Source: a virus. Taken from it: a stretch of DNA of 32,403 bases. The stretch spans positions 1-32,403 of IMG/VR virus record IMGVR_UViG_3300032236_000146, one strand, 5' to 3'. The translations under genes were made by a program, and so were the position numbers. The notes below the pieces were generated by a model. It saw only the letters and a program-made list of their open reading frames with translations. It was not told the origin of the DNA and searched no databases. Positions 1-32,403 of the stretch are shown piece by piece (within the stretch, counting starts at the first letter, position 1; every line of letters begins with the position of its first letter).

Positions 1-123
1 AAAGTAATTGAACCAGCTCCAAAATCGTGTGCCGTTCCTGTTGTAGCAGCACCAGTTACTAAATAAACATCTCCTGCGTTTCCTGTGCCATTTACTAAAT
101 AAGGGGTATTTGTAGCTACGTTC
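1..123. repeat. Terminal direct repeat, copy 1 (circular closure)
   Basis: These 123 bases are identical to 32281-32403. An open reading frame continues in frame across the joined ends, so the repeat is most simply the overlap of a circular assembly, meaning a circularly permuted or cohesive-ended phage genome of 32,280 bp. It lies inside a coding sequence, which argues against a functional packaging terminus here. Confidence 0.95.
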
Positions 124-311
124 CACATTCCCTTGTATTCCATTACTGAATTGGGTAATTGTGAAACTAAAATCTTTCCATTAGAATCTAATTGAGGAAT
201 ACCATTTGCTCCGTTTATAGGCAAACTATTAAGCACTCCAGTTGAACCAGTGATTACACCATCTAAATTTCTAACTTTTGCACCGCCTGTTATCTGTAAT
301 TGATTACTCAT
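1..311 (-). CDS. Tail fibre with S74 chaperone, N-terminal part (gene continues across the window ends)
   Basis: This is the 5' end of the fibre gene. The ATG at 311 opens MSNQLQITGGAKVRN and runs without a stop to base 1. Because the genome is circular it continues in frame from base 32280 down to 29262. Joined, the product is 1109 residues. The N-terminal segment (MSNQLQIT...LDSNGKI, then GDQVIYDGTNWDR across the junction) resembles the virion-attachment region of many phage fibres. It starts 14 bases after the stop of the upstream 233-residue tail protein, consistent with one tail operon. The rest is described under 29262-32403. Confidence 0.9.
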   Translation of the reverse strand, partial: MSNQLQITGGAKVRNLDGVITGSTGVLNSLPINGANGIPQLDSNGKILVSQLPNSVMEYKGMWNVATNTPYLVNGTGNAGDVYLVTGAATTGTAHDFGAGSIT

Positions 312-324
312 CTTTAATTATTTT

Positions 325-1026
325 TTATTGGAATAAACCACGCACAAATTCGTCACTCTCTAATGCTCTTGGGAATGTTAATACACCTGTTGTTGTGTTC
401 CAAGCTACTTGCTCACCTGTAGCACCACTTGTAACTATATTTCTAACGTCAACCCCACCACGAGAAACATATAAACAGGTCTTGCCTATCATATCAGTCC
501 AAGTTATTGTTGTTTCCGCTCCAGCAGCCACATATTGTTTATCGTAAACTACCCCGCCAGCTACAATAACCGTTCCGCTAGGGTTAACTGATGTTCCAGT
601 TGTGCCATAAGCACCTGTGCCTTGTAAAGACACGCTATAAGTTGCTATATCTTTATAAGGACCATTCATTTGGAAACTTGTTAAATTACAAATGCCTGAA
701 ATGATTACCAAACCATCAACCCCATTGTCTACTACAAACTTTATTGAAATCGGCGTTCTATTTTGCTGAATATTTAGAAAGTTTAAATATCCATATCCGT
801 TTAATGTTACTATGCCATCACAAGAAATAGTCCAAAAAGCTATATCGTTCTTAAATTCTTTATACCAAGCTGATGTTTGGCTAGTTACTTCTTTTTGTGC
901 TACTTGTACGTTAAAAGTACAATTTGTAGAACAAGCAAATGGAATATCTCTTCCATCTGGGTAGTCTACCGATGGTGCTTCATGATAATAAAGCATTATA
1001 TTTTTACCTTGTACTTTGTCTGCCAT
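325..1026 (-). CDS. Distal tail protein with a tail-tube-like N-terminal domain
   Basis: This is a 233-residue protein encoded between the baseplate-hub-like gene and the fibre. Residues about 20-140 look like the beta-rich fold of phage major tail tube proteins: a strand pattern with a WTISCDG segment, a TPISIKFVV strand, and a closing SVSLQGTGAY strand typical of that family. The C-terminal 90 residues are a separate Thr/Gly/Val-rich region. The true tube protein is probably the gene at 5525-5977, so this second copy at the distal end could form a tip ring or fibre adaptor. A TAnnTTTG box lies 4 bases before the ATG, so it may also have its own promoter. The role is inferred from fold pattern and position. 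Confidence 0.6.
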   Translation of the reverse strand: MADKVQGKNIMLYYHEAPSVDYPDGRDIPFACSTNCTFNVQVAQKEVTSQTSAWYKEFKNDIAFWTISCDGIVTLNGYGYLNFLNIQQNRTPISIKFVVDNGVDGLVIISGICNLTSFQMNGPYKDIATYSVSLQGTGAYGTTGTSVNPSGTVIVAGGVVYDKQYVAAGAETTITWTDMIGKTCLYVSRGGVDVRNIVTSGATGEQVAWNTTTGVLTFPRALESDEFVRGLFQ

Positions 1027-1030
1027 ATTG

Positions 1031-1038
1031 CAAATTTA
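1031..1038 (-). promoter_or_regulatory. Bacteroidota-type promoter box TAAATTTG
   Basis: TAAATTTG on the minus strand matches the TAnnTTTG -7 consensus of Bacteroidota. It ends 4 bases before the ATG at 1026, so a transcript would begin at or next to the start codon. I saw no clear -33 TTTG element. Confidence 0.35.
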
Positions 1039-1049
1039 ACTATAATTAT

Positions 1050-2978
1050 CTATGAATAAATTAGTATTTGTGTTGTAGATAAATCTGTGTCCGAAACCTC
1101 TATTAATTGAAATGAAGTCGTTTCATTAACTTGAGGAGTAATATTTAACCTATTTGCAATAAATTTCTTGCCATCATAAGACAAAGCATTTGTTGGAGAA
1201 TCTTGTACTAAATAAACCTTATCTAATGTCAAAAGACCAACACTTGATTGGAATGCTCCTAAATCGCTTTCTAATGTGCCAAAATTTCTATTTAATAAAT
1301 TTGAATACTCTTTAGCTATTAATAATTGAAGGCTAAAAAATGCCTCTGTTTTTCCTTGTCTATACCAATTTATAAGTTGACCGCCAGATGAATCTGTTAG
1401 ATAGCCCAAATAATTCTTAGATATTGAATTATTTTGCATTAACCCATAAGGTTGAGTTAATGATTTAATGGTTGATTTGTTTGTTGAAATTTGATTAATT
1501 ACACTTAAAGAATTAGGAAAAGCAACTTTTTGAGTAATTTTTACGTTTTTAATCCACAAAACTTGATGAGTTGCATCACAATAAAATCTTATACCAATAT
1601 ACCCTTCGTAAGCATAAGTGCCTGGAACATTTGGATAAGTTAATAATACATTAATTGATGAGCTTTGATAAATACCCCCAAAAATGCTATTATTATTTGT
1701 TATAGTGTAATATGCTTGAGTATTTTGCCAATTGTTAGAACTATTATAATAATAAACTGTCCCACCAGTAGTTCTTAATGAAATTTCAACTTGACCATTT
1801 TGACCATTACCTATAAAATAATCAAAACTTAAAGTAAAGCTAGGTCTAACCATGTATGGCTTAAAAGTTAAAGGAGCAACTATATTTCCAATATATAATT
1901 GAGCATAATCACCTGAACCTGTGCCTGAATATAATCTTACTTCATTGCTTAAATCATCTAATTGATTAAAGGTTGCCGAAGAAGCAGAACCTGAACTATT
2001 AAAAGTCCAACCTGATATTGGATTGCTTTGTGCTAAATCAAATACTTTAAAATCCCCATTAGTTGCATAATTAGGGCATGAATCCATTTTTGAATCTAAA
2101 ATAACTTGATTATAACCCTTTCTTACTACTTTGTTTTGTGAGTTATCAATAAAATGTACATTATTTAAAACGTATGGTTGTATAGTTACACTTTTATTTA
2201 AAATACCTGAATCAGTTACAGAAATAGTAGGTGATATTGAATATTTTGTAAAATATCTAGTTGCTTCTGATACTTCATTAATATTTATTACTTGCCATAA
2301 GCCATCTGCTTGAAATAACCTACAATTAAAAGAAGTTACAATGTTTTCAATTATATCGTAATAATTGTTATCTATATAATCCCTTCTATATTGGTATGTT
2401 TGATAAAATGGGTCACTATCAGTAGAATAAGACCTATTATTCATCCCTTCAGCAAAATAAGAACATGAAGTTAATAATTGCAATTGTGTTGGGAATCCTA
2501 TTAAATTTAAAGCCTCTGCAAAAGTTTGAATTAAGTTTTGGCTATTATTTACGCTATCACCCCATTTTGGATAATACGGAATGCTTTTTAAAAATGATAA
2601 TCCGTCTATAGCAATTAAATCAATTTGTAAATATCCAGTAGTAAAAGGAACCTTAACATAATCATTGAACAAAAAACCTACCCATAATTTATTAGAACCA
2701 TTTACTAATTCTACATAATACTTTCGGTCATCTGTACTTAACAAATATGGGAAATTATCAAAATCTGTTTGAGTTGATATTACAAAAGATATATTTAACT
2801 GACTAGAAACAACTGAAGGCAATGGGTCATCACCTGATGAGTTTGGTTGTATATCTAATTTAACAGCATCGTATGATGTAATATTAGTTCCAGAATATCC
2901 ATTTTCATAAATATTTAAAACTAAAGTAGTTTCATCACGAAGTTTTTGAGTTATAGTGTATCTTAATCCGTATGACAT
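1050..2978 (-). CDS. Baseplate hub-like tail protein with inserted carbohydrate-binding-like domain
   Basis: This 642-residue protein directly follows the tape measure gene, where siphophages encode distal tail and hub (Dit/Tal) proteins. The N-terminal 270 residues are beta-rich and resemble tail hub proteins. Residues about 303-485 look like an inserted jelly roll: it opens with NGDFKVFDLAQSNPISGWTF, a pattern common at the start of CBM4/9-like sandwiches, and closes with a strand ending LWIKNVKITQ. The last 155 residues return to a hub-like region. The ATG overlaps the tape-measure stop as TAATG, so translation is probably coupled. I infer that it forms the tail tip and touches cell-surface glycans through the inserted domain. 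Exact family membership is uncertain. Confidence 0.65.
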   Translation of the reverse strand: MSYGLRYTITQKLRDETTLVLNIYENGYSGTNITSYDAVKLDIQPNSSGDDPLPSVVSSQLNISFVISTQTDFDNFPYLLSTDDRKYYVELVNGSNKLWVGFLFNDYVKVPFTTGYLQIDLIAIDGLSFLKSIPYYPKWGDSVNNSQNLIQTFAEALNLIGFPTQLQLLTSCSYFAEGMNNRSYSTDSDPFYQTYQYRRDYIDNNYYDIIENIVTSFNCRLFQADGLWQVININEVSEATRYFTKYSISPTISVTDSGILNKSVTIQPYVLNNVHFIDNSQNKVVRKGYNQVILDSKMDSCPNYATNGDFKVFDLAQSNPISGWTFNSSGSASSATFNQLDDLSNEVRLYSGTGSGDYAQLYIGNIVAPLTFKPYMVRPSFTLSFDYFIGNGQNGQVEISLRTTGGTVYYYNSSNNWQNTQAYYTITNNNSIFGGIYQSSSINVLLTYPNVPGTYAYEGYIGIRFYCDATHQVLWIKNVKITQKVAFPNSLSVINQISTNKSTIKSLTQPYGLMQNNSISKNYLGYLTDSSGGQLINWYRQGKTEAFFSLQLLIAKEYSNLLNRNFGTLESDLGAFQSSVGLLTLDKVYLVQDSPTNALSYDGKKFIANRLNITPQVNETTSFQLIEVSDTDLSTTQILIYS

Positions 2979-4828
2979 TATGCTAAACTTATATTTTGTC
3001 CTTTAAGTGCAGATGATTTCTGCGTTCTATTTAAAGCTACTAATAAATCTTGACCTCTCAAAACAAATTGTGCGCTACCTGAACCAGCACCACCACTAAC
3101 CGCACCTGCGCTAAATGAATTGCTTACAACGTTACCCAATTTAGATAAAGGCATTACCGCCTCTGGTCCTGCTTCTCCAAATATACCTAATGTTGGTTGT
3201 GAAACAATACCCCCTTCAGCAAACATTTTAGGACCACCACCTGAAATAACTCCAACTGCAGCAAAAGCACCTTTTAATTCAGGCATAGCAGACATAATAG
3301 CTTCTAAAATACTAGCTTCCAAAATAACTGCTGCAATTTGTTCAGCAATATGCATAAAAGCATTACCAATAGCTTCTAATGGGTCTTGACCTTTTTGCAT
3401 TGCATCAAAAACGCTCATTATACCTTCAGTAACATCTCTTGTAAGTGTTTGAGCAAATTGTTTGTATTGTTGTTGCTCTTTTTTTAATGCTTCATCATTT
3501 TTATTTAATTCACTAGTATATTGATTAAACCAATCTGGTAATTTAGGAGGATTTGCAGCTATATCAGCAAATGGGGTTCTGTCTCTTTTTTCTTCTTTTT
3601 GTTGTTGAGCAAATAAATAATCTCCAAATATAGCTGGACTAGTATCAGCTCTTTGTATAGCTTGATTGCTTTTTTCAAATTGTCTTCTTTGAGCAAAAAA
3701 CTTAGCTTCTTCATTTGCCCATTGTTTAGTTAATTCTATCGCTCTTTCTATCTTAGACAATTCATCTGCAGATGTATAATCTTTTACTTTACCCCCTTTA
3801 CTTGGAGTAGGTAATGTACTAATAACATTAACTAATCGCTTATTAGCATCTTCGGCAGATTTTATTTTGTTATTAATATCTGATATTGCAGCATCTGCTT
3901 GTTCGTTTATTCTAGCTCTTAATGCATCTAAATTATAAATTGGAACACCATTAGCTCCATACTCTTGCTTTACATTAGCTAAATCTTTTGCTCTTTTATC
4001 TTCTAATTCTTTTCTTCTAGCGTATAATTGAGTTAATCTAGTTTCGTAATTCTTTTGAGAATTTATATCAAAATCTTGTATTGCAGCTCTATTTACTGCA
4101 TACATTAATAATTGTTTATTATTAAATTCTTTAGAATTAACATCTAATTTAGCTATTTCAGCACTTTCGCTAAATAGTTTTTTTAAACTTTCTAAAGCAC
4201 CTTTTCTTACATTTAAATCTTTACTTTGGTCAGTAATTATATCTGCATATAAAGAACCAGTAGTTAATTTAGCTTGTGAGCCTCCAGCTATTTCATATAG
4301 TTTTTTATTTAAATCATTTAAAGATTTAATAAATTCTAAATTAGCATCAGTGGCTTTTTTTACATTTTTTTGATATAATTCAAATAACCCAATTGCTGCA
4401 GAAACACCTAAAACAATTCCTGCTGGTCCAGTGAATGCTCCAGCTAAACTAGAAATTGCATTTTTAAACCCACCTTCTTGAACGGCTAATCTTGTTAAGC
4501 TATTACCAAACATTGTTAAACCATTCAATCCTTGCGTAAGACCGCCACTAGCAAATTCTCTAGTAATACGGTCCATTTGACCAATTGCCCTAAAATTTTG
4601 ATATGATTGTTGTGAAACTGTATCTACTTGAATACCGAACTCATATAATCCTTGTTTGGCAGTATCCATTGAGTTAGTCCATCTTTTTATAGACTCTGTA
4701 TCAAAGTTATTTTTTAACTTCTTTTCAAAATAATCTAAATCATTAAGAAGTTTAATGATGTCTGCTCTAGCTTCTGCACTATCGAACTTAAACTTGACAC
4801 CTAAATATGAATTAAAATCAGTAGCCAT
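2978..4828 (-). CDS. Tail tape measure protein
   Basis: This 616-residue protein sets tail length and exits ahead of the DNA during infection. The N-terminal half is strongly helical and coiled-coil-like. A hydrophobic Gly/Ala stretch near residues 115-160 could insert in the membrane. A second helical hydrophobic region near 490-530 precedes the hallmark C-terminal motif at about 536-564, including FAEGGIVSQPTLGIFGEAGP and then EAVMPLSKL, typical of tape measure proteins. It is short for the family; at roughly 0.15 nm per residue a tail near 90 nm would be expected. It follows the frameshifted chaperone pair, which is the canonical position. Confidence 0.93.
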   Translation of the reverse strand: MATDFNSYLGVKFKFDSAEARADIIKLLNDLDYFEKKLKNNFDTESIKRWTNSMDTAKQGLYEFGIQVDTVSQQSYQNFRAIGQMDRITREFASGGLTQGLNGLTMFGNSLTRLAVQEGGFKNAISSLAGAFTGPAGIVLGVSAAIGLFELYQKNVKKATDANLEFIKSLNDLNKKLYEIAGGSQAKLTTGSLYADIITDQSKDLNVRKGALESLKKLFSESAEIAKLDVNSKEFNNKQLLMYAVNRAAIQDFDINSQKNYETRLTQLYARRKELEDKRAKDLANVKQEYGANGVPIYNLDALRARINEQADAAISDINNKIKSAEDANKRLVNVISTLPTPSKGGKVKDYTSADELSKIERAIELTKQWANEEAKFFAQRRQFEKSNQAIQRADTSPAIFGDYLFAQQQKEEKRDRTPFADIAANPPKLPDWFNQYTSELNKNDEALKKEQQQYKQFAQTLTRDVTEGIMSVFDAMQKGQDPLEAIGNAFMHIAEQIAAVILEASILEAIMSAMPELKGAFAAVGVISGGGPKMFAEGGIVSQPTLGIFGEAGPEAVMPLSKLGNVVSNSFSAGAVSGGAGSGSAQFVLRGQDLLVALNRTQKSSALKGQNISLA

Positions 4829-4835
4829 AATTTTT

Positions 4836-5156
4836 TTAATTTATTCCGTATAATGCCAAAGTTCGTGATAATTCTTCATTTGATAACATAACCTCCTCCG
4901 CTTCATCTTCTATATCGTCTAATTGAGGTATATGCCAAAAAGATTTAATTGATTTAGGGTTTTTATCCGCACTGCTACTTAAATAAATGATATAGGCAAG
5001 GTTTCTAGTCCTTGCCCATTCATTTAATTCTTTGCGTTCTGTTCCCAAAACGACAATACTATAATCTTTCCAAGTCATTTCCCAAAACTCACTTGGTTTA
5101 ATACTGCATTCAGCCGCCTTAACTAACACATCATCCCAAGTTAGCGTTTTAAGGCT
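4836..5156 (-). CDS. Tail assembly chaperone, frameshift extension (GT-type C-terminal half)
   Basis: This frame has no ATG start; the first Met falls inside a conserved motif, and the only early start-like codon is a GTG at 5129. It is in the -1 frame relative to the gene at 5141-5506 and joins it at a run of nine A. Read through the slip it begins SLKTLTWDDVLVKAAE and contains PSEFWEMTWKDY, matching the motif around which tail chaperone C-termini are recognised. The fusion would be 117 + 106 = 223 residues. By analogy with lambda gpGT it recruits tube subunits to the tape measure protein, whose gene starts 7 bases downstream. Confidence 0.82.
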   Translation of the reverse strand, partial: SLKTLTWDDVLVKAAECSIKPSEFWEMTWKDYSIVVLGTERKELNEWARTRNLAYIIYLSSSADKNPKSIKSFWHIPQLDDIEDEAEEVMLSNEELSRTLALYGIN

Positions 5157-5506
5157 TTTTTTTTCTCTCCATCCTTTACGTCAGAAACATTGACATTTAT
5201 AGTAGATAATATGTATTTAAAATACTCTACTACTTGTCCTTCTGCAACATAAATAGAACCAATTTGATCAATCCATTCGCAAACATCTTCTTCTGTAAAG
5301 ACTATTTCTACTTTATTTGAAATACAAGCTGACTTATATCCAATATGAAATAATTTAATAATCTTATCGATGTCTTTTTGAGTTTCTCCTAACGCTTCAA
5401 AATACTTTTCTAAAGTAATGTTATACGTTTGGCAAAACTCACGCATTGACCAAGTTCCCCATTTTAAAAGGACCGAGTTGTTGTTGTTTAGTTTTAATTC
5501 GAACAT
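5141..5506 (-). CDS. Tail assembly chaperone, short form (G-type)
   Basis: This is a 121-residue helical protein between the tail tube and tape measure genes, the fixed position of the tail chaperone in siphophages. The unshifted product ends EKKKALKR four codons after the A9 run at 5156-5164. Ribosomes that slip back one base at the three Lys codons would instead make a 223-residue product. The protein has no recognisable enzymatic motif, as expected for this fast-evolving family. It starts 18 bases after the tube-protein stop, in an A/C-rich leader. Confidence 0.8.
   Translation of the reverse strand: MFELKLNNNNSVLLKWGTWSMREFCQTYNITLEKYFEALGETQKDIDKIIKLFHIGYKSACISNKVEIVFTEEDVCEWIDQIGSIYVAEGQVVEYFKYILSTINVNVSDVKDGEKKKALKR
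5156..5164 (-). promoter_or_regulatory. Slippery A9 site for programmed -1 frameshift
   Basis: The minus strand reads GAG AAA AAA AAA GCC in the short-form frame. A tandem slip of one base backwards gives AAA AAA AAA AGC and opens the extension frame. A9 also permits polymerase slippage during transcription, so the mechanism (ribosomal or transcriptional) is not decided by sequence. Confidence 0.8.
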
Positions 5507-5524
5507 AGTTGTTGTTGGTTTTTA

Positions 5525-5977
5525 TTATGCAGTCTTAGTTTGACTTAATGGAGGATTTACTACTTCAAATGTTGCAGTAAATTTCACATCTTCTTTATCT
5601 GGAGCAGTTAAATCCCAAGCAGAAATAAATACTAAATCAGTTGCTTGACCACCATAAACCACGTTACCACTAGCAGGAGTTGAAGGTCCCATCTTTATAG
5701 CAAATTTAGTTTTAGCGATATGCAAAGAATAAAGCAAATCATAAGAATCTTTGCTTGGAGTACCTGTTTGGTCAATTGCAAATCCTTCTGCTTTGATTGA
5801 TTGCTTGAAGTTTGGTCCTGGTTCGTAGTCATCTCCACATTTAGAAGATGCATCAATTACGTTATTAGAAGATGTAATTGCGTTTGAAGTTAAACAAGCT
5901 ACTACGCTATATGTGCCACTATTTGTAGCATCTGCGAATAACAGGTAACTTCTAGCTGATACTTTAGATTCTGCCAT
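5525..5977 (-). CDS. Major tail tube protein
   Basis: This 150-residue beta-rich protein is encoded immediately upstream of the tail chaperone pair and downstream of the tail terminator, the usual tube-protein position. Its length and content (Thr/Ser-rich strands, a central KQSIKAEGFAIDQ segment, a C-terminal DVKFTATFEV strand) fit the tail tube fold. It would polymerise as hexameric rings around the tape measure. It starts 12 bases after the terminator gene's stop, with an A-rich leader and no Shine-Dalgarno sequence. Confidence 0.8.
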   Translation of the reverse strand: MAESKVSARSYLLFADATNSGTYSVVACLTSNAITSSNNVIDASSKCGDDYEPGPNFKQSIKAEGFAIDQTGTPSKDSYDLLYSLHIAKTKFAIKMGPSTPASGNVVYGGQATDLVFISAWDLTAPDKEDVKFTATFEVVNPPLSQTKTA

Positions 5978-5989
5978 TTTATTTTATTT

Positions 5990-6397
5990 TTATATTTGTG
6001 TTATTGTTAAATTATAAGTTATAAGTGTCCTAAAAACGTTGTCTAATGGATTTAATGCTTGTATATTTCTTATACCTTGAACGCTTAAACTAGATGCAAC
6101 CCACCCAGTTGGAAGTGTTATATTAGTATCAGAATTAATTACTGCTAATATTTCATTAGAAATAGTCTCCGAACGCTTAAAGCCAAAGTTAGCATTTTTT
6201 GTAACAATGTCAACAATGAATACTAAAGTATTAGTATATCCACTTTTGCCTTGTTGTTGACTTGATGTTCTACCAGTTAAAATAAGATATTCATTTCCTG
6301 CGGTTTCTGGAGCAATACCATCATAAACCCCTAACCCAGTAGCAGAAGTTAAATTTGTATAGAACCATTTTTTTATATCGACATTAGGATTATACAT
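5990..6397 (-). CDS. Tail terminator / tail completion protein
   Basis: This 135-residue protein follows the HK97 gp10-like gene and precedes the tube gene, the place of the lambda gpU-type tail terminator. It begins VDIKKWFYTNL and contains a strand-helix-strand pattern (YLILTGRTSSQQ, TLVFIVDIVTKN, ISNEILAVINSD, TLITYNLTITQI) like that family. Its start overlaps the end of the upstream gene by 8 bases. It would cap the growing tail tube and dock to the head. Assignment rests on gene order and fold pattern. Confidence 0.72.
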   Translation of the reverse strand: MYNPNVDIKKWFYTNLTSATGLGVYDGIAPETAGNEYLILTGRTSSQQQGKSGYTNTLVFIVDIVTKNANFGFKRSETISNEILAVINSDTNITLPTGWVASSLSVQGIRNIQALNPLDNVFRTLITYNLTITQI

Positions 6398-6815
6398 TAC
6401 TTATTATTGCTTTTAAATTAGCTATTAATTGTTCTTTTTGCATTTCAAAGTTAGGAATTAAATATGGTTGCGCATTCATCCCAGCAACAGATTTAGACCC
6501 TTTAAATTGAGCAGCGTATTCATCATATCCAGTTGGAATAGAAACTCTAGTCCCAGTTCCAAATTCTACATAAGGAGCGTATTCTACCAAAGTCAATACC
6601 TCATATCCTTGACCAGTCGCATCTTGAAAAGCCTCTGTGTGAATTGAATTTCTTAAAATACCCATATCCACAGGACAATCCATTTTAGCATTTGTTTCTG
6701 TATTTAAAGCAGCTTCTTTAACTGCATTATCTATACCCTTTTCAACTTTTTCGCTATATGCTTTTAAGTCTCCAATAAGTTTATCAATGCCAAAAACATT
6801 TATTTCACTAGCCAT
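6390..6815 (-). CDS. HK97 gp10-like neck/tail component
   Basis: This 141-residue protein has the recognisable gp10-like core: an N-terminal helix, CPVDMGILRNSI, then LVEYAPYVEFGTGT and AQPYLIPNF near the C-terminus. That family sits between head closure and tail terminator proteins and helps head-tail joining. Its start overlaps the upstream head-closure gene by 8 bases and its end overlaps the terminator gene by 8 bases, so the connector genes are tightly coupled. Confidence 0.85.
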   Translation of the reverse strand: MASEINVFGIDKLIGDLKAYSEKVEKGIDNAVKEAALNTETNAKMDCPVDMGILRNSIHTEAFQDATGQGYEVLTLVEYAPYVEFGTGTRVSIPTGYDEYAAQFKGSKSVAGMNAQPYLIPNFEMQKEQLIANLKAIISNV

Positions 6816-7149
6816 AAAAATTGATTTCTAGGAATCTATGAGCATTATCTACATCATTGATTGATTGTATTGTGTACATTTTACCTTCCACATATACTTG
6901 ATATTCCTCGTTTATCACTGTTCCGTACCTTATAAATAATTTAGCGTCTTGATAATAAGTCTTTTCGTCTTCTAATAAGGTTCTTATGCTTTTTGCTGGT
7001 CTAAAATCACCCCATACGGTTTCTTGTAAGGTAAAAGTCGTTGAATATCCTCCTTCGCCATCACTTGTTACGGTTGGAGCATAAAGGTCCGCTCTACGAG
7101 TCATCGTAGAAGAATTTACGCTTTTATTCTTTTTTTGACCTATTTGCAT
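6808..7149 (-). CDS. Head closure / head-tail joining protein
   Basis: This 113-residue small beta-barrel protein resembles the SPP1 gp16/HK97 head-tail joining family. It has the characteristic N-terminal strand (RRADLYAPTVTSDGEGGYST) followed by VWGDFRP and strands ending MYTIQSINDVDN. It would plug the connector after DNA packaging. It follows the connector gene after one base and overlaps the gp10-like gene. Confidence 0.8.
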   Translation of the reverse strand: MQIGQKKNKSVNSSTMTRRADLYAPTVTSDGEGGYSTTFTLQETVWGDFRPAKSIRTLLEDEKTYYQDAKLFIRYGTVINEEYQVYVEGKMYTIQSINDVDNAHRFLEINFYG

Positions 7150-7150
7150 A

Positions 7151-7699
7151 TTATAAAATTGGACTAGTTCTAGTATAACGTTGACACGCTCTCCAAGCCT
7201 TTTGACATACCCCAGTTTGGTCGTATCTTTCTACATCTGCACCTCTATTCTCATAATCGAAGTCTATTTGGTCCAGAATAGCCGTTTTTAGGTCTTTAGG
7301 GACACTTGCGAAGCCACTTGAGTATGTTGCATACATCATAGTATAAGTAGGCTGATATAGGCTAGGATATTGCCCTCCTAGTAATTTATAAAAACCTACT
7401 AATATTTCGCCACCATCTTGGTTATATAGCTTAAAAGTTGTTGGGTCAATAGGACCCCAAGGAAATTGAATATCTCCAGCAGGGTTATCAAACCAAACTT
7501 GTACATTTTTAGGGGTAAGACATAAACCAGTAGCCTTTTCAATTGCTTGTCTAGCTTCGGTTATTAAATCTGTTATAAGGCTATCATCGGCATTTGTTGA
7601 CACACGACAGTAGTTTTTAGCTTCTGCAAGTGTGACTGGCTCTGTGATTGTGCCATTATCTGTTAATGTATAATCCCTAACGTAATTATAGAAAGACAT
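7151..7699 (-). CDS. Head-tail connector (HK97 gp6-like adaptor)
   Basis: This 182-residue protein has the N-terminal pattern of gp6-like connectors: EPVTLAEAKNYCRV, then DSLITDLITEARQAIEKATG. A beta-rich middle with LYQPTYTMMYATYSSGFA and a helical C-terminus follow. These adaptors form a ring beneath the portal. It is the first gene after the capsid terminator and has its own TAnnTTTG box, so it probably opens the tail transcript. Confidence 0.83.
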   Translation of the reverse strand: MSFYNYVRDYTLTDNGTITEPVTLAEAKNYCRVSTNADDSLITDLITEARQAIEKATGLCLTPKNVQVWFDNPAGDIQFPWGPIDPTTFKLYNQDGGEILVGFYKLLGGQYPSLYQPTYTMMYATYSSGFASVPKDLKTAILDQIDFDYENRGADVERYDQTGVCQKAWRACQRYTRTSPIL

Positions 7700-7712
7700 A
7701 ATTCCTTTTTTA

Positions 7713-7720
7713 CAAATTTA
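7713..7720 (-). promoter_or_regulatory. Promoter box TAAATTTG before connector/tail genes
   Basis: TAAATTTG (TAnnTTTG consensus) lies 13 bases before the ATG at 7699 and just downstream of the capsid terminator. This terminator-then-promoter order would let head and tail genes be expressed at different levels. No convincing -33 element is visible. Confidence 0.4.
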
Positions 7721-7733
7721 CATTAATTCTAAT

Positions 7734-7761
7734 AAAAAACCCCAGCGTTTTAAGCTAGGGT
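7734..7761 (-). terminator. Rho-independent terminator after the major capsid gene
   Basis: On the minus strand a seven-pair stem CCCTAGC/GCTGGGG (one G-T pair) with a TTAAAAC loop, extended by an A-T pair at its base, is followed by six T. It sits 28 bases after the capsid stop codon and would end the abundant capsid transcript. Confidence 0.85.
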
Positions 7762-7788
7762 CTTTATTTACTATATTAAACCTTGTGA

Positions 7789-8880
7789 TTAGTTCAATGA
7801 AGCATAGATTGCAGAGTTAGGCAACATTAAGTTGATAGCCTCGTAACACTCGATACGAGCAGTTACTAAGTTCTTTTGGAAGTTATCGCTATCCTCGTAT
7901 GCAAACTCGATTGCAATTCCTTCTACCTCGATTCTCTCGATGTAGTCAGCATCAATTACCAATGCTTTGTTATCAGTAACCCAAGTTGCAGAAACAACTG
8001 GAACACCCCAGATAGTGATGTCGCCACCAGTTCCAACTTGTACGCTACCAGAACCAACGTAGTAACCGCTATTGATTGTGTCAATCAAAATACGAGCTTG
8101 TTGAGCAGGAGATACTAAGATGAAAGAAGGGTTGAAGTTTGCAGCCTTTTGGTTTGCGATTAATTGTACTAATTGCTTTAAGTCAACTGTTTCAGTCATT
8201 GTAGTAACACCAGTTGCAGCAGCAGATACAGTAGAGAAGAAAGAAGCGTTTTCAGCTTTGAAGAAATCTCTCTGTAATAATCTTGGTAAAGTTTGGCTCA
8301 AGAAAGGTAAACTTCTCATCATTTGCTTAGAGAAACGAGAGAAACCAGCGATGTATGAGTTAACCATCTTAGTTTCAGTCAAGTTGTAGTCGTTAGAACC
8401 TTTAACTAAACCTTCAGTTTGAATAGCGATGTTATTTGTTTCACCAGTATTTTCTTTGAAGAAAGTGTAAAGACCAGTTGCAGAACGTACAGTTGGTACT
8501 AAATCGCGGAAGTTAACCAATTGAGCTGGTTGTAACGCTTGTCTTGGAGAGTAAGTCATTACAGGGTCACCAGTTACGTTACCAGCGATAGTCATTGTTT
8601 TAGCCTCTGGCATTTCTAAACGGAACTTACCACCTTTTTTCAAAGTGCTTTCCATTTCATCCATACGACCTTCCATTTTCTCCTCAACTAATTGAGATAA
8701 AGACTTAACTTCAGTAGTTTCAGCCTTCTTTTGAGCAGCAGCAGCAGCATCAAATTGCTTTTGCATTTCGTCTTTTACGAATTTGATTTCGCTTTTTACA
8801 GCATCAATGTTAGCATTAACGTCAGCTTTTAAGCCTTTTACGTTTTCAGCCATTTCATTGATTAATTCTAAATTTTCCAT
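7789..8880 (-). CDS. Major capsid protein, HK97 fold, with scaffold-like delta domain
   Basis: This 363-residue capsid subunit has an N-terminal stretch of about 95 residues that is a highly charged coiled coil (ENVKGLKADVNANIDAVKSE and onward), the built-in scaffold that the prohead protease removes. The rest has the HK97 pattern, including NFRDLVPTVRSATGLYTFF, an Ile/Gln-rich strand with ETNNIAIQTEG, and the P-domain segment FILVSPAQQARILIDT. It follows the protease after 2 bases, and a strong terminator follows it. Codon use differs a little from other genes (fewer AT-only codons), as expected for the most highly expressed phage gene. Confidence 0.93.
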   Translation of the reverse strand: MENLELINEMAENVKGLKADVNANIDAVKSEIKFVKDEMQKQFDAAAAAQKKAETTEVKSLSQLVEEKMEGRMDEMESTLKKGGKFRLEMPEAKTMTIAGNVTGDPVMTYSPRQALQPAQLVNFRDLVPTVRSATGLYTFFKENTGETNNIAIQTEGLVKGSNDYNLTETKMVNSYIAGFSRFSKQMMRSLPFLSQTLPRLLQRDFFKAENASFFSTVSAAATGVTTMTETVDLKQLVQLIANQKAANFNPSFILVSPAQQARILIDTINSGYYVGSGSVQVGTGGDITIWGVPVVSATWVTDNKALVIDADYIERIEVEGIAIEFAYEDSDNFQKNLVTARIECYEAINLMLPNSAIYASLN

Positions 8881-8882
8881 TT

Positions 8883-9578
8883 TTAATTTTTAAATAGATT
8901 GTTAAATTGTTTAATTGCTTTGAGAACTTCGGCATTCTCATCAACTGGCGGCTCAACTACTGTCGTGGGTTGAGTGTTGTTAACTAGAATATCTTGTATT
9001 CTCTTTATTTCTAATTCCATTGCTTTAAATGTAGCATCGGTATATTTACCGTTACTAATCGCCTTCAATAGAACATCTAGACGCAAAGATAATGATTCTT
9101 CACTTTTAAAACCTAATGTTGGGGTTTCAGGATTTGCACCCCAAAGAACCGCAGAACCTTCATATAATTTTAATTCGCTAATCGTTCTAATTCCGTTCTT
9201 AGCTTCGTTAGTTTTAATAGTAGAAAACCCAATTGAATGCTGATTAATTAACCCAGCATCATAAAGTTTGATAATATCCTCTCCAGCGTGTGTTGGCACG
9301 ATTTCAGTAACCGCTACTAATTTATCGCCATCAACATAAAGTTCTTTTGGCTTACCAATCACATGATGCATATCTGCTTTGTGGTCAATCAAAGAAAAAA
9401 TCATATTCTTTGCTTTTGGTCCACGCTCTTGTATTGTTTTAGTAAATGCTTCAGGAACGATTATATCTCCATCTAAATCGATATTATTCATCCTTGACCA
9501 TACTGCTTTTACAGTTCTAGTTTTTGGACTAACGTCTAATATCGAATCGTTAATATCTTTTAATTGAATTTTTGCCAT
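8883..9578 (-). CDS. Prohead protease, HK97/S78 type
   Basis: This 231-residue serine protease cuts the capsid delta domain during prohead maturation and also digests itself. Visible motifs are the opening VKAVWSRMNNIDLDGDIIVP, His66 in SLIDHKADMHHVIGK, and the nucleophile Ser115 in INQHSIGF. A conserved acidic/Gly segment YEGSAVLWGANPET (140-153) may hold the third catalytic residue. The C-terminal 70 residues are less conserved and helical. It is encoded just before the capsid gene and preceded by a TAACTTTG box. Confidence 0.93.
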   Translation of the reverse strand: MAKIQLKDINDSILDVSPKTRTVKAVWSRMNNIDLDGDIIVPEAFTKTIQERGPKAKNMIFSLIDHKADMHHVIGKPKELYVDGDKLVAVTEIVPTHAGEDIIKLYDAGLINQHSIGFSTIKTNEAKNGIRTISELKLYEGSAVLWGANPETPTLGFKSEESLSLRLDVLLKAISNGKYTDATFKAMELEIKRIQDILVNNTQPTTVVEPPVDENAEVLKAIKQFNNLFKN

Positions 9579-9582
9579 AGAA

Positions 9583-9590
9583 CAAAGTTA
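9583..9590 (-). promoter_or_regulatory. Promoter box TAACTTTG before protease/capsid
   Basis: TAACTTTG lies 4 bases before the protease ATG. The same octamer precedes the portal and small terminase genes. The spacing suggests a leaderless or nearly leaderless transcript carrying protease and capsid. Confidence 0.42.
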
Positions 9591-9596
9591 TATTTT

Positions 9597-10466
9597 TTAT
9601 TGCAATGCGTTAGCTATTTGAGTATAAATATCGTTGTTATGATTATCGGTTAGTAAATTCCATATTTGACCAACATCTCCTTTTGGTGGTTGTTCATCAT
9701 AAGTAATATAATTTCCTGCGCTATCTCTTACAACTTTATAACCTATTGTGCATCGACAATTACAAGTATTACCTGCTGATGCAGTTGGGTCGCAAGGATG
9801 TAACATATATTCCGTACCATCTAATCCAAATACCTCAAACCTATCATCCATTGGAACTTCAATACCGTTCATGTGGAAGTGGTCTGTTTTATCTGGTGGT
9901 ATTCTTCTGGTACGATTATCTAAAGTTGAAATCCAAATCTTATTAGTTTTTAAACCAGTGCTAACGGCTCCAACCATTGACCCTACATTTGCTGCTCTAC
10001 CAGTTTCCGTTCTTGCTATTAACTCGGCACGATAATTGGTTATACCAGCAGTCTTTAATTCTTTAATTGTTTGTTGTAATGGCTTACCTTCTAAAATACC
10101 TTTCTTTAAAAATCTTTGAATTTGCTCTTTTGTTGTATTCGTTATTTCTTCGACTAATTCACTCAATCCTTTAAGGTCTAAGTATCTAGTGATTACATTT
10201 TGCCATAAATCCGTAAGCCAACCTTTGTGTTCTATTATTACAATGCCATTCTTGCCCTTTTTAAGGCTTTTATAGGACATTTCTGCGGTTTTGGTACCCA
10301 TTGCCACATGAAGCGAATAAAGTGTGGTTTTTAAGCCTTTACTTGATATTTCGTTTAAATCTTGGGTACGACAAAACGTATCCACCTGAGCTTGAAGTTC
10401 TTTCTTAAACTTAGGGGAATACGTCTTTAATCCTTGTGCATACAATTTCTTGTATTGGGAGTTCAT
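9597..10466 (-). CDS. Minor head protein, Mu F / SPP1 gp7-like
   Basis: This 289-residue protein belongs to the Mu gpF-like minor head family. After a helical N-terminal half it has the family core RAELIARTETGRAAN (146-160), then KIWISTLDNRTRRIPPDKTDHFHMNG with the His pair near 196-198, and the Cys-rich end CNCRCTIGYK (235-244). Such proteins sit inside or at the portal vertex and are thought to be ejected with DNA. It follows the Dps-like gene directly, sharing one base. Confidence 0.88.
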   Translation of the reverse strand: MNSQYKKLYAQGLKTYSPKFKKELQAQVDTFCRTQDLNEISSKGLKTTLYSLHVAMGTKTAEMSYKSLKKGKNGIVIIEHKGWLTDLWQNVITRYLDLKGLSELVEEITNTTKEQIQRFLKKGILEGKPLQQTIKELKTAGITNYRAELIARTETGRAANVGSMVGAVSTGLKTNKIWISTLDNRTRRIPPDKTDHFHMNGIEVPMDDRFEVFGLDGTEYMLHPCDPTASAGNTCNCRCTIGYKVVRDSAGNYITYDEQPPKGDVGQIWNLLTDNHNNDIYTQIANALQ

Positions 10467-10969
10467 TATTTATTTAATGAAAGTAAATAGATTGTTTCTG
10501 CGAACAATTGAGCAATCTCATCTACTTGGTTTTGAATCCAAGTTTCTTGGTAAATATCTTTTCTATCCTCTTGAATTTCTGCATAACACGCTTGGAAGTA
10601 TGCGGTTACTTGCTCTGGACTTTCATAGTTCATTGGTTGAGCAACTACATAATCAGTTGGTCTGCCATAGATACCAGAAGTGCTTTCTACTAATCCGTCA
10701 ATTAATTCTAATACCTCATCATAAAAATTATTCAACGCTTTGTGCATTGAGTAAGAAGTTGTTTGATGATGCCATACGATTGATTGCTCAAATGCTGATT
10801 TTAAATAGCTAACGAAGTCAGCAAAGTTATCCTGTGGGGTTCCTTCGTTTGGTTCGTTTGTTGGCTCTATTTGTTCAATAGGCTCTTGCATTTCAATATC
10901 ATTAAAAGCCTTTAATTCTCTAAATTGAGCCTCTAATTGGCTTATTTGTTTTTCTAAATCGTTTGTCAT
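10466..10969 (-). CDS. Dps/ferritin-like head-module protein (DUF5856-like)
   Basis: This 167-residue protein is encoded between portal and Mu F-like genes. The first 48 residues are an acidic, Glu/Pro/Gln-rich linker. From about residue 60 a helical domain contains WHHQTTSYSMHKALNNFYDE and LIDGLVESTSG, the pattern of small Dps-like four-helix proteins found in phages, including His67, His76, Asp84 and Asp91 in metal-binding-like spacing. Its presence in the head operon suggests a virion or capsid-assembly component. Function is unknown; metal binding or DNA protection is only inferred. Confidence 0.6.
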   Translation of the reverse strand: MTNDLEKQISQLEAQFRELKAFNDIEMQEPIEQIEPTNEPNEGTPQDNFADFVSYLKSAFEQSIVWHHQTTSYSMHKALNNFYDEVLELIDGLVESTSGIYGRPTDYVVAQPMNYESPEQVTAYFQACYAEIQEDRKDIYQETWIQNQVDEIAQLFAETIYLLSLNK

Positions 10970-12390
10970 TATTTATTATTTAAAAGTTCTTCTAAATTTT
11001 TAGGTGCTTGTATAGGAGTAAACTCATCCATTGGTGCAATATTGCTAGGAATATAAAGTTTCTCTAATTCTGCTTGGTCCACATAATCAGGAATCTCGAT
11101 ACCCATTTCCTCATACTTTTGTTTAGGAGTTAACCACCAAGCCTTATCTAACCAACCAACTTGTTCTGTTTTGTTTGCGTCTAATTCTCTATAAACTGAA
11201 ATATCAAAATCGATATATACATTCTCGCCTCTGTAACCCCAGTCAGTATGAATCTTACGGTTAAAGTTATCTCTTAATGAAATCAATAAAGGAATAGCAC
11301 AACGAACTGTTAATGCCTTTTCACCTTCGATTTGGTTGTTATAAGTTTTATTAGCAGCGTCATTTAAAAGCTGACTAGGCACTCCGTAAATATTACAAAG
11401 AGAAACCATATCCCACTTTTCTGATTCTAAAATACCTAATTCAACTGGACTTAATCCTATTTCTTTCCAATCAACTTTATATCCTGAAACTGCAATTTGA
11501 TTATAGTTTTGGCTTCCAGCTTTTTCGCTTACTGATTTCTTTAACGCTTGTGCTTGTTCGCCTCCGCTAATTGGGTCAAATCTGTCATCATTCATAAACA
11601 AAACTCCAGCTGGTCCACCATTTTGGAACGCACTAACCGCAGCAGTCTTAGCTTCGTTTGAACGAGTTAAGGTTCTTGAAGCTGCCTTTAAAGGGGATTG
11701 TCCATATAATTGATTACCTGTGATATTCCATTGAGGGTTGAAATATTTGTCGTGTAAGATTTCTTTTGTATCGAAAGACCATAATTTACCGTAATAAAGT
11801 TGATAGCCGACTCTAGTTGGAGGGAATACTTCCACATCGGCTTTGATTGCCATAAACTGGGCTGGGAGTGCGTACAATTCGAAAGGCTTGTCTTTGTTTG
11901 CTCCTGCTTCAATAAGTTTTCCATAAATAAAGGAATTACCAGTAATTAATTTAAAAGCACACCATTGTTCAACTAAATCGGACCAAGTATCTTCTTCGTT
12001 TGGATATTGTAATAATTCATTTAATCTAGTATCACCATCGTATATCTCAAATGCTTTCTTATGTAAATCTTTAAGTTCTTTCCAGTTTGTAATCTTATCA
12101 GGAGTAGAAATTAATGCTTTGTATTTCTTTGCAGCTACTGGGTCAATCTCTTTATAAACGTGAAATGGAGCAATCTTTGCTTTCTCGGTTATTAATTTAA
12201 CGATTGAGTAAACTATATCATTACCCACATACCCATCATTAACATAACTCTGTGCATCTGCACCTTGCCATGTTACAATACCTCTTTCAACTGATACCAT
12301 AGAACCCAAAGGTCCACGAGATGGTAAAACAGTTTGAAGGGGTTTAGATGCTGGTAATTTTCTTTTAGTTAGAAAATCAAATAATCCCAT
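10969..12390 (-). CDS. Portal protein, HK97 family
   Basis: This 473-residue portal subunit forms the dodecameric channel for DNA entry and exit. Family features include MGLFDFL at the start, VGNDIVYSIVKLITEKAKIA, LLQYPNEEDTWSDLVEQWCA, TGNSFIYGKL and the LYGQSPLKAASRTL region. The middle contains FQNGGPAGVLF and GVPSQLLND, both typical. It follows TerL, with a TAACTTTG box in the gap, and shares one base with the Dps-like gene. Confidence 0.93.
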   Translation of the reverse strand: MGLFDFLTKRKLPASKPLQTVLPSRGPLGSMVSVERGIVTWQGADAQSYVNDGYVGNDIVYSIVKLITEKAKIAPFHVYKEIDPVAAKKYKALISTPDKITNWKELKDLHKKAFEIYDGDTRLNELLQYPNEEDTWSDLVEQWCAFKLITGNSFIYGKLIEAGANKDKPFELYALPAQFMAIKADVEVFPPTRVGYQLYYGKLWSFDTKEILHDKYFNPQWNITGNQLYGQSPLKAASRTLTRSNEAKTAAVSAFQNGGPAGVLFMNDDRFDPISGGEQAQALKKSVSEKAGSQNYNQIAVSGYKVDWKEIGLSPVELGILESEKWDMVSLCNIYGVPSQLLNDAANKTYNNQIEGEKALTVRCAIPLLISLRDNFNRKIHTDWGYRGENVYIDFDISVYRELDANKTEQVGWLDKAWWLTPKQKYEEMGIEIPDYVDQAELEKLYIPSNIAPMDEFTPIQAPKNLEELLNNK

Positions 12391-12406
12391 ATATGTACAT
12401 TTATGT

Positions 12407-12414
12407 CAAAGTTA
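12407..12414 (-). promoter_or_regulatory. Promoter box TAACTTTG before portal
   Basis: This is the same octamer as upstream of the protease and TerS, 16 bases before the portal ATG in the 35-base gap after TerL. A TTTG lies 15 bases upstream, shorter than the usual -33/-7 spacing. Confidence 0.4.
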
Positions 12415-12425
12415 ATAAAAATATG

Positions 12426-13592
12426 CTACCAAACTGCCACCTTAAATTTAGGAGCAGTTAAATGAGTAAATACTGCATACCTACAAGCGTCCATTGCGTC
12501 ATCATTTGCCTTCACGGGTTCTTCTATTACATTGTCGTTTTTGTCCTTCTTCCATTTGTAGGACATAAATTCTCGCTTAAGGTTTTGGCTATTGTAATGA
12601 ATGTTTATAGGATATGATTTCATTTTAACAATCCCTGCCCATACATCTTTTTGAGCAGGTTTAATATTAAAACCTTGCCTGTAAAGTTCTTCGATTGATT
12701 TTGGTTCAGCAGCGTCTGCGTAAATTGTTGCTCTTGTTGGTATTTTTTCCTTTATTAATCGTGTAAGGTCGGCTAATGTTAATCCGCTTTCGTAAATAAT
12801 TTCTTCAAAATAGTTCTGCCCTTCGTGATGGGTTACTTTAATTAAAACTGCGGGGTGTACATATCCAAAGTCCAAACCATAAAATATATCTCCGTTAGGT
12901 GCTTCATCATATTGTTTCCATTGCGTGTAAATCAATTCTTTTGCTGCTCCTCTTTCGCCTAATCCGTAAACCTTCCACATAAAGTCATCGGGCAAATCCT
13001 TGTATTGCTCAATGTTTTTTATTTGACTTTCGGTAAGGTTGGATATATTGTTTAGATATGTTGAGTGTATTCTTTTATTTTTAGGCTCATCGGCCACCTC
13101 GTAAACCCAAGAAACAAAGTCGGCGGGGTTCCAATCCAAAAACGTTTGACCCGTTGTTCTCATTAACAATTGGTCGTACAATGTTTTTTTAATTAGATTG
13201 GCTTCGTTTATAAATAAAATATCCCTTGCAGGTCCACGTGCTTTGCCTTCATCTTCTAATCCAAACAATTCAATATAAGAACCATTGTCAAACGTAAATA
13301 TGTAATCCGAATAACTAAATTTTTTATCATCCCATAGCTGCCAATCTTCCATTATTTTTCTAAAATCCCTATAAACCCCTCTTTTAATATGCGGAAGCGA
13401 ATGAGATACTATTGAAATTCTAATTCTTTCAATCGATAAGGCAATCCAAACTAAAAGCTGAACTACCGAATAAGATTTGCTTGAACGGGTGCCACCTTCG
13501 TTGCAAATAATAGGATATCCTTCTTCGTATGCCTTTTTATTAGCATAGAATACAGGAGTTACTTTAATCTTTAATTGGTTCGCAATTTGCAT
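12426..13592 (-). CDS. terL: Terminase large subunit
   Basis: This 388-residue packaging motor and nuclease has Walker A at 33-40 (GGTRSSKS), Walker B DILFINEAN at 124-132 with catalytic Glu130, and a C-terminal RNase H-like nuclease with Asp241 (GLDFGYVHP), Asp293 (IYADAAEPKSIEEL) and an acidic end pair in NDDAMDACRYAV. The motif set is of the PBSX/Terminase_3 type. The start overlaps TerS by 29 bases; the chosen ATG leaves a normal N-terminus before Walker A. The packaging strategy (headful or cohesive ends) cannot be read from sequence alone. Confidence 0.95.
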   Translation of the reverse strand: MQIANQLKIKVTPVFYANKKAYEEGYPIICNEGGTRSSKSYSVVQLLVWIALSIERIRISIVSHSLPHIKRGVYRDFRKIMEDWQLWDDKKFSYSDYIFTFDNGSYIELFGLEDEGKARGPARDILFINEANLIKKTLYDQLLMRTTGQTFLDWNPADFVSWVYEVADEPKNKRIHSTYLNNISNLTESQIKNIEQYKDLPDDFMWKVYGLGERGAAKELIYTQWKQYDEAPNGDIFYGLDFGYVHPAVLIKVTHHEGQNYFEEIIYESGLTLADLTRLIKEKIPTRATIYADAAEPKSIEELYRQGFNIKPAQKDVWAGIVKMKSYPINIHYNSQNLKREFMSYKWKKDKNDNVIEEPVKANDDAMDACRYAVFTHLTAPKFKVAVW

Positions 13593-13911
13593 CAGGTTCT
13601 ATTACTATTTGAATGTTCCCTTGAATATTTGCATTAATATCGGTGGTTTGCTTTGATTTTCCTTCAAGCCTATCTAACAATTCTTGATACGCTCTAATAT
13701 CGCCTTTCATAGCCTTTGCTATTATTTTCATATCCAACTGCTCGGCAATAGTAAATTCTTCTATTTCGCCTGTTACTGGGTTTTTGATTGTAGTAACCAA
13801 TTCCAATAATTTCAATAATCTTGTTTTAGAATTTAACACGCCTTTGCCTCTGCCTTTTGGGTTTCTCACTTCTCCTTTTTGTGCAGGTATTAAATTTTGT
13901 TCGTTTGCCAT
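13564..13911 (-). CDS. Small terminase-like protein (DUF5681-type N-terminus)
   Basis: This 115-residue protein is encoded directly upstream of TerL. It opens with a basic Gly/Lys/Asn segment, GEVRNPKGRGKG, like DUF5681 proteins that precede terminases in many phages. A helical region with IAKAMKGDIRAYQELLDRLE follows. It probably binds DNA and directs TerL to the packaging start. Assignment rests on position and this motif. Confidence 0.72.
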   Translation of the reverse strand: MANEQNLIPAQKGEVRNPKGRGKGVLNSKTRLLKLLELVTTIKNPVTGEIEEFTIAEQLDMKIIAKAMKGDIRAYQELLDRLEGKSKQTTDINANIQGNIQIVIEPDANCEPIKD

Positions 13912-13936
13912 CTTCTAATCTCTTTCTTATTAAACA

Positions 13937-13944
13937 CAAAGTTA
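13937..13944 (-). promoter_or_regulatory. Promoter box TAACTTTG before terminase
   Basis: TAACTTTG fills the short gap between the dioxygenase stop and TerS, 25 bases before the TerS ATG. It would separate the packaging genes from the modification operon just upstream. Confidence 0.42.
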
Positions 13945-14754
13945 CTAATCTAAACCTTTGAATGCTTTTAATGGATAAAAAACTAATGAATTCCTGTAAC
14001 CGCCTTCTTTGGTAGGAACAATTGGCGTAACTCCGTGAACGTTTCTCCAAGCAGGATAAACTAACATTGAATTATCAGAACTGTCCATTGTGGCATTGTA
14101 ATCAGGTACGGTTGTGTTTCCTCCCGTAGCATTGTGTTTTTTTGCAATTATTACATTTACACAACCTTCTAAATTCCCTGCGTCCCTGTGAAACGCGGCG
14201 GCTATATTGTAATTTGAGATAGAACTTGTAAATAAATTTCCAAATCTCCATTTTTTAGGTATATTAGTTTCAATAATTTGTTTTTGTCTTTCGTAAATGT
14301 TTGGAGCAATTAATTTCATTAGTTTTTCGCTTTCTTCGCACAACATTAACATTGCTTTAACAAAAGTTCCCGCTGATTTTATATTGTGAACGCTTGAAAC
14401 GCTTGGATAAGGTCTTCTCATATGAGGTCTTGGCGGACAGCTTCCTAGAATTGCTGACATTTGTTGAACTAAATTGTCTTTTGCGTATTTTCCGTCTTCG
14501 GAATAACCTTTCATTAAATTGGAACTTCTTGTCATTACGCTTTTTGGAACGTTTTTGCTTCTAAATTCTTTATTTGCAACGTCCGATAATTTAGTTAATC
14601 TTTCCGAATGTTTGTTCATGTCCTTTATATAAAATCCTATCAATTCTCCGTTATCATAAAACAAAGAATCTTCAGTTACGTTTGGTTCGATTGTTCCGCA
14701 AACATCTCCAATTTGCACATTGTGAGAAACTTTAATTAAATCAATTCTTTTCAT
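13945..14754 (-). CDS. TET/JBP-like 2-oxoglutarate/Fe(II) dioxygenase (candidate DNA base hydroxylase)
   Basis: This is a 269-residue protein. The C-terminal third has the signature of the double-stranded beta-helix dioxygenase fold: FHRDAGN with Fe ligands His189 and Asp191, a Gly-Gly turn in ATGGNTTVPDYN, the third ligand His240 in VHGVTPIVP, and Arg254 in GGYRNSLVFYPL, placed to bind 2-oxoglutarate. The combination with the three genes before it matches phage TET/JBP clusters known from comparative genomics, in which thymine or 5-methylcytosine in DNA is oxidised. No cytosine methylase is present, so thymine to 5-hydroxymethyluracil is the likelier reaction. Its start overlaps the kinase by 14 bases. 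The substrate is inferred; the fold is fairly clear. Confidence 0.75.
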   Translation of the reverse strand: MKRIDLIKVSHNVQIGDVCGTIEPNVTEDSLFYDNGELIGFYIKDMNKHSERLTKLSDVANKEFRSKNVPKSVMTRSSNLMKGYSEDGKYAKDNLVQQMSAILGSCPPRPHMRRPYPSVSSVHNIKSAGTFVKAMLMLCEESEKLMKLIAPNIYERQKQIIETNIPKKWRFGNLFTSSISNYNIAAAFHRDAGNLEGCVNVIIAKKHNATGGNTTVPDYNATMDSSDNSMLVYPAWRNVHGVTPIVPTKEGGYRNSLVFYPLKAFKGLD

Positions 14755-15223
14755 ATATTAGTTTTTTAATTAATTCTAAACAATCTTGACTTGTTTTTTC
14801 TTTATAATGAGCGTTTATATTTTGAACTCTTGTTTCTATTCTTTTCAAATGTTGTTCCGATTGTTTTGAATTTCTTTTTAATCTGCCTTGTTCGCCGTTG
14901 TCTGTTATTCTAATTGTAATTGGATTAAAAACATTTATAAATTTTGAATTGCTAAACCTGTCACCTTCGCAAATTACATTAAAATTGTGTTTTTCTTGTA
15001 TTTTTCTAAATCCTTCAAAATCTTGTGCAACCGCCATACTTAATTTGTCGCTTCCTTCAAATATTTCTCCGTTGTAAATTCCCAACACTACAATTTTGTT
15101 GTTTAATACAAAATGTATTTTTTCATATTTAGCTTTTTGTGTTAAATTAAATTCTTTTATTAATTCTTTAACAACCCAAGTTTTTCCTGAACCGCAGTTT
15201 CCTGTTATTAAAATAGTTTTCAC
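14741..15223 (-). CDS. P-loop kinase (candidate 5-hydroxymethyluracil DNA kinase)
   Basis: This 160-residue small P-loop kinase has Walker A GNCGSGKT at 8-15. A conserved-looking FEGSDKLSMAV segment (55-65) and VICEGDRFSN (83-92) could bind substrate and Mg. The C-terminus is a basic helix region with RLKRNSKQSEQHLKRIETR, possibly DNA-contacting. It starts with GTG, which overlaps the preceding gene's TGA as GTGA, so translation is coupled. In known phage pathways a kinase of this type phosphorylates hydroxymethyluracil in DNA to make a leaving group for the next enzyme. Assignment as a DNA base kinase depends on the neighbours. Confidence 0.7.
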   Translation of the reverse strand: MKTILITGNCGSGKTWVVKELIKEFNLTQKAKYEKIHFVLNNKIVVLGIYNGEIFEGSDKLSMAVAQDFEGFRKIQEKHNFNVICEGDRFSNSKFINVFNPITIRITDNGEQGRLKRNSKQSEQHLKRIETRVQNINAHYKEKTSQDCLELIKKLIYEKN

Positions 15224-15942
15224 GGCAATAAATTATGATATTGAATTAATCTTGAATCTTCTTTTATTTTTCTAATTTTTTTTAAATCATCGTTAGGTTT
15301 GTATTTGTTGTGTTTGTAACTATGATATTTGCACAAAAGAGTTTCTAATTCAAGCAAATTGTTGGGATTAAAAACATTGTTTGTAATTGAATTTTTGACT
15401 TGATTTTTAGCTTCCTGAAGATGTTTTTTATATAAAAAAATATTGTTTTTGTATATTGATGTGTCTTCTTTTTCGCCGTTTAACAACAATAATCCTTTTA
15501 AAGGATATTCGTAAGCGTTTAAAAAAGTTTGGTCTTTAAAAATCATTTTTACGTCAAAAACTTTGTCCAAAATGTCGGCTGCTTTCCAACTTGCCCAATT
15601 TCCCATTCCTTTTATTTTCGTAAAATTATCTTTGAATGTTAAATAATCTATTCCGTGAAATTTTTTTAATTTGTCTAAAGTTAAAGGACTTAAAATTTTT
15701 TCCCAAATTGAAAAATAAGGTTTGCTTTTTTGTCTTTCGTTTCCAAATTTGATTTGTTCTTTGGTAATAAACCCATCAGTGTACAATAATTCGCTTGACA
15801 AATTGTAAATAAGGAGCTTTTTTTTAAACAATTCAAATGTTTTAAATTCTCCGTATTTTTTTTTATAATTGATTAAAAAAACATAATCGGGGTCAATGTC
15901 GTATGTTTTAATTATTTCGTTTGAGAACTGCTCAAAATTCAT
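15220..15942 (-). CDS. DNA-glycosylase-like transferase (aGPT-PPlase-like) for hypermodified thymine
   Basis: This 240-residue, Lys/Asn/Phe-rich protein has a helix-hairpin-helix-like segment KGMGNWASWKAADIL at 111-125. This resembles alpha-glutamyl/putrescinyl-thymine pyrophosphorylase families, which derive from HhH DNA glycosylases. A C-terminal ETLLCKYHSYK segment (200-210) also fits that family. In known phages such enzymes displace a phosphate on hydroxymethyluracil with an amino acid or amine while the base stays in DNA. Here it overlaps ParB by 4 bases upstream and the kinase by 4 bases downstream. The family call is by pattern and context; the attached group cannot be predicted. Confidence 0.68.
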   Translation of the reverse strand: MNFEQFSNEIIKTYDIDPDYVFLINYKKKYGEFKTFELFKKKLLIYNLSSELLYTDGFITKEQIKFGNERQKSKPYFSIWEKILSPLTLDKLKKFHGIDYLTFKDNFTKIKGMGNWASWKAADILDKVFDVKMIFKDQTFLNAYEYPLKGLLLLNGEKEDTSIYKNNIFLYKKHLQEAKNQVKNSITNNVFNPNNLLELETLLCKYHSYKHNKYKPNDDLKKIRKIKEDSRLIQYHNLLP

Positions 15943-16508
15943 AATTTGCTTTTTTCTTCTTTAAGATGTTCTAAAAGCATCATACCAACGTTTGCTCCTC
16001 TTTCTCTCCACCATTTAATTATTTCAAATGCTTCTTCGTAATATTCTAAATCGTATTCTATTTGAACGGCTTTTCTTACGTTTGAATTCATATCAGAAAT
16101 TTTGTCGGACATGTCTTCTTCGTCTAAAATGCTGTAATCAATTTCTTTTTCTGAACCGAAAAACGGCAAATCCAAACCCCATTCACCTATTTCTTCTGTA
16201 TCAAATTCGTTTGCTAACATATCCCAATCCCATTCTCCAAATCCTACGTTGTCTTTAACAATAAATTCTTTCTTTTGTTCTTCGGTTAGGTCTTTAGCTT
16301 GTTTTACGGGAACATCTTTTAATCCTGCTTCAATACAAGCCTTTAACCTCATGTTGCCCCCTAATACGACATTGTTTTCGTCTATAACAATAGGTCTCAA
16401 TTCAAGCATTTGAGGAAATTCCTGAATAGATTTTACAAGTTGTTTAAACTTGACGTCTTTAATAACTCTGGGATTGTTTGGGTTGGGTTTAATTTCTGTT
16501 ATTTTCAT
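15939..16508 (-). CDS. ParB-like nuclease/DNA-binding protein of the modification cluster
   Basis: This is a 189-residue protein. Residues 1-75 are a ParB/sulfiredoxin-fold domain (ITEIKPNPNNPRVIKD, then LRPIVIDENNVVLGGNMRLK with the GGNMR box at 50-54). A second segment, KDNVGFGEWDWDML, is typical of phage ParB proteins that travel with DNA-modifying enzymes. The acidic C-terminus is family-specific. There is no ParA partner, so plasmid-style partitioning is unlikely; site selection or nicking linked to modification or packaging is more plausible. It heads the four-gene overlapping set. Confidence 0.8.
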   Translation of the reverse strand: MKITEIKPNPNNPRVIKDVKFKQLVKSIQEFPQMLELRPIVIDENNVVLGGNMRLKACIEAGLKDVPVKQAKDLTEEQKKEFIVKDNVGFGEWDWDMLANEFDTEEIGEWGLDLPFFGSEKEIDYSILDEEDMSDKISDMNSNVRKAVQIEYDLEYYEEAFEIIKWWRERGANVGMMLLEHLKEEKSKL

Positions 16509-16517
16509 GTTTTGATT

Positions 16518-16637
16518 TTATCTGCCCTGACCACGATACGCTTTAGGTCTTGGGCTGTGCTTATTATATGATTTTTTGGCTTTACCTTCTTTCTTTTTAC
16601 CAAATGAAACCTTACCGTTTGTAGTTAATTTAGCCAT
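16518..16637 (-). CDS. Small basic protein (39 aa) ahead of ParB
   Basis: The 39-residue ORF from ATG 16637 begins MAKLTTNGKVSFGKKKEGKA and ends PRPKAYRGQGR. It is extremely basic, with about a third Lys/Arg, and ends in an Arg/Gly tail, suggesting nucleic-acid binding. It fills the space between the NinG-like gene (stop at 16638) and ParB almost without gap, which supports it being real. I do not recognise a characterised family. Confidence 0.6.
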   Translation of the reverse strand: MAKLTTNGKVSFGKKKEGKAKKSYNKHSPRPKAYRGQGR

Positions 16638-17009
16638 TTATTTATATTTTTCTATTATTTCTTCTAACTCTTGTCTGCTCCATTTTTTCTTTAATCTTGC
16701 TTGACTTTCTAATTGTAAAACCATTCCTTCGCCTATCTTGTCTATAAGGTTTCTACGATAACCTATAAGATGGAACTGGTCAAAACCATTACAACCCTTG
16801 CACTCTCCGTTTACGTTATATTCATCAAATCTTAAAGCTGACCCATTTTTTACTGGAACATAATGCCCAGCATCCATTTGCTCGTGGCTTTTTACTTGAC
16901 CGCAAGATATGCAAGTAAAATAACCATCAATACAATCTCTGTATCTTATATATCGGTTAAAGATATGTTGAGCTTTAGCCGTTAATTTAGGAAGGGTTAA
17001 TGTTGCCAT
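16638..17009 (-). CDS. ninG: NinG/Rap-like recombination protein with zinc ribbon
   Basis: This 123-residue protein resembles lambda NinG (Rap), a structure-specific endonuclease that resolves recombination intermediates in the Red pathway. The zinc cysteines are C33, C36, C70 and C73; between them lies DAGHYVPVKNGSALRFDEYN, an HNH-like arrangement typical of NinG. The C-terminal helix (YRRNLIDKIGEGMVLQLE) also fits. Together with the ERF annealing protein it implies a phage-encoded annealing recombination system. A TAATTTTG box lies 4 bases before the ATG. Confidence 0.85.
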   Translation of the reverse strand: MATLTLPKLTAKAQHIFNRYIRYRDCIDGYFTCISCGQVKSHEQMDAGHYVPVKNGSALRFDEYNVNGECKGCNGFDQFHLIGYRRNLIDKIGEGMVLQLESQARLKKKWSRQELEEIIEKYK

Positions 17010-17013
17010 ATTA

Positions 17014-17021
17014 CAAAATTA
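17014..17021 (-). promoter_or_regulatory. Promoter box TAATTTTG before ninG-like gene
   Basis: This TAnnTTTG match lies exactly 4 bases before the ATG at 17009, the same spacing as at 1026 and 9578. It could drive ninG, the small basic protein and the modification cluster. Confidence 0.38.
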
Positions 17022-17023
17022 GG

Positions 17024-17236
17024 TTATTTATGTACACGAAAACAAACTTTTCGACCATTTACTTCAAATCTCTTTTTAGCCAAAGGACTTAATCCGTTTC
17101 TAATTGCGTACTCATTCACCCCAGTACATCTAACCGCATAAGCTATTGACCTAAAAACTGTAACTTCTTTTGTTTCAATATCTATCATTTTAATTGATCT
17201 TGCATTCTCAAGACCTTTCACTTCTCCACCTGTCAT
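17024..17236 (-). CDS. Small HTH-like protein, unknown
   Basis: This 70-residue protein is not assigned to a family. The middle (VFRSIAYAVRCTGVNEYAIRNGLSP) looks like a single helix-turn-helix of the NUMOD/endonuclease-repeat kind, flanked by short strands (IKMIDIETKEVTV, KVCFRVHK). It may bind DNA as a small regulator. The ATG overlaps the stop of the 25-residue ORF upstream as ATGA. Confidence 0.6.
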   Translation of the reverse strand: MTGGEVKGLENARSIKMIDIETKEVTVFRSIAYAVRCTGVNEYAIRNGLSPLAKKRFEVNGRKVCFRVHK

Positions 17237-17310
17237 AATTGGCTTTTTATAATTCTATTTACTATTTCTTTAAACAATTCCCAAGCTATAATAATTATTA
17301 AAATCTTCAT
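17233..17310 (-). CDS. Micro-ORF, 25 aa, hydrophobic N-terminus
   Basis: MKILIIIIAWELFKEIVNRI and five further residues. Its ATG overlaps the stop of the 33-residue ORF (ATGA) and its stop overlaps the next ATG (ATGA). This double coupling is the main reason to believe it. It has one short hydrophobic stretch and may be a membrane peptide. Confidence 0.45.
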   Translation of the reverse strand: MKILIIIIAWELFKEIVNRIIKSQL

Positions 17311-17408
17311 ATCTTTTTAATTAATTGGATTGTTATTGCTATTGTATATAAAACACACGCTAACGGTACGCTTATAAAAAAAAACTTTGCAAATTGTAAT
17401 ACTTTCAT
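17307..17408 (-). CDS. Micro-ORF, 33 aa, single membrane segment
   Basis: MKVLQFAKFFFISVPLACVL is followed by a hydrophobic run ending IQLIKKI: one membrane helix with basic ends. It begins directly after one copy of the conserved junction repeat and couples to the next micro-ORF through ATGA. Function unknown. Confidence 0.5.
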   Translation of the reverse strand: MKVLQFAKFFFISVPLACVLYTIAITIQLIKKI

Positions 17409-17426
17409 AGGTTATTTGTTTTGGTT
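17406..17426 (-). repeat. Junction repeat copy 1 (A-rich translation junction)
   Basis: This 21-base element is identical to 17801-17821 and 18044-18064. On the minus strand it reads AACCAAAACAAATAACCTAT followed by G of ATG. Here it is noncoding, directly overlapping the end of the 47-residue ORF's TAA; in the other copies it encodes the C-terminal residues NQNK or NKNK-like plus stop. It probably acts as the ribosome-loading site of the next gene. Confidence 0.8.
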
Positions 17427-17569
17427 TAGTAAAAAGTGTAATTGAATAAAAACTCATAGTTCTTCCACATAGCAATTTGACATCTTGCTATACGAAGATT
17501 ATATACTTTACCGATAAAATTTAATTCCCATTTGTTTCCTACTCCTTTTTTAAAAAATTTGATTTTCAT
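17426..17569 (-). CDS. Small ORF, 47 aa
   Basis: It begins MKIKFFKKGVGNKWELNFIG and ends NYTFY. It is basic and aromatic-rich without a recognised family. It starts 3 bases after the stop of the 76-residue gene, in a variant of the junction repeat, and ends at copy 1 of the repeat, so it fits the compact chain of small genes. Confidence 0.5.
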   Translation of the reverse strand: MKIKFFKKGVGNKWELNFIGKVYNLRIARCQIAMWKNYEFLFNYTFY

Positions 17570-17572
17570 AAG

Positions 17573-17803
17573 TTATTTGTTTTTATTATATTTTTCGTTA
17601 AAGTATTGTTCTGCTTCATCAAGTAAAATATCAGTTCCTGTTTTACTGCAATCAATTTTGTGCATTTGCATAGCAAAATCAATCATCTGCTTTTTTTCTC
17701 TTTCAATCATATCTCTTTTAAATATCTCCCAATAAGCAGAGTCAGGACTTAAATTTTGATTGCTCTCAATACTTTCAAAGACTTCTTGAATTAGTGATTT
17801 CAT
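17573..17803 (-). CDS. Small early protein (76 aa), paralogue-like to the gene at 22808-23038
   Basis: This 76-residue helical, acidic protein resembles the protein at 22808-23038 in length and layout: an N-terminal helix, then EKKQMIDFAMQMHKIDCS against EKEQIIEAYISDRIPCS, then an acidic ...EAEQYFNEKY against ...DAEDYYFSTY, and an Asn/Lys end. Similar small proteins are common in Bacteroidota phages, function unknown. It starts at copy 2 of the junction repeat. Confidence 0.7.
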   Translation of the reverse strand: MKSLIQEVFESIESNQNLSPDSAYWEIFKRDMIEREKKQMIDFAMQMHKIDCSKTGTDILLDEAEQYFNEKYNKNK

Positions 17804-17821
17804 AGGTTATTTGTTTTGGTT
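17801..17821 (-). repeat. Junction repeat copy 2
   Basis: Identical to copies 1 and 3. It contains the last codons (Asn-Gln-Asn-Lys, stop) of the 79-residue gene at 17807-18046 and the ATG of the 76-residue gene. Confidence 0.8.
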
Positions 17822-18046
17822 ATTAAAATTCCAATTATAAAATTTATGGTTAAGCCTAACATATTCTACATCTTTATTTTGTATAAAATTATCATAGTAT
17901 TTACCATTACCTTCTTTTTTCATACAATTCCATAAACCTGCATTTGGATAACAAAATTCAACTACATCCCCATTTTTTAATTTAATATCTTGTACCTTTT
18001 TGCAATAATTCCCATCATATTTTTGCCATTCATAAGTTAGTTCCAT
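17807..18046 (-). CDS. Small early protein (79 aa), unknown
   Basis: This 79-residue protein opens MELTYEWQKYDGNYCKKVQD, with beta-strand-like segments DVVEFCYPNAGLW and VEYVRLNHKFYNW. It looks like a small beta-barrel or SH3-like fold, but I recognise no family. It ends NNQNK, encoded by the junction repeat, and starts at the third repeat copy. Confidence 0.6.
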   Translation of the reverse strand: MELTYEWQKYDGNYCKKVQDIKLKNGDVVEFCYPNAGLWNCMKKEGNGKYYDNFIQNKDVEYVRLNHKFYNWNFNNQNK

Positions 18047-18064
18047 AGGTTATTTGTTTTGGTT
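18044..18064 (-). repeat. Junction repeat copy 3
   Basis: Identical to copies 1 and 2. It encodes the NQNK-stop end of the 59-residue ORF and the ATG of the 79-residue gene. Confidence 0.8.
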
Positions 18065-18229
18065 TAAAAGTTCTTTATCTTGATTTTGACCTTTTTTTAA
18101 TCTTATCATTTCAATTGATACATCAAACAATGTCATATTGGGTTTATAGTTTTTATACTCTTTATTTAAAACTATTAATGTTATTGAACTTGGATAAAAC
18201 ATACCTAATTCTTGCATTGCTGTTTTCAT
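18050..18229 (-). CDS. Small ORF, 59 aa, MKTAMQEL family
   Basis: It begins MKTAMQELGMFYPSSITLIV and ends LLNQNK. The first 24 bases (MKTAMQEL) are identical to the start of the gene at 22808-23038 and the end matches the junction repeat. The body is different, as if a new core had been placed between two conserved ends. Its ATG overlaps the preceding ORF's stop as ATGA. Confidence 0.6.
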   Translation of the reverse strand: MKTAMQELGMFYPSSITLIVLNKEYKNYKPNMTLFDVSIEMIRLKKGQNQDKELLNQNK

Positions 18230-18369
18230 AATTTGTTTATTTTATATTTATTGCATTTAATACATTTTAAAATTCTCCCAAATGTAAAAATTCCATTTAT
18301 TCTAATAGAATCTTTATAATTATGATTGCAAAAAAATTGTTGTAATTGTTTATGTATTTTCGTTTTCAT
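18226..18369 (-). CDS. Small ORF, 47 aa, Cys/His-containing
   Basis: It begins MKTKIHKQLQQFFCNHNYKD and contains a later CIKCNK pair. The CNH...CxxC arrangement could bind one zinc ion. It is strongly basic. It starts in a junction-repeat variant after the HTH gene and couples to the 59-residue ORF by ATGA. Function unknown. Confidence 0.55.
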   Translation of the reverse strand: MKTKIHKQLQQFFCNHNYKDSIRINGIFTFGRILKCIKCNKYKINKL

Positions 18370-18386
18370 ACTTATTTGTTTTGGTT
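18367..18386 (-). repeat. Junction repeat variant
   Basis: It has the same A-rich core (AACCAAAACAAATAA) but a TAAGTATG-type end instead of TAACCTATG, encodes YNQNK-stop of the HTH gene and leads into the 47-residue ORF. It shows the core is conserved while the distance to ATG varies slightly. Confidence 0.6.
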
Positions 18387-18611
18387 ATAATATCTCATCC
18401 CTAATCCATGTTTTTGAGCTATTCGATATATATGCCTTTCGCTTATGCCTAACTTTTTAGATATTTCTTTTACGTTTGGGTAATTTACTTTATCATACCA
18501 AGTCTTAGCAACTAGATTAGCATAAATATTATTTAAGTTTAAATCTTCCCCATTATATTCTATTTGTGGGTACTTTTTGCAAATATGCTGGTAGAATTCT
18601 TCTTGTTTCAT
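18372..18611 (-). CDS. HTH protein (79 aa), putative regulator
   Basis: This is a 79-residue protein with a helix-turn-helix at 47-69 (VKEISKKLGISERHIYRIAQ), similar to HTH segments of phage regulators and resolvase-type DNA-binding domains. The N-terminal 40 residues are helical. It starts just after a hairpin with a short T-run and heads the chain of small genes, so it may control that block. It ends YNQNK, encoded by the junction repeat. Confidence 0.7.
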   Translation of the reverse strand: MKQEEFYQHICKKYPQIEYNGEDLNLNNIYANLVAKTWYDKVNYPNVKEISKKLGISERHIYRIAQKHGLGMRYYNQNK

Positions 18612-18617
18612 AGTTTT

Positions 18618-18680
18618 AAAAATGCCCTCACCGTTTTAACATCGAATACCCCTATTTGATTAATAAATGTGGCAAGGGCA
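18618..18680 (-). terminator. Hairpin with T-run upstream of HTH gene (terminator or attenuator)
   Basis: On the minus strand TGCCCT pairs with AGGGCA across a loop of about 45 bases, with a CAC/GTG extension, followed by TTTTT; the HTH ATG follows 6 bases later. The long loop makes it weak as a simple terminator. Similar layouts occur at 20054-20106 and 21367-21430. Confidence 0.45.
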
Positions 18681-18685
18681 ATGTT

Positions 18686-19402
18686 TTATAATTGATTATC
18701 TAAATAAAGTCCTAAAGTATATTTCTTGCAATTTTGCTTAATAAAAGTATCTTCTTCAACAAGTTCTGCATCTTTATCATTTTTAACCCTTGTTTTATAA
18801 AACGCTTTTACTTTACTTTTTATTGCTTCCGCTTTTTCCTTAGTTAATGTTATCTTTTTATTTCTCCAAAGTATGTCAAATACTTGATAGTTTAATAATC
18901 TCCAATCTTTATTTTGAGTTTTATTCCACCAATCAACTTCATCATTAACCACTTGTTGTTCATCTATCTTTTTAACTACTGGTTGCTCGTTAATTACTGG
19001 AGTACTTTTTTGCCTTACTTGAATTGCTAAAGGCTTATAAGCTGACATTACTTCACCTATTAATCTAGGGTTAAATATTATATGCTTTTCTACATTTAAT
19101 TTGTCAATAGCTAATAGCTTAAATGCCGTCTTTAATTCAGCAAGTTTATAATTACCATAGCTTTCTATTACAAAGTCAACTATAAAGTTAAAATCCTCTA
19201 TTGTAGGGTTTTGGCATCCCGATAATTGAAGACAAGTTTTTAATATTTCTTTTACTTCTATTAAAGAACATCTATTAATACCCATTGAATCAAATGATTG
19301 AAATATCATTAATTCAGTTTTATCCATCTTAGTAGCTATTTCTAATGGCAGCTTGTTGCTCAGCGTAAGTTGGCTTTCTATCTTGATTAATTCGTTTTGC
19401 AT
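18686..19402 (-). CDS. Replication-module protein, unknown (238 or 213 aa)
   Basis: The longest reading is 238 residues; a second ATG at 19327 (MDKTELMIFQSFDSMGIN) lies one base after the stop of the DUF4373 gene and would give 213 residues. The longer form overlaps that gene by 74 bases. The N-terminal two thirds is helical with a conserved-looking core (CSLIEVKEILKTCLQLSGC, FNPRLIGEVMSAY). The C-terminal third is basic (WRNKKITLTKEKAEAIKSK). Its place after a DUF4373 protein suggests a helicase-loader-like or replisome-recruiting role, but no motif proves it. Confidence 0.65.
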   Translation of the reverse strand: MQNELIKIESQLTLSNKLPLEIATKMDKTELMIFQSFDSMGINRCSLIEVKEILKTCLQLSGCQNPTIEDFNFIVDFVIESYGNYKLAELKTAFKLLAIDKLNVEKHIIFNPRLIGEVMSAYKPLAIQVRQKSTPVINEQPVVKKIDEQQVVNDEVDWWNKTQNKDWRLLNYQVFDILWRNKKITLTKEKAEAIKSKVKAFYKTRVKNDKDAELVEEDTFIKQNCKKYTLGLYLDNQL

Positions 19403-20048
19403 TTGGGTTAAAGTTTATGTCTACAAATTTTCCTTCCTTCATATCTCTTGCCATAAATCCTCTAGCGGTGGCAATCCAATCAACTTTTTTATTACCCCCA
19501 GCACTTGACCAATTATTTATTACTTCGTGGTAATAATTAAAATTAGCGTTTTCATATTGAGTTCCAATAAATTTTTGACTAAATATTTCTATATCTATAA
19601 ACTCTGTTTCACTAAATAACTTTAATTTACTTTTATTTTCTTTTATTTCCTTTTCTTTTCTTTTATTTGCATTACCCTCCCCAATAGCCCCCCTATTAGC
19701 CTCCCCATTTCCCCATCTATTTAATGCTCCATTTTTACCACTTTGACTTAGTTTTTCCCTTAATCCTAAATGACTTTGTAGCCTTTCTGACCAAAATTCT
19801 CCATCAACAATAGTAAATAAATCAAATTGTGTAATAACACCTTTAACCTTAATATCGGTTGATTGCATTTGCATTGCTAAAACAGGTATTAATTCAATAG
19901 GTAATTTACCACCTGCATCTGCTAATCTTTCAATAAGAAACCAATAAATACCATAACCTTCCATTCCTAATTGATGCCTAAGAAAAAGAATCTTAGTATC
20001 ATTTGCCGCATTATAATCGTGGCTAAAATAATATGACTTACTTTTCAT
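19329..20048 (-). CDS. DUF4373 (Lin1244/Lin1753-like) replication protein
   Basis: This is a 239-residue protein. The first 95 residues match the DUF4373 pattern: YYFSHDYNAANDTKILFLRH, then GMEGYGIYWFLIERLADAGG, and a second winged-helix-like part with FDLFTIVDGEFWSERL. A long Lys/Glu/Asn linker (about 110-145) precedes a C-terminal DnaD-like region (YYHEVINNWSSAGG...WIATARGFMA). In phages such proteins are linked to replication initiation and helicase loading. It starts 6 bases after a T-run hairpin. Confidence 0.85.
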   Translation of the reverse strand: MKSKSYYFSHDYNAANDTKILFLRHQLGMEGYGIYWFLIERLADAGGKLPIELIPVLAMQMQSTDIKVKGVITQFDLFTIVDGEFWSERLQSHLGLREKLSQSGKNGALNRWGNGEANRGAIGEGNANKRKEKEIKENKSKLKLFSETEFIDIEIFSQKFIGTQYENANFNYYHEVINNWSSAGGNKKVDWIATARGFMARDMKEGKFVDINFNPNAKRINQDRKPTYAEQQAAIRNSY

Positions 20049-20053
20049 AAAAT

Positions 20054-20106
20054 AAAAAAGGCTCTCGGTATTCCCCCCAGTAGGATTGAGGGTTCAACTT
20101 TGAGCC
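20054..20106 (-). terminator. Hairpin with T6 upstream of DUF4373 gene
   Basis: GGCTC pairs with GAGCC around a 37-base loop that can itself fold (CCC with GGG), followed by six T; the DUF4373 ATG follows 5 bases after the T-run. It could end transcription from the HTH gene or work as an attenuator or leader RNA for DUF4373. Confidence 0.5.
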
Positions 20107-20151
20107 AATAAGTTTTAATTAGGATATCCTACATCCTTTTACAAAAATAAA

Positions 20152-20346
20152 CTAAATTTTTGAATAACTAGCGTAACTTTTGCCTTTTTTAGTTACTATT
20201 TTAGTTGCAATATTTAAACCATCATTCCTAAGGTCAGCTATTCTAGCCGCTAATCTAAAGCATCCAAATTTTCTTAAAGCATCAAAAGGGGTTAATGTCT
20301 TGCCTTTACTTAAATAGTCTTGAATTTGTTGTTTTTGCGTTTTCAT
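20152..20346 (-). CDS. Small winged-helix/HTH protein
   Basis: This 64-residue protein has a compact HTH_39-like pattern: LTPFDALRKFGCFRLAARIA, then DLRNDGLNIATKIV, then a basic strand pair KKGKSYASYSKI, which is a helix-turn-helix plus wing. It is probably a small DNA-binding regulator of the early region. It starts at an A/C-rich leader after the SSB-like gene. Confidence 0.72.
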   Translation of the reverse strand: MKTQKQQIQDYLSKGKTLTPFDALRKFGCFRLAARIADLRNDGLNIATKIVTKKGKSYASYSKI

Positions 20347-20358
20347 AGTTGGTTGTTT

Positions 20359-20637
20359 TTAAAATGGTAAATCTAAGTCCTCATTTTCCTGTCTATTAAC
20401 TTGGGTTGAGTATTCTTTTTTCTCAAATTTGTACTCTTTTCCCCTTCCTACATACTCTTTTTTCTTTTTTTCTGCTCGGTCTTCTTTGCTTTGATTGTTA
20501 TAAACTGAATGCGTGTTGCCTTTTTCGTCAACTTCTTTTAAGTTGTCTACTACAATGTTTGCAAAGTGGCGGACACCAGTTTTGGTTTGTACTGGTTGCC
20601 ATTGGATTTTTTCTTTTTCTAAGTTAATTACTATCAT
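20359..20637 (-). CDS. SSB-like small protein
   Basis: A 92-residue protein starting at ATG 20637 (MIVINLEKEKIQWQPVQTK). A longer reading from a TTG at 20661 is possible but unnecessary. The beta-rich N-terminus, a basic middle (EDRAEKKKKEYVGRGKEYKF) and especially the acidic end EDLDLPF resemble single-strand DNA-binding proteins, whose DxxxPF tail recruits replication partners. It is shorter than a standard OB-fold SSB, so it may be a divergent or mimic form. It overlaps the zinc-finger ORF and sits with ERF and replication genes. Confidence 0.55.
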   Translation of the reverse strand: MIVINLEKEKIQWQPVQTKTGVRHFANIVVDNLKEVDEKGNTHSVYNNQSKEDRAEKKKKEYVGRGKEYKFEKKEYSTQVNRQENEDLDLPF

Positions 20638-20794
20638 GTTTGTTAATTTGTGTTTGTTCAATATTGTTTTCTGTTTGTCTATCTTGTTCTAATTCTTCTT
20701 CATCTAAATCTTCCCAATCGCAATGCTCGTGGCATTCAGGGCATAAATCGGTTGGATAATTTGTTTCCCAACCGCAGCAAGTGTTTATATACAT
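20624..20794 (-). CDS. Small acidic zinc-finger-like protein (56 aa)
   Basis: It begins MYINTCCGWETNYPTDLCPE, continues CHEHCDW, and then becomes very acidic (DLDEEELEQDR). The CC...CxxC..HC arrangement looks like a zinc ribbon. It overlaps the SSB-like ATG by 14 bases and fills the gap between the genes at 20804 and 20637. Function unknown; similar Cys-rich peptides are common in Bacteroidota phages. Confidence 0.6.
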   Translation of the reverse strand: MYINTCCGWETNYPTDLCPECHEHCDWEDLDEEELEQDRQTENNIEQTQINKHDSN

Positions 20795-20803
20795 AATTTA
20801 AGT

Positions 20804-21034
20804 TTATTCGCCATATTCCTCAATACGTTCTGTCCATTCAGACATTGGCACTGGGTTAGGCTCTTGTTTAAAATATAATTGTACTTTATAACCGTTATTT
20901 TTAGCGTGTTCGCTTAATAGATTCTTATAATATTGCCATTGTTCCCAGTATTCATTTTTTCTTTGACCACTTGCGTCAGTTTTATATAAATATCTATATA
21001 AGTCGCATTTATCTATTATTTGGTCTAATCTCAT
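20804..21034 (-). CDS. Small early protein (76 aa), unknown
   Basis: This 76-residue protein is rich in Tyr, Gln and Trp (DLYRYLYKTDASG, EYWEQWQYYKNLL) and helical in the first half, with a short strand YKVQLYFKQEP. No family recognised. Its ATG overlaps the stop of the coiled-coil gene (ATGA), so the two are translated together. Confidence 0.55.
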   Translation of the reverse strand: MRLDQIIDKCDLYRYLYKTDASGQRKNEYWEQWQYYKNLLSEHAKNNGYKVQLYFKQEPNPVPMSEWTERIEEYGE

Positions 21035-21348
21035 AGGTTATTTAATTTAAAATTTAAATCTGCATTTTTATACATTAATTCCTCACTCAATTTTTTATAT
21101 TTTTGTTTAGATTTTAATGTTTGGTCAATTATTTGTTTTAAATTTTTTACATATTCATCTTGCCTATTTTTTTCTCCATTTTTACAAAGCAATTTATTTT
21201 CATCTTCTAGTTCAGCTATTTGACTTTCTAATATACCAACCTTAACTCCGTATTCTTTTAATTGTCTATGTAAATCACTAATTATTTCATCTCGGCTATA
21301 TATTCTTTTAACTTGTAAAAGAACTTCTCTATCTACATATTCTTTCAT
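21031..21348 (-). CDS. Coiled-coil early protein (105 aa)
   Basis: This 105-residue protein is predicted almost wholly coiled coil: IISDLHRQLKEYGVKVGILE, QIAELEDENKLL, then a Lys-rich helix. No catalytic motif. It couples to the next gene through ATGA. It starts shortly after a large hairpin. Function unknown. Confidence 0.6.
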   Translation of the reverse strand: MKEYVDREVLLQVKRIYSRDEIISDLHRQLKEYGVKVGILESQIAELEDENKLLCKNGEKNRQDEYVKNLKQIIDQTLKSKQKYKKLSEELMYKNADLNFKLNNL

Positions 21349-21366
21349 ATATATTTATTTTAATTT

Positions 21367-21430
21367 AAAACACCCAAGATTTTTAATCATACGCTCCTAA
21401 ACGTATCCTACTCACAATATAGGTTGGGTG
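21367..21430 (-). terminator. Nested hairpin with T4 after ERF gene
   Basis: CACCCAA (minus strand) pairs with TTGGGTG and encloses a second hairpin ATACG...CGTAT; TTTT follows and the next ATG is 18 bases beyond. It may be a terminator after ERF or a structured leader of the 105-residue gene. The nested fold is unusual for a plain terminator. Confidence 0.5.
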
Positions 21431-21438
21431 CTAAATAT

Positions 21439-22017
21439 TTATAAATGTGCTTTTTTAGCCGTAAATAAAGCAGTTATTGCAGGGTTGATTAAATCCTTGT
21501 TTAGTTTATGAAGTTCGCTTAATTCGGCTAAATTATCGCAAGAATCAATAGCAATCGTTAAGTCGGTAATGTTTTTATGTTTTTTAACAAATGCTGGTAA
21601 ACTTGGAGCCTTAAATTGCGGTTTTTCTTTTTCCCCTGCTGCATCAGTATCTTTGTCCGAAACTACTCCGAGAATTGAACTTAAACAGTAACGTCTAAAA
21701 TAGGTTATCCCACTACCGATTGCCTGAAAATCATTCATACCTTTTAAACTTGTTGCAGGTATATCGCAATAACTTTCTAAATACTCACCACTTTTAGTGT
21801 GGAATAAAATTGTTCTTAATCCTGTTCCTTCTAACATTTGAGTAAACCCTAAATTATTTTTTTTAAGAATTGGGTTAATTACTTCTAAGATTTGTGGTAA
21901 GTCAGCGTAGGTATAACCGTAGCCAGTTGTCCCTTTATGAATGACTGGGCATTCTTGCTGAAAGTCCGCTAATGCCTTAAAAATGTTAATAAGGCTTTTT
22001 GGTTGTAATTCGTTCAT
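21439..22017 (-). CDS. erf: ERF-family single-strand annealing protein
   Basis: This 192-residue protein has the ERF pattern: an N-terminal helix, GYGYTYADLPQILEVINPIL, a strand pair with LRTILFHTKSGEYLES, and the hallmark GSGITYFRRYCLSSILGVVS followed by acidic DKDTDAAGE. ERF proteins anneal single strands during phage recombination and circularise incoming DNA. It goes with the SSB-like, NinG-like and exonuclease proteins in a recombination-dependent replication set. Confidence 0.92.
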   Translation of the reverse strand: MNELQPKSLINIFKALADFQQECPVIHKGTTGYGYTYADLPQILEVINPILKKNNLGFTQMLEGTGLRTILFHTKSGEYLESYCDIPATSLKGMNDFQAIGSGITYFRRYCLSSILGVVSDKDTDAAGEKEKPQFKAPSLPAFVKKHKNITDLTIAIDSCDNLAELSELHKLNKDLINPAITALFTAKKAHL

Positions 22018-22070
22018 AGCTTATGTTTTGGTTAATTAATAATTAAAAATAATACCTTTTTGTGAATAAA

Positions 22071-22409
22071 TCAAATAATTTCAATTAATTTTTTTATTTC
22101 TTCTTGGTAGTCATTATCGTATTTTAAACTTAGCACTTCATCTATGGTTTGTATTGCGTGAATTATGCTAGTGTGGTCACGATGGAACATTCTACCAATC
22201 TCTTTTAGGGTTAACCCAGTTCTACGTCTTAATAAATACATAGAAATAAATCTAGCTTTAACAAAACCTCTTAGTCTGCTTTTGCCTTTTACTTGAATTG
22301 GGGTTAGTCCGTAGAAATCGCAAACATCATTTATTATTTGATTTGCGTGTTTTTGTTCGTTGTAGAGTAATTTGTTCATCGTTCTGCTTGGTGCGGTCCA
22401 GTAGCTCAT
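22071..22409 (-). CDS. DnaA domain IV-only DNA-binding protein
   Basis: This 112-residue protein contains only the C-terminal DNA-binding domain of DnaA: a basic loop GKSRLRGFVKARFISMYLLR (42-61), then TLKEIGRMFHRDHTSIIHAI with the DnaA signature RDHTSIIHA at 77-85. The AAA+ ATPase part is absent. It could bind DnaA boxes at the phage origin or compete with host DnaA. The start is ATG 22409, with MNKLL at 22379 as an alternative; both overlap the coiled-coil ORF upstream. Confidence 0.88.
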   Translation of the reverse strand: MSYWTAPSRTMNKLLYNEQKHANQIINDVCDFYGLTPIQVKGKSRLRGFVKARFISMYLLRRRTGLTLKEIGRMFHRDHTSIIHAIQTIDEVLSLKYDNDYQEEIKKLIEII

Positions 22410-22506
22410 ATTGTAGTTGTTTTATTTTGTTGCGTAACATTTCATTTTCTATTTCTAATATCTGAATTTCTCGTATTAATGCGTGTTTATTGTCTATATA
22501 GCTCAT
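22327..22506 (-). CDS. Small coiled-coil ORF (59 aa) overlapping the DnaA-like gene
   Basis: It begins MSYIDNKHALIREIQILEIE and continues as a leucine-zipper-like helix (NEMLRNKIKQLQYELL) with a basic tail. Its ATG overlaps the previous gene's TGA (ATGA), supporting translation. It overlaps the DnaA-like start by 83 bases in another frame, which is a long overlap. It could alternatively be a leader for that gene. Confidence 0.45.
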   Translation of the reverse strand: MSYIDNKHALIREIQILEIENEMLRNKIKQLQYELLDRTKQNDEQITLQRTKTRKSNNK

Positions 22507-22796
22507 AAAAAAGTATTTATTGGTAACATAAATTGGTCAGTAATTTCGTACAAATCCAAGATTAACCAATGATAGCTTTTAAGTATTCGCTTTTGCACTA
22601 GGTTCATTCTAGCAATCTTTATAAGGATGTCCTCCTCTTTTTGCATTAAACGAATTGGGTCTTCCATTGTTCCTTGTCTCCATTTGGCTAAATCCTTTTC
22701 GAATAATGTTTGTCTAGCTTGTGCAGACTTAAGCAACTCTAATAAACAAGCTGCTCTTTTGTGTAGTTTTAATTGTTTTCCTTGATAAATTAGCAT
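22503..22796 (-). CDS. Helical early protein (97 aa), unknown
   Basis: This 97-residue, mostly helical, basic protein contains AACLLELLKSAQARQTLFEK and KEEDILIKIARMNLVQKRIL. No family recognised. It lies between a 76-residue small protein and the coiled-coil ORF, to which it is coupled by ATGA. Confidence 0.6.
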   Translation of the reverse strand: MLIYQGKQLKLHKRAACLLELLKSAQARQTLFEKDLAKWRQGTMEDPIRLMQKEEDILIKIARMNLVQKRILKSYHWLILDLYEITDQFMLPINTFL

Positions 22797-22807
22797 AACA
22801 TTTGGTT

Positions 22808-23038
22808 TTATTTGTTTTGATTAAGTTCAGTAATATTTATTTTTTCAATTTTATAAGTAGAAAAATAATAATCCTCTGCATCTTGTTCTGAACAAGGAAT
22901 TCTATCACTTATATAAGCCTCTATTATCTGCTCTTTTTCTTTAAATGTTAGTTCTTTCAGTTTTAATAATAATTCTTTGTTGAATACTATTGGGTTCATT
23001 TCAATATATTCAATTAATTCTTGCATTGCTGTTTTCAT
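22808..23038 (-). CDS. Small early protein (76 aa), MKTAMQEL family
   Basis: It begins MKTAMQELIEYIEMNPIVFN and ends ELNQNK. The first 24 bases are identical to the start of the ORF at 18050-18229, and layout matches the protein at 17573-17803. The core has KEKEQIIEAYISDRIPCSEQ and an acidic aromatic stretch DAEDYYFSTY. Family members recur in Bacteroidota phages; role unknown. Confidence 0.7.
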   Translation of the reverse strand: MKTAMQELIEYIEMNPIVFNKELLLKLKELTFKEKEQIIEAYISDRIPCSEQDAEDYYFSTYKIEKINITELNQNK

Positions 23039-23048
23039 AGTATTAATT

Positions 23049-23162
23049 TTAAAGGTTACCTACTAAGCAGCCTATTATTAGGCATACAATAAAAATAATT
23101 ACTCCTGTTACAGTTGATACGCTTGAATCAATGTACTCTTTGTTTTGTTGTTTCCAGTTCAT
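23049..23162 (-). CDS. Small membrane protein (37 aa)
   Basis: It begins MNWKQQNKEYIDSSVSTVTG and continues as one hydrophobic helix (VIIFIVCLIIGCLVG). It lies between two other small early genes with 10-base gaps. Probably an inner-membrane peptide; function unknown. Confidence 0.5.
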   Translation of the reverse strand: MNWKQQNKEYIDSSVSTVTGVIIFIVCLIIGCLVGNL

Positions 23163-23172
23163 AGTGTTTGGT

Positions 23173-23346
23173 TTAAAGTGATTGTAATTTGGTTTTTAAT
23201 TCGATTAATTCTTCTCTTTCGTTAACATACATAGAAATAAGTTCTACGCTTTTAAATGTTTCAATAAGTCTTTCTATTACGATAATTCTAGCACTAATAC
23301 CTTCAATTAATTGGTATTGATCTTTGGTTGTAATTTCTAAGTTCAT
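23173..23346 (-). CDS. Small helical early protein (57 aa)
   Basis: It begins MNLEITTKDQYQLIEGISAR and continues with RIIVIERLIETFK and an acidic helix EREELIELKTKLQSL, a helical hairpin shape. It fills the space between the 70-residue gene and the 37-residue membrane peptide. No family recognised. Confidence 0.55.
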   Translation of the reverse strand: MNLEITTKDQYQLIEGISARIIVIERLIETFKSVELISMYVNEREELIELKTKLQSL

Positions 23347-23357
23347 AGCTTTTTAGT

Positions 23358-23570
23358 TTAAGGTTTAAAAAATATATCATTTGTACGAACTGCTATTTTA
23401 TGACCAGATTTATAATTTGCACAATCTTCTAATAATTCAACAACATGAGTGCCATCATCTTGATAAAATAAATAATTCGCTTTGCAAGAATGTGGAGTAG
23501 TTATAATTTCTCTACCTCCATAATGTCTAATGCTTTTGTAAGTATAAAGCATTACGTTTACTTGTTTCAT
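23358..23570 (-). CDS. First early gene after the noncoding block (70 aa), unknown
   Basis: This 70-residue protein has alternating strands (MLYTYKSIRHYGG, REIITTPHSCKANYLFYQ, HKIAVRTNDIFF) and looks like a small beta-barrel. As the first gene downstream of the putative origin/control region it should be among the earliest transcribed. No family recognised. Confidence 0.6.
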   Translation of the reverse strand: MKQVNVMLYTYKSIRHYGGREIITTPHSCKANYLFYQDDGTHVVELLEDCANYKSGHKIAVRTNDIFFKP

Positions 23571-23614
23571 AGTTTTTTGGTTTGTTTAATAAATCGAAAT
23601 TCGTTCTTTTTTAT

Positions 23615-23623
23615 TTATCCACC
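23615..23623 (+). promoter_or_regulatory. DnaA-box-like site TTATCCACC
   Basis: It differs from the consensus TTATNCACA only at the last base. A second one-mismatch site, TTTTTCACA, is at 23640-23648. They are on the same strand, 25 bases apart. Confidence 0.4.
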
Positions 23624-23746
23624 AAACTTTTTAACAAGTTTTTTCACAATTATTTAAAATAAATTAAAAAAAGCCGTTTATCAATCAATAAAATGGCATT
23701 TATCGCTCAAATAGCGTATATCTACGAATAAAATCGTATGCATATA

Positions 23747-23780
23747 CATATAATGTGTCATAAAAGGGACATATTATATG
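23747..23780. repeat. Imperfect inverted repeat in the noncoding block
   Basis: CATATAATGTGTC and GACATATTATATG (13 bases each, one mismatch that is a G-T pair in RNA) flank an 8-base spacer. It lies next to small hairpins CGCT...AGCG (about 23704-23716) and TACGA...TCGTA (23723-23738). Confidence 0.75.
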
Positions 23781-23788
23781 CAATAGCA

Positions 23789-23802
23789 TCCCTTATAAGG
23801 GA
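23789..23802. repeat. Perfect 14-bp palindrome TCCCTTATAAGGGA
   Basis: A gap-free palindrome suited to binding a symmetric protein dimer. Part of it (AAGGGACAT) recurs within the inverted repeat just upstream. Confidence 0.8.
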
Positions 23803-23807
23803 CATTA

Positions 23808-23861
23808 TGTTCACGAATATAACTTGTTCACGAATACGTAAACAGAAGGAAAATGTGAACA
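23808..23861. repeat. Iteron-like repeats TGTTCACGAATA
   Basis: TGTTCACGAATA occurs at 23808-23819 and 23825-23836, 17 bases apart. A partial inverted copy (GTGAACA) lies at 23855-23861, forming TTGTTCAC/GTGAACAA with the second. A half copy ACGAATA is at 23724-23730. Direct repeats with near-two-turn spacing are typical of initiator binding sites. Confidence 0.65.
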
Positions 23862-23922
23862 ATATGTAAAGCTATACCTTTACCATAGGGGGTAAATAGT
23901 AAAGGGTGAGCTTGACCAAACC

Positions 23923-23950
23923 TGTTACATATTTTTATATAATTGTAACA
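23923..23950. repeat. Operator-like inverted repeat TGTTACA-N14-TGTAACA
   Basis: This is a perfect 7-base inverted repeat with a 14-base AT-only spacer. The 28-base span suits binding of an HTH dimer. Candidate binders are the small HTH proteins of the early region. Confidence 0.55.
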
Positions 23951-23953
23951 AAT

Positions 23954-23981
23954 GTCCAGTTTTTTATATTAAAAACTAGAC
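23954..23981 (-). terminator. Stem-loop after the DUF1003 gene
   Basis: GTCTAGTTTTT pairs with AAAAAACTGGAC (about 11 pairs, one G-T) 3 bases after the DUF1003 stop. It ends the transcript but lacks a clean T-run after the stem, so the T-rich left arm or a protein may assist. Confidence 0.5.
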
Positions 23982-23984
23982 AAA

Positions 23985-24410
23985 TTAATTAGCGTAAAAA
24001 TCAAAATAATCATCATCATCAACATCCTCTAAAATAGCCAATATTCGGTCTAATTTCTCGGTTTCTAGCTTGTATAGCTGGATTTGTAAGTCCTCAATTT
24101 CCTTTTTGGCTTGTAGGTTCACTTGGTAATCATGCTCTGCGTGTTCCCTATCTCTTTGGCTTTGTCTGTTTTGAGACATCATAATAATAGGAGCAGCGTA
24201 TGCGGCTTGAGTTGAAAAAATAAGATTTAATAAAATAAATGGGTAAGGGTCCCAATGTTGCACAAAACCAACGATATTTAGTATCATCCAAACTAATACG
24301 ATTATAGTCTGCCAAATAATAAAAGTCCACGACCCCATTCCGTTTGCTACTGCATCTGCTATCTTATCACCAAAGCTAGATTGCTCTTTATGTTTTTTGT
24401 GCCAATTCAT
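23985..24410 (-). CDS. DUF1003 membrane protein (moron-like)
   Basis: A 141-residue protein from ATG 24410; a TTG two codons earlier is possible but overlaps the promoter box. It has the DUF1003 pattern: GSWTFIIWQTIIVLVWMILN, DPYPFILLNLIFSTQAAYAA and PIIMMSQNRQSQRDREHAEH, giving two membrane helices followed by a cytoplasmic coiled coil and a very acidic end. The family is widespread in bacterial chromosomes, not a usual phage gene. It stands alone between hairpins with its own TATCTTTG box, so it may be expressed independently and alter the host membrane. Function of the family is not established. Confidence 0.85.
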   Translation of the reverse strand: MNWHKKHKEQSSFGDKIADAVANGMGSWTFIIWQTIIVLVWMILNIVGFVQHWDPYPFILLNLIFSTQAAYAAPIIMMSQNRQSQRDREHAEHDYQVNLQAKKEIEDLQIQLYKLETEKLDRILAILEDVDDDDYFDFYAN

Positions 24411-24413
24411 ACC

Positions 24414-24421
24414 CAAAGATA
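24414..24421 (-). promoter_or_regulatory. Promoter box TATCTTTG before DUF1003 gene
   Basis: This TAnnTTTG match is 3 bases before the ATG at 24410 and directly after a terminator. The transcript would be nearly leaderless. Confidence 0.42.
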
Positions 24422-24422
24422 T

Positions 24423-24454
24423 AAAAAAAGGGAGGCAACTAAAAAGAAGCCTCC
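24423..24454 (-). terminator. Terminator upstream of DUF1003 gene
   Basis: GGAGGC/GCCTCC stem with a 12-base loop followed by C and seven T on the minus strand. It isolates the DUF1003 promoter from upstream transcription. The space from 24455 to 24514 between the two terminators holds nothing I can identify. Confidence 0.75.
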
Positions 24455-24514
24455 GTTAAACATTTATTTATTGCTATGAATCAGGACTAAGTTAAAAGTA
24501 ATTATTGATAAAAC

Positions 24515-24545
24515 AAAAAACCCCTTAGTTTTTTACACTAAGGGG
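24515..24545 (-). terminator. Strong terminator after the HExxH gene
   Basis: Nine-pair perfect stem CCCCTTAGT/ACTAAGGGG with a 7-base loop, followed by six T on the minus strand. It ends the lysis/nucleotide-metabolism transcript. Confidence 0.9.
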
Positions 24546-24584
24546 AACCACCAACTATGAAAACAACGTAACAAAGATACCTTT

Positions 24585-24854
24585 TTATTTAGAGCCGTCT
24601 TGAAGGGGTAAATGCTTACTGTTGTCCACTTTTCGATAACCCATTCTCCATAATAATTTAGTCAAAATAACACTTTGCCTAATGGTTTCTTCTTCGCTAT
24701 GTTCTGGATTAAGTAGGTGATGGCACTCGTGAAATAATATTTCAAATTCCTTTCTTCCCTTTAATCGTGGGTCAATATATATAATACCATCACTTTCGGC
24801 TATACCGTGTGCCTGTTCTCTGCCCAATTTTTTATATATAACTTTTATTTTCAT
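24585..24854 (-). CDS. Small HExxH metalloprotease-like protein (89 aa)
   Basis: This 89-residue protein has HECHH at 42-46, the zinc-binding HExxH motif, followed by an acidic EHSEEE segment (51-56) that could give the third ligand. The strand GIIYIDPRLKG before the helix is typical of minimal zincins such as ImmA/IrrE or SprT-like proteins. It is short for an active protease and has no substrate-binding extension. It could cleave a host regulator or be a metal-binding remnant. It overlaps the preceding gene as ATGA. Confidence 0.65.
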   Translation of the reverse strand: MKIKVIYKKLGREQAHGIAESDGIIYIDPRLKGRKEFEILFHECHHLLNPEHSEEETIRQSVILTKLLWRMGYRKVDNSKHLPLQDGSK

Positions 24855-25042
24855 GCTTTTAGAGATAATTCATCTGGTCTTGGTTCACTTGCAATAAATT
24901 TATTCCCACCTCTAATTTTAGCTAGTGCCGCACGAATTTGCTTTTCTAGACTATGTAAGCTGCTTAAATTAGCAACTAATATTTCTTCTTGTTCTTGTAA
25001 TGTCATTTTATTAAAGCCACGAGGCAGTTTAAGTTTAAGCAT
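24851..25042 (-). CDS. Small helical protein (63 aa), unknown
   Basis: This 63-residue protein is mostly helix (KMTLQEQEEILVANLSSLHS, EKQIRAALAKI) with a polar end. No family recognised. It overlaps the HNH gene by 8 bases upstream and the HExxH gene by 4 bases downstream. Confidence 0.55.
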   Translation of the reverse strand: MLKLKLPRGFNKMTLQEQEEILVANLSSLHSLEKQIRAALAKIRGGNKFIASEPRPDELSLKA

Positions 25043-25538
25043 ATATTAAATTTGTATTATTCTTATTTTTATTAATTATTTTAGCCGCTAAATTTTTATA
25101 ATTATATCCTAATATTTCAGCAGCTTCTTTTAATGAATCATAAAATATACCTGTTTCAGTATTTAATACAATTTTAGACTTTAATTTCCCATATTTTGAA
25201 ATAAAATCTTTTTGCTTATTACTTACAAATCTTAATTTATTATCCCAAGCGTGTTGATTATTTTGTTTTGAAGTACACCATTCTAAATTTTCAACCCTAT
25301 TATCTGTTTTTATACCGTTTTTATGGTTTACTTGTGGCAAATTATTTTCATTATTAATAAAGGTTTGAGCAACTAATCTATGCATTCTTTTAGTATAACT
25401 TTTACCATTTTTACATAAACTTAATTGTCTGTATCCATCAGTATCAAATACTGGTTTTAACCATGTATTAGTTTTATGATTAAATACTTCCCCATTTTCT
25501 GTAATTGAATAATTTTCAAAATCTTTTATTGTTTTCAT
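25035..25538 (-). CDS. NUMOD4-HNH homing endonuclease
   Basis: A 167-residue protein from ATG 25538, which lies one base after the upstream stop; an earlier ATG at 25595 would overlap that gene by 56 bases and precede the domain. The N-terminus is NUMOD4-like (FENYSITENGEVFNHKT). The centre is an HNH_3 core (RMHRLVAQTFINNENNLPQV, then NHKNGIKTDNRVENLEW). A C-terminal NUMOD1-like segment (YDSLKEAAEILGYNYKNL) binds DNA. Probably a free-standing mobile endonuclease inserted in the operon; no intron signs seen. Confidence 0.88.
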   Translation of the reverse strand: MKTIKDFENYSITENGEVFNHKTNTWLKPVFDTDGYRQLSLCKNGKSYTKRMHRLVAQTFINNENNLPQVNHKNGIKTDNRVENLEWCTSKQNNQHAWDNKLRFVSNKQKDFISKYGKLKSKIVLNTETGIFYDSLKEAAEILGYNYKNLAAKIINKNKNNTNLIYA

Positions 25539-25539
25539 T

Positions 25540-25740
25540 TTAGTATACTTTATCGTTTTGAATTTCCTCAAGTTTCTTAAGGTAAAGGATAGCATCCTGT
25601 AATTCTTCTCGCAAATGTACCAACCATTCGGAAGTTGTCAAATCTTTTCTGTCTAAAGTTGTTCCATAAGTGTCAAAACCCTTACGCTCTCTATCTTGTA
25701 GGTCTTCTATTACTTCGGTTAATATTTTTGATTGTTTCAT
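25540..25740 (-). CDS. Small MazG-like/nucleotide-metabolism protein (66 aa)
   Basis: This 66-residue protein contains ERKGFDTYGTTLDRKDLTTS and then REELQDAILYLKKL, an EExxD-type metal-binding helix seen in MazG-like NTP pyrophosphohydrolases. It is about one unit of such a fold, so it would need to dimerise to be active. It starts inside the TAATG overlap with the exonuclease gene. The enzymatic role is inferred. Confidence 0.6.
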   Translation of the reverse strand: MKQSKILTEVIEDLQDRERKGFDTYGTTLDRKDLTTSEWLVHLREELQDAILYLKKLEEIQNDKVY

Positions 25741-26474
25741 TATTTGTCAATTTTAGTGGTGAATTTACCGCAAGTATTACAACGATATTGAATTTTCTTT
25801 ACCCCAGTTGCAGAAACCATTTTCTTAGACCTTATTAATTCATCGCTACCACATTCACCGCAACTACCTCTATCTTCTCCAAATACAACCCCATAATGCG
25901 TTTTAGTTGGAATATGGTTGTTTAATTCTTTGTGAACTTTCTCCAAAAGGATGACATCCATCTTGCAATACTTAATCATTTTATCCATAGCTACTTTGTC
26001 TTTATTCAAGACAATATCTTTCCATAAATCGTAATTGGTATGAATCTTTTGACCAATACCCAAATATTTAGCTATGTAGTTAAGTTTATTAGAATTGAAT
26101 TTAAACTTAGAACGAGCAACCTTTAAGGTGTCAATTGTAACGTAAGTAGGGAACATTTCTATCCTGTGAAATAGGCATCTAGTTCTAATCCATGCAAGGT
26201 CAAACTTATCGCCATTATGTCCTACTAATTCATCAGCCTCATTTGCAACTTTAATAAATTGCTGAAGCATCTTTTTGTCGTTCTGCTTTGAATCCCAATA
26301 AAGTGCGTGTGTTTCTTTATCTTCTTCCCATTTGTAACAGATACAAATGATTGCTCTTTCTTTAATAATGCTTTCTGTGGTAATATTTAATTTATACCCA
26401 GCAGTCCAGAAAAAGCCGATGTTAGGCGAAGTTTCTATATCAAAATAGAGCCTTCTGCGTTTTGTTGTTGTCAT
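25740..26474 (-). CDS. RNase H-like 3'-5' exonuclease with C-terminal zinc ribbon
   Basis: This 244-residue protein is a DEDDy exonuclease like the DnaQ/PolB exonuclease domain. FDIETS gives Asp12 and Glu14, GHNGDKFDLAWI gives Asp92, and YCKMDVILL gives Tyr169 and Asp173. The last 45 residues form a zinc ribbon (C205, C208, C232, C235). There is no polymerase in the genome, so it probably serves recombination, repair or host DNA breakdown rather than proofreading. It shares TAATG with the next gene. Confidence 0.85.
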   Translation of the reverse strand: MTTTKRRRLYFDIETSPNIGFFWTAGYKLNITTESIIKERAIICICYKWEEDKETHALYWDSKQNDKKMLQQFIKVANEADELVGHNGDKFDLAWIRTRCLFHRIEMFPTYVTIDTLKVARSKFKFNSNKLNYIAKYLGIGQKIHTNYDLWKDIVLNKDKVAMDKMIKYCKMDVILLEKVHKELNNHIPTKTHYGVVFGEDRGSCGECGSDELIRSKKMVSATGVKKIQYRCNTCGKFTTKIDK

Positions 26475-26492
26475 TATGTTGGTGTTAGTTTT

Positions 26493-27098
26493 TTATGCTA
26501 TTGAATCTCGAATTAAATCTGCTTCAGCCTCTCTCCTTAATACAAGCCCATCCATTCCTCGCTGCTCCCAAAGTCTTTTACTTTTTTCTATCTCCTCTGC
26601 AATGCCATGATAATCTTGTTTAGCAACCAACGGAACTATCGCTTTCATTTCTACTCTTGAATCTCCAGCTAAACTATTACCCCTATTATAAACCATAGAC
26701 ACTAACGCTCCTTGAGTGTCCTCATTTAAGTGAATCATATCAGGATAGATTTCTAAAGTTGCCTTATAAAATCTAGGTATTGAACTTTTAACGAAAACAT
26801 CATATGCTATATTGTATGGGATGCGAACATTTAAAACTTCTCCTTTAATCATTGATTTTGCCTTTTCACCTTTTAATCCGCACAAAGGACGTAAAGCATT
26901 AACAAAATTTAAGTTTAAACTTGGTGACCAATCAGCTAAAAATTGTTTTTCAGTATTATATCCCAAATCATATCCAATTCCCAACGTTGCACCAGATTCT
27001 CCACCTGGCCAAGTTACTTTTTGTAAGGCGCGATTATAATATTCTTTGCCTCCAACCTCAAATTGGATTATTAGTTCTATAGATTTACGAGATATCAT
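26493..27098 (-). CDS. Endolysin, lysozyme/pesticin-like
   Basis: This 201-residue protein fits the lysozyme superfamily: the candidate catalytic Glu14 in IIQFEVGGKEYY, the beta-hairpin ATLGIGYDLGYNTEKQF, and later GALVSMVYNRGNSL, typical of GH24/pesticin-like enzymes. It would cut peptidoglycan at lysis. No signal peptide is visible, so it needs the holin. Its start overlaps the GIY-YIG gene by 14 bases. Confidence 0.85.
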   Translation of the reverse strand: MISRKSIELIIQFEVGGKEYYNRALQKVTWPGGESGATLGIGYDLGYNTEKQFLADWSPSLNLNFVNALRPLCGLKGEKAKSMIKGEVLNVRIPYNIAYDVFVKSSIPRFYKATLEIYPDMIHLNEDTQGALVSMVYNRGNSLAGDSRVEMKAIVPLVAKQDYHGIAEEIEKSKRLWEQRGMDGLVLRREAEADLIRDSIA

Positions 27099-27738
27099 TC
27101 CTTTTAATTTTTGCTCTTTGTTGTGTTCCTTTCATTTTTTCTTTAATAAATTCAGCCTTTCCTTGTTCTTGCCACATTTTTAAAGATATTTCTTTGCATT
27201 TTAATTTAGTTTCTTCGCTATGCTTTTTACCTAAATTATATTGTCTTAATTTTTCTTTAGTTTCTTCCGAACAAGGTTTGCCTTTTCTACCTTTTAATGC
27301 TAAACTAATTTTTTTTCTTGTTTCTTCACTTGCTACATAATTACTGTGCTTACCTTTTAAAGACTCTTTCATTTTTTCTTTAAATTCTGGATTAGCCCAT
27401 CTATTTTTAGCGTTTTCTTTTAGTTTTTCTCTATAAGAATCACCTCTAATAATACCTTTTTGTCCTTGTCCACCATCTGTTAAATTAACTAAAATGCCAT
27501 TACCCAAGTTTTTTCTACCATATAAACTTATAAATTCTTTTTCCTTTTCTAATGCCAAATCGTAATCTAAATCATCAATTAATATTTCAACTTCATATTC
27601 AGTCTTAAAAACAATATTTTTCCAAAAGTTATTTCTATTTCTTACAGTAAAAGCCCGTTTATAATTATCGCTACCACCTATACCTATATAAAAAGGCTCG
27701 TTTTTATCAAGTCTAATATGTCGATAAACGTATGCCAT
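27085..27738 (-). CDS. GIY-YIG homing endonuclease with NUMOD3 repeats
   Basis: This is a 217-residue protein. The N-terminal GIY-YIG-like domain has VYRHIRLDKNEPFYIGIG and ALEKEKEFISLYG with a Glu for metal binding. The C-terminal half has three NUMOD3-like DNA-binding repeats (KGKHSNYVASEETRKKIS, GKPCSEETKEKLR, GKKHSEETKLKCK). It interrupts the lysis cassette between holin-like genes and endolysin, sharing 14 bases with the endolysin start. Likely a selfish free-standing endonuclease. Confidence 0.88.
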   Translation of the reverse strand: MAYVYRHIRLDKNEPFYIGIGGSDNYKRAFTVRNRNNFWKNIVFKTEYEVEILIDDLDYDLALEKEKEFISLYGRKNLGNGILVNLTDGGQGQKGIIRGDSYREKLKENAKNRWANPEFKEKMKESLKGKHSNYVASEETRKKISLALKGRKGKPCSEETKEKLRQYNLGKKHSEETKLKCKEISLKMWQEQGKAEFIKEKMKGTQQRAKIKRNDIS

Positions 27739-27821
27739 TACAAATGAGTTAAAAAATAAATCATAAAACTAATCCAAAAGGTCATACCAATAAACCAAGC
27801 CCTTTTTTCTTCGTGTGACAT
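27738..27821 (-). CDS. Lysis-cassette micro-ORF, one membrane helix (27 aa)
   Basis: MSHEEKRAWFIGMTFWISFM followed by IYFLTHL. It begins one base after the holin-like gene's stop and its stop overlaps the GIY-YIG ATG as TAATG. A single-helix peptide in a lysis cassette could be a holin partner or antiholin. The tight junctions are the main support. Confidence 0.5.
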   Translation of the reverse strand: MSHEEKRAWFIGMTFWISFMIYFLTHL

Positions 27822-27822
27822 A

Positions 27823-28029
27823 TTACTTAATTGAGAATTTATCTAAACTAGCAAGTCCCATACAAGCACATACTAGATAAAAAACCAAATCAGCCAAATG
27901 AGAATCTCGGCTAAACAAGTATGTACCGAATAAAGCCAATGCTCCAATAGAAGCAATAATTCTTTTGTGACTGATTGAACCTCTTTCATCGCTAAACGTA
28001 CTTAGTATAAAATCTTTAAAACTTTGCAT
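27823..28029 (-). CDS. Holin-like membrane protein (68 aa)
   Basis: This 68-residue protein has a short N-terminal helix, SDERGSISHKRIIASIGALA, then two hydrophobic segments (about 25-40 and 46-61) and the end ASLDKFSIK. The pattern is common in small phage holin-like proteins of Bacteroidota. It overlaps the spanin-like gene by 14 bases. Confidence 0.65.
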   Translation of the reverse strand: MQSFKDFILSTFSDERGSISHKRIIASIGALALFGTYLFSRDSHLADLVFYLVCACMGLASLDKFSIK

Positions 28030-28546
28030 AATATCCTATTGAAAATTGATTAGTTGTTGCTCCAAAGGTAAATAAAGCGTTTTTAGCCGTTTTAAACCCT
28101 AAGCCAACACCTATTCCCAGTTTATTATCAAAACGTCTTAAATCGCCTAAAACACCCAAATAAAGCTCATTTTTAGATGGGTGGTATATATCGTTAGTAA
28201 TTCTTATAGTTCTTTCGTGAATATCAGCCAAAAAACCCCTTCCTTGAATCATGTTTTTAGAAATGGTGTCAATAATCGTGAATTTTGAACTATCTAAAGA
28301 AAAGGTATCGGTATAAATCTTGGTTGTATTATAATCTTTTACTATGTATGCCGTATCTCGTAAAGTGTCATGGGATAAAACGACAAAAGGGATAGACTCC
28401 CCTTTAGTGTATTTTGTAAAAGTTTTCTGTTGGTAAACCGTATCTGTGTGAGTTATGATTACAGGTTCAGTTTTACGGTAGCTTAAATTTCGAGCTACAA
28501 AAATGATTAGAATAGCCACCAATAATGTAATGACTATTGCCCTCAT
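28016..28546 (-). CDS. Membrane-anchored periplasmic protein, possible spanin (176 aa)
   Basis: This is a 176-residue protein. Residues 3-19 form an N-terminal membrane anchor (AIVITLLVAILIIFVAR), the middle about 100 residues are Thr/Asp-rich and extended, and the C-terminal 50 residues are beta-strand-like, ending SIGYYAKF with the terminal Phe typical of outer-membrane strands. Position within the lysis cassette suggests a link between inner and outer membranes, as spanins provide, but there is no lipobox and no classical Rz coiled coil. The proposed role is inference; DUF6808-like phage proteins share this layout. Confidence 0.5.
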   Translation of the reverse strand: MRAIVITLLVAILIIFVARNLSYRKTEPVIITHTDTVYQQKTFTKYTKGESIPFVVLSHDTLRDTAYIVKDYNTTKIYTDTFSLDSSKFTIIDTISKNMIQGRGFLADIHERTIRITNDIYHPSKNELYLGVLGDLRRFDNKLGIGVGLGFKTAKNALFTFGATTNQFSIGYYAKF

Positions 28547-28719
28547 TATTTTAAGTTTTTAATCGCTTTGTAATAATAGCGAATAGCAAAAACCCCTGAA
28601 ACAATAGCAACCAAAGAGGCTATCAATGTAACCACAGGTTGGATATTAGTAATAGAAATTACTGCGCCCATTATACTTACGATTACTGATGTGTCTGCTT
28701 GATTGCTATGCGGTGTCAT
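28546..28719 (-). CDS. Second holin-like membrane protein (57 aa)
   Basis: It begins MTPHSNQADTSVIVSIMGAV and has two hydrophobic segments (about 12-24 and 28-46) followed by a basic tail YYYKAIKNLK. It shares TAATG with both neighbours (28719 and 28546), so translation is coupled. Small size, two helices and the charged tail fit a holin. Confidence 0.65.
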   Translation of the reverse strand: MTPHSNQADTSVIVSIMGAVISITNIQPVVTLIASLVAIVSGVFAIRYYYKAIKNLK

Positions 28720-28874
28720 TATGCTTCTTTTACTTCGTTTGTTTCTTCAGGTTTTACTCCTTGTTCTTGGGCGATTTTTCCCAAAAACTGGAAAATAGGA
28801 TTTGCAAACTTTGCAGGTAATTCCAAAAGATACGTTTCTAATTCTTTAATCTGGTCTTGATTTAATTGTAACAT
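28719..28874 (-). CDS. Small protein at the start of the lysis cassette (51 aa)
   Basis: It begins MLQLNQDQIKELETYLLELP and ends acidic (EETNEVKEA). It is helical, without membrane segments. It shares TAATG with the holin-like gene and is preceded by a TATATTTG box, so it may be the first gene of the lysis transcript. Function unknown. Confidence 0.6.
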   Translation of the reverse strand: MLQLNQDQIKELETYLLELPAKFANPIFQFLGKIAQEQGVKPEETNEVKEA

Positions 28875-28889
28875 AGTTATTATTTTTTA

Positions 28890-28897
28890 CAAATATA
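28890..28897 (-). promoter_or_regulatory. Promoter box TATATTTG before the lysis cassette
   Basis: TAnnTTTG match 15 bases before the ATG at 28874, in the only gap between the tail and lysis genes. It would allow late, separate lysis expression. Confidence 0.35.
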
Positions 28898-28900
28898 ATA

Positions 28901-29260
28901 TTATTTAGATGGATTTGCCAAATTTGACTGCCATGGGTTAGGCAATACTACAATCTTTGGGTTAATAATGTTCTCTAATTGAGCATCTAAACTAGCATCT
29001 AAAGCTGCTACATCTAAGCCATCCTCTAACCATTTTTCTACATCAGCCTGAGTTAAATCTGCATAAGCCGTAAAGTCATCAGGACTAGGTGCGCCACAAG
29101 CGTATTGTCCGTAAATGTCTGTGTATATTTCTTCGCCACCAAAGAATGTAGTTGCGCTTCTTCTCCAGTTTACTCTTTGTACTACGTCTGTTAATCCGTC
29201 TGCGCTTGGTGCAGTTTCTAAACATCCTTGGGGTAATACCCATGCGTAAGTGTTTGCCAT
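28901..29260 (-). CDS. Conserved phage protein near fibre genes (119 aa, DUF7936-like)
   Basis: This 119-residue protein opens MANTYAWVLPQGCLETAPSA, then has DVVQRVNWRRSATTF, DLTQADVEKWLEDGLDVAAL, and the end NIINPKIVVLPNPWQ. This pattern (Trp-rich strands, a helix with WLE, then INPKxVxLPxPW) is shared by small proteins next to fibre genes in many phages. A structural or fibre-associated role is likely but unproven. It starts 1 base after the fibre stop. Confidence 0.65.
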   Translation of the reverse strand: MANTYAWVLPQGCLETAPSADGLTDVVQRVNWRRSATTFFGGEEIYTDIYGQYACGAPSPDDFTAYADLTQADVEKWLEDGLDVAALDASLDAQLENIINPKIVVLPNPWQSNLANPSK

Positions 29261-29261
29261 A

Positions 29262-32200
29262 TTATTTGTTTATAAGTGCTTTTAATTCGTTTACTTCTGC
29301 TGATAACTCTTGGATAGCTTTTAACATTGGAGTAATCAATCTTGAATATTCAATACCTGCCATTTCCTTCGTACCGTCTTCTTTTATTCTATAATTAATT
29401 AAAAATTCAGCTATTGGTTCAGTATCTTCTGCAATTAAACCATAATTTAAATCTTCATAAGCCTCATCTAAATAATTACCTTCTTCATCTTTTTTACGAT
29501 AATTAAAACTAACTGGATTTAATTGATTTAACCAATTCACATTAGATATATCTTGAATATTAGTTTTTGATGCTCTGATTGATGAAATACCTCCTAAACC
29601 ACCAACACTATCTATATAAAGTGTTCTTGGAGAAGAAGATACTGTATTACCGTAAACCAAACTTGATAAAATTATATAACCTCCAGAATTTATTGTAAAA
29701 TAATCAGCAACTCCAGATATTCCTACTCTATAACCATTATCATTCCATACACCCCATTGCCATACTCCACTACTTCCTGTTTTACATTGATAAAGTGCAT
29801 ATGAACTAGATGCCGTATTTTCAAGAAGCATACCTTCAAAAACACCATTAACAGTAGCAGAAATGTGTAATTTTTTACTTGGGCTACTTGTTCCAATACC
29901 TACGTTACCTGATGAGTTGATATACAAATTTGTACTTGAGCCATTATTACCTGAAATAGAAACTCCGCTATAACCTCTAATAATTGCATCTCCTGATGAT
30001 GCTCCATTATTATAATTACCTGAAGCATTTGCATATCCAAAGAATGAACTATTTGTTCCATTACCAATTTGCAATGCAGCATAAGAACCACTATTTACAA
30101 CTGTTAATTTATCTCCTACAGTTGTAGTTCCAACTAATATATTTGTAGAACTAATTAAATTCCCTGTAAATCTTCCTGTACCTGTAACATCTAAGTTATA
30201 AGAAGGTGAAGTTTGACCAATACCTACGTTAGTTCCATTATCATATATTAAGCTATTACCTAACACACCACTAGCAGTCCATTTAGCGTGATAGTTTGTA
30301 GTTCCTGTGCCACCAATTGGAGTAAATCCTAAAGCATTTTGTTTACCATTAAAAGTGTTCCAATCAGTGCTAGATAATAAACCTTGTTGAGAACCACTTG
30401 CAGTTGCAATAGATAAAATAATTGTTCCGCTTGTAGTAACTGGACTTGAACCAATTGTAACTCCAGTTGTAGAAGATGATAAACCAACGCTTGTAACTGT
30501 TCCTACTCCAGAACCTCCAACTAAAGCAATTGTTCCTGAAGCATCAGGTAAAGTATAAGTTCTTAAAGTATTATCTGTTAATCCACTTGTTTCTAAATAG
30601 AACGATTTTGTAGTACTACTTGTAATACCAATAGAATAAGCCAATTTAGTATTAACTGCTCCAATATTTACATACCCACTTGGAGCTGCTGACAAACTTG
30701 AATTTTGTTGAACTCTGTAATTAGTAGTTGACATTACAATACCACTAAAAATCTTATTACCACTAAATGTTTGGTCATTTTCTAATAAAGCTAAAGTCCC
30801 AGAAGCGTCTGGTAAAGTATAAGTTCTTGTTGCAGAAGCGGTAATACTTCCTAAATTAAATGTTGCTGACCTTTGTACTGTTGATACATTTGAAATAATA
30901 TAAAAATTATTAGTAGTATCTGCACCTATTGTTGTATATCCTGTATTTGTTACAAATCCACTACCTTGTTTTAATAAAACTACTCCAGAACTTGCACCAC
31001 CAGAATTAACAAATATTGTATTAGCCGTAAAGCTATAATTACCTAAATCAACGCTACTTGTCGCTCCTGTATATGGAACGTAACCAGTTAGACTAGGTAT
31101 ATCGCTTGTTAAAGCAATGATACCAGTTGCTGATGGGAAAGTATATGTATAATTAGCTGCATCATTAAAAACTAATTTACTAGAATTACCAGTAGTAAAT
31201 AAATAATTTAATGTTTCTAAACTTCCACTTTTAAGAATACTAAAATTGGTATATAAAGTTGAACCTACTGCATTATTTCTGAAGAAAACACTAGAATTTA
31301 AATATGTTGAATTATTAAAATCAACACTACCATTAAAAGTTTTATCTCCTGTTATTGTTTCTGTTCCTGCTAAGTGAACTACTGCATTATCTGCTGCAGC
31401 TCCCAAATTAGTTAAAGCACCTGATGCCGTTGTAGCACCAGTACCACCTTGTGATATCTGTATTGTTCCTACAATATTTGCAGCCGTTGAAAAAGCATTA
31501 GATTGATTTATATAAATTGTTCCATTTGGAGTATTTGAATAAGAAACAACCCCAACTCGAACAGCATACCCAGTTGGAGGCATTGTATTCATTAATTGAC
31601 CAGCAGAATAAGGACTTAAATAAAGTACATCGCCAACTGTAAAAGAACCTGTATTTGCTCCTGTTAATAGACCACTTAAAGTTATATAACCATCAGTACC
31701 AGTTGCAATAGCTTGATTAGCCAACCCAATTACATTAGCCGTAGTTAAAGTATCTGCTTTAGCTAAAGCAACATTAGGATAAGAATAACCGCTTGAAGTT
31801 GAAGTAACATAAACTGGAGCACCTTTTGCAATTGTTGCACCTGTATTATTATGCACTTTTAATTGAACCTCTTGACCAATATGTAAAATATTACCTGAAA
31901 TATCATTGTAATAAGCTAAAGCCTTTTGTGTTGAATCGTACCATAAAGCACCTTCCGAATAACTTGGAGCAGAAATACTAGCAAATTGCTCACTATATAA
32001 ACTAAGTTTATGGCTTCCTAAATCTACATCAGAAGTAGCACCAGTATAAGGCACATAACCGCTTAAAGAAGGAAAAGTAATCAAAGAACCGTCACCTGCA
32101 ACATATTGAGCAGATGTACCAGCAAAACCTATATTAATTGTTCCTGAAGTCGTAATTGGGCTACCAGTAATATTTAAAGCCGCACTTGATTCGCTAACCG

Positions 32201-32403
32201 CTACCGAAGTAACAGTTCCAGTTGCTCCACTTGCTCTATCCCAGTTTGTGCCATCATAAATAACTTGGTCACCGTTAAAAAAAGTAATTGAACCAGCTCC
32301 AAAATCGTGTGCCGTTCCTGTTGTAGCAGCACCAGTTACTAAATAAACATCTCCTGCGTTTCCTGTGCCATTTACTAAATAAGGGGTATTTGTAGCTACG
32401 TTC
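29262..32403 (-). CDS. Tail fibre with S74 intramolecular chaperone (main part; starts at 311 across the junction)
   Basis: Together with 1-311 this encodes a 1109-residue fibre. The shaft has repeated Gly/Ser/Thr-rich modules: two copies of GYVPYTGAT(S)xVDLG, two TGTVTSV...TTSGTI modules, repeated TYTLPDASGT(L/I)AL, and two NVGIGxxSPS...L modules, each common in Bacteroidota phage fibres. The C-terminal 106 residues are a peptidase S74 chaperone. Ser1004 and Lys1009 in SIRASK have the five-residue spacing of the known self-cleaving dyad, so release before Ser1004 is predicted after trimer folding. TTG at 32084 is internal, not a start. It would bind the host surface. Confidence 0.9.
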   Translation of the reverse strand, partial: NVATNTPYLVNGTGNAGDVYLVTGAATTGTAHDFGAGSITFFNGDQVIYDGTNWDRASGATGTVTSVAVSESSAALNITGSPITTSGTINIGFAGTSAQYVAGDGSLITFPSLSGYVPYTGATSDVDLGSHKLSLYSEQFASISAPSYSEGALWYDSTQKALAYYNDISGNILHIGQEVQLKVHNNTGATIAKGAPVYVTSTSSGYSYPNVALAKADTLTTANVIGLANQAIATGTDGYITLSGLLTGANTGSFTVGDVLYLSPYSAGQLMNTMPPTGYAVRVGVVSYSNTPNGTIYINQSNAFSTAANIVGTIQISQGGTGATTASGALTNLGAAADNAVVHLAGTETITGDKTFNGSVDFNNSTYLNSSVFFRNNAVGSTLYTNFSILKSGSLETLNYLFTTGNSSKLVFNDAANYTYTFPSATGIIALTSDIPSLTGYVPYTGATSSVDLGNYSFTANTIFVNSGGASSGVVLLKQGSGFVTNTGYTTIGADTTNNFYIISNVSTVQRSATFNLGSITASATRTYTLPDASGTLALLENDQTFSGNKIFSGIVMSTTNYRVQQNSSLSAAPSGYVNIGAVNTKLAYSIGITSSTTKSFYLETSGLTDNTLRTYTLPDASGTIALVGGSGVGTVTSVGLSSSTTGVTIGSSPVTTSGTIILSIATASGSQQGLLSSTDWNTFNGKQNALGFTPIGGTGTTNYHAKWTASGVLGNSLIYDNGTNVGIGQTSPSYNLDVTGTGRFTGNLISSTNILVGTTTVGDKLTVVNSGSYAALQIGNGTNSSFFGYANASGNYNNGASSGDAIIRGYSGVSISGNNGSSTNLYINSSGNVGIGTSSPSKKLHISATVNGVFEGMLLENTASSSYALYQCKTGSSGVWQWGVWNDNGYRVGISGVADYFTINSGGYIILSSLVYGNTVSSSPRTLYIDSVGGLGGISSIRASKTNIQDISNVNWLNQLNPVSFNYRKKDEEGNYLDEAYEDLNYGLIAEDTEPIAEFLINYRIKEDGTKEMAGIEYSRLITPMLKAIQELSAEVNELKALINK
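32281..32403. repeat. Terminal direct repeat, copy 2 (circular closure)
   Basis: Identical to bases 1-123. It carries the same part of the tail-fibre gene and should be counted once in the unit genome. Confidence 0.95.

Follow-up and report, generated by a model that had tools for sequence, protein, structure and literature searches.

Four overlapping genes on the minus strand of the window, by which we mean the whole 32,403-nucleotide stretch of viral DNA analysed here (IMG/VR record IMGVR_UViG_3300032236_000146), probably form an operon for the post-replicative hypermodification of thymine, in which TET oxidation, phosphorylation and amino acid transfer would follow one another; the catalytic steps are predicted from protein families and modelled folds. 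The first cassette gene encodes a ParB-like protein of 189 amino acids (15939..16508). It is followed by the genes for a putative amino acid:DNA transferase (ADDT/PUGT-like) of 240 amino acids (15220..15942), a P-loop kinase of 160 amino acids with a GTG start (14741..15223) and a TET/JBP 2-oxoglutarate/Fe(II) dioxygenase of 269 amino acids (13945..14754). According to the ORF calls, the ParB and transferase genes overlap by 4 bases, the transferase and kinase genes by 4 bases and the kinase and TET genes by 14 bases. The TET stop lies 33 bases before the start of a small terminase-like (TerS-like) gene (13564..13911, minus strand; DUF5681, PF18932, E 1e-9), which precedes the gene for the large terminase subunit (TerL; 12426..13592, minus strand; Terminase_3 E 1.3e-12, phrog_2 E 4e-40). 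Both terminase genes are context and lie outside the pathway. The first-pass annotation had described four overlapping genes right before the terminase, and the ORF coordinates agree. It had also spoken of a 32-kb phage; the length holds for the record (32.4 kb), although IMG/VR classes the record as linear and it may not be the whole genome.

In the proposed pathway, the TET/JBP protein would oxidise thymine within the phage DNA at its methyl group to give 5-hydroxymethyluracil, the P-loop kinase would phosphorylate the hydroxyl to give 5-phosphomethyl-dU, and the ADDT/PUGT-like transferase would let an amino acid displace the phosphate, so that the methyl carbon of thymine would end up bearing an amino acid linked through nitrogen. 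The amino acid is glycine in the closest relative that has been characterised. The cassette contains neither an FAD oxidoreductase nor an acetyltransferase, so the pathway probably ends at the amino acid. DNA modified in this way would probably protect the phage from the restriction enzymes of its host. The order of oxidation, phosphorylation and replacement by an amine or amino acid had been proposed earlier from the sequence; it fits the observation that the substrate of the matched glycinyltransferase is the expected kinase product, whereas thymine as the target is a deduction.

The TET/JBP protein matched Tet_JBP (PF12851) with E 2.7e-10 and 40.1 bits, over the curated cut-off of 34.9, confirming the earlier call of a TET/JBP-like dioxygenase. 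H189, D191, H240 and R254 were invariant in an alignment of 11 relatives; from family knowledge, we take the first three to be the HxD...H iron ligands and R254 to be the 2-oxoglutarate arginine. The TET profile had no match at E <= 1 among PDB sequences. Phage TET/JBP proteins are annotated as queuine tRNA-ribosyltransferase in phrog_6059 and in RefSeq (e.g. NC_020857 CPWG_00022). The ParB-like protein, also named as such in the first-pass annotation, matched the ParB-like phage family phrog_620 with E 6e-29, though its match to ParB_N (PF02195; E 3.3e-5) was slightly below the Pfam cut-off. The ParB gene adjoins TET in nearly all relatives, whichever decorating genes are present. The protein probably has an accessory role, either in binding DNA or as an NTP switch, and may act in DNA loading or targeting.

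The thymine hypermodifications named in PMC6449724 begin from 5hmdU; where its origin has been traced, a hydroxymethylase of the phage produces it at the nucleotide level (PMC5977210). The dUMP-hydroxymethylase-based systems of PaMx11, M6 and ViI encode a thymidylate-synthase-like hydroxymethylase, whereas none was found in the window. The thymidylate-synthase-like family PF00303 was absent from the window, as judged on this linear and possibly incomplete 32.4-kb record, and from 70 of 70 other TET-bearing IMG/VR records searched; it was found in the PaMx11 control. Because of this absence from the window and the 70 records, TET becomes the candidate enzyme for introducing the hydroxyl, and it is predicted to hydroxylate thymine in DNA. 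Here the pathway appears to start from thymine that is already part of the DNA and is oxidised there by an enzyme related to human TET and trypanosome JBP, with three enzymes in all. If the target is thymine, cassettes of this type would provide a compact set of enzymes with which amino acids could be attached to thymine after the DNA has been made.

The kinase carries a Walker A motif (GNCGSGKT) at residues 8-15. Its AF2 model (pLDDT 87.5) had a nucleotide-monophosphate-kinase fold, and the viral structural matches of the model included the annotated 5-hmdU DNA kinases of PhiW-14 and SP10. Among PHROGs the protein matched phrog_800 with E 3.2e-7, which together with the fold bears out its earlier description as a P-loop kinase; matches in Pfam were weak P-loop matches only, and the kinase profile found generic P-loop matches only among PDB sequences. 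The same PHROG also takes in PaMx11 gp49 (E 5e-30), the kinases of 17 of 18 relatives and the kinases of TET-bearing actinophages. The window protein is predicted to be a 5-hydroxymethyl-dU DNA kinase. Two findings count against the pathway at this step. The kinase falls short of the curated models for 5-hmdU kinase (PF18748) and Ploopntkinase3 (PF18751), neither of which was reported for it at E up to 1; PaMx11 gp49 also scores below the PF18748 cut-off. Moreover, the window lacks the HMUDK_hel protein that goes with the kinase gene in PaMx11: HMUDK_hel (PF18723) was not found above the cut-off in the window or in any of 29 TET-linked records, with a positive PaMx11 control. As for the refutation named beforehand, at least two of the four proteins without a profile match, the TET/JBP, ADDT and ParB proteins all gave matches and the kinase fitted by fold and family. 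The label 'terminase small subunit' is carried by phrog_800 and inherited by several GenBank records, and the kinase of Mycobacterium phage LilMcDreamy is so labelled in its record; this label looks wrong since phrog_800 holds PaMx11 gp49 and kinases beside TET in actinophages. Further phrog_800 kinases were seen at L209 14218-14787 and L210 3761-4333.

The transferase matched ADDT (PF18724) with E 9.2e-10 and 39.1 bits, compared to a cut-off of 26.2, and its sequence profile matched 8z2m (E 9e-12) and 25qc (E 1.6e-17). Its AlphaFold (AF2) model (pLDDT 89.8) had one strong PDB match, the 5-phosphomethyl-dU glycinyltransferase gp46/PUGT of PaMx11 (8z2n), with a Foldseek E of 5.8e-6; the two aligned over 230 of 240 residues with Z 21.0 and rmsd 2.7 A (VIA). 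The next-best structures were HhH DNA glycosylases, with Z 6 to 7.6. The earlier reading of this protein as aGPT-PPlase-like and derived from an HhH glycosylase was right about the HhH origin, and the family is more precisely amino acid:DNA transferase. Residues invariant among 19 TET-linked transferases included D15, D17, P18, R70, G114, E200, T201, L203 and C204, and most of the invariant residues have equivalents in 8z2m and 25qc. A tblastn search with the window transferase found no match in cultured phages, though profile relatives occur there, which points to high divergence. By analogy with these relatives, whose activity on 5-phosphomethyl-dU is taken from the 8z2m/8z2n entry titles, the window transferase is predicted to transfer an amino acid onto 5-phosphomethyl-dU.

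The relation of this fold to HhH DNA glycosylases also allows another reading, in which the protein acts as a glycosylase or pyrophosphorylase and, instead of adding an amino acid, takes out or edits modified bases, for instance in an attack on host DNA. Such a role is improbable, since the glycinyltransferase is by far the better structural match and the ADDT score exceeds its cut-off; the conserved pairing with the kinase also suits transfer onto a base that carries a phosphate. At 240 amino acids, compared to about 290, the transferase is short, and it is divergent, as might be expected if it or the kinase were a decayed copy and the DNA bore only 5hmU or its phosphate. However, the window transferase keeps every residue that is invariant in its family, the frames are intact, the predicted fold is complete, and other phages have intact members of the same subclade, which in a window-first alignment are 62%, 57% and about 36% identical to it, so that a partial pathway of this kind is very improbable.

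The remaining alternative to thymine modification concerns the base itself: TET could oxidise 5-methylcytosine made by a host methylase to 5hmC, which the kinase and transferase would then decorate. Burke et al. 2021 are said to have described phage TETs acting on 5mC. In the IMG/VR loci, glycosyltransferases like the TET-associated ones (TAGT-like) stand beside TETs up to 89.8% identical to those of kinase and transferase cassettes, and a C5-cytosine methylase is encoded by some such phages (L035-L037). Were these TETs to have one common specificity, either the TAGT-like enzymes would use 5hmU here or the kinase and transferase would use 5hmC. In contrast, the marks of a TET-TAGT cytosine system looked for in the window were not seen: no C5-cytosine methylase (PF00145) was found in the record, and the cassette genes beside TET matched no TAGT. 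Among kinase and transferase records longer than 20 kb, only 3 of 32 had a C5 methylase above the cut-off, compared to 4 of 19 other records, a difference between module types that was not significant (p 0.40). The cytosine route is unlikely, and by analogy thymine is the more likely target, since 5hmdU or its phosphate is the substrate of those kinase and transferase relatives that have been characterised.

The kind of system predicted here is already known from Tonitrus and cultured actinophages, and the window is a new member of it, from a distant lineage and with a short set of three enzymes. PMC6449724 traces the prediction of gene clusters of this sort by comparative genomics back to Iyer et al. 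2013. The authors of the Rhodococcus phage Tonitrus genome annotated its genes 1-7 as a thymine hypermodification system (PMC11955845; PP978825). As in the window, ParB-like, TET-like, aGPT-PPlase2/ADDT and phrog_800 kinase genes form one cluster; in contrast to the window, this 58-kb actinophage has another gene order, extra small genes and TON8 after the kinase, its transferase is about 23-24% identical to that of the window, and its function is likewise a prediction, made by annotation. In the cultured phages Gordonia phage CloverMinnie and LilMcDreamy, genes for ParB, a TET/JBP relative, ADDT and kinase are adjacent and precede the terminase, as in the window, whereas the TETs are only about 28% identical to that of the window and the cassettes hold an extra gene, Asp/Asn hydroxylase-like in LilMcDreamy and NAD-binding-like in CloverMinnie. 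These phages make the question testable now. The first-pass annotation had judged the route unusually compact; this did not hold, given that the same families are annotated in Tonitrus and grouped in actinophages, and that related cassettes occur in many environmental contigs.

Other phages share parts of the arrangement. In Pseudomonas phage PaMx11 (gp46-gp51), the transferase fold (8z2n/8z2m) and the kinase family phrog_800 are those of the window, whereas a thymidylate-synthase-like gene stands in place of TET beside the same transferase and kinase classes, and an FAD oxidoreductase, an acetyltransferase and HMUDK_hel are present that are all absent from the window cassette. In pelagiphages, too, a related aGPT-PPlase is accompanied by thymidylate synthase and not by TET (PMC9599517). 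Cyanophage MED4-117 has a TET 48.9% identical to that of the window over its full length, a ParB-like gene upstream and terminase genes downstream, whereas an FkbM methyltransferase replaces the kinase and transferase.

Approximately 200 IMG/VR loci were compared. The TET scans gave 50 loci; with an alignment as the query they matched at least 585 stretches, and 80 of these were retained. The transferase scans gave 12 loci and then 256, of which 80 were kept. Profiles built here were run over all loci. Of the 147 distinct loci with a TET, 77 carried a transferase that was not truncated, and every one of these also had a kinase beside TET (two partial loci being judged from contig ends). Since the loci were fetched by TET or TET-linked transferase queries, the linkage is shown for this family and not for ADDTs at large. 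The co-occurrence of TET, kinase and transferase is not due to chance. The ParB-TET frame was constant across loci, and the genes beside TET varied: an FkbM methyltransferase, kinase and ADDT, TAGT-like glycosyltransferases (one above the cut-off, E 3.9e-17), a protein of 301-306 amino acids with no Pfam match, or nothing. The kinase and ADDT cassettes occurred with or without a glutamine-amidotransferase-like protein, a GNAT acetyltransferase or an FAD/DAO oxidoreductase.

The loci L004/L005, L058, L016 and L012 have the ParB-TET-terminase frame of the window, and their decorating genes differ and are exchanged at gene boundaries. Between the window and L004, DNA identity was 82.7% in ParB, homology ended at the end of ParB, and it resumed at the start of the kinase with 77.6% to beyond TerL; between ParB and kinase the window has its ADDT, and L004 has a GATase and a different ADDT. 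Between the window and L058, ParB and ADDT continue together, followed by a kinase of another family and then TET homology again. L012 and L016 were 89% identical in ParB and 91% from TET into TerL (TETs 96.5% identical), and the slot between ParB and TET holds an FkbM gene in L012 and a four-gene kinase and ADDT module in L016. The TET tree was a quick one with many unsupported forks and was used only to place L016 within the FkbM clade (SH-aLRT 96 to 99) and to pair the window with L004 (98). Counting starred branches only, kinase and ADDT changed at least 6 times on this tree.

In the simplest reading, several decorating modules can all work on one and the same TET product. We propose tentatively that, in a large aquatic phage family, the one hydroxymethylated base made by TET/JBP (probably 5hmU) may be a hub around which whole decorating modules are exchanged at gene boundaries, these being the kinase with the amino acid transferase, the FkbM methyltransferase or glycosyltransferases. 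If so, thymine would be modified in different ways in nearly identical phages, with methoxymethyl-uracil and a phage counterpart of base J among the products. If the target is thymine, the exchange of modules would also reveal how a phage can alter its DNA disguise and leave the rest of its genome in place. No report of module swapping in TET phages was found in a literature search of limited coverage and, as far as that search shows, the module-exchange context of the cassette is what is new here.

Several further features of the modules were observed. A GATase_6/GATase_7-like protein goes with ADDT_2 in nearly all cassettes (e.g. L004 600-1184, L023 3536-4135 and L167 1738-2352) and is absent with the ADDT_1 subclade of the window. 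A lone FkbM-type methyltransferase lies between ParB and TET in L002 (5303-6004), L012 (4316-5014) and about 30 further loci; its presence alone beside TET suggests O-methylation of the hydroxymethyl base. An FAD/DAO-like oxidoreductase lies between transferase and kinase in L057 (5705-6493) and L059 (2610-3449), both with the transferase subclade of the window, and echoes PaMx11 gp47. The protein of 301-306 amino acids between ParB and TET (L107 4099-5004, L020 4109-5014) looked GT-B glycosyltransferase-like by eye.

By its capsid, the window phage is related to Flavobacterium phage 11b and Cellulophaga phage phi10:1, which makes a Flavobacterium-like Bacteroidota bacterium its probable host. 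A scan of GTDB genomes with the TET alignment gave 43 pattern matches and no relatives, and hence no prophage or host link. A gene for a NinG/Rap-like recombination endonuclease lies just upstream of the cassette (window 16638-17009). Several small adjoining genes (window 17573-18611 and 22808-23038) finish with the same codons (..CAAAACAAATAA, NQNK tail) immediately ahead of the following start codon, which may represent a common element for initiation or regulation.

Follow-up and report, generated by a model that had tools for sequence, protein, structure and literature searches.

Genome Organization

The analyzed sequence (hereafter, the window) is the whole 32,403-base virus record IMGVR_UViG_3300032236_000146. 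Its ends carry an exact terminal direct repeat of 123 bp, and the reading frame of the tail fiber gene is unbroken across the joint of the two genome ends. These characteristics allow us to assume that the window is very probably a whole 32-kb phage genome, so the absence of a gene from it is meaningful. The only matches in a scan for the host were a contig of an Oscillatoria MAG and a fragment of a beta-proteobacterial MAG.

The genes under study are transcribed in the order ParB-like protein, amino acid:DNA transferase (ADDT), kinase, TET/JBP dioxygenase, probable small terminase, large terminase (Table 1). In the first four of them, each gene start overlaps the end of the preceding gene, and the start of the TET gene is overlapped by the kinase gene by 14 nt. 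The kinase and transferase had originally been placed downstream of the dioxygenase; this holds only for the proposed chemistry, as both genes are located upstream in transcription.

Elsewhere, the window contains a gene encoding a DUF1003 protein (23985–24416; E 9e-41), two genes resembling homing endonucleases with HNH and NUMOD3 (25035–25595 and 27085–27738) and a gene for a small protein consisting of the DnaA C-terminal DNA-binding domain only (22071–22409), which adjoins an ERF recombinase gene.

Table 1. Positions of the operon genes, terminase genes and terminal repeats in the window.
Feature	Position	Strand	Basis
Terminal direct repeat, left copy	1–123		Exact match to right copy
Large terminase	12426–13592	−	PF04466/PF17288
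DUF5681 protein, probable small terminase; follows TET in the late cluster	13564–13911	−	PF18932, E 1e-9; between TET and large terminase genes
TET/JBP-family 2OG/Fe(II) dioxygenase, 269 aa; proposed 5-methyl hydroxylase of thymine in DNA	13945–14754	−	PF12851, residues, fold
P-loop kinase, 160 aa, GTG start; proposed 5hmU-DNA kinase	14741–15223	−	Walker A; profile comparison with Tonitrus kinase
ADDT, 240 aa	15220–15942	−	PF18724, PDB profile matches, model
ParB-like protein, 189 aa; first gene of the operon	15939–16508	−	phrog_620; PF02195 below cut-off
Terminal direct repeat, right copy	32281–32403		Exact match to left copy

TET/JBP Dioxygenase

The dioxygenase ORF begins with ATG, and its boundaries and strand, as well as the residues H189, D191, H240 and R254, were exactly as given in the original prediction. 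These residues follow the HRD...H...R order typical of the iron ligands and the 2-oxoglutarate (2OG) arginine. The protein matched the Tet_JBP family (PF12851) with an E-value of 2.7e-10 and 40.1 bits against a curated cut-off of 34.9. An alignment of relatives showed that H189, D191, N194 and H240 are kept in 163/163 sequences and that R254 is present in each of the 162 sequences extending over its position.

An AlphaFold 2 model (pLDDT 82) was closest in fold to TET2 (Z 17.1), NgTET1 (16.7), CMD1 (16.1) and CcTET (15.9), followed by FTO (13.5), AlkB (12.4) and PHD2 (12.0). By this ranking, a prolyl-hydroxylase-like grouping is rejected; membership among dioxygenases that do not act on nucleic acids, such as prolyl hydroxylases, had been named as an outcome that would overturn the assignment. 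A PDB search with a narrow TET alignment (A1) gave no match, and the profile of a wider alignment of phage relatives (A5) found TET2 by sequence (E 1.4e-4). In the latter alignment, H189/D191 and H240/R254 are paired with the TET2 residues that we take to be the metal ligands and the 2OG arginine. Thus, the 269-aa protein is a TET/JBP dioxygenase, and oxidation of a 5-methylpyrimidine in DNA is its predicted activity.

Note that members of this family carry the name "queuine tRNA-ribosyltransferase" in phrog_6059 and in RefSeq entries (e.g., YP_007674071.1). Their fold and motif are those of TET, and this mislabel conceals the TET/JBP family.

Transferase, Kinase and ParB-like Protein

The transferase matched PF18724 (E 9.2e-10; 39.1 bits, cut-off 26.2), and its profile found two PDB entries, namely 25qc, an amino acid:DNA transferase domain protein (E 6e-16), and 8z2m, a glycinyltransferase (E 1.2e-10). 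Its model (pLDDT 91) was superimposed on PUGT (8z2n) over 231 residues with Z 21.0 and rmsd 2.7; the next unrelated matches were DNA glycosylases with Z of 8.8 or lower. According to its PDB title, 8z2n is the 5-phosphomethyl-2'-deoxyuridine glycinyltransferase of the phage PaMx11. Of all the evidence presented, this title, which names a uridine derivative as the substrate, speaks most strongly for thymine and against cytosine as the modified base. The modeled fold of the ADDT is that of PUGT and points to a uracil-derived base. A tblastn search for phage records was negative with the window transferase as the sole query and positive with its more distant type (locus L002).

The Walker A motif of the kinase is GNCGSGKT, with G, K and T invariant in four aligned relatives. 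In a profile–profile comparison, residues 4–139 matched the kinase of the Rhodococcus phage Tonitrus (PF18751, Ploopntkinase3) with a probability of 95.8 and E 8e-9. By itself, the kinase did not match any Pfam kinase family above the cut-off, including PF18747 (HMUD2) and PF18751, and a PDB search gave no useful match. Comparison with the ViI-type HMUD2 kinase and with a second kinase type of related loci (c8) revealed nothing shared beyond the P-loop. Judging by its sequence, the kinase probably works like the 5hmdU DNA kinases, short of belonging to their family.

The ParB-like protein had strong PHROG matches, e.g., phrog_620 (E 6e-29), and, slightly below the cut-off, matched PF02195 (E 3e-5; 24.3 bits, cut-off 26.3). 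The ParB gene lies upstream of the TET gene in most relatives.

Thymine or Cytosine as the Substrate

The sole characterized phage TET reportedly acts on 5-methylcytosine, as Burke is said to have described in 2021, so membership in the family alone does not fix the substrate. One can therefore suppose that the window dioxygenase oxidizes 5-methylcytosine, made by the host or by another enzyme, and that the kinase and transferase elaborate 5-hydroxymethylcytosine. In line with this, N194 is conserved at the position of TET2 N1387, and some TET relatives carry a C5-cytosine methyltransferase gene (4/52, 6/32 including a bacterial genome, and 2/42); two short contigs of the kinase type carry it, as do a few relatives belonging to other types. 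However, a six-frame search did not find such a methyltransferase (PF00145) in the window, and it was absent from 19/19 records of the kinase/ADDT type that are 28 kb or longer. The solved relative of the transferase acts on 5-phosphomethyl-deoxyuridine. In addition, the position of TET2 H1904 and NgTET1 H297, which presumably contact cytosine, is occupied by leucine in 157/163 relatives, although this is a suggestive clue only. Taken together, a cytosine substrate appears unlikely.

Search for a Nucleotide Pool Route

Six-frame searches of the window revealed neither PF00303, which covers thymidylate synthases and dUMP/dCMP hydroxymethylases, nor PF00383 (deaminases). The same PF00303 search was positive in all four pool-route controls, namely SPO1, M6, ViI and phiW-14, which gives weight to its negative result in the window. 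Thus, the original statement that the genome lacks a thymidylate-synthase-like or deaminase gene stood, and no hydroxymethylase was found hidden among the unassigned genes. PF00303 was also absent from 126/126 related TET-route records, many of which are fragments.

Fourteen genomes with ADDT genes were compared. Seven contained a thymidylate synthase (TS)-family gene and no TET, six, including the window, contained TET and no TS gene, and the Caulobacter phage Cr30 contained both. Fisher's test gave p 0.005 for TET versus the TS-family gene, a value that is illustrative since the seven TS-bearing genomes mostly belong to one family. The Cr30 synthase (373 bits) scores like an ordinary thymidylate synthase; in this genome (L152), it occurs together with TET, ADDT and a kinase that is related to that of the window and annotated as "terminase small subunit".

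The dioxygenase could instead hydroxylate free thymine nucleotides, so that 5-hydroxymethyluracil (5hmU) enters DNA via the pool. There is a precedent in thymine 7-hydroxylase, another 2OG enzyme, which acts on the free base. Nevertheless, the nearest folds are those of TET enzymes acting on DNA, no gene for nucleotide handling or for a DNA polymerase came to light in the window, and host DNA would be loaded with the product as well, which makes this route quite improbable. Action on RNA, e.g., tRNA, would agree with the phrog_6059 label, but it is hardly credible, as fold and motif match TET and not that label; moreover, the gene sits in a compact operon together with ParB and a DNA transferase, which suggests DNA as the target.

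Cassette Exchange Around the TET Gene

Close relatives of the TET protein were found to be encoded on more than 580 IMG/VR stretches. Across the 120 loci that were examined, the constant element is the pair of ParB and TET, which usually adjoins the terminase genes; the other genes vary. The cassette was an FkbM methyltransferase in 40 loci, a kinase/ADDT set in 24 (including the window), a TAGT glycosyltransferase (PF20691) in nine and another glycosyltransferase-like gene in six; 29 loci contained nothing, and the remainder were cut off upstream. When the search was performed outward from the kinase or ADDT, TET was found nearby in 73 of 81 loci, the other eight being cut off on the TET side.

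Pairwise DNA comparison showed that the breakpoints of the exchanges fall at gene ends. The window matches locus L002 at 12444–15220 and 15943–16508, with the transferase gene alone exchanged, and locus L015 at 12438–14766 and 15939–16519, with FkbM in place of the kinase and transferase. In L004, TET and ParB match those of the window with nothing between them. The TETs of L009 (FkbM) and L014 (GATase–GNAT–ADDT–kinase) are 96% identical. On a quick tree of 101 TETs, at least 34 cassette changes were counted; its well-supported branches alone require nine for the kinase/ADDT sets and 11 for FkbM. Metagenome chimeras are an unlikely source of these swaps: separate samples contain identical junctions (L002 and L003), and cultured cyanophages also have the order ParB–FkbM–TET.

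TETs so similar should give the same product, and thus all cassettes seem to draw on one common hydroxymethyl handle, which is probably 5hmU. By the same reasoning, the products of all cassettes attached to near-identical TETs should be uracil derivatives. In the extended form of this idea, 5hmU in finished DNA would be a shared hub made by one TET with ParB, and the exchangeable cassettes would aminoacylate it (kinase and ADDT, optionally joined by GATase, GNAT or PLP enzymes), O-methylate it (FkbM, giving 5-methoxymethyluracil) or glycosylate it (giving base-J-like phage DNA). We consider that this extended form has an even chance of being correct. In the literature covered, outside which key papers on TET-type pathways lie, neither an account of how widely cassettes are exchanged around a near-constant TET nor a description of uracil-based FkbM or glycosyltransferase products in this group was found.

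Several arrangements can be mentioned separately. The commonest one is ParB–FkbM methyltransferase–TET (L052:15790–17914 in MED4-184, L015:2893–4928 and 38 other loci), from which an O-methylated hydroxymethyl base would be expected. Two tandem ParB genes open a second order, ParB–ParB–TET–PLP-like enzyme–ADDT–kinase, which is present in L037–L039, L044 and others. The kinase type c8 is accompanied by ADDT and a class II glutamine amidotransferase in L021–L027, L031, L032, L076 and L078. In L063, L093, L096 and L101, a 243-aa protein that by eye resembles GT-A glycosyltransferases is encoded between ParB and TET. The Mycobacterium phage Acadian (L139:1–3588) has the order ParB–TET–TET-associated glycosyltransferase–PIG-L de-N-acetylase–Ploopntkinase3, and its genome lacks a C5 methyltransferase; a base-J-like glycosylated and deacetylated modification is possible there. 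In LilMcDreamy (L134:2656–3759), ParB–TET–ADDT is followed by a second dioxygenase resembling aspartyl/asparaginyl hydroxylases, which perhaps hydroxylates the added amino acid.

Proposed Pathway

On the basis of these results, we consider it quite probable that the TET, kinase and ADDT of the operon act one after another on finished DNA to produce a hypermodified thymine. The phage DNA would be copied by host enzymes from ordinary dTTP, after which the dioxygenase would oxidize thymine in DNA at its 5-methyl group to give 5hmU. The kinase would then phosphorylate the hydroxyl of 5hmU to 5-phosphomethyluracil, and the ADDT would displace the phosphate by an amino acid, yielding an N-linked aminoacyl-methyluracil, probably at some of the sites only. 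By analogy with the solved ADDT relative, the likeliest candidate for the amino acid is glycine. The ParB-like protein may help to target or load the enzymes, as a clamp or in a targeting role, and the location of the operon beside the terminase genes would fit modification shortly before packaging. The kinase and ADDT steps are modeled on pool-route phages, in which 5hmU is phosphorylated and then used by the transferase (PMC6449724).

The original prediction, in which a dioxygenase opens the route and no dUMP hydroxymethylase takes part, held in all the tests that were run, and the comparative evidence adds to it, the reactions themselves being predicted from sequences and models. Its corollary, that partial or site-specific modification would distinguish a route in DNA from one through the pool, did not hold: the pool-route phages ViI and phiW-14 are also modified partly (about 43% and 47–48% of T, respectively) and with site preference, the preference for TG/TC being attributed to the kinase (PMC6449724).

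Comparison with Known Systems

A five-gene thymine hypermodification system was described in 2025 for the phage Tonitrus, and its kinase was called a 5-hmU DNA kinase by the authors (PMC11955845). Like the window, Tonitrus combines ParB, TET/JBP, ADDT (aGPT-Pplase2) and a related P-loop kinase, and its record lacks a thymidylate synthase gene. Unlike the window, it has a different gene order, an extra unknown gene and an ADDT of 289 aa; its TET is 25% identical to that of the window, and both host and phage are unrelated. Thus, the dioxygenase-first route has already been proposed, and the window is a new, compact and probably complete example of it.

In ViI, M6 and phiW-14, a kinase and then an ADDT-type transferase likewise act on 5hmU in DNA, and the ADDT family is shared with ViI (PMC6449724, PMC5977210). 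In contrast to the window, hydroxymethyl-dUMP is made in these phages before replication by a TS-family enzyme. A ViI-type relative has the HMUD2 kinase, and ViI does not have TET; for phiW-14, a pyrophosphoryl intermediate was described (PMC5977210). The kinetoplastid JBP1/2 enzymes of base J synthesis resemble the proposed pathway in that a TET/JBP protein hydroxylates thymine in DNA and a second enzyme decorates it (PMC6449724), but the next enzyme there is a glucosyltransferase, in place of the kinase and amino acid transferase of the window.

The cyanophages MED4-184, MED4-117 and P-HS2 share with the window ParB and TET (49% identical) adjoining the terminase; in contrast, they carry an FkbM methyltransferase at the place of the kinase and ADDT. 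In the system ascribed to Burke, a phage TET/JBP protein makes a hydroxymethyl handle in DNA, as proposed here; its substrate is reportedly 5-methylcytosine formed by a phage C5 methyltransferase, and the product is said to be glycosylated. The genes for that methyltransferase and the glycosyltransferase are both missing from the window. TET-based phage pathways are said to have been predicted by Iyer in 2013. That work is cited for predicted hypermodification gene clusters in PMC6449724.

If the proposed chemistry holds, phages would arrive at the same hypermodified thymines in two unrelated ways, namely via the nucleotide pool, with a hydroxymethylase, and via finished DNA, with TET. Thymine in DNA would then be hydroxylated by viruses as it is by the JBP enzymes of trypanosomes. 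Such a route would need no change of polymerase or pool, would suit small phages that use host replication and would explain the free exchange of decorating genes. It would also provide small sets of enzymes able to introduce aminoacylated bases into DNA, with cultured phages as test subjects; TET and ADDT occur together in the cultured relatives Tonitrus, LittleMunchkin, LilMcDreamy, Kozie and Bane1. A thymine decorated with an amino acid, if it is made, would represent a known type of viral genome disguise.
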